Below, one piece after another: positions 1 through 64,000 of a stretch of 64,000 nucleotides of DNA. The position numbers and the translations under genes were made by a program. The stretch lies in assembly GCA_903872075.1 (NCBI GenBank), contig CAIQJF010000100.1, positions 1 through 64,000 on the forward strand, in the 5' to 3' direction. The first letter of the stretch is position 1, and every line of letters begins with the position of its first letter. Under the pieces are notes generated by a model. It saw only the letters and a list, made by a program, of their open reading frames with translations, did not search any database and was not told the DNA's origin. This stretch comes from an uncultured Caulobacteraceae bacterium (GTDB lineage Bacteria; Pseudomonadota; Alphaproteobacteria; Caulobacterales; Caulobacteraceae).

Positions 1-141
1 GCTCGCCGACGTCCTCGGCCGCATCGCAGGTCACCCCGCCCGCCAAATCGACGAGCTGCTGCCGTGGAACTGGAAGGCCGCCCGCAGCGCCGAGGCCGCA
101 GCCGAATAGCTACGCCGATGCGGGGTTCGCCGGATGCTTAC
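1..141 (+). mobile_element. Right end of an IS66-family element: transposase C-terminus (CDS 2..109, LADVLGRIAGHPARQIDELLPWNWKAARSAEAAAE*) plus terminal repeat ending ...CCGGATGCTTAC
   Basis: The RIDELLPWNW-type C-terminus is characteristic of IS66 TnpC. The downstream ...TTAC (reverse complement GTAAGCATCCGG) resembles IS66 termini, which begin GTAA. Confidence 0.75.
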
Positions 142-864
142 GTCCGAACAACTCTCAGGTTCCTGTTATTCGCGGAAATCTTGCCATCATTGCCAAGTCG
201 TCTCGAGTCATACGTACGGAGTCAATACGACCGCCGACGCCAATGCCTCAACCGTTAGGGGCCGAACCCGATTTCATTTCCGCGCGGAATATTATAGACA
301 ATATTTCCATCGGAATTCATGTGAAGACAGCCGAAAATGCTTACTCGGCGATCCATTGCGGCGGCCGAACATTTGGGCGGTGAAAATATTGGCGGGCGCG
401 CTCCGACGCGCAGCCAGAAATAACCCTCTTGGGTACTATACGTTCGCACATACTTTAAGGGCAATGGAATATAGGAAATATACCTATATGCGGATGATTT
501 TCAGCGGATACACAATAGCATACAACAGCTATCAGGCACTAACAACGAACAACGACGATAAAAATCGCGGCCTCGTTGCCTGTTGAGACGCGGGGGGGGG
601 CTGGCATGGCGTGCATGACTCAAGAACATTCGACCCAAAGCGACAAATGTTCGCCGTTGAATGTGGTTTTATCCACGAACAATTTCACCCTTTCGCCTCA
701 CTATACTCGCCTTAAATATCGTTTTTCTCCCATTCAAACTGTCATCGGACGGCTAGATGCGCTAAAACTTCTCCTATATACTGGCTCAATTGTCGGTGGC
801 GTCGCGTCATGGTCGACTTTAATATACACGACATATCGCATTTTCGGGAATTAGGCGGTCTCGA

Positions 865-1416
865 TTAAGGTCCGACTCGATAGCCGTCGGCCGGCTTCAC
901 CCAAGCCACCTTGCGCACGATGTCCGGACGCGGCGCGCCATCGACCGACACCTTCGTTTGCAGCGCTCCCTCCGACGCGGGCTCATAGGCCGTGCAGATT
1001 CGCTTGCCGAGCATGCTCTGCAAAGCCGTCTTCACCGCCTGCTGCAGGCGTAGCGTCTGGCTCGGATTGGCAGGTTTTCCCTCGACGACGAAGGTGGCGC
1101 GGTCGATGTCCGGCTCACCCAGCGTCCCGCAGACCTGGGCGTTTTCCACCACCACCGGCGAGACCGTCGTCATGATCAGCGGCGGCGAGGACGACAGCAG
1201 GGCGGTGGCCGTGTTGAGGATCGCGCCATCGGGCCCCGCCGCATAGGCGCCGATCGACTCGCAGCGTTTCTTCGCGGGATCGGGTGCGTAGCATTGCACC
1301 GCGCCGGACCCGGCTTCGGTGATTGGGGGGGGCAGACCGCCCGCCGCCGCGAACGCGGGAAGCAGCAACGCGGCGCTGGCGGCAAGCGGCGCCAGCTTGG
1401 TGGTGGTCTTAGGCAT
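865..1416 (-). CDS. Hypothetical secreted protein with signal peptide
   Basis: ORF with N-terminal MPKTTTKLAPLAASAALLLPAFAAAGG; overlaps the start of the upstream gene. Confidence 0.7.
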   Translation of the reverse strand: MPKTTTKLAPLAASAALLLPAFAAAGGLPPPITEAGSGAVQCYAPDPAKKRCESIGAYAAGPDGAILNTATALLSSSPPLIMTTVSPVVVENAQVCGTLGEPDIDRATFVVEGKPANPSQTLRLQQAVKTALQSMLGKRICTAYEPASEGALQTKVSVDGAPRPDIVRKVAWVKPADGYRVGP

Positions 1417-2269
1417 CGAGCTTGAGCACCTTCCGTGCATTGTCCCGCAGGAACTTCGGCCAGACGTGGTCCTTGAATGGCGCGTCCCGCAAGTCGGTCA
1501 TGATTCGCTCCAGCGACAGCCCCATGGGGAAATAGCCGGCGTAGATGATCTTGTCCGCGCCGCGGCTGTTGGCGTAGCGCACGATCGCCTCCGGATAGTG
1601 CTTCGGCGCGAAGGCTGAGGTCGAATAGTAGAGGTTGGGCCACTTCAGCATCAGCTTCACGGCCAGATCCTCCCACGGCTCGCAGCCGTGTCGGGTGACG
1701 AACACCAGCTCGGGGAAATCGTACATCACCTGATCGATCAGCCGCACCTCCTGCGGCCACATGGGAAACCGCGGGCCCGGCACCCCCGCGCAGGAGAAGA
1801 TCGGCACGTCCAGCTCCACGCACTTGGCGTAGATCGGGTACATCTTGGCGTCCGCGATCCCCACCTGCGGATTGTAGCCGGCGTTGAAGGCGGCGAAGGC
1901 CCGCACGCCGAATTCCTCGTACTGGCGCACCATGTCGCGGATGCCGGCCATGCCCGCGTTGGGATCCACGTTGCCGTGCGCGATGAAGCGGTCCGGGTGA
2001 TCCTTCAGCGCCTTGCGGCTGACCTCGCCGCCGACGCCGATCATGCCGATCTCCACCCCATAGCGGTCCATTTCGCGCAGGGTCAGGCTGATGGGATCGC
2101 CCGCGCCGTAGAGCTCCTTCGGCACGTTCTTGAACATGTATTCCACGGGAAAATCGAACTTGGCTGAAGGGTCCTTCAGCTGCTCGCGGATGAAGTCGTA
2201 CATTTTGAAATCGTCGGCCGGAAAGCCGATCATCGTATCGACGATGCCGATCCCCGAGGGCATGGCCAT
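1409..2269 (-). CDS. Amidohydrolase family (TIM-barrel metal-dependent hydrolase)
   Basis: GIVDTMIGFP..., DRFIAHGNVDPNAG, RHGCEPWEDLAVKLMLKWPNLYYSTSAFAPKHYP: amidohydrolase_2-like pattern. Confidence 0.8.
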   Translation of the reverse strand: MAMPSGIGIVDTMIGFPADDFKMYDFIREQLKDPSAKFDFPVEYMFKNVPKELYGAGDPISLTLREMDRYGVEIGMIGVGGEVSRKALKDHPDRFIAHGNVDPNAGMAGIRDMVRQYEEFGVRAFAAFNAGYNPQVGIADAKMYPIYAKCVELDVPIFSCAGVPGPRFPMWPQEVRLIDQVMYDFPELVFVTRHGCEPWEDLAVKLMLKWPNLYYSTSAFAPKHYPEAIVRYANSRGADKIIYAGYFPMGLSLERIMTDLRDAPFKDHVWPKFLRDNARKVLKLDA

Positions 2270-2420
2270 GGGTCAAGCTCCCCGCCAGCATGTGCGGCGC
2301 CGATGGCCGGCCAACGGGCGATCGGCCGGAATCGGATTGGCGAAATTGTCGAGCATGGACCCTCCCCGGGGGTTCGTTTTCAGGCAGGTTAGGCGATAGA
2401 ACCGCGCCGCGTCACCCGCG

Positions 2421-3191
2421 ATGACGAAGGGGAGCCCGCAGATGGCAGCCATGCTCGGACCGTGGGTGGGAATCTTAGCCTATTTCGTCGTCGCCTCACT
2501 CGGACTGTTCGGCGCGGCGCGGCTCGCGCGGGCTCTCGGCGGACGCGACTTCGCCGGCTTTCAACTGCGCTACCAGTCGATCACGCTGCTGCTCGCCATC
2601 GCGGTCCTGTCGGCAACATGGCTGATCGACCCCGCCGCGTTCACGCGCTTCGCGCGGGTCGGCGACATGGCAGCGCCCGCGGGGCCGGTGTCCTGGCCAG
2701 GCGTTGCGCCGGGCGACAGCTGGCGTACGGTCGGCCTGACCATCGGCGGGATCATCACCCTGGCCACCTTGGGCTTCCTGCTCGTTCAGGCCCGCCGTGA
2801 CCAGCCATCGCCGCGCGCTGTGATCGCTCTGGCGCCGCTGATCCTCGCCGCCGCGGCCGCCAACGCCGTCACGGAGGAGGCGCTCTACCGCTTCGTCCCC
2901 GCCGCGGCCCTCGCCGGCGTGCTGGCGCCGGCCGCGATCGTGGCGCTGTCCGCGGCGGGCTTCGGTCTGGCCCACGTAGGGGGAACGCCGGGCGGTCCCA
3001 TCGGCGCCGCCATGGCCGCCTTCCTGGGCGGGTTCCTGGCCAAGGCGCTGCTGGAGACCCAGGGCGTCGGCTGGCCGATTGCGATACATTTTGTGCAGGA
3101 CGTGGTGATCATGGCGTTCCTGGCGGCAAGCCCGCCGCTCCAGCGCAGCCGGGGTCTGGCGACGGCGGACAGGCCTTGCGCGCCTGGTTGA
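2421..3191 (+). CDS. CPBP-family intramembrane metalloprotease-like protein
   Basis: Multi-TM protein with EEALYR, FGLAH and HFVQD motifs (EExxxR / FxxxH / HxxxD). Confidence 0.75.
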   Translation: MTKGSPQMAAMLGPWVGILAYFVVASLGLFGAARLARALGGRDFAGFQLRYQSITLLLAIAVLSATWLIDPAAFTRFARVGDMAAPAGPVSWPGVAPGDSWRTVGLTIGGIITLATLGFLLVQARRDQPSPRAVIALAPLILAAAAANAVTEEALYRFVPAAALAGVLAPAAIVALSAAGFGLAHVGGTPGGPIGAAMAAFLGGFLAKALLETQGVGWPIAIHFVQDVVIMAFLAASPPLQRSRGLATADRPCAPG

Positions 3192-3232
3192 TCGGGTCTT
3201 CACTCTCCCCCAGGCAATCAAGGGAGGCGAGC

Positions 3233-3724
3233 GTGCGCACTTTGGGACTGGGACTTCTGGCGGCGATGACGATGGCGGGGAGCGCCGTGGCGGCGACCAG
3301 CACCGCGGACCTGACCGCGCCTATACACACCTTCCTCGACGCCTTCGACAAGGGCGACATCAAGACGGCCGCGTCGACGCATCTGCCCGACGCCGTGATT
3401 ATCGACGAGGTCCCGCCGTACATCTGGCGCGGCCCGACCGCCTTCGCGGACTGGGCCAAGGATCTGACCGCCAATGACGCAAAGCTGGGCATCACCGAAG
3501 AGAAGGTGATCCTCGGCAATGTGGTGCGCACCGAGCACGACGGGTCCCACGCCTATGTGGTCATGGCCGTGGTCTACGCCTTCAAGGACCACGGCGCGCC
3601 GATGCATGAGCCGGCGCGCATGACTTACACCCTGCGCAAACAGGCCGGCGAATGGAAGATTTCCGGCTGGGCCTGGACCGGGCCCAAGCCCAGCAAGGGC
3701 GAGGCTCCGGCGCCGAAGTCCTGA
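3233..3724 (+). CDS. SnoaL/NTF2-like secreted protein (DUF4440-like)
   Basis: GTG start preceded by AGGGAGG; signal peptide; TFLDAFDKGDIKTAASTHLPDAVIIDEVPPYIWRGPTAF pattern. Confidence 0.7.
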   Translation: MRTLGLGLLAAMTMAGSAVAATSTADLTAPIHTFLDAFDKGDIKTAASTHLPDAVIIDEVPPYIWRGPTAFADWAKDLTANDAKLGITEEKVILGNVVRTEHDGSHAYVVMAVVYAFKDHGAPMHEPARMTYTLRKQAGEWKISGWAWTGPKPSKGEAPAPKS

Positions 3725-3734
3725 GGCGGTTGCC

Positions 3735-4985
3735 CTAAGCCACCCACGCCCCGCCGGCGTTGCCGCGGTAACCCAGCGCCTGATAGGCCCCGTCCACCAC
3801 GGCCTGGCCGCGGGGGTTGAGTAGGATGCCGGGGCCCATCTGGTTCATGGAGTAGCCGAAACTCATCTTGCACTCAGGGTCGGCGAAGCCGATGGAGCCG
3901 CCGGCCCCCACATGTCCAAAGGCCGCCTCGGAGAGGATCGCCGAGCAGGACTCCGTGTTCTCGAGCTTGCGGTTGTCCATGGACTTCATGAAGCCCAGCG
4001 AGAAGCGCGTGGGGATCATCAAGGTGGCGTCCTCATGGGTGGCCACGGAAACCTGGCCCATGCGGGTCAGGGTGTCTGAGCCCACCAGCCGGCGGCCGTT
4101 GAGCGATCCGCCATTGGCCAGGGGCGCATAGAGGCCGGCGAGGCCGCGGCCGTTGGAGCAGCCGGTGGCCGAGCCGATCTCGGCCGCCCGCGCCGCCCGT
4201 TTGTTGGCGTTGAAGCCGCCGCTGTTCAGCATGAACTGCGCCGTCGGGCCTGTGGGGTCGCCGCGCATGGCCAGGGCGATGCGTGAATTGCGCGCCTGAT
4301 CGTCCACCGGCGCGGCCAGCATCAGGGCCACACGGGGCTCATGTTCCTCGGGCAGGCCCATCCAGAAATCGACGCCCTGCGGGCCGGTGACCTCCTCGCG
4401 CAGGAAGACGCCCATGCGCCGGCCCGTGGACCGCCGCACCATCTCGCCTACGGTCCAGGCGCTGGTGACCCCGTGGTAGCCGTTGCGCGTGCCCGGCTTC
4501 CAGAACGGCGTTTCCTTCTCCAACATGGCGACCATGTAGTCGTAGTCGTAATAGGCGCCGTCCTTGAGCTTCTCACGCAGGCCCGGCAGGCCGACGGAAT
4601 GGTCGAGCATCATGGAAACCTGAGCGCCCTCCTTCCCGGCCTGACCGAACTCCGGCCAATAGCGGGTGACGGGCGCGTCCAGATCGAGACGGCCGCGGTC
4701 AGCGGCCATGTGGGCGCACAGGGCCGAGGCGCCCTTCGTGCACGAATAGACCACCGTGATGGTGTCGGACTTCCAGGGATCGCCGCCGGGCGAGACCTGA
4801 CCGCCCCACAGATCCACGACGGTCTTGCCCTCAAGGGTCAGGCAGACGCTGGCCCCTACCTCACCGCGGCGCTCGAAGTTCTCGACGAAAGCGTCGAGCA
4901 CGGGCGCGAAGCGCGGGTCGCAATGCCCCTCGACAAGGCCGCGGGCGGTGGTCTTGGACACCTGGGTCACGAGCAGTCCCTCCAT
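3735..4985 (-). CDS. Serine hydrolase / class C beta-lactamase-like esterase
   Basis: SCTKGASALCAHMAADRGRLDLDAPVTRYWPEF contains the SxxK motif; C-terminal GHVGAGGSIGFADPECKMSFGYSMNQM. Confidence 0.85.
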   Translation of the reverse strand: MEGLLVTQVSKTTARGLVEGHCDPRFAPVLDAFVENFERRGEVGASVCLTLEGKTVVDLWGGQVSPGGDPWKSDTITVVYSCTKGASALCAHMAADRGRLDLDAPVTRYWPEFGQAGKEGAQVSMMLDHSVGLPGLREKLKDGAYYDYDYMVAMLEKETPFWKPGTRNGYHGVTSAWTVGEMVRRSTGRRMGVFLREEVTGPQGVDFWMGLPEEHEPRVALMLAAPVDDQARNSRIALAMRGDPTGPTAQFMLNSGGFNANKRAARAAEIGSATGCSNGRGLAGLYAPLANGGSLNGRRLVGSDTLTRMGQVSVATHEDATLMIPTRFSLGFMKSMDNRKLENTESCSAILSEAAFGHVGAGGSIGFADPECKMSFGYSMNQMGPGILLNPRGQAVVDGAYQALGYRGNAGGAWVA

Positions 4986-5026
4986 CTTGTGGTTGCAAAG
5001 CTCATGCAGGCGGATGGCGGCTCAAA

Positions 5027-6259
5027 TCAAGGTCTAACCCTCGCGGCGCCTCGCGACCCGCCCGGCGGGTCGCTCAGCAGGATCAGTTCGAGCGCCGATT
5101 TGACCAGCCACGCCCCGAGCAGCCCCGGCGCTCCGAACCAGCGCGCGCCGGCGTAGAACAGCGCCGTTCCCACCGCAGCGCCGGCGATCGCGCCGACCGT
5201 GGCCCGTCGCCCCCGCCCCTCGCCCTGAAGCTGAGACAGCCGCAGCTGCGCGAAACCGTTGACCGTCACGGCGGCGGCGAACAGCCAGATCGCCCAGCCG
5301 AACGGCGCGGCCAGCCATTGCGCCGGCGCGGCGGGCGACACCGTGAGAATCGCGGCCACAACGGTCAGAAACACCGCGCCCGCGAGGGCCGTCAGCAGCC
5401 ACGCCCCGCGCACAAAGCCCCGGGCGTCGTGGCCGGCGGCCTGCCGGGCGAACAGGATCGGCGCGAGCACATAGGGGATCAGCCAGAACTTCGAGAGCAG
5501 TTCGAAAACAAGATAGTAGCCCGCATAGTCCGCTGCGGTGAGCCAGCGCAGCCCGATCACCCGGTCCGCCGACCCGCCGACGGCGGCGACCACGGAAACG
5601 GCCGCCAGGTCGAGCCAGCGGCGATTGGCCAGTTGTGCGGCAGCCTGTCGCCAGGGGCCGCGTGCCGCGGCGACGGGACGGCCCAGAACCAAGGCCAGCA
5701 GAAGAAGCCGCGCCAGGGTGGATATCGCCAGCGCGGCCGCCAGCGGCAGGCCCATGGCCAGGCACGCGCCGCCGAGGGCAATTCCCCCGGCCAGGCTGCC
5801 CTGCTTGAGGCCGATGGCGGCGGCGTAGCGCCCTTCGAGGTCGAACAGGACCCGAAGATCGGTGGCGCCGAAACCGGCGAAGGCGATCGCAGGGGTCAGG
5901 GCGAGTGCGGACGGTGCGGCGGAGGGATCGGCGAACGCCCAAAGAAGCGTCAGGATGGGCGCGGCGATCAGCGCCTTGAGGAGACCGGCGGCCAAAAAGA
6001 CGGTCTGGGGCGTCGCGCCGATCCCGGCCTCGGTCAAGGCTGCGGCCTTGACGGTCCCTGGCTCCAGACCGGCCGACAGGCTCGCCACCAGCACGAAGGC
6101 GAGGAAGCTCTTCAGCACGCCGGGCGACACCAGACCGCGCAGCGCGAACACCGTGCCCAAAATGACGACGGCGGCGGCCACATAGGCGGCCGTCACCAGC
6201 AGCGCCCGGCCGCCGAGCCTTAATCCGCGCCGCAGGGTCTGGGGCTCTTTGGCGGTCAT
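5027..6259 (-). CDS. Multi-pass membrane protein, possibly polysaccharide flippase (Wzx/MurJ-like)
   Basis: About 12 hydrophobic segments; DRVIGLRWLTAADYAGYYLVFELLSKFWLIPYVLAPILFARQ resembles flippases. Confidence 0.55.
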   Translation of the reverse strand: MTAKEPQTLRRGLRLGGRALLVTAAYVAAAVVILGTVFALRGLVSPGVLKSFLAFVLVASLSAGLEPGTVKAAALTEAGIGATPQTVFLAAGLLKALIAAPILTLLWAFADPSAAPSALALTPAIAFAGFGATDLRVLFDLEGRYAAAIGLKQGSLAGGIALGGACLAMGLPLAAALAISTLARLLLLALVLGRPVAAARGPWRQAAAQLANRRWLDLAAVSVVAAVGGSADRVIGLRWLTAADYAGYYLVFELLSKFWLIPYVLAPILFARQAAGHDARGFVRGAWLLTALAGAVFLTVVAAILTVSPAAPAQWLAAPFGWAIWLFAAAVTVNGFAQLRLSQLQGEGRGRRATVGAIAGAAVGTALFYAGARWFGAPGLLGAWLVKSALELILLSDPPGGSRGAARVRP

Positions 6260-6369
6260 GAACCTTCCGCGGGCAGGGTCCGCGCCGGACCTCAGGGATT
6301 CCATCGCATTGCTGAAAATCCTCGATAAGGCTATGGGGCCCTAAGTGCGAGACGGCTCGCGCGCGGGAT

Positions 6370-6843
6370 ATGTTGTCGATGAAGGCTCTGTTTTTCGCCG
6401 CGATCATGGTTATTGCGGGCGCGTCGCCCCTGGCTCTGGCGGCGAAGACCAAGCAGGTTTCCCCCGCCGATCAGGCCTACTGCGAGCAGAAGTGGCGGAC
6501 CCTTCCCGCCAACAGCCTCGCCCGCCCGCTCGGCAAGAAGGCCTATATCCAGCAGTGCCTCAACGACTGTCCGCGCGAGGCGGAGGAGAAGCTGCGCAAG
6601 ATCTCCAACGAACGTCAGCGCGGCTATTGCGAAGTCCGGTGGACAGAGATCGTGGCGGCTCACGAAACGGCCGGTCGCACCCACGATGAGTTCATCCGCA
6701 CCTGCGCCGCCAGCTGCCAGGTGATCCTGGCGCCGGTGGCGAGCCAGGCCGGGTTGCTGGGTGGCGGCGCGGCTGGCGCGGCGGGTCTGGCCGGTGGCGC
6801 GGCGGCCGCAGGCGGGGGCGGCGCTCGCCCCGCCAGCCCATGA
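6370..6843 (+). CDS. Hypothetical secreted Cys-containing protein with an internal duplication
   Basis: Signal peptide; two YCExxW...C...C modules; Gly/Ala-rich C-terminus. Confidence 0.65.
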   Translation: MLSMKALFFAAIMVIAGASPLALAAKTKQVSPADQAYCEQKWRTLPANSLARPLGKKAYIQQCLNDCPREAEEKLRKISNERQRGYCEVRWTEIVAAHETAGRTHDEFIRTCAASCQVILAPVASQAGLLGGGAAGAAGLAGGAAAAGGGGARPASP

Positions 6844-6868
6844 ACACCCGGAAATCTCAAACAAAAAA

Positions 6869-6890
6869 CCCGGCGCGTCGCCGCGCCGGG
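6869..6890 (-). terminator. Rho-independent terminator for rplS
   Basis: Stem CCCGGCGCG-TCGC-CGCGCCGGG flanked by AAAAAA on the + strand, i.e. T-run on the minus strand. Confidence 0.85.
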
Positions 6891-6926
6891 TTTCTGTAAG
6901 AGGTCAGGCAGGCTGCTAGTCGAGGC

Positions 6927-7316
6927 TCAGGCCTCGGTGTCGTCCTTGCCCATGTTGCCCGAGGTGCGCTCGGCGATCCGGGCCGACTTCCCGCGACGAT
7001 CACGCAGATAGTAGAGCTTGGCGCGACGGACGGCGCCGCGACGCTTTACCTCGATGGATTCGATCATCGGGGAGAGGATCGGGAAGACCCGCTCGACGCC
7101 TTCGCCGAAGCTGATCTTGCGGACCGTGAAATTTTCCTGGAGGCCGCCACCCGAGCGGGCGATGCAGACGCCTTCATAGGCCTGAACGCGCTCGCGCTCG
7201 CCTTCCTTGATGCGGACATTCACCCGCAGGGTGTCGCCGGCCTGGAAATAGGGGATCTTCTTGCCGTCGAGGAGGCGAGCAACCTCTTCCTGCTCGAGCT
7301 GCTGAATCACGTTCAT
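6927..7316 (-). CDS. rplS: 50S ribosomal protein L19
   Basis: [54 protein letters not shown]... Confidence 0.98.
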
Positions 7317-7342
7317 CTGTTCAAACTCCTGATTTACTGGGC

Positions 7343-8053
7343 TTAATCGCCCTTTGCCTGTTGATTGGCGAGATGCGCCGCCCACAAATCCGGGCGCCGC
7401 TCCCGCGTCGTGTTCTCCCGTTGCGCCTTGCGCCATTTGGCCACCTCACCGTGATGACCCGACAGCAGCACATCGGGGATATTTTGGCCTTCGAACGTCC
7501 GCGGTCTTGTGAACTGCGGGTGCTCGAGGAGACCGTCCTCGAAACTCTCTTCACTCAAGCTGGCCGCCTCCCCCAGAACGCCGGGGATCAGCCTCACGCA
7601 CGCCTCGATCACCACCTGGGCCGCCGCCTCGCCGCCGGCGAGCACCGCATCCCCGACCGAGACCTCCTCGAACCTCCGCGCGTCGAGCACGCGTTGGTCG
7701 ACCCCCTCGAACCGGCCACACAAAATGACCACGCCCGGCGTCTGGGACCACGCCTTCACCCGCGCCTGGGTCAGGGGGCGACCTCGGGCGCTCATATACA
7801 GAAACGGCCGGCCGTTCGCCGCCACGCTGTCCAGCGCCGAAGCGATAACGTCCGCCCGCATGACCTGCCCGGGCCCACCCCCAGCGGGGGTGTCGTCCAG
7901 GAAGCCGCGCTTATCCTTGGAAAAGGCGCGAATGTCCACCGTTTCCAGACTCCACAGGTTCTGCTCCCGCCAGGCGGTCCCGATGAGCGAGACGCCGAGG
8001 GCGCCGGGAAAGGCGTCCGGGAACATGGTGAGGACGGTGGCGGTGAAAGGCAT
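7343..8053 (-). CDS. trmD: tRNA (guanine-N1-)-methyltransferase
   Basis: [20 protein letters not shown]..., [35 protein letters not shown]; adjacent to rplS. Confidence 0.97.
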
Positions 8054-8126
8054 GCGTGTATCATAGGGCCCGCGACAGCTCGGCGCGAGCCGGTCGTCCG
8101 GACGGGCGGAACAGGGGAAACAGCCG

Positions 8127-8516
8127 ATGACCATTCCCGATGGCGGCGAGGCGGCGCGGCCGTTTCTGCCGACCCTGGATTTCGGGGCCAGCAGGGCTTT
8201 CTACACGGCGCTGGGCTTCACCCAGGTGTTCGATGGCGAAGTCGCCATCTTCACCATCGGCGCCACCAGCCTGATCCTGCAGCGGTTCTACCAGAAGGAC
8301 TGGGCCGAAAACTGCATGATGCAACTGGCCGTGGACGACATCGCCGACTGGTGGGCCCGCATCGAAGCCCTCGATCTGCCCGGCCGCTTCGGCGTGCGCC
8401 CGCCCCGGCCGCCGAAACGGGAGCCCTGGGGCCTGACCGTGGCCTATGTCTTCGATCCGAGCGGGGTGCTCTGGCACATCACCGACCGGCCGGCGGCGAC
8501 ACCGGACGCCACCTAG
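8127..8516 (+). CDS. VOC-family protein (bleomycin resistance/glyoxalase fold)
   Basis: [27 protein letters not shown]... [14 protein letters not shown]. Confidence 0.85.
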
Positions 8517-8550
8517 CGTCCGCCGTCGCTCGCGAGCGGCCCCGCGGAGG

Positions 8551-8685
8551 CTATTTGGCGTCGCGGGCGGTGTCGGTGACGGCGTGGCCGGCGCTGGAGA
8601 CGTCCTTGCCGGCGCCTTCGATGGTGTTGCAGGCGCTCAGGGCCAGGCCGGCCGCGAACAGGCCGATCGCGATGAGTTTACGCAT
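8551..8685 (-). CDS. Entericidin A/B-like lipoprotein
   Basis: MRKLIAIGLFAAGLALSACNTIEGAGKDVSSAGHAVTDTARDAK*: lipobox LSAC followed by NTIEGAGKD. Not in the supplied ORF track (44 aa). Confidence 0.9.
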   Translation of the reverse strand: MRKLIAIGLFAAGLALSACNTIEGAGKDVSSAGHAVTDTARDAK

Positions 8686-8880
8686 TGAGGTGTCTCCGGG
8701 AAAATAGTACGCGTGATCACCGACGGATGATCATCGTGCGCCCGCAAGGTTGGCGCGCCCGGAATACCGAATACAAGCTCGAAAGAAATATAGGCTGGCG
8801 GCGGCGCGCCGGCGAAACCTTTACCGGATCCAGCCGTTCTATGGCTTTATCGCCGCTAAACCTGGGGTGCGACGCAAAAC

Positions 8881-8904
8881 GCCGCCGGCCTTACGGCCGG
8901 CGGC
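8881..8904 (-). terminator. Rho-independent terminator downstream of the thiolase gene
   Basis: GCCGCCGGCC-TTAC-GGCCGGCGGC with +strand AAAAC on the left, i.e. GTTTT on the minus strand. Confidence 0.75.
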
Positions 8905-8931
8905 GTCAGCTAGGTCGAAATCGACTGAAGT

Positions 8932-10104
8932 CTAGAGACGTTCGATGATCGTCACATTGGCCAGGCCGCCGCCTTCGCACATGGTCTGCAGGCCGTAGCG
9001 CTTGCCGCGGGCCTTCAGGGCGTGGATCAGGGTGGCCATCAGCTTGGTGCCCGAGGCGCCCAGCGGGTGGCCGAGCGCGATGGCGCCGCCGTTCACGTTC
9101 AGGCGCTCGGGATCGGCGCCGATCTGCTGCAGCCACGCCACCGGCACGGAGGCGAAGGCTTCGTTCACTTCATAGAGATCGATGTCCTCAATCTTCATGC
9201 CGGCGCGGGCCAGGGCCCGCTTGGTGGCCGGGATCGGGGCTTCCAGCATGATGACCGGATCGCCGCCGGTGATGGTCAGGCTGTGGATGCGGGCGATGGG
9301 ATCGACACCCAGGGTCTTCAGGCCGGCTTCGCTGACCACCATGACGCCCGAGGCGCCGTCGCAGATCTGGCTTGAGCTGGCGGCGGTGAGCTTGCCGTTC
9401 TCCTGCAGCAGCTTCACGCCCTTGATGCCGTCCATGGTGGCGTCGAAGCGGATGCCCTCATCGACGGTGTGCAGGGTCTTGTTGCCCTCGGCGTCGGTGA
9501 TCTCGATGCCGACGATCTCGTCCTTGAAAGCGCCGCCCTGGGTGGCCGCGATCGCCTTCTGGTGGCTGCGATAGGAGTATTCGTCCAGCTGGTCCTTGGT
9601 CAGGCCGTACTTGGCGGCGACCATCTCGGCGCCCATGAACTGGCTGAACTGGATGTTGGGATAGCGTTCCTTCTGGCGGGGGCTCATGGGCGAGCCGAGA
9701 CCGGCCTGGGCGGGCAGGATCACCGGGGTGCCCATGGGCACGCGGGTCATGCTCTCGACGCCGGCGGCGATGACGATGTCCTGGGTGCCGCTCATCACCG
9801 CCTGGGCGGCGAAGTGCAGGGCCTGCTGCGAAGATCCGCACTGACGGTCGACGCTGGTGGCCGGCACGCTTTCCGGGAAGCCGGCGGCGAGCACAGCGCC
9901 GCGGGCGATGTTGTTGCCCTGCTCGCCGGCCTGACCGACGCAGCCCATGATCACGTCTTCCACCAGGGCCGGATCGGCGCCGGTGCGCTTGATCAGATCG
10001 TTGAGCACCTGACCGGCGAGGTCGGCGGGATGCCAGTCGGCAAGCTTACCCTTGCGGCGGCCACCGGCGGTGCGGGTGGCGGCGACGATATAGGCTTCGG
10101 CCAT
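8932..10104 (-). CDS. Acetyl-CoA C-acyltransferase (thiolase)
   Basis: VDRQCGSSQQALHFAAQAVMSG (active-site Cys), VNVNGGAIALGHPLGASG, TMCEGGGLANVTIIERL. Confidence 0.95.
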   Translation of the reverse strand: MAEAYIVAATRTAGGRRKGKLADWHPADLAGQVLNDLIKRTGADPALVEDVIMGCVGQAGEQGNNIARGAVLAAGFPESVPATSVDRQCGSSQQALHFAAQAVMSGTQDIVIAAGVESMTRVPMGTPVILPAQAGLGSPMSPRQKERYPNIQFSQFMGAEMVAAKYGLTKDQLDEYSYRSHQKAIAATQGGAFKDEIVGIEITDAEGNKTLHTVDEGIRFDATMDGIKGVKLLQENGKLTAASSSQICDGASGVMVVSEAGLKTLGVDPIARIHSLTITGGDPVIMLEAPIPATKRALARAGMKIEDIDLYEVNEAFASVPVAWLQQIGADPERLNVNGGAIALGHPLGASGTKLMATLIHALKARGKRYGLQTMCEGGGLANVTIIERL

Positions 10105-10275
10105 GGGGTTAATCTCCGGATGCGGACCTTTTAGGCGGCTCCGCGTGTGAAAAAGGGACGGCGGCTAGATAGACCCTCACCCTAACGTCAGCCAAGGGCC
10201 TTCGATGCCGGGTGACGCGGGCGGCGGGCCGCGTTAGAAGCGCGCCTCGCGTTTTCGTCCAAAGGTTTCCCCGCC

Positions 10276-11352
10276 TTGCGCCTTCCCCAGGCCCGTCTCG
10301 ACCAGGTTCTCGACCGCTTCCGCGAGGTGGAGGCGCGCATGGAGACGGCCAGTGACGGCCAGGAGATCGTGCGCCTGGGCAAGGAGCACGCCGAGCTGCG
10401 CCCCGTGGCCGAGTTCGCCCAGCGCCTGGCCAGCGCCCGCGCCGAGCGCGAGGACCTGGAGCGGATGATCGCCGACGACGACGCCGAGATGGCCGCCATG
10501 GCCCGCGACGAAATCGCCGAACTCGACTCCCGCCTGCCCGAGCTTGAGCGCGAACTGGCCCTGCTGCTGGCCCCGCGCGACGCCGACGAGAACGCCTCGG
10601 CCATTCTGGAAGTGCGCGCCGGCACCGGCGGCGACGAGGCGGCCCTGTTCGCCGGCGATCTGTTCCGCATGTACCAGCGCTACGCCAGCGAGCACGGCTG
10701 GCGGGTGGAGGTGGAGAGCGTCTCCGAGGGCGACGCCGGCGGCTATAAGGAAATCATCGCCTCCATCGCCGGCGAGGGCGTCTTCGGCCGCCTGAAGTTC
10801 GAGAGCGGCGTCCACCGGGTGCAACGCGTACCCGACACCGAGACCCAAGGCCGCATCCACACCAGCGCCGCCACCGTCGCCGTGCTCCCCGAGGTCGAGG
10901 ACGTGGATATCGAGATCAAGGACGCCGACATCCGCATCGACACCTATCGCTCCAGCGGCGCCGGCGGCCAGCACGTGAACAAGACCGACTCGGCGGTGCG
11001 CATCACCCACCTGCCCACCGGCATCGTGGTCACCAGCTCCGAGAAGAGCCAGCACCAGAACCGCGCCCGGGCCATGAAGGTGCTGCACGCGCGCCTGCAC
11101 CAGCAGAAGCGAGACGCCCTGGACGCCCAGCGCTCCGAGACCCGCAAGACCCAGGTCGGCAGCGGCGACCGCTCCGAGCGGATCCGCACCTACAACTTCC
11201 CCCAAGGCCGGGTCACCGACCACCGCATCAACCTGACCCTCTACAACCTGCCGAAGGTGATCGAGGGCGAGGCCCTGGACGATGTGATCAATCCGCTGAT
11301 CGCGGAAGATCAGGCGGCGAGGCTGGCGAGTCTGGAGGAGAGTTTCGGGTAA
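10276..11352 (+). CDS. prfA: Peptide chain release factor 1
   Basis: [51 protein letters not shown] (GGQ), [14 protein letters not shown]. Confidence 0.96.
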
Positions 11353-11410
11353 CGGACGACGCCTGCCGGGTTTCCGGCCGCATCCCGATCGTGCAGTAAG
11401 GGCCCCGACC

Positions 11411-12241
11411 ATGACCCAAGCCGACCTGCCCCCGCCTTCCGGCATCGACACACCCTTCGCCCTCGACGCGAGCACCGTCGACGGCTTCCGCCGCCACGGC
11501 CACGCCGTGGTCCGGGGCCTGGCCAGCGCCGAAGAGATCGCCCGATTCGCCCCGCCCATCCTGGCGCAGGAGCGCCGGCTGGCGGAAAAGGCCCCGCCGC
11601 TCGAAGAGCGGGCGACCTATTTCAAGGCGTTCCTTCAGGGGCACAATCTCTGGACCCGGGACGCGGCCATCAAGCCGTTCGTCTTCTCGGCCCGGTTCGC
11701 CAAGGTCGCGGCCGAGCTGATGGGCGTGGCGGGCGTGCGCCTCTATCACGATCAGTCCCTGACCAAGGAGCCTGGAGGCGGCCATACGCCCTGGCACCAG
11801 GACCAGACCTACTGGCCGCTGGACACCGACGACACCATCACCATGTGGATGCCCCTGGTGGATGTGCCCGAGGCGGTGGGCACCATGACCTTCGCCGACG
11901 GCAGTTACGCCCGGCGCGACCTGGGGCCCTGGACGATCGGCGACGAGTCCGAGGCAGAATTCGCAGGCCTGGTCGCGCGCGAGGGTTTCACCACCACGAC
12001 CCACGGGGCGCTGAAGGCCGGAGACGCCACCTTCCACCGGGGCTGGACCCTGCACCGGGCCCCGGCCAATCCCACGCCCCTGATGCGGTCGGTGATGACC
12101 GTGATCTGGTACGCCGATGGGACCCGGGTGAGCGATGACCTGAGCGGCGTCAGGGCCCTGGACCACAAATACTGGCTCGGCTCCGTGCCGCCCGGCGAGG
12201 TGGCGGACGGGCCGATGAATCCGGTTCTCTGGCCGCGCTAG
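11411..12241 (+). CDS. Phytanoyl-CoA dioxygenase family protein
   Basis: HTPWHQDQTYWPLDTDDTITMWMPLVDVPEAVGTMTFADGSY (HxD iron motif), HRGWTLHRAPAN. Confidence 0.9.
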   Translation: MTQADLPPPSGIDTPFALDASTVDGFRRHGHAVVRGLASAEEIARFAPPILAQERRLAEKAPPLEERATYFKAFLQGHNLWTRDAAIKPFVFSARFAKVAAELMGVAGVRLYHDQSLTKEPGGGHTPWHQDQTYWPLDTDDTITMWMPLVDVPEAVGTMTFADGSYARRDLGPWTIGDESEAEFAGLVAREGFTTTTHGALKAGDATFHRGWTLHRAPANPTPLMRSVMTVIWYADGTRVSDDLSGVRALDHKYWLGSVPPGEVADGPMNPVLWPR

Positions 12242-12265
12242 GGCCGACCGGGACCGACCTTGGCC

Positions 12266-14515
12266 ATGCTGGACCCAGCGCACCCTGTCTGGCGCCATCC
12301 CCTTGAATTCGACACGGCGCCGCAGTCCTCCGACCATGGCCTGCCGCTCGGCGATGGCCTGGTTGGCGTCAGCCTGTGGGGCGACGGCCAGCCGCTCATC
12401 CTCTCGCTCGACCGCGCGGACCTGTGGGACCAGCGGCCCATCCCGGAATACGCGGGGCCGGACTACCGCTGGGACCTGGTCGCGGCCGCCCACCACGCCG
12501 GTGATCACGACCGGCTCAAGACCCTGCTGGAAGCGCCCTACGACCGGGCCGGGCCGACGCGGCTGTCGGCGGGACGGCTGGAGCTGACGTTTCCGTTGCC
12601 GGCGGTTCGCTGGCGTTTCGAGCGCGCGACCGGCATGGCGCGGTTGGACTTCGCCGACGGCGCCGTTCTCGAGGCGCTGATCACGGCGACGGGCAATGTC
12701 GGGCGGCTGAGGGTGCAGGGAGCGACGCCCGTCGCCAGATTGATCACCCCGCCGTTCGGCGGGCCGCCGGAGGGGCTGGCGCCGCAAGGGAAGTTCAGTC
12801 TCAGCCGCCACAACGCCTGGGATCTGGGCTATTCGCCGCCGAGCCTGCTGTCCGGGGACGGCGTCGAAGGCTTCGTTCAGGCGGGTTTTGGCGGCTTCGG
12901 CTTCGCCGTGGTCCTGGCGCAGAAGACCGAGGACGGCGCCTGGCTGGCCGCCTGGCGCATCGAGACGGGCGAGACGAGCGATCCTCACCTGGGCGCGCGC
13001 GCGATCGCCGCCACCCAGGCGGCGCTCGGCCGTGACTTCGCGGCGGAGTCCGCCGATGTCGCCACCTGGTGGGCCGATTACTGGTCGCGCGGACGTGTGG
13101 ACCTGCCGGAACCCGCCATTGAGCAGGCCTACTACGCCGGGATGTCGCAATTCGGGGCCACGGCCCGGCGCGGCGGCCCGCCGGCGTCCCTGCAGGGTGT
13201 CTGGACCACCGACGACGGCCGATTGCCGCCCTGGAAGGGGGACTACCACCACGACCTGAACACCCAGATGACCTATTGGCCGGCCTATGCCGGTGATCAG
13301 CTGGAGGCGGGCCTTGGCTTTCTCGACTGGCTGTGGGCGACGCGCGAGACCTGCGAAGACTGGACCCGCCGGTTCTATGGCGTGGACGGCCTGAATGTGC
13401 CGATGACCGCGGATATCGCCAACCTTCAGATAGGCGGCTGGCGCCAATACACCCATTCGGTGTCGACCAGCGCCTGGCTGGCGCACCATTTCCACCTTCA
13501 CTGGCGCTACAGCCAGGACCCCGGGTTTCTTGAGGACCGGGCCTATCCCTATCTGTCCGCGGTGTGCCGCTTCGTGGCGGCCATCAGCGAGATTCGCGAC
13601 GCGGACGGCTTTCGGTCGGTCGCCCTGTCCTCCTCGCCGGAGGTGGGCGACAATCGCCCCGAGGCGTGGTTCGCGAGCTGGACCAACTATGACCTGACCC
13701 TCTTTCGCTGGGTGCTGGGGGCCGCGGCGGACATGGCGCTCGCCCTGGCGAGGGCCGATGAGGCCGCCCATTGGCGATCGGTGCTGGCCGATCTGCCGCC
13801 GTGCGCCCTGGCCGAGTCCGGCGCGCTGCTGGTGGCGCCTGGGCTCGCCTATCCCGGCCACCATCGTCATTTCTCTCATGCCGTGGGCGTCCACCCGCTG
13901 GGGCTGTTCGCGGGCCTCGACGGGACGCCGGACGACCGGCGGGTGGCGGTGGCGACGGCCCGGGAGCTCGACGCGGCCTCGGGCGATTTCTGGATGGGCT
14001 ACAGCCACGCCTGGGCCGCGGCGATCGCCACGCGGATCGGCGATGGGGACGCCGCGCGGCGTCGACTGTTGGACTACGGCGCGGCGTTCGTCTTTCCCAA
14101 CGGCTTTCACGCCAATGGCGACTGGGGGCGAAAGGGTTACGGCAAGGCCCCGTTCGGGGCGTTCACCCTGGAAGGCGCCATGGGCGCGGCCGATGCGGTT
14201 CAGACCTTGCTCCTGCAGAGCGCGCCGGGCAGGCTGCGCCTGTTCCCGGCTTTGCCGCAGGCCTGGACCGACGCGTCGTTCGCGGGGCTTCGCGCCGACG
14301 GGGCCATTCTAGTGTCGGCCGCCGTGGAAAACGGGCGTCTGGCGCGCGTGAGATTGAGCCCTCAAGCGCCTGCCCGCATCCGCCTCTCCGTCAAGGACCG
14401 CGCACCGGCGTTGGAACTCGATCTCACCGCCGGGACGGCCGTGGAGCTCGACGCCCGGGCCTTGAGCGCCCTTGAGGCCGCGCCCCATTGCGCCAACCCG
14501 GAGGTTTCCGCCTAA
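12266..14515 (+). CDS. Glycoside hydrolase, GH95-like (alpha-L-fucosidase-type (alpha/alpha)6 barrel)
   Basis: ASLQGVWTTDDGRLPPWKGDYHHDLNTQMTYWPAYAGDQLEAG and SSSPEVGDN...TNYDLTLFRWVLGAA are typical of GH95/GH65-like catalytic domains. Confidence 0.75.
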   Translation: MLDPAHPVWRHPLEFDTAPQSSDHGLPLGDGLVGVSLWGDGQPLILSLDRADLWDQRPIPEYAGPDYRWDLVAAAHHAGDHDRLKTLLEAPYDRAGPTRLSAGRLELTFPLPAVRWRFERATGMARLDFADGAVLEALITATGNVGRLRVQGATPVARLITPPFGGPPEGLAPQGKFSLSRHNAWDLGYSPPSLLSGDGVEGFVQAGFGGFGFAVVLAQKTEDGAWLAAWRIETGETSDPHLGARAIAATQAALGRDFAAESADVATWWADYWSRGRVDLPEPAIEQAYYAGMSQFGATARRGGPPASLQGVWTTDDGRLPPWKGDYHHDLNTQMTYWPAYAGDQLEAGLGFLDWLWATRETCEDWTRRFYGVDGLNVPMTADIANLQIGGWRQYTHSVSTSAWLAHHFHLHWRYSQDPGFLEDRAYPYLSAVCRFVAAISEIRDADGFRSVALSSSPEVGDNRPEAWFASWTNYDLTLFRWVLGAAADMALALARADEAAHWRSVLADLPPCALAESGALLVAPGLAYPGHHRHFSHAVGVHPLGLFAGLDGTPDDRRVAVATARELDAASGDFWMGYSHAWAAAIATRIGDGDAARRRLLDYGAAFVFPNGFHANGDWGRKGYGKAPFGAFTLEGAMGAADAVQTLLLQSAPGRLRLFPALPQAWTDASFAGLRADGAILVSAAVENGRLARVRLSPQAPARIRLSVKDRAPALELDLTAGTAVELDARALSALEAAPHCANPEVSA

Positions 14516-14569
14516 CGGCCGTGACGGGCGGCGAGGCCGGCGAGCCGCGACGAGCGTTTCGGCTAGGCC

Positions 14570-17500
14570 TCAGACATCCCTGGAACCCCTCGCCACGAGC
14601 ACCGACATCGTGGTGTCGGACGTCAGGGGGGCGGGAAGTGTCTGGCCGCCGCCCGTCGCGCCGCCGACCTGAGCCATGGACTGCACGAACTGCGCCAGCA
14701 CTTGGCTTTGCGAGCCGCTCAGGGCTGGGGGCCGGTCGGCAGCGATGGTCCAGCTGGTGTCGACAACGCCGAGGTCGGCCGAGGTGAAGGCCGCATAGCC
14801 TGGGCCGCTGTTGGACAGCCATTCGGTGACATCGCCGGTCGTGGTGTTGCGCCACAGGACGTCGGCCTTGCCGTCGCCATTGAAATCGCGAACCCCCATC
14901 ACCGACCAGGCCGAACCCATCGTCCCGATGTCCTGTGGCGTGTAGCCGCCGGGTCCGGTGGTGAACCAGGCGCTCACCGTGCCGTCGGTGTTGCGCCAGA
15001 GCAGATCGCTGAGGCCGTCGCCATTGAGATCTCCGACAGCCTCAATCGTCCAGGATGTCGGGACAACCCCCAGACCAGGGGTGGTGAAGCTCGAGAAACC
15101 GGTTCCCGCGGTCGAGAGCCATTCGGAGACCTCGCCGCTGGTGTTGCGCCACAGGATGTCGGCCTTGCCGTCGCCGTTGAAGTCGCCGGCGAACTGGACC
15201 TTCCAGCTAGCGTCTATGACAGCCAGATCCTGGGCCGCGTAGCCGCCGCCGGGCGCGGTGAACCACAGGCTGACGGTTCCATTCGTGTTGCGCCAGAGAA
15301 CGTCGCTGAGACCGTCGCCATCGAAATCCCCGGCGCCCTGGATGGTCCAGGCGGATGGGACCACACCGAGGCCGGGCGTCGTATAGCCGCCGCCGGGTTT
15401 CGACAGCCATTCGGAGACCTCGCCATTGGCGTTGCGCCAGAGGATGTCGGACTGACCGTCGCCATTGAAATCGGCCGTGAGCTGGATGACCCAGCTGGGG
15501 TCGATGACCGCAAGATCCTGAAACGTGTGGCCGCCGCCCGCACCGGTGTACCAGACGGTGACCGTGCCGTTCGCGTTGCGCCAGAGGATGTCGCTCAGGG
15601 CGTCGCCGTTGAAGTCCGAGGGCGGACGGCGCGGCTTGGCCGTCAGGCCTGGCGGCCGGTCAGCGGCGACGGTCCAGCTGTTGGGAATGACGCCGAGGTC
15701 GGTGGAGGTGAAGCCGGCGTAGCCCTGGCCGCTGTTGGACAGCCACTCGGTCACGTCGCCGGTGCTGGTGTTGCGCCACAGGACGTCCGCCTTCCCGTCG
15801 CCGTTGAAGTCGCGCACGCCCATCACCGACCAGGCCGAGCCCATCGCGCCGATATCCTGGGGCGCGTAGCCGCCGGCGCCGGTGGTGACCCAGATGCTCA
15901 CCGTGCCGTTGGTGTCGCGCCAGAGAAGGTCGCTTAGGCCATCGCCATTGAAATCGGCCACGCCCTCGATCGTCCAGGATGTCGGGACAACCCCCAAACC
16001 GGGGGTGGTGAAGCCTGAGAAACCGGTTCCCGTGGTCGAGAGCCATTCGGAGACCTCGCCGCTCGTTTTGCGCCAGAGGATGTCCGCCTTGCCGTCGCCG
16101 TTGAAATCGCCGGTGAACTGTATCGACCAGCTGGAGTCGATCACGGCCAGATCCTGGGACGTGTAGCCGCCGCCCACCCCGGTGAACCACAGGCTGACGG
16201 TTCCATTGGCGTTGCGCCAGAGGATGTCGCCGAGACCGTCGCCGTTGAAGTCGCCGGCCGCCTGGATGGTCCAGAAGGACGGGACCACGCCAAGGCCCGG
16301 GGTCGTATAGCCGCCGCCGGGCTTGGACAGCCACTCGGAGACCTCGCCGTTGGCGTTGCGCCACAGGATGTCGGCCACGCCATCGCCGTTGAAATCGGCG
16401 CCGAGCTGGATGACCCAGCTGGGGTCGATGATCGCCAGATCCTGAGCCGTGTGGCCGCCGCCCGAGCTGGTGGACCAGAGGCTGACCGTCCCGTTGCTGT
16501 TGCGCCAGAGGATATCGCTCAGGCCGTCGCCATTGAAGTCGTCCGGCGGCGGCGCATAGGCGATGAGATTTGTCCCGCCGGTTCCATCGCTTACCGCCTT
16601 GAACAACAGGCCGGGGGCGGTGACCCCGTCCAGCGTGTCCGTCGTCGCGCCGCCGCTGGTCACGATCAACTGGTTCGCGGCGTTCGTATGGGCCCCGGTG
16701 GCGACGACGTTTCCGAGATCGAGGGTGGCGCCGGCGCGCAGGGTGAGCGCCTGGACCACGCCGCCGCCCTGGTACACCGACAGCACGCCGTTGGCCTCGA
16801 TCGTGATCCCGCTGACCGTCCCACCCGCCTCGACCTGGAGATAGGCCTTTTTCGCCGTCGACGAGCCGCTGATCACGACCCCTTCGGCCAGTCCGTAGTC
16901 AAACAGGTTACCCGTGATGAGGCCGGGCCCGGACAGCGTGCCGCCGGACGACACGGTCGTGAGGCCGGGCAGGATGTCCCCGGCGGGAAGGACGAGGAAG
17001 CCCCCGGTCTGGACTGTGGCGGCCTGCGTCTCGATGACGCCGCCGCTCATCACCGTCACCCCACTGACCACCGTTGTATCTGTCGCGGTCGTGGAGATCA
17101 CCGTGGTGCTCGTCCCGCCCGGCACGATCAGTTCGGTCCCCAGAATCCCGCCGCTGCTGACGACCAGGTTGGAGGCCAAGGCGCCTGAGTAGAACCGCTC
17201 GAGGCCGCCGGACATGACGGTGGTCCCGCTGCTGTAACCGTTTGACCGGACCAGTTGGAAACCGCCGGACTGGACGACGACACCCGAAGCGCTTGCGCCG
17301 CTGGAGACCACCTGCTCGCCGCCAGCCTCCAGGGTGGCGCCGATGTCCAGCCCGCCGCTCAGGACAAATTCGATGCCGCCGGAGACCACGATCGCCTGGG
17401 CGGTTCCGGCCGACCCCACGTTCAGCGTGCCGCCGCTTTGGACCGTGACGCCGCTATCGACTTCGCCGGCGGCGATGTTCACCGTCTGTCCGGAAGAGAC

Positions 17501-18673
17501 GGTGGTGATCGGCGCCACGGATGACAGGGTCCAGCCGATGACGTCCAAGGTCAGCAGGTCGGGATAGGTAACCGCCCCCACAAGGCCGGTCGTCGTCACG
17601 CCATAGGCGTCGTATTGGTTGGATTGCCCGGCGATATAGGTGAGCTGCTGGCCGGTGCTCGAGGGATCCCAGTCGGCCGAGTCCGCTCCGTCATTGAGCC
17701 CGAAGAAACCGATGGGACTATGGAATTCGGTCAGCATCTGCGTGCCGTTGACCGAGAAGTAGGCCGGACGTCCGCTCTGCCCCAGGCTGGCGTCCGGCAC
17801 ACCGGGGGCGGCGTAGCGGAACAAATCCATGACGTTGGGTGCCCCGCCGGCGCCACCGATGCGTCCGAGCCCCCCCTCGGAAATTTCGTGTTCGAGGATG
17901 GCGACGGCGTCGTACGCGCCGTAGGCCGGCGCGCTCTGGTCGTAGAAATAGGGCAAGCCGCTGCTGAGCTCGGTCGTGTCGCTGGTCGTCGGGTCCGCGC
18001 CGGGGAGACCCAGCACCACAGCCAGGGACTGGGCGATCGCGAACGTCGTCCCGCCGAACGTACTCGCCAGGCCTTTCATCGCGCCCGTCGCGGCGATGTC
18101 GGCCGCGCTCGTCGCGGCCTTGGCCAGCGCCGTCTGCAGCTGCGAGAAATTCGTATAGTAGGGCGTGAAGCTGTTCTGTCCCGCCGCCGCCAGGGGCGAC
18201 ATCTGGAACGAGAAATTCAAGGTCGCGGTGCTGGCGATCCGGGCCTGATAGAAGGCCTCGGCCGAGACGATGGCGTTCTCGAACCCCTGCCCGACACTGC
18301 TGTCGAGGGTGTTGACGAATTGAAGATGGCTGCCGGCCAGGATGAGGGTTTGCTGGGCGGTGACCTGCGGCGAGACGGGGTCGTTGGCCTCCGGTGCGAC
18401 ACCCAGATCGAAGATGTTCGTGCCGCCATTGTTGTCGCTCACCAGCGCGATCGAGGCGCCCTGGAAGTCTCCTGAGAGCTGCACCGTGCTGCTGGCTCCG
18501 GAGCCGCTGTAGACGGTCAGGAGATCGGTCGCGGGATCGAGATAGGCGGAGGTGATGTTCGCATAGGCGATCGACGTCACGTCGATCACGCCGCCAGAGC
18601 CGAGAGCCTGCGCCGTGGTCAGGCTCACCGGCGCCACCGCGTCGGAGACGATATAGCCGCCGTTGGGAACCAT
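14570..18673 (-). CDS. Large repeat protein: N-terminal metalloprotease-like domain (NF038122-like), AIDA/TibA-type strand-loop-strand repeats, 12 FG-GAP/VCBS-type repeats, conserved C-terminal tail
   Basis: AILEHEISEGGLGRIGG...LDVIGW; SGGTLNVGSAGTAQAIVVSGG... repeats; DFNGDG(L/K)xDILWRN x12. No signal peptide at MVPNGGYIVSDA... and no beta-barrel. Confidence 0.85.
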   Translation of the reverse strand: MVPNGGYIVSDAVAPVSLTTAQALGSGGVIDVTSIAYANITSAYLDPATDLLTVYSGSGASSTVQLSGDFQGASIALVSDNNGGTNIFDLGVAPEANDPVSPQVTAQQTLILAGSHLQFVNTLDSSVGQGFENAIVSAEAFYQARIASTATLNFSFQMSPLAAAGQNSFTPYYTNFSQLQTALAKAATSAADIAATGAMKGLASTFGGTTFAIAQSLAVVLGLPGADPTTSDTTELSSGLPYFYDQSAPAYGAYDAVAILEHEISEGGLGRIGGAGGAPNVMDLFRYAAPGVPDASLGQSGRPAYFSVNGTQMLTEFHSPIGFFGLNDGADSADWDPSSTGQQLTYIAGQSNQYDAYGVTTTGLVGAVTYPDLLTLDVIGWTLSSVAPITTVSSGQTVNIAAGEVDSGVTVQSGGTLNVGSAGTAQAIVVSGGIEFVLSGGLDIGATLEAGGEQVVSSGASASGVVVQSGGFQLVRSNGYSSGTTVMSGGLERFYSGALASNLVVSSGGILGTELIVPGGTSTTVISTTATDTTVVSGVTVMSGGVIETQAATVQTGGFLVLPAGDILPGLTTVSSGGTLSGPGLITGNLFDYGLAEGVVISGSSTAKKAYLQVEAGGTVSGITIEANGVLSVYQGGGVVQALTLRAGATLDLGNVVATGAHTNAANQLIVTSGGATTDTLDGVTAPGLLFKAVSDGTGGTNLIAYAPPPDDFNGDGLSDILWRNSNGTVSLWSTSSGGGHTAQDLAIIDPSWVIQLGADFNGDGVADILWRNANGEVSEWLSKPGGGYTTPGLGVVPSFWTIQAAGDFNGDGLGDILWRNANGTVSLWFTGVGGGYTSQDLAVIDSSWSIQFTGDFNGDGKADILWRKTSGEVSEWLSTTGTGFSGFTTPGLGVVPTSWTIEGVADFNGDGLSDLLWRDTNGTVSIWVTTGAGGYAPQDIGAMGSAWSVMGVRDFNGDGKADVLWRNTSTGDVTEWLSNSGQGYAGFTSTDLGVIPNSWTVAADRPPGLTAKPRRPPSDFNGDALSDILWRNANGTVTVWYTGAGGGHTFQDLAVIDPSWVIQLTADFNGDGQSDILWRNANGEVSEWLSKPGGGYTTPGLGVVPSAWTIQGAGDFDGDGLSDVLWRNTNGTVSLWFTAPGGGYAAQDLAVIDASWKVQFAGDFNGDGKADILWRNTSGEVSEWLSTAGTGFSSFTTPGLGVVPTSWTIEAVGDLNGDGLSDLLWRNTDGTVSAWFTTGPGGYTPQDIGTMGSAWSVMGVRDFNGDGKADVLWRNTTTGDVTEWLSNSGPGYAAFTSADLGVVDTSWTIAADRPPALSGSQSQVLAQFVQSMAQVGGATGGGQTLPAPLTSDTTMSVLVARGSRDV
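14735..16540 (-). repeat. FG-GAP/VCBS-type repeat array, 12 units of ~48-51 aa in two blocks of six
   Basis: Twelve DFNGDG-type units counted in the translation. A linker ADRPPGLTAKPRRPPS separates units 6 and 7. Confidence 0.9.
16610..17510 (-). repeat. AIDA/TibA-like autotransporter strand-loop-strand repeat region inside CDS 14570..18673
   Basis: Repeated xVxSGGxxxV... pattern: VDSGVTVQSGGTLNVGSAGTAQAIVVSGGIEFVLSGGLDIGATLEAGGEQVVSSGASASGVVVQSGGFQLV. Confidence 0.8.
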
Positions 18674-18753
18674 CGTCTCTGTCACGGCGGCAGTCCTCCG
18701 GAAGTGGCCATAGCTCAGGGACGAGGACGTCCTGCGGATCGTCGGGCCAAGTT

Positions 18754-20103
18754 CTAACTTTGAACTGTAGTCTGCTTCACTCGCGCGCCCAAAGCACGAT
18801 CGATCATCCTGTTCACGTGAGCGCCTGTAATCAGCTTCGTGCATTCAAAGTGGCGCGGCGTGTTCTGGTGCCGGGGGCACCACATGAAATCGTTGTGCTG
18901 AAACCGCTCCTTCGGATCGTTCCAGCAGCTGTTGCAGGCATGCCAGTTGATCACGCGATAGGGCGTGGTGAATTCGTTCGACGGATGGGTGAAGCCGCTG
19001 ATCAGCACGGTCGGCGTTCCGCCCCCCCAGGCCAGCCACGCCAGGCCGCTGGACAGGCCGACAAAGGCCGCCGCATGTTTCAGCCACCGGGCGCGCTCGG
19101 TCAGTGGCCGGTCGCCGGTCTCGTCCTCGGCGCCGTGCGGGAGGTGGGTGTAGAGAAGGCCTGACCCATGGACCGGCTTCTGGTCGATGCAGATCACCCG
19201 ATAGCCCAGGCTCTTGATATGGGCGACGACCTCGCGCCAGCCGAGGGGATTGTTCCACATCTTGCAGCCGCTGGAACTTTGCACCGCGATGCAGACATAG
19301 GGCTCGGCGATGGGCCGACTGTCGTCGGTCAGGGCGATCCTGGGGGGAGTCTCGGCGGGATCGACGCCCAGAATGTAGCCCGCGGTGCGGTGAAGACCGA
19401 CCTGGCGGAAATCGGTGGGCTGCCAGGTATTGTCCTTGTCGTCGAAGAACAGGCCCAGGGCGTAGGTGGCGTAGGCCCCGTCAGCCAGCTTGAGCGCCAA
19501 GGCCTGGTCGTGATCGACGAAGGTTATCTCGGGATAGGTCTCCTTCAGCAGAGGGATGATCAGCGGCGAGAGGGCGCAGGTCAGCCTGCACCCGTGGGCC
19601 GTCCGGAACCGTTCCGCATACGGAAACCACGCCAGGACATCGCCAAGCGTGCCGATCGGAAAGTTGATCGTCACCTCCCGATCCCTGCAGTCGTGGTCAT
19701 GCTCGAAAATCAGCTCGTCACCGTCGCGGACTTCCAGGCGGAAGCGCACGTAGAAACGCTTCGAACTGGCGACGAAGGCGCCCCGGTTCTCGCTCTCGAA
19801 CAGCACATTGCCGGTGTCCAGATCGCGCAGACGCACCTTCCACGGCGGATCGGTGTCCGCCCGGGGCGGAAGAACGATCCTGGCGCCCTGGTTGAAGTCA
19901 TAGCGGATGCCAAGAGGCCCCAGCTGAGTGGGCGTGGCGGCGGGCGGCGGATAGGCCGGCTTCTCTGCTTTCAGCGGCGGCGAGGCAGGCGCATCGCTGC
20001 CTGACGCTGCCGCCTGGCTGTCCGCCCGCAAGGGTGTGGCGCTCGCGACGGAAGCGCCGGCCGGATCGGGCGCTGCAATCGAGCCGGGCGGCGTAGACGT
20101 CAT
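18754..20103 (-). CDS. Autotransporter strand-loop-strand O-heptosyltransferase (BAHT family, TibC/Aah-like)
   Basis: IRYDFNQGARIVLP..., VTINFPIGTLGDVLAWFPYAERF, SSSGCKMWNNPLGWREVVAHIKSLGYRVICID, GLSSGLAWLAWGGGTPTVLISGFTHPSNEF, four-Cys C-terminal motif CNSC...C...C. Confidence 0.88.
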   Translation of the reverse strand: MTSTPPGSIAAPDPAGASVASATPLRADSQAAASGSDAPASPPLKAEKPAYPPPAATPTQLGPLGIRYDFNQGARIVLPPRADTDPPWKVRLRDLDTGNVLFESENRGAFVASSKRFYVRFRLEVRDGDELIFEHDHDCRDREVTINFPIGTLGDVLAWFPYAERFRTAHGCRLTCALSPLIIPLLKETYPEITFVDHDQALALKLADGAYATYALGLFFDDKDNTWQPTDFRQVGLHRTAGYILGVDPAETPPRIALTDDSRPIAEPYVCIAVQSSSGCKMWNNPLGWREVVAHIKSLGYRVICIDQKPVHGSGLLYTHLPHGAEDETGDRPLTERARWLKHAAAFVGLSSGLAWLAWGGGTPTVLISGFTHPSNEFTTPYRVINWHACNSCWNDPKERFQHNDFMWCPRHQNTPRHFECTKLITGAHVNRMIDRALGARVKQTTVQS

Positions 20104-20158
20104 GCTAGGGTCACACCCGCGCCGGCCAGGACCTAACCGTCAATTTGCCGGGGCAAAC

Positions 20159-23002
20159 TCAGACCGCCCCGGACCCCGGCGCCGCAAGCACAGATGTCGT
20201 CGCGTCCGGCGTCATCAAGGTCGAGACCGTCTGGCCGCTCCCCGTATCGCCGCCCACCTGGGCCATGGACTGAACGAACTGGGCCAGGGCCTGGGTCTGC
20301 GAGCCGGTGAGGGCCGGCGGCCTGTCGGCGATGATGGTCCAGCTGTTGGGGATCACGCCCAGGTCGCTGGAGGTGAAGCCGGTATATCCCTGGCCGCTGT
20401 TCGAGAGCCACTCAGTGACATCGCCGGTGGTGGTGTTGCGCCACAGGACATCGGCCTTGCCGTCGCCGTTGAAGTCGCGGACGCCCATCACCGACCAGGC
20501 CGAACTCATGGCTCCCAGGTCCCGGGGCGTGTAGCCGCCGCCATCGGTGGTCAGCCAGGAGCTGACCGTGCCGTTGGTGTTGCGCCACAGGATATCGCTG
20601 AGCCCGTCGCCGTTCAGGTCGCCCACGCCCTCGATGACCCAGGAACTCGGCAGCACGCCGAAGCCCGGCGTGGTGAAGCCGGTGAAGCCCTGGCCCGGCT
20701 TCGAGAGCCACTCGGACACCTCGCCGCTGGTGTTGCGCCAGAGGATATCGGCCTTGCCGTCGCCGTTGAAGTCGCCGGTGTTCTGGATCACCCAGCTGGA
20801 CGGGATGATCCCGAGATCCTGCGAGGTATGGCCGCCGCCGGCTGTGGTGAACCAGACGCTGACCGTGCCGTTGGTGTTGCGCCACAGAAGGTCGCTCAGA
20901 CCGTCGCCGCTGAAGTCCGCCGCGCCCTCGATGGACCAGGACGTGGGAATGATACCGAAGCTCGGTGTGGTGAAGCCGCCGCCGGACTTCGAGAGCCACT
21001 CGGACAGCTCGCCACTGGTGTTGCGCCAGACAATGTCGGCCTTGCCGTCGCCGTTGATGTCGGCCGAGGCCTGGACGCTCCAGCTGGTGGCGGGAATGCC
21101 CAGATCCTGAGCGGTATGCCCGCCACCCTGGCTGGTGGTCCACAGGCTGACGGTGCCGTTGGTGTTGCGCCAGAGAATGTCGCTGAGCTTGTCGCCGTTG
21201 AAATCGAAGGACGTCGGCGGCGCCGCAGGCGTCAGACTGGCGCTGAGCGCCGGCGGCTTGTCGCCTACCACGGTCCAGCCGTTGGCGAGCGGAGCCTGGG
21301 TGTTGTTGGTGAAGCCCGTGAAACCGGTCCCAGCCGTCGACAGCCATTCCAGGGCGTCGCCGTTGGCGTCGCGCCACAGGATGTCGGCCTTGCCGTCGCC
21401 GTTGAAGTCACGGACGCCCTGCACAACCCAGCTGCTGCCCAGCGTGCCGACATCGACGGGCGTGTAGCCACCGCCCGGCGTGGTGATCCACAGGCTGGCG
21501 GCGCCACTGCTGTTGCGCCAGAAGATGTCGCTCATCCCGTCGCCATTGAAGTCGCCGACGCCGGCGATGGTCCAGGAACTGGGAATGACGCCGAAGCTGG
21601 GCGTTGTGTATCCGGACCCGGTCGCCGACGCGTTAGACACCCATTCGGAGACTTCGCCGCTGCTGTTGCGCCAGAGGATGTCGGCCTTGCCGTCGCTGTT
21701 GAAGTCGCCGACGAACTGAATCGTCCAGCTCGAGTCGATGACACCGAGATCCTGGGAAGTGTGGCCGCCGCCGACGGTGGTCAGCCACATGCTGACCGTG
21801 CCGTTGGTGTTACGCCAGAGAATGTCGCTCAGGCCATCGCCGTTGAAATCGCCGGCGGCCTGAACCTGCCAGGCATTGGACACGATGCCAAACCCCGGCG
21901 TGGTAAAGCCGCCGCCCGGCTTGGAGAGCCACTCCGACAGTTCGCCGCTGGTGTTGCGCCAGAGGATGTCGGCCTTGCCGTCGCCGTTGAAGTCGCCGGT
22001 GGTCTGGATCACCCAGCTGTTCGGAATCACGCCCAGGTTTTGGGTCGTATGGGAGCCGCCGCTGGCGCCGTTCCACAGCCGCACGCTGCCGTCCAGGTTG
22101 CGCTGCAGGATGTCGCTTAGGCCGTCGCCCTGGAAGTCGAAGTTGGCGGTGTTGGACGGGTAGGTGACGGTCAGGGGCGTCGCCACGAACCCGTGCAGAC
22201 CGGTGGCGTCGAAGTACTCTCCGACGAGCTGGCCGTTGTTGTTGACCCCGTTGATATAGCTGCCGTTGGTCGACAGGGGCTCGTCGATGGTGGTGAACAC
22301 GCCGCCAATGTCGGTGAAGGCGTGAACGTGGCTCGCGTCGGCGTAGTAGCCGACAATCTCGCCCGCGTTGTTGATCCCGGTGACATAGGTGCCGTTGACG
22401 CCGAGCGGATCATTGATCGTGGTGAACGTGCCGTTCGTGTAGCTGAAGCCATGCCAGCCGATGGCGTCGAGATATTCACCCACCACGACGCCGGAGTCAT
22501 TCACGCCTGTGGGGATGGTGACGGTGGTCACGAACAGGGCGCCGAACGACAGCGGGTCGTCGATGGTGGTGTAGACGCCGTTCTGCAGGATGAAGCCGTG
22601 CTGGCTGACGAAGTTCTGGGCGTCCGAGATGCCGTACCAGCCGACGATCGTCCCGGTTGAATTGATGGCCGTGGCCACGGTGTCCTTGGCCCCGCGATTG
22701 ACCGCCAGGGGATCGTCCAGGGTCGTGAACACGCCGCCGCTGTAGACATAGCCGTGATTGCCGCTCGCATCCTGGAACGACCCGACAATCTGGCCACTGT
22801 TGTTGATGCCGCTGGCGTCACTGCCGTTGCTCGTGCCGGGGGGCTCAAGCGTTGTGTACACGCCGCTGTCGAACGTGAAGCCATGATCGAGCTGGTCGAT
22901 CTGATAGACGCCGACGATCTTGCCGGAGTCGTTGATCGCCGAGGCGCTTGTGCCGGTGTTGGCCAAGCTGTCGTCGAGGGTGCTGTACTTGTACGCCGTC
23001 AT
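20159..23002 (-). CDS. Large repeat protein: N-terminal HAF-type repeats, 12 FG-GAP/VCBS-type repeats, conserved C-terminal tail
   Basis: SGINNSGQIVGSFQDASGNHGYVYSGGVFTTLDDP (HAF repeats); DFNGDGKADILWRN repeats; no signal peptide at MTAYKYSTLDD. Confidence 0.87.
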   Translation of the reverse strand: MTAYKYSTLDDSLANTGTSASAINDSGKIVGVYQIDQLDHGFTFDSGVYTTLEPPGTSNGSDASGINNSGQIVGSFQDASGNHGYVYSGGVFTTLDDPLAVNRGAKDTVATAINSTGTIVGWYGISDAQNFVSQHGFILQNGVYTTIDDPLSFGALFVTTVTIPTGVNDSGVVVGEYLDAIGWHGFSYTNGTFTTINDPLGVNGTYVTGINNAGEIVGYYADASHVHAFTDIGGVFTTIDEPLSTNGSYINGVNNNGQLVGEYFDATGLHGFVATPLTVTYPSNTANFDFQGDGLSDILQRNLDGSVRLWNGASGGSHTTQNLGVIPNSWVIQTTGDFNGDGKADILWRNTSGELSEWLSKPGGGFTTPGFGIVSNAWQVQAAGDFNGDGLSDILWRNTNGTVSMWLTTVGGGHTSQDLGVIDSSWTIQFVGDFNSDGKADILWRNSSGEVSEWVSNASATGSGYTTPSFGVIPSSWTIAGVGDFNGDGMSDIFWRNSSGAASLWITTPGGGYTPVDVGTLGSSWVVQGVRDFNGDGKADILWRDANGDALEWLSTAGTGFTGFTNNTQAPLANGWTVVGDKPPALSASLTPAAPPTSFDFNGDKLSDILWRNTNGTVSLWTTSQGGGHTAQDLGIPATSWSVQASADINGDGKADIVWRNTSGELSEWLSKSGGGFTTPSFGIIPTSWSIEGAADFSGDGLSDLLWRNTNGTVSVWFTTAGGGHTSQDLGIIPSSWVIQNTGDFNGDGKADILWRNTSGEVSEWLSKPGQGFTGFTTPGFGVLPSSWVIEGVGDLNGDGLSDILWRNTNGTVSSWLTTDGGGYTPRDLGAMSSAWSVMGVRDFNGDGKADVLWRNTTTGDVTEWLSNSGQGYTGFTSSDLGVIPNSWTIIADRPPALTGSQTQALAQFVQSMAQVGGDTGSGQTVSTLMTPDATTSVLAAPGSGAV
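20325..22138 (-). repeat. FG-GAP/VCBS-type repeat array, 12 units in two blocks of six
   Basis: Units counted in translation. A linker DKPPALSASLTPAAPPTSF separates the blocks. Confidence 0.9.
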
Positions 23003-23129
23003 AGGATCTTTCCAATGGCCCGCCGACCGTCGCAGGCTCGCGCAAGCTACACGCGCCCGGCCGAATCGCAATGTTCGCCTCTAACGCACGGAGGAAACTC
23101 TGGTTCCCGTCTGCGCCGCGACGCGGAAT

Positions 23130-23624
23130 TCAACCCGTAAAATCTCCCGGCGCGCAGCCGGCGGCATGGGCGCTATCGAGGGCGGCGGCGAAGCCGGTGA
23201 CGCCAACCCTGACAATCGTGCGGTTGACTCCGGCTCTGATGGAGATTCGGCGCGCCTGGCTGAGCCGGGCCTCCGGGATGCGGACCACGCCGCCACTAGG
23301 ATTTGCAAGATCGTCTTGGTCGATGGCGAAGCCCCGCCGCGCCATGTCCATCAGTTCCGACCGGACCGCGACCGGCGGCCCGTCGTCCACGCGATAGACA
23401 GCGTCGGCGGTGTCGGTCCGACGTCCGAGCCGAACCACCAGCGCGCCGCGTTCATAAGTCAGGCCGGGCGCTGTGACCCGGCAGGTTCTGCGGCCGGCGA
23501 AGCGGTCGTCGCGGGTTTCCACCGTCCAGGCCCCGAGTCGATGACGTTCGACCACGAGGGCCGGCGCATGTCGCCATGGCCATAGGCTCAGCATGATCGG
23601 CGCGAGAACCAGCGGAAGGGGCAT
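23130..23624 (-). CDS. Hypothetical protein within the type I secretion locus
   Basis: 164-aa ORF, N-terminal hydrophobic MPLPLVLAPIMLSLWPW; co-directional, lies between the TolC-like gene and the HAF/FG-GAP gene. Confidence 0.6.
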   Translation of the reverse strand: MPLPLVLAPIMLSLWPWRHAPALVVERHRLGAWTVETRDDRFAGRRTCRVTAPGLTYERGALVVRLGRRTDTADAVYRVDDGPPVAVRSELMDMARRGFAIDQDDLANPSGGVVRIPEARLSQARRISIRAGVNRTIVRVGVTGFAAALDSAHAAGCAPGDFTG

Positions 23625-23641
23625 GGGCCGGACCTCTCGTC

Positions 23642-25131
23642 TCAGGGCTTTTGTGACTGGGGGAGGGGCGGAAGGTCTGACGGGCGGGACCCGCCCTCTT
23701 GTTTCGCCATCGGGCGTCCAGGCGCCGCCGCGCCGAGGCTATCGACGGCGCCGACGACGGCCTCCCACGGCGGGGCGTCGATGCGTTTGGCGCGATCGAG
23801 GTCGGACCGCGTATCATAGGCCTCGACCCCCGGAACCAGGAATCGCGCTTCCAACAGGCCCATGGCCGCGAGGACGGACGCTCTGGCCAGGTATTCGTCA
23901 TGCCGCCCCTGCACCAGAGTGACCCGGCTGGTGGTCAGTTCCAGCTCGGCGTTGAGAAGCTCGATGGTGGATCGCAACCCGGCGCGCTCCTCGATCCGAT
24001 TGCCCTCAACCGAGGCTCTCTCGGCCTCGACCTGGCGCACCTCGATGGCCAGGGCGCCGCGCGTCGACACCAGCTGGCTCCAGGCCTGCGCCACCTGCTG
24101 GATGACGCCCCGGCGCGTGGCTTCGATTTCCAACTGCGCCTGGCTGTCGCGATCGGCCGCCTCGCGCACGCGCGAGTTGGTCAGACCCGAGGTGAACAGC
24201 GGCTGGCTGAACGTCACCGCGCCGGTCAGACTGCGCGCATACTGCTTCTCCAGATAGGCGGCGGCCGGCGTGACCGTGGCGTCGACCCTCACTGAGAGAG
24301 TCGGCCCAAAGGCCGCCTTGGCCTGGGCGATGCGTTGACGGGCCGACCGTTCGGTCGCGATCGCGGCCATCAGCTGGGGATTGTTCCGCTCGGCGGCGTC
24401 GAACGCCTCCTCGACCGTCCGCGGCAGGCCCGCAAGCTCCGGCTCGGGATCCAGGGCGCCGGGACTCTGGCCGACCACGGCCAGATACTGCGCGTTACTG
24501 ACGTTCAGGCGGCCTTCGGCGAGATTGAGTTCGGCCTGGGCCGAGAGCATGCGGCCGAGCGTTCGGCCACGTCGGTCCGGGTAAGCTGGCCGCCCTCGCC
24601 CTTCGCCTTTGTCTCATCGAACTCGGCGGTCAGATTGGCGATCTCGTCCTTCAGTACACGAATGGTCTCGCGGTCACGCCGCAAATCCAGATAGGCCGTG
24701 ATCACGCGGACAATCAGGTCGCTCTCGGCCCGCCGGAGGTTCGCCCGTCCGGCGAGAACGTCAGCGCTCGCCGCCTGAATCTGGGCTCGGGTCGCCCCGC
24801 CAGAGTAGAGCGGCTGGACGATGGACAGGTCGGCCGACTCGGTCTGGGCCCGGTAGGTCTTGTCGGCGGCCGGGCTGAAGGGGCTGCCCGGCTGCTCTAT
24901 GCGCGCCACGTCGTATCCAGCCTGACCGGTGATCCCGACCTGCGGCCCGTAGCCCGCGCGCGCCTGCACCAGTCCCTCGTCGATCGCGCGCAGCTGGGCG
25001 CGTTGGGCGCGAAGGGTCGGATTGGTCTGATAGGCCAGCAGGATGGCGTCGGTGAGCGACTCGGCGAGAGCGGCGGCGGGCGACGCGGCCAGCAGAATGG
25101 CCAGCAGGGCGCCCCGCCCCTCACCGCTCAT
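23642..25131 (-). pseudogene. TolC-family outer membrane protein (type I secretion), split by a frameshift near 24550
   Basis: N-half ESLTDAILLAYQTNPTLRAQRAQLRAIDEGLVQARAGYGPQV...GQLTRTDVA in ORF 24505..25131. C-half MLSAQAELNLAEGRLNVSNAQYLAVVG...QAWSQLVSTRGALAI in ORF 23642..24550. Confidence 0.85.
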
Positions 25132-26569
25132 GCAGGCTCTCCTGGGTCTTCCGGGCGATCGGCGAGAGCAGGTAGTCGATGATGCTGCGCTTGCCTGTGC
25201 GGATCTCGGCCGTCACGGCCATGCCGGGCTGAATCGGCCGGGTCTCGCCGTCCACCACCATGCTCGTCCGCGCCAGCGCTATGCGCGCCACATAGGTCGG
25301 CGCCGCGGCCGGGCGGTTCGCCGCGGTCGCGCCGGAGGCGTCGGCGGGCGGCTGCGCCTGGGCCACGACATCGCGGCTGACGCTCACGACCCGACCGTCA
25401 AGGAAGCCGTAGCGCGTGAAACTGAAGGTCTCGATCTTCACCTTCACCGCCTGGCCCGCATGGACGAAGCCCACATCGCGATTGGCCAGCTGGGCCTCGA
25501 TCACCAGGTCGCGGCTGTCGGGGACGACAATCATCAGATGCTGGGCGGGTGTCACCACGCCGCCCAGGGTGTGAACGGCCAGCTGTTCGACCACGCCATC
25601 CACCGGCGCACGAATCTCCGCCTGAGCGGTCTTGTCCTGCGCCTTGATCAACTGCTGGCTGAGCTCGTTCTCGCGCTCTTCCGCCTTGCGGAGATCGGAG
25701 AGGACATCGGCGGCAAATTGCGAGCCGGCGCCGTCCCTCTGGCGCTCCAGCGCCTTGCGGGCGGCCGCCGCCTGACGCGCGCGCTGAAGCTGCACGTTGA
25801 GCTCCTGCCGCGCGGCCGTGACCTGCTGCTGGGCGTCCAGATAGGACAGGGTCGTGCCATAGCCGCGGGCGGTCAGGTCGCGATGGATGCGCTCTTTCTC
25901 CGCCAGCATGGGCAGGGTGGCGTTGAGCTTGTCGATTTCCGCCCGCGCCTCGGCTTCCTGCGCCGCCTTCTCCGCCGCCTGCTGGCCCAGGGCGGCGACA
26001 CGCGCCGCCTCCAGATCCGCCTGGGCGCGCATGGCGGCTCGGGCCTCCTCGATCCCTTCCGGTGGGGCGCCGCGCGGCGCGACGAACTCGCGACCGCCGC
26101 CGGCGAAGCCGCCCCTCAGGCCCGTGAGCCGGGCCACGTCCAGACGCGCCTGGACGAGATCGCGCGCGATGCGATCGCGGTCCGCGCCGACCTGCGTGGG
26201 GTCAAGCTCGACCATGACCTGTCCGGCCTTTACGTGATCGCCGTCCTGCACCCGGATGGCGCGCACCACGCCGGGATCCAGGGGCTGAATGGTCTTGATG
26301 TCGCCGGCCGGCAGGACCCGGCCCTGGGCGGTCGCCAGCACGTCCACGTGACCGATGAAGGCCCAGGCCACAGCGCAGACGAAGAACAGCACGATCACCG
26401 CGGCGAACACCCGCGCCACCGGAGATGGCGGGGTCTGAATCACCTCCAGGGCGGCGGGCAGGAACTCGCGCTCATCCTGCGGCTCCAGCGCGCCCACCAG
26501 CGCCGCAAACCGGCTGCTCAGGTCCCGACGGGGTTTCGGGTTCGGCGTGTTGTTTTCAGGTCCGGTCAT
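25121..26569 (-). CDS. HlyD/PrtE-family type I secretion periplasmic adaptor
   Basis: AWAFIGHVDVLATAQGRVLPAGDIKTIQPLDPGVVRAIRVQDGDHVKAGQVMVELDPTQ..., APVDGVVEQLAVHTLGGVVTPAQHLMIVVP. Confidence 0.95.
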   Translation of the reverse strand: MTGPENNTPNPKPRRDLSSRFAALVGALEPQDEREFLPAALEVIQTPPSPVARVFAAVIVLFFVCAVAWAFIGHVDVLATAQGRVLPAGDIKTIQPLDPGVVRAIRVQDGDHVKAGQVMVELDPTQVGADRDRIARDLVQARLDVARLTGLRGGFAGGGREFVAPRGAPPEGIEEARAAMRAQADLEAARVAALGQQAAEKAAQEAEARAEIDKLNATLPMLAEKERIHRDLTARGYGTTLSYLDAQQQVTAARQELNVQLQRARQAAAARKALERQRDGAGSQFAADVLSDLRKAEERENELSQQLIKAQDKTAQAEIRAPVDGVVEQLAVHTLGGVVTPAQHLMIVVPDSRDLVIEAQLANRDVGFVHAGQAVKVKIETFSFTRYGFLDGRVVSVSRDVVAQAQPPADASGATAANRPAAAPTYVARIALARTSMVVDGETRPIQPGMAVTAEIRTGKRSIIDYLLSPIARKTQESLHER

Positions 26570-28692
26570 AGGGAGGACTGCAACCGCCAGAGTTCGGCGT
26601 ACCGCCCGCCCTTGGCCAGCAGGCTCTGATGCGTGCCGTCCTCAACGATCCGGCCCTTCTCGATCGTGACAATCCGCTGGGCGACCCTGAGGGTCGAGAG
26701 CCGGTGAGCGATGAGGATCACTGTCCGGCCCCGGCAGATGTCGCGCATATTGGCCTGGATGGCCGCCTCGCTCTCATAGTCGAGGGCGGAGGTCGCCTCG
26801 TCGAAGATCAGGATCCGCGGATCGCGGACCAGGGCCCGCGCGATGGCGATACGCTGCCGCTGACCGCCGCTGAGCGAAGCGCCCCGCTCGCCGATCATGG
26901 TGCCATAGCCGCGCGGCAGAGCGCTGATGAACTCGTGGGCCCCGGCAAGTTTGGCCGCCGCCACGATCCGCGCCGCGTCCATGCCGGGATCGGCCAGGGC
27001 GATGTTGTCGCGCACCGAGCGGTTGAACAGCACGCTCTCCTGCATGACCACGCCCAGCCGGCTGCGGAGCCAGGCGGGATCCACCACGGCCAGGTCGTGG
27101 CCGTCGACGAACACGCGGCCGGTCTCGGGCGAGTAGAGGCGCTGGATCAGCTTGGCCAAGGTGCTCTTGCCTGACCCTGAGGAGCCCACCACGCCGAGGA
27201 TCTGGCCGGCGGGAATGTCGAGATCGACGTCGGTGAGCACGGGCTGGCCATCGAGACGATAGCGGAAGCTGACGGCCTCCAGGCGGATATGGCCGGCGAT
27301 ATCCGGCAGATCGGCGGCTTCCGCCGCGCCCGGTTCGGGGATGCTGTTGAGGATGTCGCCGGTGCGGTCGATGGAAAGCCGCACCTGCTGGAAATCCTGC
27401 CACAGTTGGGCGATGCGCAGCACCGGGCTCGCCAGCTGCGCGGCGATCATGTTGAAGGCCACCAGCTCGCCGACGGTGAGGCGGCTGTCGATCACAAGCC
27501 GGGCGCCGAAGAACAGCACCAGCACCACGGTGATCTTGTTGATGAAGGCGGCGGTCTGGCTGCCCACGGTGTTGAGCAGGGTGACCTGGAAGGAGGCCTT
27601 CACATAGGCCGCCAGCTGCTCGCCCCAGCGCGCGCGCATGAGGGGCTCGACGGCCATGGACTTGAGGGTTTCGACCCCCGAGACGGCCTCCACCAGGAAG
27701 GTCTGGTTCTCCGAGCCCCGGCGGAACCGTTCATCAAGACGCGACTTGAAGGCCGGCGTCAGCAGGACGCTGAGCAGCACGTAACTGGGCAGGGCCGCGG
27801 CCACGATCAGGGTCAGCAGCGGGCTGTAGAGGAACAGCACCGCCAGAAAGATCAGGGCGAAGAACAGATCCAGCGACAGGGTCAGAGCCGAGGAGGTCAG
27901 GAACTGGCGGATGTTGTCCAGCTCACGCACCCTTGCGATCGTGTCGCCCACCCGCCGGGCCTGGAAATAGGCCATGGGCAGGGAGAACAGGTGGCTGAAC
28001 AGTCGCGCCCCCAGCTCCACGTCAATCCGGTTGGAGGTGTGGGCCAGGAGATAGGTCCGAAGGCCCCCCAGCACGACCTCGAAGACGCCCAGGGTCGCCA
28101 TGCCGATGGCCAGAACCTCAAGCGTGGAGAGCCCCCGGTGCACGAAGACCTTGTCGATGATCACCTGGAAGAACAACGGCGTCAGCAGGGCGAACAGCTG
28201 GACGAAGAACGAGCCGATCAGCACTTCGCCGAGCGGGCGACGGTATTTCCGGATCGCGGCCACGAACCACAGGATGCCGAAGCGCTGATAGGGATCGTCC
28301 AGGGCCGCGCGCCGGGCCATGAGCAGGATCTGGCCGTCCCAGATCCGGGCGAATTCGGCCGGCGTCAGGGTCCGGGGACGATCTTCTCCCGGGACTTGCA
28401 ACAGCACCCGCTCGGCGTCCGCGCCGCCGAACAGAACCCACCCCAAGTCACGCAGGCGCGCCAACGCCGGGGCCGGCGTGGTCTTGAGTCGCTCGAGCGT
28501 GGTGGAAACCTGCCGCGCTTTCACATTGAACCGCCGGGCGATGGCGATCAGATCGACGACCTCAAGCCGCGCCTTGCCGCTCTCATACAGCAGGGCCGCC
28601 GGATCGGCGGGAATCCCCAGCACTTGCAGGCAGAACGCCAGGGCCGCCGCGGCGCTGTCGGGGGTCCGGTCGTCGCCGGCGTCCAGACTCAT
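26566..28692 (-). CDS. HlyB-like type I secretion ABC transporter (C39-like N-terminal domain, TM domain, ATPase)
   Basis: VVGSSGSGKSTLAK (Walker A), LSGGQRQRIAIARALVRDPRILIFDEATSALDYESE; TLTPAEFARIWDGQILLMARR; N-terminal peptidase-like domain without the canonical C39 Cys motif. Confidence 0.95.
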   Translation of the reverse strand: MSLDAGDDRTPDSAAAALAFCLQVLGIPADPAALLYESGKARLEVVDLIAIARRFNVKARQVSTTLERLKTTPAPALARLRDLGWVLFGGADAERVLLQVPGEDRPRTLTPAEFARIWDGQILLMARRAALDDPYQRFGILWFVAAIRKYRRPLGEVLIGSFFVQLFALLTPLFFQVIIDKVFVHRGLSTLEVLAIGMATLGVFEVVLGGLRTYLLAHTSNRIDVELGARLFSHLFSLPMAYFQARRVGDTIARVRELDNIRQFLTSSALTLSLDLFFALIFLAVLFLYSPLLTLIVAAALPSYVLLSVLLTPAFKSRLDERFRRGSENQTFLVEAVSGVETLKSMAVEPLMRARWGEQLAAYVKASFQVTLLNTVGSQTAAFINKITVVLVLFFGARLVIDSRLTVGELVAFNMIAAQLASPVLRIAQLWQDFQQVRLSIDRTGDILNSIPEPGAAEAADLPDIAGHIRLEAVSFRYRLDGQPVLTDVDLDIPAGQILGVVGSSGSGKSTLAKLIQRLYSPETGRVFVDGHDLAVVDPAWLRSRLGVVMQESVLFNRSVRDNIALADPGMDAARIVAAAKLAGAHEFISALPRGYGTMIGERGASLSGGQRQRIAIARALVRDPRILIFDEATSALDYESEAAIQANMRDICRGRTVILIAHRLSTLRVAQRIVTIEKGRIVEDGTHQSLLAKGGRYAELWRLQSSL

Positions 28693-28950
28693 GCGCGGCC
28701 GTCGCGCCTGGCGGCAGACGACCCGTATCCGGTCGAAAGGTCGAAAGCCGATATCATCTCACCGATCCCACGCCCGCGACGTCGCGAGGGAACCGCAGCG
28801 CCCCCGCAACATCAGTGTCCTTGCGCTATAACTTTATTCGCGGCCGCCGTGGAGAAAGTTGCGCCGCGCCGGCCGCTCCCGTCAAATAGTCCCCGACGCC
28901 CGGCCACCCAACGCGCCGCGCGCGATGCCAACCAAAGGGAGAGAGAAACC

Positions 28951-29745
28951 ATGAAGGAAGTGCTCGATCTGAGCGGGCGCGTGGCGCTCGTCACCGGCGC
29001 CGGTCAGGGCGTGGGGCGGCAGATCGCCCTGCATCTGGCGGCGCACAACGCCGGCGGCGTGGTGGTCAACGACTATCTGCTGGCCCGGGCCGAGGCCGTG
29101 GCCGAGGAAATCCGCGCCGAGGGCGGCAAGGCCCTGGCCCTGCAGGCCGACGTCTCCGATCACGCCAACGTCAAGGACATGGTCGCCCGCGCCACGGCCG
29201 AACTCGGCCCCATCGGCGTGCTGGTGAACAACGCCGGCAATGCCGGCGCGACGCCCTCGGCGGATCTCGGCAAGCCGTTCTGGGAAACCTCGCCGGAGGT
29301 GTGGAACAGCTTTCTCGGCGTGAACCTGTACGGCGTGATGAACTGCACCGCCGCGGTGATCCCGGGCATGATCGCCCGCCGGGCGCCGGGCCGGATCATC
29401 ACCATCATCTCCGACGCCGGCCGCTGGGGCGACGCGGGCCTGGAAATCTACGCCGGAGCCAAGGCGGGCGCGGCGGGTTTCATGCGTTCCGTAGCGCGTT
29501 CCCTCGGCCGCTATGAGATCACCGCCAATTCCGTGGCCATCGCCCTCACCGCCACCCCGGCGGTGGAGCGCACCCTGAACGGCGATCCGGAGCGCCTGAA
29601 GCGCACCCTGGAGAAGTACATCATCCGTCGCCCCGGCCGCCCGGACGACGTGGCCAACATGGTCCTGTTCCTGGCCTCCGACGCCAGCCCGTGGATCACC
29701 GGTCAGGTCTATCCGGTGAACGGCGGGTTCTCTTTCGCGCTGTAG
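28951..29745 (+). CDS. SDR-family NAD(P)-dependent oxidoreductase
   Basis: ALVTGAGQGVGRQIALHLA (TGxxxGxG), NNAGNAG, YAGAKAG (YxxxK); ATG at 28951 with upstream AGGGAGAGAG. Confidence 0.95.
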   Translation: MKEVLDLSGRVALVTGAGQGVGRQIALHLAAHNAGGVVVNDYLLARAEAVAEEIRAEGGKALALQADVSDHANVKDMVARATAELGPIGVLVNNAGNAGATPSADLGKPFWETSPEVWNSFLGVNLYGVMNCTAAVIPGMIARRAPGRIITIISDAGRWGDAGLEIYAGAKAGAAGFMRSVARSLGRYEITANSVAIALTATPAVERTLNGDPERLKRTLEKYIIRRPGRPDDVANMVLFLASDASPWITGQVYPVNGGFSFAL

Positions 29746-29769
29746 CGGCGCTGGCGTGTAAGCCTTGGA

Positions 29770-30081
29770 TCAGGGATCCAGGGCTCGCCGTCGCTCGGCC
29801 ATGGCCCGGGCCAGATTCCGGGCGGTGTGGAAGACGGCCAGGATGACCACATCCTCGCCCCGTACCTGATAGATAATGACGTAGGGTAGAGAGACCACCG
29901 GCCACTCCCGCGTGTCGGGCAGGCGTCCCGCTCGGCCGAGCCCCGGGAACTCCGCCAGCCGCTCGACCGCCGCGGCGATGGCGCGGAATACGCCCTCGGC
30001 GGCGGAGGGACTGTCGAGGCCGATGTAGGCGACGATGTCGTCGAGATCCTCGGCCGCGGGTTCGGCGAAGACCAGCCGCAC
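29770..30081 (-). CDS. parE: RelE/ParE-family toxin
   Basis: MRLVFAEPAAEDLDDIVAYIGLDSPSAAEGVFRAIAAAVERLAEFPGLGRAG...VIIYQVRGEDVVILAVFHTARN. Confidence 0.9.
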   Translation of the reverse strand: MRLVFAEPAAEDLDDIVAYIGLDSPSAAEGVFRAIAAAVERLAEFPGLGRAGRLPDTREWPVVSLPYVIIYQVRGEDVVILAVFHTARNLARAMAERRRALDP

Positions 30082-30339
30082 CTATCGCGTCCAGCCGTGT
30101 TTTGCCGCGATGTCGGAGAAAACGGAGGCCGCAGATCGGACCTGACCGGCATCCGCCGCCGCCAGCCCGTCACGTATGCGGGCGATCTGCCAGGCGTTCG
30201 CGTCGAGATAGGCCTGTAGCGCCTGGACGACGACGTAGTTGCGGGAGCGATCCATGGCGGCCGCGAGGGCATCGATCTCGCCGACCATGTCCTTGGCGGC
30301 CCGCACGGTGATCGGTTCGCTCGGCTGGGTTTTTGTCAT
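30082..30339 (-). CDS. Ribbon-helix-helix (CopG/ParD-type) antitoxin
   Basis: ITVRAAKDMVGEIDALAAAMDRSRNYVVVQALQAYLDANAWQIARIRDGLAAADAG; directly upstream of the ParE-like toxin. Confidence 0.88.
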   Translation of the reverse strand: MTKTQPSEPITVRAAKDMVGEIDALAAAMDRSRNYVVVQALQAYLDANAWQIARIRDGLAAADAGQVRSAASVFSDIAAKHGWTR

Positions 30340-30393
30340 CTGTGGTCTCTATGCATCTTTTGTAATCATAGCGCGCGACAAGCGCCGCCGCCA

Positions 30394-30439
30394 CATGAAC
30401 AATTATTCATGGCAAGGTAGCTTGCGTCACAAGGTAGCT
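30394..30439 (+). promoter_or_regulatory. Candidate PadR operator/promoter: inverted repeat CATGAA-N6-TTCATG plus a direct repeat CAAGGTAGCT x2 with 17-bp period
   Basis: Read directly: 30394..30411 CATGAACAATTATTCATG; CAAGGTAGCT at 30413..30422 and 30430..30439. Confidence 0.5.
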
Positions 30440-30474
30440 GGCCATAAACAGGCTCTCGAACAAGGAGCGCCGAC

Positions 30475-30801
30475 GTGGCCGAAGCCGTACAGGTACAATT
30501 GAAGAAAGGGGTGCTGGAACTGTGTGTTCTGGCCCTCCTCTCCCGGGGCGACACCTACGGGTATGAGATCGCCAGCCGTCTCGCCGACGGGATCGGCATG
30601 GGCGAGGGCACCGTCTATCCGCTGATGCGCCGCATGCAGGCCGATGGCTTGGTGGCCACCTATCTGGTGGAGAGCGCCTCCGGCCCCTCGCGCAAATATT
30701 ACCGGCTGACCGACGTCGGCCGCGACCGCCACGAAACCCAGAGAACCGAATGGTCCGCCTTCTCGGCGGCCGTCGACGCCATCCTTGGAGGGGGCCAATG
30801 A
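30475..30801 (+). CDS. PadR-family transcriptional regulator
   Basis: LKKGVLELCVLALLSRGDTYGYEIASRLADGIGMGEGTVYPLMRRMQADGLVATYLVESASGPSRKYYRLT. Confidence 0.95.
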   Translation: MAEAVQVQLKKGVLELCVLALLSRGDTYGYEIASRLADGIGMGEGTVYPLMRRMQADGLVATYLVESASGPSRKYYRLTDVGRDRHETQRTEWSAFSAAVDAILGGGQ

Positions 30802-31373
30802 CCCGTCAGGACTTCATCGCGCGCCTGAGCGCGGGCTTGAGGGGTCTCCCCCCTTCGGCCATCGCCGATATTCTCGCCGACTATGAGACCCATTTCGCCG
30901 AGGCCCGCGCCGCCGGCCGGGCCGAGGCCGATGTGGCCGCCGCCCTGGGCGATCCCGACCGTCTGGCCCGGGAACTGCGGGCCGAAGCGGGTCTTCGCCG
31001 CTGGGAAAGCGAGCGCAACCCGTCGGCCGCGGCCAATGCCGTGTTCGCGGTGCTGGGTCTGGGGGCCATCGATGTGCTGATCCTGCTGCCCATCGTGCTG
31101 TGGATCGCCGGAACCCTTCTGGGTCTGGCCGTGGCGGCCCTGGCCATCTTTGTGGTCGGCGTGGCCCTGATGATCGCCGGACCCTTCGTGGTTCACGCCG
31201 CCCCCGTGGCGGCCCTGGTGTTGGGCGGTTTCGGCCTCATGGCCGGCGGCGCCAGCCTGGGAGCCCTCACCTCCATGATCGGCATCGGCTGCACCAATGT
31301 CCTGGTCTGGTACGGCCGGCTGCACATGCGCCTGCTGAAACCCGCCCTCGAGCCTCAGGGAGCCACGGCATGA
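30798..31373 (+). CDS. DUF1700 membrane protein
   Basis: ATG overlaps the PadR stop; MTRQDFIARLSAGLRGLPPSAIADILADYETHFAEA...AALGDPDRLARELRAEA; TM segments. Confidence 0.88.
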   Translation: MTRQDFIARLSAGLRGLPPSAIADILADYETHFAEARAAGRAEADVAAALGDPDRLARELRAEAGLRRWESERNPSAAANAVFAVLGLGAIDVLILLPIVLWIAGTLLGLAVAALAIFVVGVALMIAGPFVVHAAPVAALVLGGFGLMAGGASLGALTSMIGIGCTNVLVWYGRLHMRLLKPALEPQGATA

Positions 31374-31558
31374 TCCGCACCCTCGCCATCATCACTGTGG
31401 TCGGCTTCTTCCTGTCGATCGGCTGCCTGATCGCATCCTTCGCCATAGCCGGCGGACCGTTCTACATCGACGACGACTTCCGGTTCCACGGCGGCGGCTG
31501 GACCGCCGACCGAACCGACGGCCATTCGAAACCGACGATCTCGATCAACATCGATTGA
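31370..31558 (+). CDS. Small membrane-anchored protein of the PadR-DUF1700 operon
   Basis: MIRTLAIITVVGFFLSIGCLIASFAIAGGPFYIDDDFRFHGGGW...; overlaps upstream stop. Confidence 0.6.
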   Translation: MIRTLAIITVVGFFLSIGCLIASFAIAGGPFYIDDDFRFHGGGWTADRTDGHSKPTISINID

Positions 31559-31573
31559 CTCGGCGATCGGCCG

Positions 31574-32812
31574 TCAGCGGCCGATCAGCCGGCGCAGGAA
31601 TCGGCGCACCTCATCGACCTGGCGGCCGAGGAAGTCGCGGAGCCAGTCCCGGGCCTCCCGGGGCGAGACCGCGAACGCCGGGCCGAGACGGTCGGCCACC
31701 ACGGCCCCGCGGCCGCCCATGGGCTGCTCGGGCCCGACGGTGGTGTCCCAGGCGGTCTGGTGCTCGATCTCGGCGTTCAGCTCCGCGCCGACCAGGATCA
31801 CCATCACGGTGAACCACACCCACAGCATGAAGCCGATCACCGCCCCCAGGGAGCCGTAGGTGGCGCCGAAGTGGGTGAAGTTGGCGAGGTAGGTCGAAAA
31901 GCCCATGGACCCGGCCATCCACACCAGCGCCGCGCCGCCGCCGCCGCAGGCCACCCAGCGCCATCGGGCATGGGCGCGGCTGGGTCCGAACCGGCAGACC
32001 AGGGTGAAGCCGGCCGCGGCGATGGCGTAGACGGCGAGCCAACGAACCGGGGCGAGCCAGACGGCGACCTGGGGCAAGCCGAGCGTGGCCAGAAACACCG
32101 GCGCGGCGACGGTCAGCAATGTGACCGCCACCAGGAACGTCAGGGACCCGAGTGTCGCCGTATAGGTGATGAGGCTGCGCAGCAGAAAGGGCCGTTTCTC
32201 GGCCTCGCCGTAGGCGACGTTCAGGCCGTCGAACAAGGCCTTCATGCCGGCGTTGGCGCTCCAGGCCGAGGCCAGGGCGCCGCCGACCACGGCCAGGCTC
32301 AGGGTCGACTGACGCTGCCCGGCCAGGCGGAACATCTGCTGGCCGATCAGATTGACCACATCGGCCGGAAACACGCGCCCCAGTTCGTGAAGCTGGGTCT
32401 CGACACCGGAGATATCCATGAACAGGCCGTAGACGGACACGAAGGCGGCCAGGCCCGGAAACGCGGCCAGGAGCAGATAGAAGGTCACGCCCCCCGCCAC
32501 CGCCCCCATCCGGTTGCGCCCGACCGCGTGATAGGTCCGCCAGAGGATGTCCTTCCAGCCCCGCGACGGGATGGCCCAGGGCCATCGCGCCGCCCGGCCC
32601 CGGCCGGGTTCGGCCGCGTCGTGTTCCTCGGGCGTGAGAGGCGGGGCGACGGACGGGGCTTCAGGAAGCCGCCCGACCTTGCGTCGCAGCCAGAGTCCGG
32701 CGGCGGCGGTCGCCGCTGCTGCGGCGGCCATGACAGGCGCGGCGCGAGTCGGCAGGCGGGCTATCCATGAACGGTCGGACCCCGCCTTGTCGTCCGCCGG
32801 GGTGTCGCCCAT
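31574..32812 (-). CDS. YihY/virulence factor BrkB family membrane protein
   Basis: RMGAVAGGVTFYLLLAAFPGLAAFVSVYGLFMD... FGATYGSLGAVIGFMLWVWFTVMVILVGAELNAEIE. Confidence 0.95.
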   Translation of the reverse strand: MGDTPADDKAGSDRSWIARLPTRAAPVMAAAAAATAAAGLWLRRKVGRLPEAPSVAPPLTPEEHDAAEPGRGRAARWPWAIPSRGWKDILWRTYHAVGRNRMGAVAGGVTFYLLLAAFPGLAAFVSVYGLFMDISGVETQLHELGRVFPADVVNLIGQQMFRLAGQRQSTLSLAVVGGALASAWSANAGMKALFDGLNVAYGEAEKRPFLLRSLITYTATLGSLTFLVAVTLLTVAAPVFLATLGLPQVAVWLAPVRWLAVYAIAAAGFTLVCRFGPSRAHARWRWVACGGGGAALVWMAGSMGFSTYLANFTHFGATYGSLGAVIGFMLWVWFTVMVILVGAELNAEIEHQTAWDTTVGPEQPMGGRGAVVADRLGPAFAVSPREARDWLRDFLGRQVDEVRRFLRRLIGR

Positions 32813-32815
32813 GAC

Positions 32816-34591
32816 CTAGCCGACCGGAACCGACAGGTCCTCTCCGGCCAGGGCGCGGGCGATCAGAGCCTTGGTTTCGGCGAGGCCGAAGATGGCGGCG
32901 AAGGAGCCGAACCGCGGACCCTGGCTCTGGCCGAGCAGGACCTCGTACAGCGCTCCGAACCAGGCCCGAAGCGGCTCGAACCCCGCGTCCTTGCCAGCGG
33001 CGTAGACCTCGTTCTGGATGGTCTCGGCGTCCTTGCAGTCGGCCGGCAAGGCCTCGAGACGGGCCAGAAGGTCAGCGAAGGCGGCGCGTTCCCTGTCATC
33101 AGGCGCGCGGAACGTCTTCGCCGGCCGGACGAAGTCCTCGTAATAGTTGATGGCATAGCCGGCGAGGCGGTCGAGCAGCGGTTCGCTCTTCGGCGTCGCG
33201 TCCGGATAGAGCCGGCCGACAAAGCCCCACAGGATCGCCTTGTCCGACGCATTGGCGGCCGAGACGAGGTTCAGCAGCAGGCTGAAGCTGACCGGGCTGC
33301 CCGTCTCCGGCGGCGCGCCGCCATGGACGCTCCACACGGGGTTGTCGAGGCGGTTGGCCGGCCGGGCCAGATCGTCAGCCGCACGGACGACGGGGCGATT
33401 GTAGGCGTCCAGCTGCTGGAGATATTCGTCGGCCGCCTTGGGGATGACGTCGAACGACAGCTTCTTGGCCGAGCGGGGCGACTGGAAGAGATAATAGACC
33501 AGGCTCTCGGGCGTCCCGTAGCGGCGCCATTCCTCCAGGGTCAGGCCATTGCCCCTGGACTTGGAGATCTTCTGGTTGTTCTCGTCGAGGAACAGTTCGA
33601 AGTTGAAGCCCTCCGGCGGCGTGCCGCCAAGGATCGAACAGATCCGCGAGGAGACCTTCACCGAGTCGATCAGGTCCGTGCCGGCCATCTCATAGTCGAC
33701 ATCCAGCGCCGTCCAGCGGCAGGCCCAGTCGGGCTTCCACTGCAGTTTCACCGCGCCGCCGGTCACCGGGATCTCGGTCAGGGTCCCGTCCTCGTCCTCG
33801 AAGACGATCGTGCCGCGATCAACGTGGCGCTCCAGGGTCGGGACCTGCAGCACGTGGCCGGTCTTGGGGCTGATGGGCAGGAACGGCGAATAGGTCGCCC
33901 GCCGCTCGGGGCCTAAGGTGGGCAGCATGACGCCCTGCACCTTGTCGAACCGCTCCAGCACCCGCCGCAGGGTCTGATCGAACAGGCCGGTGCGGTAGCA
34001 TTCGGTTGCCGAGAAGAACTCGTAGTTGAAGCCGTGCTCGTCCAGGAAGGCGCGCATGCGGGCGTTGTTGTGGTCCCCGAAGCTGGGGAACTCGCCGAAG
34101 GGGTCGCGCACCCTGGTCAGGGGCTTGCCGAGATCCTCGGCCAGGGCCTCACGGTTGGGGACGTTGTCCGGCACCTTCCGCAGGCCGTCCATGTCGTCGG
34201 AGAACGAGATCAGGCGGGTGGGGATCGTATCCTCGGTCAGGGCCCGGAACGCCTGGATGACCATGGTGGTGCGGGCCACCTCGTTGAAGGTGCCGATGTG
34301 CGGCAGACCGGAGGCGCCATAGCCGGTCTGGAACACCACCGGGCGGCGCAGTTCCGGCGCGGCGTCCACGGCCTGGCCGATCTTGCCTTCGGCGATCAGC
34401 GAGCCGGCGAGATCGCGCGCCTCGCCGTCCAGGCGCGCGCGCAGCAGGCGCGCCACAAGGTTGCGGGCCTGTTCGAAAGGCCAGGCGCGCGCCTCGTGCG
34501 CGAGAGAGGAGAGGCCGTGCAGCATGACCGAGCGGTTAAGCCGCCGGGGGGGCGGGGTCAATGGCGGGGCGATGCCGGCCACTTCTGACAT
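32816..34591 (-). CDS. lysS: Lysine--tRNA ligase, class I
   Basis: FQTGYGASGLPHIGTFNEV (HIGH-like), NNQKISKSRGNGLTLEEWRRYG (KMSKS-like); class I LysRS pattern. Confidence 0.93.
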   Translation of the reverse strand: MSEVAGIAPPLTPPPRRLNRSVMLHGLSSLAHEARAWPFEQARNLVARLLRARLDGEARDLAGSLIAEGKIGQAVDAAPELRRPVVFQTGYGASGLPHIGTFNEVARTTMVIQAFRALTEDTIPTRLISFSDDMDGLRKVPDNVPNREALAEDLGKPLTRVRDPFGEFPSFGDHNNARMRAFLDEHGFNYEFFSATECYRTGLFDQTLRRVLERFDKVQGVMLPTLGPERRATYSPFLPISPKTGHVLQVPTLERHVDRGTIVFEDEDGTLTEIPVTGGAVKLQWKPDWACRWTALDVDYEMAGTDLIDSVKVSSRICSILGGTPPEGFNFELFLDENNQKISKSRGNGLTLEEWRRYGTPESLVYYLFQSPRSAKKLSFDVIPKAADEYLQQLDAYNRPVVRAADDLARPANRLDNPVWSVHGGAPPETGSPVSFSLLLNLVSAANASDKAILWGFVGRLYPDATPKSEPLLDRLAGYAINYYEDFVRPAKTFRAPDDRERAAFADLLARLEALPADCKDAETIQNEVYAAGKDAGFEPLRAWFGALYEVLLGQSQGPRFGSFAAIFGLAETKALIARALAGEDLSVPVG

Positions 34592-34707
34592 GCGGTAAAA
34601 CTTGACATTTTGCAATCTTTCCCACATAGTGTCGCGCTCAATCGCGAGGATGACATGCCGACACTCGGGGGCCCCAGGCGGACCGACCAGACGCGCCGCC
34701 TGCCCGG

Positions 34708-36162
34708 TTGGCCCCAGCCTTGAGTTGGGCGCCTCAGCCCGGTCCGCAGGCCAAATTCGTCGGCAGCGACGTCTTCGAGGTGGTCTATGGTGGCGCCCGC
34801 GGCGGCGGGAAGACCGACGCCGCGCTTGGCGATTTCATGTTCCACGCCCGACTGTACGGCTCGGCGGCGCGGGGCCTGTTGGTCCGCCGGCATCGCATCG
34901 CCCTTGAGCCCACCATCGCGAGGGCGCGACAGATTTTCGCGGCCCACGGTGAACACCAGGGTGCGGTGTGGCGCGATTCGAAGTCGCGTTTCGAGTGGCC
35001 GAACGGGGCGGTGCTCTATTGTCGCCATCTGGACAAGGACATCGACGCGGATCTGTACCAGGGCCACGACTATAGCCGCGTCTATGTCGAAGAGTTGACC
35101 CAGTTCCCCAATCCGGGGCCTGTGGACAAGCTCAAGGCCACCCTGCGCAGCGCCGCCGGCGCGCCCTGCGGCTTTCGCGCCACGTGCAACCCCGGCGGCC
35201 CAGGCCACAACTGGGTAAAGGCCCGCTACATCGATGGCGACGGTCGAAATGCCCGCAAAGAACCGTTCCGAGATCCCTTCACCGGCGGAGTGAGGTTACT
35301 CGACCGCCTCTTCATTCCCGCGCGTCTGACCGACAATCCGGCCCTGCTGAGCCAGGATCCCGACTATGTCTCTCGCCTCCAGCAGACCGGCTCGGTCGAG
35401 CTGGTCCGCGCCTGGCTGGAGGGCGACTGGAACATCATCCAGGGCGCATTCTTCGACAAATGGTCCAACCGCAACATCGTCGCGCCCTTCCCCATCCCCC
35501 ACGACTGGACGCGCATCCGGGCCTTCGATTGGGGCTACGCCAAGCCGTTCAGCATCGGTTGGTGGGCCGTGGCCGCCGACGCCCGCACGGTACGGGAAGG
35601 GCTCGTCCTGCCGCGGGGCGCGCTGGTCCGCTACCGCGAATGGTACGGCTCCACCGGCCGGCCCGATGAGGGCCTGCGTCTGGAAGCGGAGCCCGTGGCG
35701 CGTGGCATCCTGGCCCGCGAAGCGGGCGAGAACATCCGCCACGCCGTGGCCGACCCCTCGATCTTCGCCCAGAACGGCGGCCCGTCGATCGGCGAGCGGA
35801 TGCGAAGAGTGGGGGTCAATTTCCGCGAGGCCGACAACACACGGGTCGGACGCGCGGGCGCCGTGAGCGGTTGGGATCAGGTGCGCGCCCGCATCGCCGG
35901 GACCGACGAGGGCCCGCTTCTGGCCGTCTTCGACACCTGTCGGGACTTCATCCGCACAGTGCCGGTGCTGCAGCACGACCGCATGCGCGCCGAGGACCTC
36001 GACACGGATGCCGAGGACCATATCGCCGACGAGACCCGTTATGCCTGCCTGACCCGGCCTCTGGCCGCCAGGACGCCCGCGCCGGCCCTGACCGCCGATG
36101 AAATCTGGGAGCGGGAGTGGGGGCGTCGTTCAAGCCGCCCCGAGGCGTGGAAGACGCGGTGA
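34708..36162 (+). CDS. Phage terminase large subunit-like protein (orphan)
   Basis: EVVYGGARGGGKTDAALGDFMFHA (Walker A), YSRVYVEELTQFPNPGPVDKLKATLRS, CNPGGPGHNWVKARYID, DWGYAKPFSIGWWAV. Confidence 0.88.
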   Translation: MAPALSWAPQPGPQAKFVGSDVFEVVYGGARGGGKTDAALGDFMFHARLYGSAARGLLVRRHRIALEPTIARARQIFAAHGEHQGAVWRDSKSRFEWPNGAVLYCRHLDKDIDADLYQGHDYSRVYVEELTQFPNPGPVDKLKATLRSAAGAPCGFRATCNPGGPGHNWVKARYIDGDGRNARKEPFRDPFTGGVRLLDRLFIPARLTDNPALLSQDPDYVSRLQQTGSVELVRAWLEGDWNIIQGAFFDKWSNRNIVAPFPIPHDWTRIRAFDWGYAKPFSIGWWAVAADARTVREGLVLPRGALVRYREWYGSTGRPDEGLRLEAEPVARGILAREAGENIRHAVADPSIFAQNGGPSIGERMRRVGVNFREADNTRVGRAGAVSGWDQVRARIAGTDEGPLLAVFDTCRDFIRTVPVLQHDRMRAEDLDTDAEDHIADETRYACLTRPLAARTPAPALTADEIWEREWGRRSSRPEAWKTR

Positions 36163-36180
36163 GGCTCCGAGCCCCACAGC

Positions 36181-36531
36181 CTACAACCGAACGCCGATCC
36201 TCGGCCCGATCCAGACAAGCAGCAGGTAGAGCCCCACTGTCAGGGCGCAGCCGGCCCCGAGCGCGGCCCAGAAGGGGGCTCCTCGCCTAAGCAGGGCCGG
36301 CATGAGCAGAAACATCGGCATCGACGGCAGCACGAACCAGAAGGTGGCGGCCGCATGCGCGGCAAGCCGTTCGGGATCGTGGGTGTCGCGCCACAGCCAC
36401 ATCATCCCCAGCACCGACACCAAGGGCAATGCGGCGATGAGGGCGCCGAAGCCCGGCGAGCACTTGGCGATCTCCGACACCGCCGCGATGATCAATCCGG
36501 AGAGCGCGGCCTTGATCAGCAGATAGAGCAT
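36181..36531 (-). CDS. DUF3147 family membrane protein
   Basis: ISEIAKCSPGFGALIAALPLVSVLGMMWLW-type sequence; four TM segments. Confidence 0.8.
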   Translation of the reverse strand: MLYLLIKAALSGLIIAAVSEIAKCSPGFGALIAALPLVSVLGMMWLWRDTHDPERLAAHAAATFWFVLPSMPMFLLMPALLRRGAPFWAALGAGCALTVGLYLLLVWIGPRIGVRL

Positions 36532-36545
36532 CGCCTCTCCTCCGG

Positions 36546-37562
36546 TCAGGTGGCGGCCCCGCCCGGCTTCTCCAGGAGGATGAACCAGGCGTTGTTGAAG
36601 ACGCCTTCATCCAGTCGACGGAACCCTGCGCCTTCGGCCAGGCCGCGCCAGCGCTGTTTCGAGGTCAGGAAGAACGACAGGACATTGGCGACGGCGAACA
36701 TTGACCAGCCCGGCGTCCAGACGATCATCAGAAAGCGACCGCCGGGCTTCAGCACCCGGATCAGTTCGCGCAGACCCTGCCCCTTGGCGGCGCCCAGATG
36801 GTCGTAGACGTGCGCGCTGACGGCGCCGTCGAACGCCCCATCCGGGAACGGCAGAGCGGTCAGATCCGCTGTTTCCGCCGAAACGCGGTCGGAGAGACCC
36901 GCCAGCCGCAGATTGCGGGCCAGCAGGGCGCGACCGCCGCCGTCGATATAGCCGGCGTCGAACCTGTCCACGCCCACGATGCGGACACCCTTCACGACCC
37001 GCGCCAGGGCGATCGAGGTTCGTCCCGCGCCGCAGCCGGCGTCCAGGACGACATCGGCCTCGGACAGCGCCAGGTCGACGAGGGGCAGAACCATGTGATC
37101 GGGGCGACGGAACCCCCGCATGATGACATTGCCAGCCAAGAAGCTGGTGGCCAGCGCCACAAGACCGAAGCCGAGGAGCCAGAGGCGCGGCGCGGCGACC
37201 TCCACCGCCACGGCCGCCGCGGCGCTGATCAGCGCCGCGATGGCCAGACCGTTCATCCAGCCGGGGCCCCAACCGAAATCGAAACGGGCGTCCTTCTTGG
37301 CGCGCGCCTCGGCGCCGGTCCAGCGGCGGAGCAGCGGGCCCAGTCCGCGCGCGGGCCCCATGGCCAGCGAGGCGACCAGCACCACCGCCCCCACCAGGTG
37401 GAAGCCGGCAAAAAACAGGATCGACTTCGAGATCACGGTGAGGCCCGGCACATAGATCAGCAGCACGAGACCAGCGGCGACGCCGACAAATCCCATCAGC
37501 CACATATGGCCGTGCATCGATCGGGCCGGCTTCAGGCGAGGGCGGGGTGAGGGATCGGTCAT
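36546..37562 (-). CDS. Membrane-anchored class I SAM-dependent methyltransferase
   Basis: N-terminal TM helices; VVLDAGCGAGRTSIALARVVKGVRIVGVDRFDAGYI; ALPFPDGAFDGAVSAHVYDHL. Confidence 0.88.
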   Translation of the reverse strand: MTDPSPRPRLKPARSMHGHMWLMGFVGVAAGLVLLIYVPGLTVISKSILFFAGFHLVGAVVLVASLAMGPARGLGPLLRRWTGAEARAKKDARFDFGWGPGWMNGLAIAALISAAAAVAVEVAAPRLWLLGFGLVALATSFLAGNVIMRGFRRPDHMVLPLVDLALSEADVVLDAGCGAGRTSIALARVVKGVRIVGVDRFDAGYIDGGGRALLARNLRLAGLSDRVSAETADLTALPFPDGAFDGAVSAHVYDHLGAAKGQGLRELIRVLKPGGRFLMIVWTPGWSMFAVANVLSFFLTSKQRWRGLAEGAGFRRLDEGVFNNAWFILLEKPGGAAT

Positions 37563-37692
37563 GGCGGTCCGTCGATGGCATGCTGCGGAAGACCCTGGAC
37601 TCCTATCGGCCTTCCCGGCCAAGTTGCCGGACAAACCGGCCTGAATGTCGGTTTTCGGACAGTCGCGGCCATTTGTCGGATGGGAGATCAAG

Positions 37693-38262
37693 GTGACCGA
37701 CATCATCACGGATGGCCTGTCGGGGAGCGATGGGCTGGATCGCCGGGCGCAGCGTAGCCGTTCGGCCCTGGTGGCCGCCTTCGTCAGCTTGGTTCTGCAG
37801 CGGCGCTATGACGCCATCTCGGTCGGCGAGATCGCGGACGCCGCAGGCGTTGGACGGAGCACCTTCTACGATCACTTCCGCAACAAGGACGACCTGCTTC
37901 GCGAGGGCCTGAAGCAGCCGTTCGCGATCCTGGCCGGCATGGTCGATGGCGGGGATCCGGCCCGAGAGCACGAGGTCGTGGAGCATTTCTGGGAGAACCG
38001 GCGCGTCGGCAACGTCCTGTTCGCCGGCGCGACCCGCCAGATTCTCACTCAGGCGCTATGCGCGGCCTTCGAACGCCGGCTTGCCCTCTCGCGGCGGGCG
38101 CCGCCCGATCTACCCGTCGGCCTTGCCGCCGCCTGGCTGGCCGCCGCGCAGGTCGGCCTGCTTGCAGAGTGGTTGACGGGTCACACCCCATGTTCGTCCG
38201 CGGTGATCGTCGGCGCCCTTCGCCGGCTCACCGTGACGGGACTGAGCCGGGGCGGTCAGTGA
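37693..38262 (+). CDS. TetR/AcrR-family transcriptional regulator
   Basis: ALVAAFVSLVLQRRYDAISVGEIADAAGVGRSTFYDHFRNKDDLLREGL. Confidence 0.92.
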   Translation: MTDIITDGLSGSDGLDRRAQRSRSALVAAFVSLVLQRRYDAISVGEIADAAGVGRSTFYDHFRNKDDLLREGLKQPFAILAGMVDGGDPAREHEVVEHFWENRRVGNVLFAGATRQILTQALCAAFERRLALSRRAPPDLPVGLAAAWLAAAQVGLLAEWLTGHTPCSSAVIVGALRRLTVTGLSRGGQ

Positions 38263-38280
38263 CTCCGGGCGGTCGTTGAC

Positions 38281-39021
38281 GTGTCCCACCGCGACGGCGC
38301 ACAGACCCAGCCCATGACCGCCCTCCACCCCCTTGACCGTCCCGCCTGGGGCGCGCTGACCGGCCGCCAGAAACCGCTCGCCCTCGGGGCGCCGCCGGCT
38401 TTGCGGTTCGATCCGGCCTTCGGACCGTTCGCGGCCACGGCGGACGATTCACCCGAGAGCCTCGCCGCCCTGGCCGCCTTGATCGGCGCCACGGAGTCGG
38501 TCGTGCTGCTTCAGGCCGAGGCCTCGCCAACCCCGCCCGGGACGCGCGCGGTGTTCCAGGCCGGCGCCGTCCAGATGGTCGCCGGATCCTTCTCCGCGCC
38601 AGCGCACGTCGCTGATATCGTCGAACTGACAGGAGCGGACGCGCCCGAGATGCTGGCGCTCGCCACCCTGACGAAGCCGGGGCCGTTCAGCACGCGGACC
38701 CATGAACTCGGAACCTTCTTCGGCGTCCGGGTGAACGGCGTTCTCGCCGCCATGGCCGGCGAACGTATGCGGCCGGACGGCTACACCGAGGTCAGCGGGG
38801 TCTGCACGCGCCCGGATCATCGTGGGAAAGGCTACGGCGGACGCCTCACGCAGATGGTCGCCAGCCGAATCCAGGCGCGTGGCGACGTGCCGTTCCTTCA
38901 CGCCATGGACGACAACCCCGCCGCGATCAGCCTCTACGAATCTCTGGGCTTCGTCATCCGGCGGTCGTTCAGCGTGACGGTTCTGGTGGGCGAGGGCGCG
39001 CACGCCGCGCCGCCGCATTGA
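38281..39021 (+). CDS. GNAT-family N-acetyltransferase (FR47-like)
   Basis: EVSGVCTRPDHRGKGYGGRLTQMVASRIQARGDVPFLHAMDDNPAAISLYESLGF. Confidence 0.92.
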   Translation: MSHRDGAQTQPMTALHPLDRPAWGALTGRQKPLALGAPPALRFDPAFGPFAATADDSPESLAALAALIGATESVVLLQAEASPTPPGTRAVFQAGAVQMVAGSFSAPAHVADIVELTGADAPEMLALATLTKPGPFSTRTHELGTFFGVRVNGVLAAMAGERMRPDGYTEVSGVCTRPDHRGKGYGGRLTQMVASRIQARGDVPFLHAMDDNPAAISLYESLGFVIRRSFSVTVLVGEGAHAAPPH

Positions 39022-39036
39022 GCTGAGGCGGGTCGC

Positions 39037-39588
39037 CTAGTCTCCGCGCGAGATATTGACCACCGTCGCGGGCTTGGCGTCGTCACAATAGATCTGGATG
39101 TCGACCTTCTGGTCCGGCCAGATCCAATGGCGCCAACCGCGGCTGTCGACGAACTCCGTGGGTGGCCCATAGGCGGCGATCAGAGCCTCTTTCACCGCCT
39201 CGCGGGTCGGCAGCCCCTCGAAATAGAGATTGCCGCTGAACAGACGGCCGTGGTCGTAGGCGAGGTCCATGTGGCGCAATGGAACGCCGCGGAACACCGG
39301 CGGCGCAGTCGCGGGAACATACACCGTCACACCGTTGGACCGCGGCTTGCCCGCGCGTTTGAGATCCTGCGTCGGCGGCGATCCCCAGGACCAGCCCATG
39401 ACACCGTCCGGCGCGGTGGGCGCGATAGGCGCGGTGGTCGGCGCCGGGGCAATGTTCGCCGCCGCCGAGGCGATCGGCGGCGCCGCTAGAGCGAACAGAC
39501 CGGCGCACACCGCCAAGCCAGCCAGGACGTTCGCCGGGACCATCTTGCGCCAATCCGATCCACCTGTTGCGCGAGAGGATCCCGGCAA
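39037..39588 (-). CDS. Hypothetical secreted protein
   Basis: ORF with signal peptide-like LAGLAVCAGLFALAAPPIASAAA; RGVPLRHMDLAYDHGRLFSGNLYFEGLPTREAVKEALIAAYG. Confidence 0.65.
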   Translation of the reverse strand: MPGSSRATGGSDWRKMVPANVLAGLAVCAGLFALAAPPIASAAANIAPAPTTAPIAPTAPDGVMGWSWGSPPTQDLKRAGKPRSNGVTVYVPATAPPVFRGVPLRHMDLAYDHGRLFSGNLYFEGLPTREAVKEALIAAYGPPTEFVDSRGWRHWIWPDQKVDIQIYCDDAKPATVVNISRGD

Positions 39589-39667
39589 GACTCGTCGACA
39601 GGCCTTGCACGCCGCGACGCGGCTTATCCTCCAAATCCGCCCGGCCGGCGCCAGCGTCGGAAAACCC

Positions 39668-40189
39668 TTACAAGGTCCGGAAGAACACGGTGGTGTCGCA
39701 GGGCCGGCCGTCGGGAAACAGGGCGTAGTTCGGGATCACGCCAACCCTTTCCCAACCCAGACGCGCATAGAGGCGCTCGGCGTCGCCGCCGGTCACGGTG
39801 TCCAGCACAAGCAGGGTCTTGCCCGCCGCCCGCGCGGCGTCTTCGGCGGCGCGCATCAGCCGCGCGCCCAGGCCTCGCCGGCGGGCGTTACCGCGCACCA
39901 GCATCTTCGCCACGTCGGCGCGATGCGGCTGATTCTCGGGGCCGGCGAAGACGAGTTGCACCGTGCCGAGCAAGGCGCCGACCTTGTCCTCAGCCACAAG
40001 CAGGATCCGCTCGCCCGCGGCCACGCCCTCGGCGACCCCGGCCCAGAAGGCTTCGGCCCGGTCTCGTGTCAGCGGCGCCATGAAGCTCACCGACGCGCCC
40101 CGGTCCACGCAGTCGATCAGCACATCGGCCAGGTCCTCGATCGCGGCCCATGCCGACGGCCCGTCCAGGACGCGAATGGTGTCGGTCAC
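39668..40189 (-). CDS. GNAT-family N-acetyltransferase
   Basis: KMLVRGNARRRGLGARLMRAAEDAARAAGKTLLVLDTVTGGDAERLYARLGWERVG; GTG start. Confidence 0.9.
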   Translation of the reverse strand: MTDTIRVLDGPSAWAAIEDLADVLIDCVDRGASVSFMAPLTRDRAEAFWAGVAEGVAAGERILLVAEDKVGALLGTVQLVFAGPENQPHRADVAKMLVRGNARRRGLGARLMRAAEDAARAAGKTLLVLDTVTGGDAERLYARLGWERVGVIPNYALFPDGRPCDTTVFFRTL

Positions 40190-40196
40190 TGTGGGG

Positions 40197-41930
40197 TCAG
40201 GGGTTGCGCGCCGCGGCTGTGGTGTCGCGGATCGCCTTGAATTCGGACCGATCCGGCCAACCCGGCCACTCGCGGTTGTTGGCCAGGTAGTCGCCCAGAG
40301 ACCGATAGACTTCCAGGTCCGCCGCCGCCCCCGACAGGTCCCAATCCGGGTTCCATTCGTCGGCGGGCTGATGATAGCGCTTGGCCACATAGTCCTTGTG
40401 CGCCGCTTCTCCACCCGCATTGCCGCCCTTTACCAGATGCAGGCCGGCGGTGAGGGTGAGCGCTGGAACCCCGACCTTGGCCAGAGAGAAGTGGTCGGCG
40501 CGGTAGTAGCTGCCCTCCTCCAGGTGGCTGTCGTGATTGTAGGTGCGGCCCTGCGCGGTGGTGAACCTGGCCACCAGCCTGTCGAGGTCGGCGTCGCCCT
40601 TGCCGCGCGTCGACAGGTTCCAGGCCCGGCCATTGACGTTCATGACGTCGAGATTGAGCAGGCCGACGGTCGTTCCCAGCGGCGCGAGGGGATGAGCCGC
40701 GTAATACTCCGAGCCCAGAAGGCCCTTCTCCTCGGCCGTGAACGCCACGAACCAGAGACTGCGCCGAGGCTTGGGGTCGGCCTTGAGCACGCGCGCCAGT
40801 TCCAGGAGCCCGGCGACGCCGGTCGCATTGTCCACCGCCCCGTTATAGATCTTGTCGCCCCGGGCGTCGGGCAGGCCGATCCCCAGGTGGTCCCAGTGCG
40901 CGCCGAACAGAAGCGCCTCTCCAGGGTGCGTCGTCCCCCGAATCCTACCCACCACATTGTGGCTGACGATCGTGCTGGTCGCCACGGCGTAGTCGGCCGA
41001 AAACCCGGCCCCAGCCAGGACTGCCGGCGTGAAACCGAGCGTCCGCGCCCGCGCCTTTTCGGCCTCGAAGTCCAGCCCGGCGGCCTTGAACAGGGCGGCG
41101 GCGACATCGCGCTGAATCCACCCCTCGATCAGCGGATGCAGGGCGGCAGGATCGGGCCGAACGATGTCGAACTGCGGGGCGCTGTTGGAGTTCTTGACCG
41201 TGTTCCAGCCATAGGCGGCCGGCGCGGTCTCATGGACGATCAGGACACCAAGCGCCCCACGCCGCGCAGCCTCGGCGTATTTGTAGGTCCAGCGACCGTA
41301 GAGGGTCATGGCCTTGTCGTCGAAGCGGCCATAGAGCGGATCGGCCGGGTCCATCTCGCCGTCGGGATCGTTGATCAGCACGACGGCGATCTTGCCCTTC
41401 AGGTCGATATCCTTGCCGTCCGGACCCTTGAAGTCGTTCCAGCCGCGCTCCGGGGCGGTCACGCCATAGCCGACGAAGACCAGCGGAGCGTCCTTGACCG
41501 TCACGTGGGCGGTCGGAACGAGACTATGCACGACGATGTCGTCGAGTTCCGTCAGCGGGTGACCCTGACCGCCTTCCGTGAAGCTCACCGAGATCGGGCC
41601 CGGAGTCTCGAAACGGCGCAGGGGCACGGCCTGGGTCCAGCCGCCCTTGTCGCCGCCGGGCAGAAGCCCCGCGGCTTTGAACTTGCTGGCGATATAGCCG
41701 ACGGTCTTGGTCTCGCCGGGAGTCCCGGGACCGCGGCCCTCGAAGGCGTCGGAGGCGAGGACACGGATGTGTTCGGAGAGCCGCGCGGCGTCGACATGTG
41801 CGGTCACGCGGCCTGGCGCGAACGGCCCCGGTCCGGTCGGCGCCGTTGCGGCAGCCAGGGCCGGGCCGACGCCCGAGATCCCGGCCAAGAGGGCCAGGGC
41901 GGCGAGCGTTGGGACGGTCGATACCTTCAT
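40197..41930 (-). CDS. M28-family metallopeptidase (aminopeptidase-like)
   Basis: LLFGAHWDHLGIGLPDARGDKIYNGAVDNATGVAGLLELARVLK; VAFTAEEKGLLGSEYYA; signal peptide. Confidence 0.95.
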   Translation of the reverse strand: MKVSTVPTLAALALLAGISGVGPALAAATAPTGPGPFAPGRVTAHVDAARLSEHIRVLASDAFEGRGPGTPGETKTVGYIASKFKAAGLLPGGDKGGWTQAVPLRRFETPGPISVSFTEGGQGHPLTELDDIVVHSLVPTAHVTVKDAPLVFVGYGVTAPERGWNDFKGPDGKDIDLKGKIAVVLINDPDGEMDPADPLYGRFDDKAMTLYGRWTYKYAEAARRGALGVLIVHETAPAAYGWNTVKNSNSAPQFDIVRPDPAALHPLIEGWIQRDVAAALFKAAGLDFEAEKARARTLGFTPAVLAGAGFSADYAVATSTIVSHNVVGRIRGTTHPGEALLFGAHWDHLGIGLPDARGDKIYNGAVDNATGVAGLLELARVLKADPKPRRSLWFVAFTAEEKGLLGSEYYAAHPLAPLGTTVGLLNLDVMNVNGRAWNLSTRGKGDADLDRLVARFTTAQGRTYNHDSHLEEGSYYRADHFSLAKVGVPALTLTAGLHLVKGGNAGGEAAHKDYVAKRYHQPADEWNPDWDLSGAAADLEVYRSLGDYLANNREWPGWPDRSEFKAIRDTTAAARNP

Positions 41931-42457
41931 GGCGCGAGACGCTCCAGCAGGACTGTGTCCCGTCCCTTATAGCGGCTATCCGCATAGCGGCGGTAGCCTA
42001 GCTTGTTCGCCAGGGCGAGGGAGGGCGTGTTGGCGGGATCGATCATACAGACCGTACGCCGATCCAGCATCTCATCGGCCCAGGCGAGCATGGCCTGCGT
42101 CGCCTCCCGCGCAAAACCCTGGCCGTGGGCCCAGGTCATCAGGCTCCAACCCGCCTCGGGAACCCCGATGATGCTGGGTGTGATCTCGCGCCGGAATTCC
42201 GCCAGGCCGATCTCGCCCACGAACCGGCCCGTGGCCGTCTCCCGAACCTGCCAGTAGCCATAGCCGACCAGCGGCCAGAGGCCGCCGTAGCGCAACAGCC
42301 GCGCCCAGACCTCCTGCGGCGGCGAGGGATCGCCGCCCAGATAGCGAACCACCGCCGGGTCCGACCACATGGCCAGGCTGTCCTCATAGTCCGCCGCTGT
42401 GTGCGGCCCCAGGGTCAGCCGCGCCGTGGTCAGCACCGGACAGACCCGCCCGTTCAT
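41927..42457 (-). CDS. GNAT-family N-acetyltransferase (RimJ/RimL-like)
   Basis: LTTARLTLGPHTAADYEDSLAMWSDPAVVRYLGG...GQGFAREATQAMLAWADEML. Confidence 0.92.
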   Translation of the reverse strand: MNGRVCPVLTTARLTLGPHTAADYEDSLAMWSDPAVVRYLGGDPSPPQEVWARLLRYGGLWPLVGYGYWQVRETATGRFVGEIGLAEFRREITPSIIGVPEAGWSLMTWAHGQGFAREATQAMLAWADEMLDRRTVCMIDPANTPSLALANKLGYRRYADSRYKGRDTVLLERLAP

Positions 42458-42906
42458 CCCGCCGCGTCCTCCTCGGCGAGGCTGAGCAGAAAATGGCCGC
42501 GCAGCGCCGCTACGGGCGAGGCCTTGTGCTCCTGCCAGGCCTCCACATGCACATTGGCGATCCGCCGGCCGATCTTGCGCACATCGGCCCGGGCATAGGT
42601 GGTCTGAGCCCGGCCCGGACGCAGATATTCGATGGTCACGTCGATGGTCTTGGGCTGGCGGCGCAGGGGTTCGCGCACCGCCAGCTGGCACAGGGCCGTC
42701 ATCTCCAGGAAGGCGCCGATCACCCCGCCATGCAGGGCCGGGATCAGGACATTGCCCACCAGATGATCCGCGAACGGCAGGATGGCGGTCATCTCGTCGC
42801 CGGCCAGTTCGGCGGTCATGCCGAGAAAGCCCATGTAGGGGGTCGAGGCCAGCAGGGCCGCCAGGCGCTCGGCCCGGCTCTGCGGCGCGAGGCCGGCGGC
42901 GCTCAC
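42454..42906 (-). CDS. PaaI-family thioesterase
   Basis: VGNVLIPALHGGVIGAFLEMTALCQLAVREPLRRQPKTIDVTIEYLRPG: hotdog thioesterase motif. Confidence 0.85.
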   Translation of the reverse strand: MSAAGLAPQSRAERLAALLASTPYMGFLGMTAELAGDEMTAILPFADHLVGNVLIPALHGGVIGAFLEMTALCQLAVREPLRRQPKTIDVTIEYLRPGRAQTTYARADVRKIGRRIANVHVEAWQEHKASPVAALRGHFLLSLAEEDAAG

Positions 42907-43382
42907 GACGCCCCCCCGGGCGCCACGACTGGGCGGGGGCCGGTGAAGGCGAAGGCGGCCTGGGCCGTGGCCACCGGATCGTCCTCGCTGTCCTCGAAGG
43001 CGCTGGCGCGGACGAAGGCGATGGAGCGGGTCAGCCTGTAGCAGCGGGCCAGGGCGATCACCTCGCGCCGCGGCGCGGCCGGGCGCATGTAGTCGATGCG
43101 TAGGTCCAGCGTGGCCATGCCGTATTCCATGATCCCCTGGCCCGCGGCGATCACCGCGCAGGACACCGACAGACCGCAGACATGATCGAGCAGGGTCGTA
43201 ATCACCCCGCCGGCCATCACCCCGGTGTCCGGATCGCCGACAAGTTGCTCGCTCCACGGTACGGCCATGGCCGCGCCCGCGGCGTCGGCCGAGACAAGGC
43301 GGAATTTCAGGGCGGCCGCCTGAGGTGTCCCCTGCGCCATGCGCGCGCCGATCTGGGCCAGGGCTTCTGCATCGAAGGTCAT
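42903..43382 (-). CDS. PaaI-family thioesterase
   Basis: VGDPDTGVMAGGVITTLLDHVCGLSVSCAVIAAGQGIMEYGMATLDLRIDYMRPA; translationally coupled with 42454..42906. Confidence 0.88.
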   Translation of the reverse strand: MTFDAEALAQIGARMAQGTPQAAALKFRLVSADAAGAAMAVPWSEQLVGDPDTGVMAGGVITTLLDHVCGLSVSCAVIAAGQGIMEYGMATLDLRIDYMRPAAPRREVIALARCYRLTRSIAFVRASAFEDSEDDPVATAQAAFAFTGPRPVVAPGGAS

Positions 43383-43466
43383 GGGTCCCTTATAGAAACA
43401 ATCCCGCGCGGCCGCCTATACGCCCGCTGTCCTTGGCGTTGCGATTTGGCCGGAGAGACCGTTTTC

Positions 43467-43612
43467 ACCACAGAGGCACAGAGGACACAGGGGTTCGCGG
43501 GGCGCCGCGGCCCTGGCGGCGAAGCCGCTGTAGGCCCAAGTTGGACTTGGTGACGCTTCGCGTCGCAGACGACGAAGGCGGGATACCCTCTGTGTCTCTG
43601 TGTCTCTGTGGT
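43467..43612. repeat. Inverted-repeat intergenic element with CACAGAG-rich arms
   Basis: Left arm ACCACAGAGGCACAGAGGACACAGGGG (43467..43493); right arm CCCTCTGTGTCTCTGTGTCTCTGTGGT (43586..43612), its near reverse complement. Confidence 0.85.
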
Positions 43613-43631
43613 TAACTCCCCCCAACCCGCC

Positions 43632-44639
43632 ATGATCAGACCCCAGGACCTCCTCCACCCCCGTCCCGAGGGGCTCTATTGCCCGCCGGGCGATTTCTAC
43701 ATCGACCCCACCCGTGCGGTGGATCGGGCGGTGATCACCCATGGCCACGCCGACCACGCCCGGGCCGGCCACGGAGCCGCGTTCGCCACGCCGGAGACCC
43801 TGGCGATCATGCAGGTTCGCTACGGCGCGAACTTCGCCGGTTCGGCCCAGGCCATGACCTACGGCGAGACAATCAGGCGTGATGGCGTCGCGGTCACCCT
43901 CGTTCCGGCGGGACATGTCCTCGGCTCGGCCCAGGCTGTGGTGCGCTGGAAGGGACTGACCATGGTGGTCAGCGGCGACTACAAGCGCCGGCGCGATCCC
44001 ACCTGCACGGCATTCGAACCTGTCCAGTGCGATGTCTTCGTCACCGAGGCCACCTTCGCCCTGCCGGTGTTTCGCCATCCGCCTGACACCGGCGAGATCG
44101 CCCGCCTGCTCCACTCCGTCGCCCAGTTCCCCGAGCGCAGCCACGTGGTCGGGGCCTACAGCCTCGGCAAGGCCCAGCGTGTGATCCGACTGCTGCGCGA
44201 GGCCGGCTGGGACCGGACACTCTATGTGCACGGCGCGCTGGAACGGCTGAATGCGCTCTACGAAGGCTTCGGCGTCGATCTCGGGCCTCTCGCACCGGCC
44301 ACCGGCGCGAGCAAGGCCGAGCTGACCGGCCAGATCGCCATCGCGCCGCCGTCGGCGCTCGCGACCCCCTGGGCCCGGCGGTTCCCCGACCCGGTGGACG
44401 CCTTCGCCTCGGGCTGGATGCGCATCCGCGCCCGGGCGCGGCAGCAGGGCGTGGAACTGCCGCTGATCCTCTCCGATCACGCGGACTGGGACGAGCTCAC
44501 CGCCACCCTGGCCGAACTGCACCCCGGCGAGGTGTGGATCACCCATGGTCGCGAGGAGGCCCTGGCCCGCTGGTGCGATCTGAACGGCCTGCCCGCCCGC
44601 GCCCTGGCCCTGGTGGGCTATGAGGACGAGGGGGACTGA
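43632..44639 (+). CDS. Ligase-associated DNA exonuclease (metallo-beta-lactamase/beta-CASP fold)
   Basis: GLYCPPGDFYIDPTRAVDRAVITHGHADHARAGHGAAFATPETLAIM; ILSDHADWDELTATLAELHPGEVWITHGREEALARWC. Confidence 0.95.
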   Translation: MIRPQDLLHPRPEGLYCPPGDFYIDPTRAVDRAVITHGHADHARAGHGAAFATPETLAIMQVRYGANFAGSAQAMTYGETIRRDGVAVTLVPAGHVLGSAQAVVRWKGLTMVVSGDYKRRRDPTCTAFEPVQCDVFVTEATFALPVFRHPPDTGEIARLLHSVAQFPERSHVVGAYSLGKAQRVIRLLREAGWDRTLYVHGALERLNALYEGFGVDLGPLAPATGASKAELTGQIAIAPPSALATPWARRFPDPVDAFASGWMRIRARARQQGVELPLILSDHADWDELTATLAELHPGEVWITHGREEALARWCDLNGLPARALALVGYEDEGD

Positions 44640-44645
44640 TCGCCC

Positions 44646-46262
44646 ATGCGCGCCTTCGCCCATCTGCTGGACCGGCTGAGCCTGACCGCGTCGCGCAACG
44701 CCAAGCTGACCCTGACCCGCGACTTCCTGCGCGAGACGCCCGATCCCGACCGGGGCTGGGCGCTCGCCGCCCTGACCGGCTCGCTCACGTTCAAGTCCGC
44801 CAAGGCCGCGGCGATCCGGGCGGCGGTGGAGGCGCGGATGGACCCGGCCCTGTTCGCCTGGTCCTACGACTATGTGGGCGATCTGGCCGAGACCGTCGCC
44901 CTGGTCTGGCCGGCCAGGCCGGGGGCCAATCGCCCGCCCGAACTGTCCGAAGTCGTCGAGGCGCTCCGCACGGCGGGCCGCGTCGAGGCCCAGTCCCTGA
45001 TCGAGGGCTGGCTCGACGCCCTGGACGCCGACGGCCGCTGGGCCCTGCTGAAACTGGTCACCGGCGGCCTGCGCGTGGGCCTCTCGTCGCGCCTGGCCAA
45101 ACAGGCCCTGGCCGATCTCGGCCGCGTTCCTTTAGCCGAGATCGAGGAGGTCTGGCACGCCCTCGCCCCGCCCTATGGCGATCTCTTTGCCTGGCTGGAG
45201 GGCCGCGCCGCACGCCCCACCGCAGATGCGCCCGGTCGATTCCGACCGGTAATGCTGGCCCAGGCCCTGGATGAGGCGATCGATCTGCCGAAGCTCGATC
45301 CCGCCGACTACGCCGCCGAGTGGAAATGGGACGGCATTCGCGTCCAGGCGGTGAGCGAGCGCGGCGAACGGCGGCTGTACACCCGCACCGGCGAGGTGAT
45401 CAGCGCGGCCTTTCCCGATGTCGTCGCCGCCCTGACCTTCGACGGCGTGATCGACGGCGAACTGGTGATCTTGCGCGACGGCGCCATCGCCCCCTTCGGC
45501 GATCTGCAACAGCGGCTGAACCGCAAGACAGCCGACGCGAAGCTGATGGCCAAGTTCCCGGCGGGAATCCGCGCTTACGATCTGCTGCTCGACAGCGAGA
45601 CCGACCTGCGCGCCCTGCCCTTCGCCGCGCGGCGCGAACGGCTGGAGGCCGTGATCGCCGCCCACGGTTCGGACCGGCTGGATCTCTCGCCCATTCAGCC
45701 TTTCGCGGACTGGGACGACCTCGCCCGCCTGCGCGCCGCGCCGCCGCCCGGCGATCCCCGCGCCGCCGAGGGCCTGATGCTCAAGCGCTGGGACTCCGCC
45801 TACCTGGCCGGCCGGCCCAAGGGACCCTGGTTCAAATGGAAGCGCGACCCGCGACGGGTGGACGCCGTGCTGCTCTACGCCCAGCGCGGCCACGGCAAAC
45901 GCTCAAGCTTCTATTCCGACTTCACCTTCGGGGTCTGGCGGACGGACATCGGCGGCCATCCAACCCTGACCCCGGTGGGCAAGTCCTATTTCGGCTTCAC
46001 CGACGCGGAACTCAAACAGCTGGACACTTTCGTCCGCGAGAACACCACCGAGCGCTTCGGCCCGGTCCGCGCCGTCCGTGCGGACCTCGATTTCGGCCTG
46101 GTTCTGGAGGTGGCCTTCGAGGGCTTGCAGCGCTCCACCCGACACAAGAGCGGCCTGGCCATGCGCTTTCCGCGCATCAGCCGCATTCGTTGGGACAAAC
46201 CGGCCCGCGAGGCTGACACTCTGGACACGCTCGAACGGATGCTGGCGGCGATGGGCGGTTAG
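44646..46262 (+). CDS. ATP-dependent DNA ligase (cisplatin damage response type)
   Basis: MRAFAHLLDRLSLTASRNAKLTLTRDFLRETPDPDRGWALAALTG; YAAEWKWDGIRVQ (KxDG); EGLMLKRWDSAYLAGRPKGPWFKWKRDP. Confidence 0.96.
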   Translation: MRAFAHLLDRLSLTASRNAKLTLTRDFLRETPDPDRGWALAALTGSLTFKSAKAAAIRAAVEARMDPALFAWSYDYVGDLAETVALVWPARPGANRPPELSEVVEALRTAGRVEAQSLIEGWLDALDADGRWALLKLVTGGLRVGLSSRLAKQALADLGRVPLAEIEEVWHALAPPYGDLFAWLEGRAARPTADAPGRFRPVMLAQALDEAIDLPKLDPADYAAEWKWDGIRVQAVSERGERRLYTRTGEVISAAFPDVVAALTFDGVIDGELVILRDGAIAPFGDLQQRLNRKTADAKLMAKFPAGIRAYDLLLDSETDLRALPFAARRERLEAVIAAHGSDRLDLSPIQPFADWDDLARLRAAPPPGDPRAAEGLMLKRWDSAYLAGRPKGPWFKWKRDPRRVDAVLLYAQRGHGKRSSFYSDFTFGVWRTDIGGHPTLTPVGKSYFGFTDAELKQLDTFVRENTTERFGPVRAVRADLDFGLVLEVAFEGLQRSTRHKSGLAMRFPRISRIRWDKPAREADTLDTLERMLAAMGG

Positions 46263-47350
46263 GCCGCGCGCACCACATCGGCGACCGGGCGGCGCATGGA
46301 CATGGGCATGGTGGGCCCGTGGCCGAAGCGGACACAGAGATCCGGCCTGGCGGCCCCGATCCCGAGCCAGCGGGAGAATTCCGCGCGCACCAGCGGCGAT
46401 TCCACCGGCTGATTGATCAGGGCGTGGCGGAGGCCCAGGGCCGTGGCCATCAGGGCGAACCGCTGGAAGCTGCGCCCGACCCGCACCCAGTGATCCTTGT
46501 CTTCCTTGTCGCCCGTGAACACCGCGATACCGGCCGACGAGCGGATCTGTTTGGTGAGCGTGGCGTTCTCCCCGTCCTTGGTGAAGGCCAGGCCGAACGC
46601 CCGCTCGCCGATCCAGCTCGGCATCGCCGGATGACCCGTGCAGCCGCTGTACAGCCCGTCGCCCGTGGTGACGGCCTGCTCGGGATTGAAGCGAACCCAC
46701 TGCCGCAGTTCCTTCACGAAGGCCGGGTCGCCGACCTGCAGGGTGTTCGCCCTGATCACAAAGTCCAGCACCGACTCGCGCTGGCGGGGATCGGTGAACA
46801 TGACCAGGCGGACGCCGTCGATCTGCGCGACCGACGCCAGGGCATTCAGCTCCGCCGGGGACACCGCGCGTCCGTCATAGACCGACCGGGTGGACTGACG
46901 GGCCGGTATGGCGCGAAACAGGGCGTCCGCGCGCGGCGGGCCGCGGCCCAGATCGATGGCGATACGGCCCTCGCCGACAGGATCGAAGGCCATGGCGGCT
47001 GGCCGCCCGTTGGCCCCCGCGGCGATCATGAGGTTCTCGGCCGCGCAGCCCAGGCTAACGAAGAGGTGATGATCGTCAGGATCGACAACGGGCGTGCGAC
47101 GCGAAACGTCCGGGTGAATACCGACCCCCGTGCCGTGATCGGAGAACGTCCAGGGCTGGGTGTTATGGCCATTGGGGGCCAGGGTGGCGAACCGCACCAG
47201 CGAGGCAAAGCCCGGCGTCTCCGGCAGGGGCGCCCGGATCCTGGCCGCGGCGCGGTCGTAACCGTCCTTGTCGAGAGTCCCGCAGCCGGCGAGAGGGACG
47301 CTCGCCGCCGCGGCGGCGGAGAGCGAGAGAAACGTGCGACGGTCGTGCAT
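46259..47350 (-). CDS. Nitroreductase-like Acg-family FMN-binding oxidoreductase (Tat/lipoprotein signal)
   Basis: MHDRRTFLSLSAAAAASVPLAGCG; FASLVRFATLAPNGHNTQPWTFS; IPARQSTRSVYDGRAV. Confidence 0.85.
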   Translation of the reverse strand: MHDRRTFLSLSAAAAASVPLAGCGTLDKDGYDRAAARIRAPLPETPGFASLVRFATLAPNGHNTQPWTFSDHGTGVGIHPDVSRRTPVVDPDDHHLFVSLGCAAENLMIAAGANGRPAAMAFDPVGEGRIAIDLGRGPPRADALFRAIPARQSTRSVYDGRAVSPAELNALASVAQIDGVRLVMFTDPRQRESVLDFVIRANTLQVGDPAFVKELRQWVRFNPEQAVTTGDGLYSGCTGHPAMPSWIGERAFGLAFTKDGENATLTKQIRSSAGIAVFTGDKEDKDHWVRVGRSFQRFALMATALGLRHALINQPVESPLVRAEFSRWLGIGAARPDLCVRFGHGPTMPMSMRRPVADVVRAA

Positions 47351-47449
47351 GCCGACCTCCTGGGCCCGGCCCACGCGGGCGCCCGGGTCGGCAGAACAAC
47401 GCCCCACAGCCGGGAAGGATGCGCGCGGCGACCTGCGGCGGCGTTTTGG

Positions 47450-48601
47450 CTAGCCGTTGAACGCGCTCACCGCCGCGATGATCCGGTCCTGAATCTCGGC
47501 GGTCAGATAGGGGTGCATCGGCAGGGCCAGGACGGTGGCGGCCTTGGCTTCCGACACCGGCAGGCCACCCGGGCCCCGCGGAAAGGCGGCGTAGGGGCCC
47601 TGAAGGTGCATGGGCACGGGATAGTAGACGGCCGTGGGAATGCCCTGGCTTTTGAGGTGAGCGGCCAGGCCGTCCCGGTCGCGGTGCTCGATCACATATT
47701 GCGCCCAAGTGGAGACGCCGCCGGCGATGACCGCCGGAACCGACAGGCAGGCCCCAGCCAGACCCGCCGCGTAGCGCGCGGCCACCGCCTGACGACAATC
47801 GATCTCGTCGGCGAAGATGGCCAGCTTCTCGATGAGAATGGCCGCCTGAAGGGTGTCCAGACGCGAATTCATGCCCACCCGGGCGTTGAGATATTTCGGC
47901 TCATGGCCGCCGGCCGCGGGATCGCCGGCCACCGCCTTGCCGTGCACGCGCAGGGAATCCATCCGCGTCCAGAGATCATCGTCGTCGGTCAGCACCGCCC
48001 CGCCGTCGCCGTAACAGCCCAGCGGCTTTGCCGGAAAAAAGCTGGTGGTCACCACGTCCGCCCACCGGATCGGCGGGCGGCCGTCCAGGGTGCAACCGAA
48101 TCCCTGCGCCGAGTCGGCGATCAGCTTCACGCCCTGACGGCGGCAGACCTCGGCCAGACGCGGATAGTCGGCGGGCTGACCGAACAGGTCCACGGCGATC
48201 ACCGCCGCCGGCCGCAGGGCGCCTTCGGCCCGCACGGCCGTGATCGCCGCGTCAAGCGCCTCGGGATCCAGGTTGTAGGTGCCCGGCAGGATGTCGACGA
48301 ACACCGGCGTGGCGCCGGTCCAAGGGATCACCTCGGGTGTGGCCGCAAAGGTGAAAGACGGACAGAACACAGCGTCTCCCGCTCCGATCTCCCAGGCCAG
48401 CAGGGGCAAGGCCAGGGCGTCGGTGCCGTTGGCGCACGAGAGCGCCCGCCGGGCGCCGCCCGCCGCGGCCAGCTGAGTTTCAAAGGCGGCGACTTCCGGC
48501 CCCATCACATAGCCGCCGTGCGCCAGCACCCGCGCGATGGCCGCGTCCAGAGCCGGCCGGATTCGGGCCTGCTGGGCCGCCAGGTCGATGAAGGGAATCA
48601 T
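47450..48601 (-). CDS. DegT/DnrJ/EryC1/StrS-family PLP aminotransferase
   Basis: MIPFIDLAAQQARIRPALDAAIARVLAHGGYVMGPEVAAFE; LSCANGTDALALPL; DSAQGFGCTLDGRP; SFFPAKPLGCYGDGGAV. Confidence 0.95.
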   Translation of the reverse strand: MIPFIDLAAQQARIRPALDAAIARVLAHGGYVMGPEVAAFETQLAAAGGARRALSCANGTDALALPLLAWEIGAGDAVFCPSFTFAATPEVIPWTGATPVFVDILPGTYNLDPEALDAAITAVRAEGALRPAAVIAVDLFGQPADYPRLAEVCRRQGVKLIADSAQGFGCTLDGRPPIRWADVVTTSFFPAKPLGCYGDGGAVLTDDDDLWTRMDSLRVHGKAVAGDPAAGGHEPKYLNARVGMNSRLDTLQAAILIEKLAIFADEIDCRQAVAARYAAGLAGACLSVPAVIAGGVSTWAQYVIEHRDRDGLAAHLKSQGIPTAVYYPVPMHLQGPYAAFPRGPGGLPVSEAKAATVLALPMHPYLTAEIQDRIIAAVSAFNG

Positions 48602-48656
48602 GGCGCCGCTAGATAGGGCCGCGACGCCGCTGGCGCGAGACACACTCGGTTTCCCA

Positions 48657-49199
48657 TTATGTCTTCAGGCCGAGATCGGGACCCGGGAGCGAGAGCAGAA
48701 AGCGCTCCAGGTCGCCCCCGGGAAACAGCGCCCCGGCGATTCCGGCCCGGCGAGCGGCTTCCATGTCGGACGCGTTGTCACCGATCATGACCGTCCTGAG
48801 GGGATCGAGATTCAGATCGGTCAGGGCCGCCAGAAGCATGCCGGGATTGGGCTTGCGGTCCGGATGATCGGGATGGGCGAAGTCCGCCACGGTGGCTTCG
48901 GCCAGATAGGGACACATGTAGATCGCATCGACCCAGGCGCCCTCGGCCGCCAGATCCGCACGCACGGCCGCGTGCACCCGCGCCACGTCCTCAAGGCCGT
49001 AGTAGCCACGCGCCACGCCGGACTGGTTGGTGGCGATCGCCACGGCGACACCGGCGTCGTTCAGCCGGCGGATCGCCCGCCGGGCGCCTGCGACCCACTC
49101 GAACCGCTCGACCTGGCCCACATAGCCGTGGTCGTGGTTCAGCACCCCGTCGCGGTCGAAGATAACACCGGGCCGTCTTGCCTTACTCGCGTCGCTCAT
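48657..49199 (-). CDS. gmhB: D-glycero-D-manno-heptose 1,7-bisphosphate phosphatase-like HAD phosphatase
   Basis: VIFDRDGVLNHDHGYVGQVERFEWVAGARRAIRRLNDAGVAVAIATNQSGVARGYYG...RKPNPGMLLAA...MIGDNASDMEAARRAGI. Confidence 0.88.
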   Translation of the reverse strand: MSDASKARRPGVIFDRDGVLNHDHGYVGQVERFEWVAGARRAIRRLNDAGVAVAIATNQSGVARGYYGLEDVARVHAAVRADLAAEGAWVDAIYMCPYLAEATVADFAHPDHPDRKPNPGMLLAALTDLNLDPLRTVMIGDNASDMEAARRAGIAGALFPGGDLERFLLSLPGPDLGLKT

Positions 49200-49246
49200 C
49201 ACATCCAGGGTGCCGGTCAATTCAATCGACGGAGACCTAGCGCACC

Positions 49247-50248
49247 TTGCCCGCCTCGCCAAAGCCCCTCGTCCGCGCCGTGGGTCCGGCCGCCTCCGCC
49301 CTGCGGACGGTTGACGCCGAGATCGCCGGCCTGACCGCCCTGGCCGGCGCCCTGGCCGGGCCGCTGGAGGCGCCATTTGCCGCCGCTGTCGCGGCGATTC
49401 TGAACACGTCCGGACGGGTGGTGGTCACCGGCATGGGCAAGAGCGGCCACGTGGCCCGCAAGATCGCCGCCACCCTGTCCTCCACCGGCACGCCGGCGGT
49501 CTATCTGCATCCGGGCGAGGCCAGTCACGGCGATCTGGGCATGATCGCCCGGGGCGATGTCGTTCTGGCCCTCTCCTGGTCGGGGGAAACGCCGGAACTG
49601 AGGGCGGTGACGCACTACTGCAAGCGCTTCGCCGTGCCGTTGCTGGGGATTTCGTCGGAAGGGGCCAGCGCCCTGGGCGCGGCGGCAGACATACCTCTGA
49701 TCCTGCCCGACGCCGAGGAAGCCTGCCCCAACGGCCTTGCCCCCACGACCTCCACCACGATGCAACTTGTCTTTGGCGACGCCCTGGCCGTGGCTCTGCT
49801 CGAGGCGCGAGGGTTTTCCGCCGCGGATTTTCGCGATTTCCACCCCGGCGGCCAGCTCGGCATGAAGCTGATCACCGTGGGCGAACTGATGGCCAAGGGC
49901 GCCGACACCCCCACCCTTCCCGAAACCGCCACCCTCTCGGACGCCATTTTTGAAATCACCCGCGGCCGCTATGGCGGGGCGGCGGTGGTCGATTCAGAGG
50001 GCCGCCTGGTGGGAGCTTTCACGGACGGCGACCTGCGCCGCGCCATGGCCAGGGCGGAGCTGTCGGCTGCCGTCGCCGACCACATGAACCGCTCGCCGGT
50101 GTTCGTGGAGCCGCGCCTTCTGGCGACGGAAGCGTTGCGGCTGATGAACGACCGGCCCCGTCCGATCATGCTGATGTTCGTCTGCGACGCCTGCAGGGTG
50201 GTGGGCGCCGTGCACATGCACGACCTGCTGCGGGCGGGAGTCGCCTGA
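49247..50248 (+). CDS. kdsD: KpsF/GutQ-family sugar-phosphate isomerase (arabinose-5-phosphate isomerase)
   Basis: VVVTGMGKSGHVARKIAATLSSTGTPAVYLHPGEASHGDLGMIARGDVVLALSWSGETPEL; CBS domains. Confidence 0.94.
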   Translation: MPASPKPLVRAVGPAASALRTVDAEIAGLTALAGALAGPLEAPFAAAVAAILNTSGRVVVTGMGKSGHVARKIAATLSSTGTPAVYLHPGEASHGDLGMIARGDVVLALSWSGETPELRAVTHYCKRFAVPLLGISSEGASALGAAADIPLILPDAEEACPNGLAPTTSTTMQLVFGDALAVALLEARGFSAADFRDFHPGGQLGMKLITVGELMAKGADTPTLPETATLSDAIFEITRGRYGGAAVVDSEGRLVGAFTDGDLRRAMARAELSAAVADHMNRSPVFVEPRLLATEALRLMNDRPRPIMLMFVCDACRVVGAVHMHDLLRAGVA

Positions 50249-50254
50249 GGCTGG

Positions 50255-50701
50255 TCAGGTGGCGGCGAGGGACTTGCGCATGAACGCCCGGCTCTGAGCG
50301 GCCGGATAGGCCTCCAGTTCGCCGAACACCTCGAAGCCGAGCGCCAGATAGAACTCCTTCGCCTGGAAGGTGTCGAGCCAGACCGAATGGCAGCCCTGGG
50401 CGAAGGCGTGGACCCCGGCCCGGTCCATCAGCCGCCGGCCGACGCCCTGGCCGCGCAGGGAATCGTCCACCCACATGGCCTCGATGAACAGCCAGCTCCA
50501 CGACATCGTCCCCATGACCCCGGCCTTGATGGCGCCGTCGCCGTCACGCAGCACGAAGGCGAAACGGCGGGTTTCATGCGGCACGGTGCGGGAATGGAAG
50601 GCGTTGATTTCGCGGGCCAGGGTCGCGCGGGTCTCGGGCTCGGGCGAAGGGTCGAAGTCCAGTCGAAAACCCTCAGGCAATCCGTCGGCTGTGTCCGTCA
50701 T
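50255..50701 (-). CDS. GNAT-family N-acetyltransferase
   Basis: LFIEAMWVDDSLRGQGVGRRLMDRAGVHAFAQGCHSVWLDTFQAKEFYLALGFEVFGEL. Confidence 0.92.
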   Translation of the reverse strand: MTDTADGLPEGFRLDFDPSPEPETRATLAREINAFHSRTVPHETRRFAFVLRDGDGAIKAGVMGTMSWSWLFIEAMWVDDSLRGQGVGRRLMDRAGVHAFAQGCHSVWLDTFQAKEFYLALGFEVFGELEAYPAAQSRAFMRKSLAAT

Positions 50702-50742
50702 GGCGCCCTCCGCCCGAATCTCCGCTAAGGGTCCGCCTTAGC

Positions 50743-51501
50743 ATGGAACCCCTGATACGCCGCCCTCTCCCCAGCCGCCGGACCGTCCTGGCCGCGGCGC
50801 TCGTCCTGCCCGCTTCGGGAGTCGCGGCGGACAGCGCGCGGCCGCTTGAGCCCCACATGCGCCTGACCCATCCCGCTGGAGAGGGCCTGTCTGTGTTCCT
50901 GACCTTCGACGCCTGCGGTGGCGGCTTCGACGGGCGGATTGCCCGGGCCCTGGTCGACGGCGGCGTCGCCGCCACGGTCTTCGTCAGCGGCGTCTGGCTG
51001 CGGGCCAATCCCGAGGCGACCGCGTTCCTGCTCGCCCGCCGCGACCTCTTCGCTTTGGAAAATCACGGCGCCCGGCACATTCCGCCGGTTCTGGGAGGCC
51101 GGAGGGTGTTCGGCCTGACAGGCGCGCGCGATCTCGACGCCGTGCGGGCCGAGGCGACGGCCGGCGCAGCAGCCGTGAGGGCGGCCTGCGGCGCGGCGCC
51201 CCTCTGGTATCGCGGCGCGACGGGCTTCTACAGCCCGGGAGCTCTGACGGCGATCCGGGAGATGGGCCTCGGCGTGGCGGCCTACAGTTTCAGCGCCGAC
51301 GACGGGGCGTCGCTGCCGGCCCCCGGCGTGGCCCGCCGGTTCGCCGGCGTGACAAATGGATCGGTCATCGTCGCCCACATCAACCAGCCCCGCCGCTCCA
51401 GCGGGGCCGGCGCGGCGATGGGGATCGCGGCCCTGAGGGCCAGGGGCGTGCGCTTTCTGCGCCTGGACGCCTACGGGCCCGCCGACTTCACCTACAGCTG
51501 A
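50743..51501 (+). CDS. Polysaccharide deacetylase (NodB-like) family protein
   Basis: SVFLTFDACGGGFDGRIARALVDGGVAATVFVSGVWLRANPEATAFL; LWYRGATGFYSPGALTAI. Confidence 0.85.
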   Translation: MEPLIRRPLPSRRTVLAAALVLPASGVAADSARPLEPHMRLTHPAGEGLSVFLTFDACGGGFDGRIARALVDGGVAATVFVSGVWLRANPEATAFLLARRDLFALENHGARHIPPVLGGRRVFGLTGARDLDAVRAEATAGAAAVRAACGAAPLWYRGATGFYSPGALTAIREMGLGVAAYSFSADDGASLPAPGVARRFAGVTNGSVIVAHINQPRRSSGAGAAMGIAALRARGVRFLRLDAYGPADFTYS

Positions 51502-51519
51502 GGCGCCCGCCCGAGGGGG

Positions 51520-51942
51520 CTATTCGCAATAGATCCGGACCTTGGCCTTGTCGTTGTCGACGTTCACGGTCAGGTCCCCCAGCTGTTCGATCAGCTCTTC
51601 GAGATTCTCCGGCTTGAGCTGGTTGATGTCGAAAGTGACGCCCTGCTTGGCCATGGCCTCATTGACCTCGTCCCGCGCCGTGGGCGGGATCAGCGAACTG
51701 AGGCGCACGCCGGCCCGCAGCAGCATCATTGGCACACGGATGTTGACCTTGGTGGGTCCGCTGACCGGACGATCGGCGTCCACCTCGACCCGCAGATATT
51801 TCGGGGCGCGCCCGACGCGCGGCAGGACGTTCCCCGCCTTCGACGCGGTGTTGTCGAGGGCGTTGAGCAGGCGCTCGGCCTCGTCGGCGGTGATCTTGCC
51901 CTCGGCCAGCAGGGTCAGGACGCGCTTGCGGTCTTCATTCAT
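51520..51942 (-). CDS. SHOCT-like domain protein (YvlB-like)
   Basis: MNEDRKRVLTLLAEGKITADEAERLLNALD...YLRVEVDADRPVSGPTKVNIRVPMMLLRAGVRLSSLIP. Confidence 0.85.
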   Translation of the reverse strand: MNEDRKRVLTLLAEGKITADEAERLLNALDNTASKAGNVLPRVGRAPKYLRVEVDADRPVSGPTKVNIRVPMMLLRAGVRLSSLIPPTARDEVNEAMAKQGVTFDINQLKPENLEELIEQLGDLTVNVDNDKAKVRIYCE

Positions 51943-51953
51943 GAGCTGGGCTC

Positions 51954-52280
51954 CTAGAGAATACGAATGCGGATGTGGACGTCGCGCCGATCGACGGCGA
52001 TCGCCGTTCCGGACAGGCTGAACAGCACCGCCCCCAGGGCCCAGACAGCGCGGATCGGCTTCAGCCGGCGGCCGGCCGGATGCAGGTCGGCCAACGGCGC
52101 GGCGAGCAGGGCGAGGGGCGCCAGGAGTGCGAACAGCGGGGTCAGAGGCAGCCAGAGCCGGATGATCGTCGGGCCCCGGGCGGAGGGGACGGCCTGGGCG
52201 CGCCGGATCGCCGCCTTCCTCCGCCAGGCGGCCATGTCGGCGCGGCGATGTGGGACTGGGAGGGCGTTGACGGGTTTCAT
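51954..52280 (-). CDS. Hypothetical membrane protein in DUF2089 operon
   Basis: Overlaps the upstream DUF2089 stop; LPLTPLFALLAPLALLAAPLADL and AVWALGAVLFSLSGTAIAV TM segments. Confidence 0.6.
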   Translation of the reverse strand: MKPVNALPVPHRRADMAAWRRKAAIRRAQAVPSARGPTIIRLWLPLTPLFALLAPLALLAAPLADLHPAGRRLKPIRAVWALGAVLFSLSGTAIAVDRRDVHIRIRIL

Positions 52281-52669
52281 GCGCGGGCCTCCAGGGCGGC
52301 GATGGCGTCCTCGGCGCTGATCTCGCCCTGGGCAAGTCGGTCGAGCACCTCGGCGCGCGGCGGCGCCGGGCTGGTGTCGATGAAATCCAGGCCAGCGGCG
52401 ATCCGCGACAGGCGCGCCTTGATGGTCGGGTAACTGACCCCGAACACCTGCTCCATCTCCTTGATGGAGCCGTGGCTGCGCAGGAAGGCGGCGATGAACA
52501 CCTGATCCTCGGCCGACAGGCGCGCCAGTTGAGGCGGTGTGAAAGCCCCCTCGATGGCGATGCCGGTCTCCACCAGCCGCACCCGCTCAACGACGAAAGC
52601 CTGGCCAGCGGTCAGCCGGGTCAGGGCCTGCCAATCATGAATGTCGCTGCGGATCATCCGTAACCTCAA
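52277..52669 (-). CDS. DUF2089 family regulator
   Basis: GAFTPPQLARLSAEDQVFIAAFLRSHGSIKEMEQVFGVSYPTIKARLSRIAAGLDFID...EVLDRLAQGEISAEDAIAALEA. Confidence 0.88.
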   Translation of the reverse strand: MRLRMIRSDIHDWQALTRLTAGQAFVVERVRLVETGIAIEGAFTPPQLARLSAEDQVFIAAFLRSHGSIKEMEQVFGVSYPTIKARLSRIAAGLDFIDTSPAPPRAEVLDRLAQGEISAEDAIAALEARA

Positions 52670-52688
52670 TTTTTTTAATCGTAGAATT

Positions 52689-52703
52689 GATATTTTTAAT
52701 ATC
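52689..52703. promoter_or_regulatory. Palindrome GATATT-TTT-AATATC in an AT-rich island upstream of the DUF2089 operon
   Basis: Read directly: gatatttttaatatc, just upstream of the 52669 start. Confidence 0.5.
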
Positions 52704-52843
52704 GACTGTCAAGCCCCTGCGCGGGGACGGTGCGCGTGATGGCGGTCCGGCGCCTTGGGGCCGCGGCCTCGCTTCAATTCGCCCGGGAAATGGCCTATGG
52801 CAGCGCCTCCCGCGCCCAGGCGCCGCCTCCCCAGCCCCCAGCC

Positions 52844-54046
52844 ATGACCCTCACCCTCGATGACATAAAGGCGGCCGCAGGCCGCATCGCCGGACATGTG
52901 GAGCGCACGCCTTGCCGGCTGTCGCGCACCCTGTCGGAGATTACCGGCGCCGAGGTGTGGGTGAAGTTCGAGAACCAGCAGTTCACCGCCGCCTACAAGG
53001 AGCGCGGCGCGCTCAACGTCCTCGCCCAGCTCAACGCCAACGAGCGCAAGATCGGCGTGATCGCCGCCTCGGCCGGCAACCACGCCCAGGGTCTGGCCTA
53101 TCACGGCCAGCGGCTCGGCGTGCCGGTGACCATCGTCATGCCGCGCGGCACCCCGCACGTGAAGGTGCAGCAGACCCGGGAATACGGGGCCACGGTGGTG
53201 ATCGACGGCGACAGCTATGACGCCGCCAACCAGACCGCCCTGAAGCTGCAGGACGAGCGCGGCCTGGTGTTCGTCCACCCCTTCGACGACCTGGCCGTCA
53301 TGGCCGGCCAGGGCACCATCGCCCTGGAGATGCTGGAGGACGCTCCGCATATCGAGGTCATGCCCGTGCCGATCGGCGGCGGCGGACTGATCAGCGGCGT
53401 GGCCACGGCCGCCAAGTCGGTGAAACCCGACATCCACATCATCGGCGTCGAACCGGCCATGTATCCGTCCTTCACGGCCCGGATGCGGGGCCTCAACGCC
53501 CCCTGCGGCGGCCAGACCATCGCTGAGGGCATCGCCGTGAAAGCGGTCGGTGTGAACACCTACGCCGTGGCGCGACCCCTGATCGACGACGTGCTGCTGC
53601 TCGAAGAGCCCTATTTCGAGCGGGCGGTGGCGCTCTACTGCAATGTCGAGAAGACGGTGGTCGAGGGCGCCGGCGCGGCGTCGCTGGCCGCCCTGCTGGC
53701 CTACCCCGAACGGTTCCACGGCAAGGTCTGCGGCCTGATCATCACCGGCGGCAATATCGACCCGCGCCTTCTGGCCTCGGTCCTGACCCGCGAACTGGTT
53801 CGCGCCCAGCGGCTGATTTCCCTTCGGATCATCGGCGACGACCGGCCGGGCCTGCTGGCCACGGTCTCGGCGACCGTCGGCGAAATGGGGGCAAACATTC
53901 TTGAGGTGGCGCACAACCGCCTGGCCCTTGACGTGCCGGCCAAGGGCGCCGAATTCGACATCATGATCGAGACCCGGGATGCTCTGCACACCCAGGAGAT
54001 CATCGACGCCCTGCGTGAGAAGGGCTACCCGCCCCGCGTCGTCTGA
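52844..54046 (+). CDS. ilvA: Threonine ammonia-lyase with C-terminal ACT domain
   Basis: VKFENQQFTAAYKERGALNVLAQL (PLP Lys context), AASAGNHAQGLAYHGQRLGVPVTIVMP, IGGGGLISGVATAAK, LISLRIIGDDRPGLLATVSATVGEMGANILEV. Confidence 0.93.
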   Translation: MTLTLDDIKAAAGRIAGHVERTPCRLSRTLSEITGAEVWVKFENQQFTAAYKERGALNVLAQLNANERKIGVIAASAGNHAQGLAYHGQRLGVPVTIVMPRGTPHVKVQQTREYGATVVIDGDSYDAANQTALKLQDERGLVFVHPFDDLAVMAGQGTIALEMLEDAPHIEVMPVPIGGGGLISGVATAAKSVKPDIHIIGVEPAMYPSFTARMRGLNAPCGGQTIAEGIAVKAVGVNTYAVARPLIDDVLLLEEPYFERAVALYCNVEKTVVEGAGAASLAALLAYPERFHGKVCGLIITGGNIDPRLLASVLTRELVRAQRLISLRIIGDDRPGLLATVSATVGEMGANILEVAHNRLALDVPAKGAEFDIMIETRDALHTQEIIDALREKGYPPRVV

Positions 54047-54069
54047 CATCCGCCCAGTTGGAGTTTCCC

Positions 54070-54555
54070 ATGGTCGCCGCCCTGCGCACGATCCTGATCC
54101 TGGCCTGCGCCCTGACCGTCACCGCCTGCGCGCGCGCGCACGCCGACCCGAAAGTCGTGGCGCAGGGCGAAGCCTTTCTGGTCCACAACAAGACCGCTCC
54201 GGGCGTCGTCACCACAGCGTCCGGTCTGCAGTACAAGATCCTGTCATCCGGCCCCGCGGCCGGCGCGAAACCCAAGGCGTCCGACGAGGTCAAGGTCAAC
54301 TATGAAGGCACGCTGCTGGACGGCACGGTCTTCGACTCCTCCTACCAGCGCGGCACGCCGGCGGTGTTCGGGGTCAGCGGCCTGATCCCGGCCTGGACCG
54401 AGGCGCTTCAGCTGATGCGGCCAGGCGATGTCTGGGAGATCTATGCGCCGGCGGGCCTGGCCTATGGCGATGAGGGGGCGGGACCAATTCCCCCCGGCAG
54501 CGTCCTGAAGTTCAAGCTCGAATTGATCCGCATCGCCCCGCCCGGAGCCCAATAG
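54070..54555 (+). CDS. FKBP-type peptidyl-prolyl cis-trans isomerase (secreted)
   Basis: TASGLQYKILSSGPAAGAKPKASDEVKVNYEGTLLDGTVFDSSYQRGTPAVFGVSGLIPAWTEALQLMRPGDVWEIYAPAGLAYG. Confidence 0.96.
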   Translation: MVAALRTILILACALTVTACARAHADPKVVAQGEAFLVHNKTAPGVVTTASGLQYKILSSGPAAGAKPKASDEVKVNYEGTLLDGTVFDSSYQRGTPAVFGVSGLIPAWTEALQLMRPGDVWEIYAPAGLAYGDEGAGPIPPGSVLKFKLELIRIAPPGAQ

Positions 54556-54556
54556 G

Positions 54557-55732
54557 ATGACCGCCGCCGCGGCCCTGGCCGAGCGGGCCATCGGCATTCT
54601 CGAGACCCTTGTCGGGTTCGACACCACCTCTCATCGCTCGAACCTCGAGCTGATCGCCTGGGTGGAAGCCTATCTGGCCCGCCATGGCGTGACGTCCGAG
54701 CGTGTCCCCAACGCCGAGGGGATCAAGTCCAACCTCCTGGCGACGATCGGGCCGATGGTCGCCGGCGGCATCGTTCTCTCCGGCCACACCGACGTGGTGC
54801 CGGTGGACGGCCAGCCCTGGACCTCCGATCCGTTCACCCTGACGCGCCGCGGCGATCGGCTCTATGGTCGCGGAACCTGCGACATGAAGGGGTTCATCGC
54901 CCTGGCCCTGGCGGCCGTGCCCGACATCCAGGCCGCGGCGCCGCGGCGGCCCGTGCACATCGCCCTGAGCTACGACGAGGAGATCGGCTGCCTTGGCGCG
55001 CCGCATCTGATCCGCCGCATGGCCGAGACCCTGCCGCATCCGGCTCTGGTGCTGATCGGCGAGCCCACCAGTCTCAATGTCGCGGGCGCGCACAAGGGCA
55101 TCCTGTACCATGAGGTGATCGTCCGCGGCCGCGAGGCGCATTCCAGCCAGCCGCACCTGGGCGCCTCGGCGATCATGACCGCGGTGCGCCTGATGTCGGC
55201 CCTCGAGCGCCTGGCTGAGCGTCTGGACCGGGAAGCCGATCCGGACTCGCCCTTCGAACCCAAAGGGCCGACCCTGACCATCGGCCAGGTCAACGGCGGA
55301 ACGGCGCCCAATATCCTGGCCCTCGACTGCCGGTTCGTCTTCGACCTGCGCGCCCCGGCGGGCGTGGACCCCTACGCCGCCCTGGCCGAGTTCATGGCCC
55401 TGGCCGAGGCCGAGGACGCCGCCCTCAAGGCCAAGGCGCCGGGCGCGGGCGTCACCGTCACCCGGACCGCCGATGTTCCTGCGTTCATGACCCCGGCCGG
55501 CGGCGCGGCGGAGGTCCTGGCGAGACGCCTTGCCGGCGACAACGGGCCGGCGCGGACGGTGTCTTTCGGCACCGAAGCCGGCCAGTTCCAAGCCGCGGGT
55601 TTCCCAAGCGTGCTGTGCGGTCCGGGCTCGATCGATCAGGCCCACCAGCCGGACGAATATGTGGACATCGCCCAGCTTGAGCGCGGCGCGGCGCTCATGC
55701 TGCGTCTGGCGTCCGAAATCTCCGCCAACTGA
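54557..55732 (+). CDS. argE: Acetylornithine deacetylase
   Basis: LVGFDTTSHRSNLELIAWVEAYLA; LSGHTDVVPVDGQPWTSDPF; GRGTCDMKGFIALALA; FGTEAGQFQAAGFPSVLCGPGSIDQAHQPDEYV. Confidence 0.95.
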   Translation: MTAAAALAERAIGILETLVGFDTTSHRSNLELIAWVEAYLARHGVTSERVPNAEGIKSNLLATIGPMVAGGIVLSGHTDVVPVDGQPWTSDPFTLTRRGDRLYGRGTCDMKGFIALALAAVPDIQAAAPRRPVHIALSYDEEIGCLGAPHLIRRMAETLPHPALVLIGEPTSLNVAGAHKGILYHEVIVRGREAHSSQPHLGASAIMTAVRLMSALERLAERLDREADPDSPFEPKGPTLTIGQVNGGTAPNILALDCRFVFDLRAPAGVDPYAALAEFMALAEAEDAALKAKAPGAGVTVTRTADVPAFMTPAGGAAEVLARRLAGDNGPARTVSFGTEAGQFQAAGFPSVLCGPGSIDQAHQPDEYVDIAQLERGAALMLRLASEISAN

Positions 55733-56602
55733 TCAACTCGCGGCGGCGGCCAGCAGGCTGGCGCGCGTGAGCTGCAGGGTCGCGGCAAGCATGCGTTCCA
55801 CAGCGTCCGACAACAGCTCGGAGAATACGACCCGGTCCGGCTCCGGGACGGTGAGCAGACCCGCGGCGGACGCGTCTGCAAGCAGGCGGTTGACGTGGAT
55901 GCGCGAGACCTCGAATTCGCGCGACAGGCTGGACCGGGAGATCGGAGCTTCCATCAACAGCCGCGGGCGAGGCCGGGCTTGGCTCAACATCAGCCTGAAG
56001 AGGATGCTCGTGCCGCGATCACGCTCCAGAAACATGACCTCGGGCCCAGGCAGCGCGCCGGGGGTTCGGCTCAGCACCGCGACCCAGTAGATCAGCGCCA
56101 GGAAAAAGGCGTCGTCGTCGAAACGATCCAGCAACACCGCGAGTTCCGGCCAGAGTTTGGCCGCCATGACCGCATAGACGCGGTTGGCTTCCCTGAAGCG
56201 GGGCAAAAAATCACCCCGGGGATGGAGCCTGCGTCGGATCCAGGGCTGCGGCCCAGGCTCGGCCTCAAGTTCGCCGAAGCTTTCCGCGTGCTGCAGGAAG
56301 GCGATCACCCGGCCGCGACTTGCGAACTTGCCGGACTTGGCGGCGGCGGCCAGGGCCGCGCAGGTCAGCCCGCCGGGGGCCCCGTGCAACAGCACTGATA
56401 CCAGATAGAGCGTGCTGCGTCCGAGATCGCGATACATCCAGCGACCCGCCTCATTGGCCTGCGCGTATTCGCCCAGCGACCCCGCGGCGAGACCCTCGAT
56501 GGCGTTCGTGAATTCCGCTTTGGCGCGCACCTCGGCAAGGGCCTCCGGTGTGAAGTACGGCTCAAAACTTGATGTGTTCAATTCAGCTCGCCCCGGCATC
56601 AC
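55733..56602 (-). CDS. Hypothetical winged-helix regulator-like protein
   Basis: C-terminal ISRSSLSREFEVSRIHVNRLLADASAAGLLTVPEPDRVVFSELL resembles a wHTH. Confidence 0.6.
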   Translation of the reverse strand: MMPGRAELNTSSFEPYFTPEALAEVRAKAEFTNAIEGLAAGSLGEYAQANEAGRWMYRDLGRSTLYLVSVLLHGAPGGLTCAALAAAAKSGKFASRGRVIAFLQHAESFGELEAEPGPQPWIRRRLHPRGDFLPRFREANRVYAVMAAKLWPELAVLLDRFDDDAFFLALIYWVAVLSRTPGALPGPEVMFLERDRGTSILFRLMLSQARPRPRLLMEAPISRSSLSREFEVSRIHVNRLLADASAAGLLTVPEPDRVVFSELLSDAVERMLAATLQLTRASLLAAAAS

Positions 56603-56811
56603 GCGGACGTCCGGTGCGATGGAGCCCCGCCAAGCCCCCCGAACTCAGTCCGATATGATCTATGCTACGTTAACTTCCATAAACCACCCGCGCGATCGAA
56701 CAATATCCAACCTGGGCCAATGTCCGCCAGCAGACGATTTGCCCGAGCAGGGGCAGGGGTTGTGGCGCCGGCCGAGTTCCGCCAAGGAGACGACGTCGGA
56801 TCGGAGACGCC

Positions 56812-57444
56812 ATGATCACGCTCTATCACTGCCAGGACGCGCGTTCCTTCCGCGCTCTATGGGCGCTGGAAGAAATGGGCCTGCCCTACGAACTGGTGTT
56901 GATGCCGTTTCCACCGCGCGCGCGCATGCCGGGCTACAAGGGTCTCAACCCCCTCGGGACGGTGCCGGTGATGTTCGACGGCGAACACCGCATGACCGAG
57001 AGTGCGGCAATGGGTCACTACCTGGGCGCTAAATACGGACCCACCGACCTGGTCGTACGCCCCGAGGAAGATGCGTTCGCGGACTATATGAACTTCCTGG
57101 TCATGGGCGAGGCGACCCTGACATTCCCGCAGACCATCGTGCTGCGCTACACGCGCCTGGAGCCCCCGGAACGCCGCGCCGCCCAGGCCGCCGACGACTA
57201 TCGCCTGTGGTTCCTCGCCCGCCTCAAGGCCGCCGCCACCATGACCGGCGAGCGCTTCGTCTGCGCCGACCGCTTCACCATGGCCGACGTCTCCTTCGCC
57301 TATTCCCTGCTGCTGGCCGAGACCCTGGGCCTCCAGGACGGATTTCCCCCGAAGATCACGGCCTATTGGCAGGACATGCAGGCGCGGGACGGCTTCAAAC
57401 GCGCCAAGGCGGCTCAGGAGCGGGCGGTCGTCGCGGCGGACTGA
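56812..57444 (+). CDS. Glutathione S-transferase family protein
   Basis: [77 protein letters not shown]. Confidence 0.93.
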
Positions 57445-58502
57445 GACGCAAGCCTGGCCAGCGCCCAGGTGGCGGCGTCGCGCACGACCGGATCCGCGTC
57501 GTCGAGGCGGGCCGAGGCCGAGGCCGCCAGAGACGGGTCGCCGGAATTGCCGATGGCGTAGAGCACGTTGCGGACGAACCGATCGCGGCCGATCCGCTTG
57601 ATGGGGCTGGCCGTGAACAGCGCCCGGAACGCTGCGTCATCCAGCGCGGCGAGGCTCTCGAGCGACGGCGCCCGCAGCGCGTCCCGCGCCTGAAGACCGG
57701 CCTCGCGCGCCACGACGGCGAACTTGTTCCAAGGACAGACCGCCAGGCAGTCGTCGCAGCCGTAGACCCGGTTGCCGAGGGCTTCGCGGTAGCGATCCGG
57801 GATCGGTCCGGCGTGTTCGATGGTCAGGTAGGAGAGGCACGCCCGCGCGTCGAGCTGATAGGGCGCGGGAAACGCCTGGGTCGGGCAGATGTCGAGGCAG
57901 GCCCGGCAGGCGCCGCAATGATCCTCGCTGGCGGGATCCGGGGACAGCTCGGCCGAGGTCAGGACGGCGCCGAGGAACAGCCAGGATCCGAACCGGCGGG
58001 AGACGAGGTTGGTATGCTTGCCCTGCCAGCCCACGCCGGCCTGGGCGGCCAACGGCTTTTCCATCAGGGGGGCTGTGTCCACGAACACCTTGACCTCGCC
58101 GCCGAGGCGGCGCTGGGCCGCGCCGGCCAGGCGCTTGAGCCGGCCCTTGATCAGCTCGTGATAGTCCCGCCCCTGGGCATAGACGGAGATGGCTGCCCGC
58201 GAGCGGTGGGCCAGAATCTCCAGGGGATCGACGTCGGGGCCGTAGTTCATCCCCAGCATGATCGCGCCCCGGGCGTCAGCCCACATGGCGCGAGGATGGG
58301 CTCGGCGGGCGGCGGTGGTTTCCATCCACGTCATCTCGCCATGCCGGCCGGCGGCGACGAAGGCCGCCAGACGTTCCGAGGCCGGCCACGGCGCGACAAC
58401 CGAGGCGAATCCGCACACGTCAAAACCCAGATCGAGAGCGTCGGCCCGGACCCGGGCCTCGACCGGCCCGTCAGTGGCTTCGCTAGAAGTCGAGGTCGTC
58501 AT
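57414..58502 (-). CDS. queG: Epoxyqueuosine reductase
   Basis: [91 protein letters not shown]. Confidence 0.97.
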
Positions 58503-59169
58503 AGTAGCTGGACGGCGCGAGGCCCGGCCAGCGGTCGGCGAGAAGGCTGCGGAAGGCCGGCCGGGATTTGATGCGCATGTACCAGATCTTCAGGGCCGGA
58601 AAATCGCGCCACGGAATGTCGCCGAAATAGTCGAGCACGGAGATATTGGCCGCCGCGGCGAAGTCCGCGAGGCTCAGGCGACGCCCCGCCAGCCAGTCGC
58701 GCGCCTGCAGCAGTTTCTCGATATAGATCAGATGAACCCGCAGGGCGTCGCGCCCCTGGCGCATGTTGAACAGGTCCGGGGCGCCGAGCTTGAGGAGGCG
58801 CTTTTCCAGCTTCTCGTGCAGCAGGTAGGCGTTGACCTCATTGTCGAACTTGCGGTCGAACCATTGCATCAGCCGGCGCACCTCCGCCCGATCCGCGGCC
58901 GTGGCGCCCAGGAGATCCGGCTCGGGCTGCTGCTGCTCCAGATGCTCCAGGATCGCCCGAATCTCGCAGACCACGAGCTGGCGATCGCCCGACCGTTCCA
59001 CCAGCACCGGCGTCATCCCCGAGGGATTGAGCGCGATGAATTCAGGGGGCTGTTCCCAGTAGCGCACCACCACATCCTCGAACGGCAGCCGCTTCTCGGC
59101 CAGGGCCAGACGCGCCTGGCGCGAGGCCGGATCCAGAGGAAAGTGATAAAGGGTGCGGACAAGGCTCAT
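58483..59169 (-). CDS. Glutathione S-transferase family protein
   Basis: [74 protein letters not shown]. Confidence 0.92.
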
Positions 59170-59242
59170 GGGACCACCGACCTATAGCCAAATCCGCCGA
59201 ACCGACAACGCCGCACGCGCGCCATCCGAAAGGAACGACCGA

Positions 59243-60175
59243 TCAACCTTCGTAGGTCTCGGCGAAGGCGCCGCCGTGCGGCTCCGCCCGGCCCCGGGGG
59301 TCGGCGTGGATGATGATGTCCGCGGCCGGAAAATCAGCCAGGATCCGCTTCTCCGCCGCCACCACGATCTGATGGGCGGATTCCAGCGACAGGTCCGGAT
59401 CGAGGTCGGCGTGCATCTGGATGTGCACCACCGGCCCCGAGGCGCGGGTGCGGACCTGATGAACGTCCAGGATCGCCCCGTCCTCCAGAACCCGCGCGAC
59501 GATCTGAGCGCGGTCGATGTTCGGCAGTTCGCGATCCAGAAGCTGATCCGAGGCTTCGCGGAATACCGACACCGCGCCCCACAGCAGGATTCCGGCCACC
59601 ACGAGGGCCGCCACGGAGTCCAGGACGGGCGAACCCATCAGCGCCGTGGCCGCGATCCCGGCCAGGGCAATGACATTGGAGGCCAGATCGGCCGCATAGT
59701 GCGTCCGGTCGGCCGAGACGGCGACCGAGGCTGTGCGGCGCAGCACCCTGGTCTGGGCGGCGATCAGGAAGCCCGTCAGCACGATCGAGAGCGCCATGGC
59801 GCCGATCGCCCATTCCTCCTGGAGCACGGGTTTGGGATCGATCAGGCGGCGGATCGCCTCCTGGCCGATCAGGGCCGCCGAGGCGAAAACCAGGCCCGCC
59901 TGCATGAGGCTGGCGAAAGCCTCGGCCTTGCCGTGACCGTAGCGATGCTCCGAATCCGGCGGGGCGGCGGCGTAGCGGACAGCGAAGAAGGTGGCGCTGG
60001 AAGCCACGAGGTCGAGCGCCGAGTCGGCCATGGACGCCATCAGCGCCACCGACCCGCTGAACAGCCAGATGACCAGCTTGATCGCCACCAGGACAAAGGC
60101 CGTGGCCACCGACAGCATCGTCACCGCCCGGGTCTGGGCGGCGGACTCGGCATGGGTCGGTTCGGCGGCTGACAT
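59243..60175 (-). CDS. Cation diffusion facilitator family transporter
   Basis: GSVALMASMADSALDLVASSATFFAVRYAAAPPDSEHRYGHGKAEAFASLMQA; C-terminal VHIQMHADLDPDLSLESAH. Confidence 0.95.
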   Translation of the reverse strand: MSAAEPTHAESAAQTRAVTMLSVATAFVLVAIKLVIWLFSGSVALMASMADSALDLVASSATFFAVRYAAAPPDSEHRYGHGKAEAFASLMQAGLVFASAALIGQEAIRRLIDPKPVLQEEWAIGAMALSIVLTGFLIAAQTRVLRRTASVAVSADRTHYAADLASNVIALAGIAATALMGSPVLDSVAALVVAGILLWGAVSVFREASDQLLDRELPNIDRAQIVARVLEDGAILDVHQVRTRASGPVVHIQMHADLDPDLSLESAHQIVVAAEKRILADFPAADIIIHADPRGRAEPHGGAFAETYEG

Positions 60176-60225
60176 TCCTGCATCATAGGGTGTCCGCCGC
60201 CGCCGCTGTAGGGCCACAGGGCCTT

Positions 60226-61317
60226 TTAGGCGGCCAGATGTGGCCTTGGTCCCACATATCGCGACTGCGGCCGCACCAGCCGCCCGCCGGCGAGCTGTTC
60301 TCGGGCATGGGCGATCCAACCTGACGCCCGTCCCATGGCGAACATGCAGGTGAAGGTCTCGGGCGGGAAGGCCAGGGCCTCCAGCAACAGGGCTGTGTAG
60401 AGTTCCACATTGGTCTGCAAGGACCGGCCGGGTTTGCGCTCGCGCAGGATCGCCAGGGCCGCCGCCTCCACGGCTTCGGCCAGGGCGAGCCGCCCGGGCG
60501 CTGCGGCGGAGCCCGCGCCCAGGGCGGCGACGGCGCGCTTTAGGGCGTCGGCGCGGGGATCCCGCACGCGATAGACCCGATGACCAAAACCCATCAGTCG
60601 GTCGCCGCGGTCGAGGGCCGCCTCCAGCCAGGGCCTGGCGTTCTCCGGCGTCCCGATCCCATCGAGCATGTCGATGACCGGCCCGGGCGCGCCGCCATGC
60701 AGAGGGCCTTTCAGGGCGCTCAGGCCGGCAAGCACCGCCGACGTCAGTCCGGCGCGCGTGGAGGCGACCACTCGCGCCGCGAAGGTCGAGGCGTTGAGGC
60801 CGTGATCCGCCACCGTCACCAGATAGGCGTCCAGAGCGGCGGACTCGGCCGCGGAGGCTGCTGCGCCGCGGGTCATGCGCAGGATATCGGCGGCGTGGCC
60901 CAGGGTGGGATCCGGGGCGACCGGCGCCTCGCCCGCCCGCGCCCGGACCACCGCCGCGGTGAACACCGCCGGCGCGGCGACCAGTTGCAGAGCGAGATCC
61001 CAGTCATCGCCGTCCGGCAAACGCGCGATCAGCGCGCGCACCGCCTCCACCGCCGGCCGCTGAAGCAGATCCGGCGCGCCGGCCAGCGACTGGAACACAG
61101 CCACGCGGGCGTCGCCAAGCGGCCGCGCGAGGTCTGTCGGCAGGCTGGGAAAGAAGCCGTCCCAGAGCAGGGACGTCACCGACTCGAACCGCCAGCGCCC
61201 GGCCAGGGCGTCCAGATCATGGCCACGGATCAGCAGACGGCCGGCGTCGCCATCGACCTCCGACAGCACGGTTTCGGCCGCGACCACACCTTCAAGTCCA
61301 TCCACCGCGTTCGACAT
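60226..61317 (-). CDS. Citrate synthase/2-methylcitrate synthase family protein
   Basis: YLVTVADHGLNASTFAARVVAST; LKGPLHGGAPG; LMGFGHRVYRVRDPRADALKRAV. Confidence 0.92.
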   Translation of the reverse strand: MSNAVDGLEGVVAAETVLSEVDGDAGRLLIRGHDLDALAGRWRFESVTSLLWDGFFPSLPTDLARPLGDARVAVFQSLAGAPDLLQRPAVEAVRALIARLPDGDDWDLALQLVAAPAVFTAAVVRARAGEAPVAPDPTLGHAADILRMTRGAAASAAESAALDAYLVTVADHGLNASTFAARVVASTRAGLTSAVLAGLSALKGPLHGGAPGPVIDMLDGIGTPENARPWLEAALDRGDRLMGFGHRVYRVRDPRADALKRAVAALGAGSAAAPGRLALAEAVEAAALAILRERKPGRSLQTNVELYTALLLEALAFPPETFTCMFAMGRASGWIAHAREQLAGGRLVRPQSRYVGPRPHLAA

Positions 61318-61368
61318 CAGCCTCTCCTTGTCTTGATGGCGAACATCTGAGAGGGTCGCGAAAAGTGA

Positions 61369-61392
61369 ATCAAGATTGATCAAACTGATCAA
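61369..61392. promoter_or_regulatory. Overlapping palindromes ATCAA-GA-TTGAT and TTGATCA-AAC-TGATCAA between divergent citrate synthase genes
   Basis: Read directly: 61369 atcaagattgat 61380 and 61376 ttgatcaaactgatcaa 61392. Confidence 0.65.
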
Positions 61393-61393
61393 C

Positions 61394-62548
61394 ATGAAAG
61401 AAGCCGACTGGCTCTCCGCGCGGGAAGCGCTCGACCGGCTGGGGGTTCGCCCCCAGACGCTCTATGCCTATGTCAGCCGCGGCCTCGTCAGCGCTGAGGC
61501 CGACCCGGCCGAGCCCCGTCGCAGCCGCTACAAACGCAGCGACATCGCCCGCCTGGCCAAACGCAAGGCTCGCGGGCGCAAGGCCGCGGCCGTGGCCGCC
61601 GACGCCATTGCCTGGGGCGAACCGGTGCTCGACTCGGCCATCACCAGCGTCTCGGGCGGGCGACTGTTCTATCGCGGCCGGGACGCGGCCATCCTGGCCG
61701 AGACCGAGACCTTCGAGGCCGTGGCCCGCCTGCTGCGCGGCGGCGGCGGGGCCCCCGCGCCCCGGGTGCGCCGATTCCAGCCGCCTCAGGGTGAGAGCGT
61801 TAGGCTGCGCCTGATGACAACCCTGGCGGCCCGGACGGCGCGAGATCCACCGGCGCTGGGCCGGGAGGGTCGAGACCTCGCCGACGAAGCCGCCTCCCTG
61901 TTGGATACGGTCGCCGACGCGGTCTGTGGCCATGTGGGCGAGGGGCCGATCCACCGGCGGCTCGGCTGGGCCTGGGGCTGCGGGGCCGGCGGCATGGACC
62001 TGATCCGTCGAAGCCTGGTGCTGCTGGCCGACCATGAGCTCAACGCGTCCACCTTCGCCGCCCGGGTCGCGGCGTCCACGGGAGCGTCACTGTCCGCCTG
62101 CGTGCTGGCGGGGCTCGCAACTCTGACGGGCCCCTTGCATGGGGGCATGGCGGCCGAGGTGGATGGACTGGCGGCGGAGGCGCGGCGCGTGGGGCCGCGC
62201 GAAGCGATGGCGGCGCGCCTGATCCACTGGCGGCCGACGCCGGGATTCGGCCATCCGCTCTATCCCGACGGCGATCCCCGGGCCCGGGCCCTGCTACGGG
62301 CGTTTCAGGCGCCGGCGGACATGCAGGCCCTGCGCGAAGCCGTGGACGCCTCCACGGGCCAGAGGGACAATATCGACTTCGCCCTGGTGGCCCTGAGCCG
62401 TAACCTCGGCCTGCCGCCGGACGCCCCCTTTGCCCTGTTCGCTGTCGCCCGCAGCGCCGGATGGCTCGCACACGCCCTGGAACAGGCGCGGGACGGCGCG
62501 CTCATTCGCCCACGCGCCCGCTATGTGGGGCCGGCGCCGGAAATATGA
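61394..62548 (+). CDS. Citrate synthase-like protein with N-terminal MerR-like helix-turn-helix domain
   Basis: MKEADWLSAREALDRLGVRPQTLYAYVSRGLVSAEADPAEPRRSRYKRSDIARLAKRK (HTH) followed by DHELNASTFAARV, TGPLHGGM, PGFGHPLYPDGDPRA. Confidence 0.9.
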   Translation: MKEADWLSAREALDRLGVRPQTLYAYVSRGLVSAEADPAEPRRSRYKRSDIARLAKRKARGRKAAAVAADAIAWGEPVLDSAITSVSGGRLFYRGRDAAILAETETFEAVARLLRGGGGAPAPRVRRFQPPQGESVRLRLMTTLAARTARDPPALGREGRDLADEAASLLDTVADAVCGHVGEGPIHRRLGWAWGCGAGGMDLIRRSLVLLADHELNASTFAARVAASTGASLSACVLAGLATLTGPLHGGMAAEVDGLAAEARRVGPREAMAARLIHWRPTPGFGHPLYPDGDPRARALLRAFQAPADMQALREAVDASTGQRDNIDFALVALSRNLGLPPDAPFALFAVARSAGWLAHALEQARDGALIRPRARYVGPAPEI

Positions 62549-62567
62549 CCGCGGCTGCGGCCGCGGA

Positions 62568-63546
62568 TCAGCCCACGACGGGCATGGGCCCCTGGGCGTC
62601 AACCGCATACTGACCGCCACGCAGATAGGTATAGAGGTAGGTGGGTAGGATCGGCTCCAGGGCCGTGGCATTGACGCCGAGATCGGCGAGGCCGAGCGCC
62701 CCCGCGGCCACGACGTTGTCGGCCTTCAGCAAGGCCACCTGATCAGAGGTGATCGGCGGAGCGAACGGGGTGACGGCCATCAGATCGCCCATCCGTCCCA
62801 ACAGACCGGCGAGGCCGAACGGCACGTTCACCAGCAGACGACGACGGCTGATCTCCGCCAGGAGCAGGGTCATCAGGTCCTTGAACGTATAGACGCCCGG
62901 TCCGCCGAGCTCATAGTCGCGGCCCGCCGCGGCGGGATCGAGCGCCGCCTGGGCCACGGCCTGGGCGACGTCGCCCACATAGACGGGCTGGAAGCGAGTA
63001 TGGCCGCCGCCGATCAGCGGCAGGGCCGGCGACAGGGTCGCCATGGCCGCGAAACGGTTGAAGAAGGCGTCTCCCGGGCCGAACACCACCGAGGGACGGA
63101 GGATCGCCGCGGCGGGGAAGGCCGCGCGAACGGCAGCTTCGCCTGCGGCCTTGGTGCGTCCATAGAGCGAGGGGGAGCCCTCGCCGGCGCCAATGGCGGA
63201 AATCTGCACGAACCGCTGGACGCCGGCGTCCCGCGCCGCCTCCGCCACGGCGCGCGCCCCGTCCACATGCAGGGCCTGAAAGGTCTGGCGGCCGCTCTCG
63301 TACAGGACGGCCACGGCGTTGACGCAGGCCTCCGCACCCTCGAGGGCGCGGGCGACGGACTGCGGCTCGCGCAGATTGGCCTGAACGATCTCGATCTGGC
63401 CCACATCACCGAGCATCCGGAGGCGATAGCCCCGGCCGGGATTGCGAACGGCGACCCGCACCCGCGCGCCGCGTTTGGCCAGGGCGCGCACCACGGCGGC
63501 GCCGACGAAGCCCGAGCCCCCCGAAGACCGTCACAAGACCTTGCAT
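62568..63546 (-). pseudogene. Complex I NDUFA9-like / atypical SDR NAD(P)-binding protein, frameshifted near its 5' end
   Basis: Frame break at C6 (63517..63522). MQGLVTVFGG in one frame; SGFVGAAVVRALAKRGARVRVAVRNP... in the next. Confidence 0.85.
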
Positions 63547-63711
63547 GGCACACCTCTTGGTTGTCCGCGTGGCGGTTGCGATAGAGGAGCAGCGGACCGG
63601 ACGCAACGTCGGCGCAAACCTGGAGGCCACTTCGGCTCGAACTGTCATTGACGATGCGAACCGGGCGCCCTAGAGGTCCGCCCTTCGCGCGCTCGGGCTT
63701 GTCCCAGGCGG

Positions 63712-63798
<87 letters not shown>

Positions 63799-64000
63799 CA
63801 CCTCGCGGGGCGGCGTCGGTTTGGCGCCGACCCCCGCGAAGGCGGCGGAGCGACTTGCCCCAGAAGCGGGTCGTCCTTAAATCTGTGGCCTCGGGAAGCC
63901 GGGGCCGGATCGCCCCCTGTTCGGGGCTGGAGCGACGCTTGGCTGTCCATTTGCACCAGGGCGATCTGCCCGCCGGCCTGTTTGACGGCGCGACGTCGGT

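Follow-up and report, generated by a model that had tools for sequence, protein, structure and literature searches.

A predicted type I secretion operon with its own strand-loop-strand O-heptosyltransferase

The run of seven genes at positions 14570-28692 on the minus strand of the window (the whole analysed stretch of 64,000 nucleotides) is likely to be a HlyB-type type I secretion system (T1SS) operon with its own TIGR04414-type O-heptosyltransferase (BAHT), in which a strand-loop-strand (SLS) cargo would be heptosylated in the cytoplasm and then exported by the T1SS. The genes encode, in order, an ABC exporter, a HlyD-type adaptor, a TolC-type protein, a small protein, a HAF-repeat/FG-GAP protein, the BAHT and an SLS/FG-GAP protein. 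The gene set, order, direction and coordinates of the preliminary description were borne out by the sequence and the profile matches, and its overlaps of 4 bp (ABC/HlyD) and 11 bp (HlyD/TolC) were correct on re-check. Gene order, protein families, catalytic residues, the absence of a signal and a barrel, and recurrent linkage are all read directly from the sequence.

The exporter genes and the split tolC

The ABC exporter (26566..28692, minus strand, 708 amino acids; TIGR01846 at 960 bits, cut-off 725.55) has a C39-like N-terminal domain followed by membrane and ATPase domains (PF03412, PF00664 and PF00005). By eye, the C39-like domain has no cysteine at the catalytic position, and the Walker A, Walker B and LSGGQ motifs are present. 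The adjoining gene encodes the HlyD-type periplasmic adaptor (25121..26569, minus strand, 482 amino acids; TIGR01843 at 376 bits, cut-off 208.65), and with both neighbors over cut-off, the pair identifies a HlyB-type T1SS.

The preliminary description had a complete T1SS set within the seven-gene cluster, and only the cluster itself stands. In the TolC-type gene (23642..25131, minus strand), a frameshift near 24553 leaves two open reading frames (ORFs), 24505-25131 and 23642-24550, that are read in different frames and match positions 2-170 and 170-406 of TIGR01844; residues 22-191 and 192-491 of the intact TolC ORF of the relative G019 align on either side of 24553. The T1SS set is therefore not intact in this assembly, although tolC is intact in both G019 and G055. 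The two frames could mean that the locus is decaying, with a real frameshift and an exporter that is dead in this strain, but we find this very improbable: the remaining genes are all intact, the assembly of 100 contigs may have introduced the frameshift as an error, and TolC can come from elsewhere, with linked clusters in a second family (f67) and in Bradyrhizobium having ABC and HlyD genes with no nearby TolC match.

The small protein (23130..23624, minus strand, 164 amino acids) has a hydrophobic N terminus and was assigned to no family in profile searches. Its homologues (L125 and L128-L131) lie near tolC in T1SS clusters that have large RTX-type proteins and no BAHT. A role as a BAHT helper was rejected because of these BAHT-less clusters, and from its sequence neighborhood the protein is a putative T1SS accessory that is not specific to BAHT.

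The heptosyltransferase and the two large proteins

The identity of the BAHT (18754..20103, minus strand, 449 amino acids) was confirmed by a TIGR04414 match of 608 bits (cut-off 200) and by its active-site residues; it also matches TibC (4rb4/4rap) at 445 bits. In TibC, Asp110 is the catalytic base, Thr226, Lys230, Arg286 and Trp305 bind the sugar, and Cys 339, 342, 358 and 370 form the iron finger (PMC4358343). Four of the five active-site residues are identical in the window enzyme (Asp155, Lys281, Arg337 and Trp356), Thr226 is replaced by Ser277, and all four iron-finger cysteines are kept. A HldE gene over cut-off is present in the genome.

Directly downstream of the BAHT gene lies the gene for the SLS/FG-GAP protein (14570..18673, minus strand, 1367 amino acids from ATG 18673), with TIGR04415, AIDA repeats and FG-GAP over cut-off. 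The first ATG of the ORF (18844) falls within the BAHT gene; a start at 18673 (or GTG 18685) is likelier and gives a gap of 80 bp after BAHT. The protein has no cysteine and a pI of 4.05, and composition and profiles revealed neither a Sec signal nor a hydrophobic N terminus. Profile search found no ESPR (PF13018) and no PF03797 barrel, so the search for a hidden signal or barrel leaves the earlier claim that both are lacking in place. An autotransporter partner is described as usual for a BAHT rather than as strictly required, and the partner here has SLS repeats and no PF03797.

The repeat region, with the predicted heptose acceptors, spans 16439..17521 (minus strand) and is identified by PF16168 and TIGR04415, both over cut-off (residues 490-547 and 502-534, respectively, of the long SLS ORF). 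The repeats occupy mainly its first two thirds, the strongest lying at 17246-17455. An AlphaFold model of the region made without an alignment had a mean pLDDT of 44 and was set aside. Upstream of the repeats, an NCBIfam scan of the N-terminal domain alone gave a match that the preliminary description had missed, to the metalloprotease-like NF038122 (17519..18298, minus strand; 89.2 bits, cut-off 80). The HExxH zinc motif, a general feature of metalloproteases, is absent; the corresponding motif reads HEISE in the window and HEVSE in G019. Sequence searches of Pfam and PDB gave no identity for this domain, no relatives were found on plasmids, and a protein search of 142 genomes of the class returned only the domain itself.

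It is extremely improbable that the target of the BAHT is instead a genuine autotransporter encoded at another place in the genome, as is the case in Escherichia coli. The genome does have two PF03797 matches, on contigs C13 and C3, but neither is on the contig of the SLS protein (C100), where all TIGR04415 matches of the genome fall within the SLS ORF and none goes with PF03797. The C13 and C3 candidates, having no TIGR04415 matches, were rejected as targets.

The HAF-repeat/FG-GAP protein (20159..23002, minus strand; TIGR02913 at 64 bits, PF13517 and PF01839) has 947 amino acids from ATG 23002, a start that is more likely than TTG 23071. It has no signal, no cysteine and a pI of 4.1, and is likely a second T1SS cargo. 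The preliminary description had both large proteins exported by the T1SS as heptosylated passenger-like proteins; the missing signal and barrel and the synteny support this for the SLS protein, but the HAF protein has no TIGR04415 match, and the predicted target repeats for heptosylation are found only in the SLS protein. The two proteins share FG-GAP blocks and, as the preliminary description had missed, their last approximately 66 residues (14570..14770 in the SLS protein and 20162..20359 in the HAF protein, both on the minus strand; 69% identity). Neither contains any RTX nonapeptide repeat (GGxGxD). The shared C terminus is a candidate uncleaved secretion signal; it is absent from all the others of the 149 genomes of the family, which rules it out as a family-wide signal, and it is therefore no proven signal.

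The window SLS protein is poor in target repeats, with only three TIGR04415 stretches over threshold compared to 14 in G019, and the C terminus with its putative role in export is found in both large proteins, with or without such repeats. Together with a genome that is 93% complete, this would fit a situation in which the T1SS exports both FG-GAP proteins while the BAHT barely modifies them, being either a passenger gene or an enzyme for another SLS protein that the assembly does not contain. We regard this as unlikely, as the BAHT is intact with its active-site residues kept, its gene is separated from the SLS gene by only the 80-bp gap, and this adjacency recurs at linked loci.

For the preferred reading, heptosylation and subsequent T1SS export of the SLS protein, we infer the modification, the export route, the C-terminal signal and calcium-dependent folding as follows. 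The SLS protein would be synthesised in the cytoplasm with no Sec signal, where the BAHT would add heptose to Ser/Thr in the strand-loop-strand loops, with ADP-heptose from the lipopolysaccharide precursor pathway as the donor. The HlyB/HlyD pair would recognise the uncleaved C-terminal region common to the SLS and HAF proteins, and the chain would leave through a TolC-type channel. Once outside the cell, the FG-GAP blocks with their many DxNGDGxxD loops would probably take up calcium as they fold, and the stalk formed by the repeats may be stabilised by the sugars. The HAF protein would use the same exporter as an additional cargo that is not glycosylated. T1SSs are thought to export unfolded chains. 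TibC modifies a beta-helix that is at least partly folded (PMC4358343, PMC8151025), a discrepancy that counts against the proposed path.

Recurrence of the linkage in other genomes

Conserved synteny of BAHT, SLS protein and HlyB-type T1SS was found in other genera of the window's family, in the second family and in Bradyrhizobium. In the window's family (f1), HlyB over cut-off occurs in 20 of 149 genomes, and all six genomes with a BAHT belong to these 20 (P = 2.8e-6, kinship ignored); three of the six have the BAHT and HlyB genes physically linked. In f67, HlyB is present in eight of nine BAHT genomes (Fisher's test, 9e-5, kinship ignored), five of them with linkage. The linked loci (G000, G019, G027, G426, G535, G536, G550 and G580, plus two Bradyrhizobium loci) have BAHTs that occupy separate places in the BAHT tree, and BAHT beside SLS recurs among them. 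The HlyB-adjacent SLS proteins in these other genomes also have no signal and no barrel, and nearly all are cysteine free with a pI of about 4. Their C termini do not have the terminal Phe seen in barrel controls; the PF03797 barrel was detected in the E. whittamii control. Among the matches listed for ten BAHT genomes, no SLS repeat was in frame with an autotransporter barrel. There is a weak match between the C-terminal domain of the SLS proteins from Bradyrhizobium and VCBS proteins from Rhizobium, but the stretch inspected carries no annotated T1SS genes.

The Acetobacteraceae, which account for the majority of the BAHT loci found, differ. No HlyB-type T1SS adjoins their BAHT loci, no HlyB over cut-off was found in the three genomes checked, and the SLS proteins scanned have no barrel; three scanned SLS proteins end in Hint domains. 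Alphaproteobacterial SLS proteins might thus use another route or an unrecognised barrel partner, with the HlyB neighborhood being incidental. This is very improbable considering that the HlyB linkage recurs in two families and Bradyrhizobium and that the SLS N termini have no signal and the C termini no terminal Phe.

Relation to known systems and meaning

The BAHT family was reportedly defined in a 2014 paper in Cell Host Microbe, and its members are named for, and have been studied with, autotransporters. The automatic name "autotransporter strand-loop-strand O-heptosyltransferase" is given even where the partner is no autotransporter. The window system resembles Aah/AIDA-I and TibC/TibA in its enzyme family, with the catalytic and iron-finger residues, in the SLS-repeat target and in the position of the enzyme gene directly upstream of the target gene. 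In contrast to these type Va systems, the target has no Sec signal, ESPR or PF03797 barrel. It does have FG-GAP blocks along with a metalloprotease-like domain, and it is encoded within a T1SS operon. HlyB/HlyD/TolC is the type I secretion system of HlyC-acylated HlyA, which shares with the window locus the HlyB-type ABC protein with its C39-like domain, HlyD, TolC (in two frames here) and, next to the cargo gene, a gene for an enzyme that modifies the cargo in the cytoplasm. Here, however, the modification is a predicted O-heptosylation instead of acylation, and in the cargo FG-GAP loops are present while RTX nonapeptides are lacking. Glycocins, small Gram-positive peptides with cleaved leaders that are exported by peptidase-containing ABC transporters, likewise combine cytoplasmic glycosylation with subsequent ABC export, but the proteins here are large and the C39-like domain of the exporter lacks the catalytic cysteine. 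HMW1C/HMW1A and EtpC/EtpA pair an N-glycosyltransferase with two-partner secretion (PMC8151025). They have in common with our system a dedicated cytoplasmic glycosyltransferase encoded with a secreted repeat protein and its exporter, while the enzyme family and linkage are unrelated and the secretion is of type Vb rather than type I. A literature search by terms returned no paper on BAHT with type I secretion, and the review naming both treats BAHTs under type 5 secretion.

In conclusion, our findings suggest that heptose tagging also operates together with another secretion route that is unrelated to the first, in some relatives as well. More tentatively, and with somewhat less than even confidence, we propose that BAHT heptosylation is not bound to autotransporters and in Alphaproteobacteria mainly serves barrel-less, signal-less SLS proteins exported by T1SS-like machines, including the C-terminal Hint versions of Acetobacteraceae, the enterobacterial pairing with autotransporters being one branch. 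If the proposed mechanism is true, the automatic name would need correction for non-autotransporter partners. An open question raised in PMC8151025, namely by which steps a heptosylated beta-helix is released, becomes unfolded and reaches the translocon, would become testable from a new side, with two cultured strains that have the linked arrangement, Bradyrhizobium rifense CTAW71 and Bradyrhizobium sp. BR13661, as possible test systems. Cytoplasmic O-heptosylation would then fit with a further export machine whose mechanism is different.

Composition of the cluster

Seven genes lie in one direction on the minus strand (28692 to 14570), in the order ABC transporter, HlyD adaptor, TolC-like protein, small protein, HAF/FG-GAP protein, BAHT O-heptosyltransferase and strand-loop-strand (SLS)/FG-GAP protein. 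The families assigned in the preliminary description hold, with the 708-aa ABC protein (TIGR01846, 960 bits), the 482-aa HlyD (TIGR01843, 376 bits) and the 449-aa BAHT enzyme (TIGR04414, 608 bits) all scoring over the curated cut-offs. A single transcript is plausible because successive genes overlap or are separated by small gaps (ABC/HlyD -4, HlyD/TolC -11, TolC/small protein 17, small protein/HAF 127, HAF/BAHT 55 and BAHT/SLS 80 bp), and the high family scores together with the recurrence of the arrangement in other genomes exclude a chance grouping.

The type I secretion system (T1SS) had been described as complete, which stands for ABC and HlyD but not for TolC, which is split between two frames. 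G019, a relative with a two-contig assembly, has an intact TolC, of which residues 22-191 align to 25062-24553 and residues 192-491 to 24553-23660. The alignment thus places a frameshift near 24553, which may be genuine or an error of the 100-contig assembly. The small protein (164 aa, 23130-23624, minus strand) belongs to an uncharacterised protein family whose members turn up repeatedly close to tolC in the window's family, within HlyB-type T1SS clusters. Since clusters that encode a T1SS and large RTX-type proteins but no BAHT (loci L125 and L128-L131) also have a homologue near tolC, it is a T1SS accessory, and its hydrophobic N terminus suggests a location in the periplasm or membrane.

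Candidate cargo and the predicted modifying enzyme

The first ATG of the long SLS frame (18844) falls within the BAHT gene, and a start at 18673 (or GTG 18685) is therefore preferred. All TIGR04415 matches of the genome lie in this frame, which encodes a cysteine-free protein of pI 4.05. Profile searches gave no PF03797 or ESPR match to it and its N terminus is not strongly hydrophobic, in agreement with the earlier reading that it has no visible Sec signal peptide or beta-barrel. Across ten BAHT genomes, none of the TIGR04415 matches listed (all but the weakest) shared a frame with a PF03797 match. The N-terminal part of the window's SLS protein (17519-18298) matches the metalloprotease family NF038122 with 89 bits against a cut-off of 80, and such a metalloprotease-like domain is found also in the G019 SLS protein (96 bits), which is placed between T1SS and BAHT. 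Both domains carry HExxE, not HExxH, making catalysis uncertain; the domain is possibly inactive or uses another metal ligand.

The HAF protein has FG-GAP blocks in common with the SLS protein, as well as a C-terminal stretch of ~66 residues that is 69% identical, and is thus likely a co-exported cargo. Both large proteins had been proposed as heptosylated cargo, which fits the SLS protein with its TIGR04415 repeats, but the HAF protein had no TIGR04415 match in the profile search and is therefore not a predicted glycosylation target.

The BAHT enzyme aligns to TibC over residues 53-437 (445 bits). The alignment shows identical residues at TibC Asp110, Lys230, Arg286 and Trp305, Ser in place of Thr226, and all four iron-finger cysteines (residue roles from PMC4358343). 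At TibC Pro300, the determinant of donor stereoselectivity, the enzyme has Ser, as reported for AAH. The genome encodes an HldE domain I protein that scores over cut-off, and the ADP-heptose donor is therefore probably made. In G426, a genome of family f67, an HldE-type kinase/nucleotidyltransferase and an epimerase gene (L124:15293-18106, contig C22) lie ~10 kb from the BAHT-T1SS cluster; they may provide donor synthesis close to it and could equally be LPS genes. Saccharibacter and Gluconobacter (L052, L055, L056, L057; also L030) have paired adjacent BAHT genes, one deeply divergent, possibly so that a second sugar can be transferred or a mixed oligomer formed.

Distribution of the linkage and of SLS partners

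Within the window's family, BAHT was found over cut-off in 6/149 genomes and HlyB in 20/149, and all six BAHT genomes carry HlyB (hypergeometric 2.8e-6, relatedness uncorrected). The two are linked in genomes G000, G019 and G027 and on separate contigs in the other three. Family f67 has BAHT in 9/75 genomes, HlyB in 21/75 and both in 8 (Fisher 9e-5). Five of its genomes have the linkage, four of them with SLS beside BAHT and a divergent ABC-HlyD pair; the fifth, G536, had no recognisable SLS in the stretch examined. With two further linked loci in Bradyrhizobium, the synteny expected in relatives is borne out. The linkage is present in more than one lineage, judging by a quick, midpoint-rooted BAHT tree (from which no direction is claimed), because the Caulobacteraceae neighbours of the window form a starred clade separate from Bradyrhizobium and f67 members. 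In public genomes, an HlyB-type ABC flanked BAHT at only 3/71 loci (L004, L024, L053) and at none from Acetobacteraceae, which dominate the set; many flanks are short.

Phenylalanine is the last residue of the SLS partners from Enterobacteriaceae, from one Oxalobacter and from one Paraburkholderia, and the E. whittamii partner has ESPR, pertactin and barrel domains. The alphaproteobacterial partners scanned had AIDA repeats alone (n=5) or with a C-terminal Hint_2 (n=3). The barrel-less AIDA/Hint_2 gene follows BAHT in Acetobacteraceae and relatives (L007:3544-7389, L029:11234-13240, L110:14666-18400 and L139:11160-13586, the last annotated "Hint domain-containing protein"). At L002:7170-10229, beside an 84% identical BAHT, a C-terminal BAHT fragment is duplicated, the following frames resemble YD-repeat sequence and the SLS partner is absent.

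Proposed export of heptosylated cargo

Our literature searches found no paper describing a combination of BAHT and T1SS. The best account of the cluster is a T1SS with cytoplasmically O-heptosylated cargo, for which we infer the heptosylation, the export route and a C-terminal signal: the SLS protein would be O-heptosylated in the cytoplasm and then exported by the T1SS. HlyC acylates HlyA, itself a T1SS cargo, and the logic of that system is comparable to the proposed heptosylation ahead of T1SS export.
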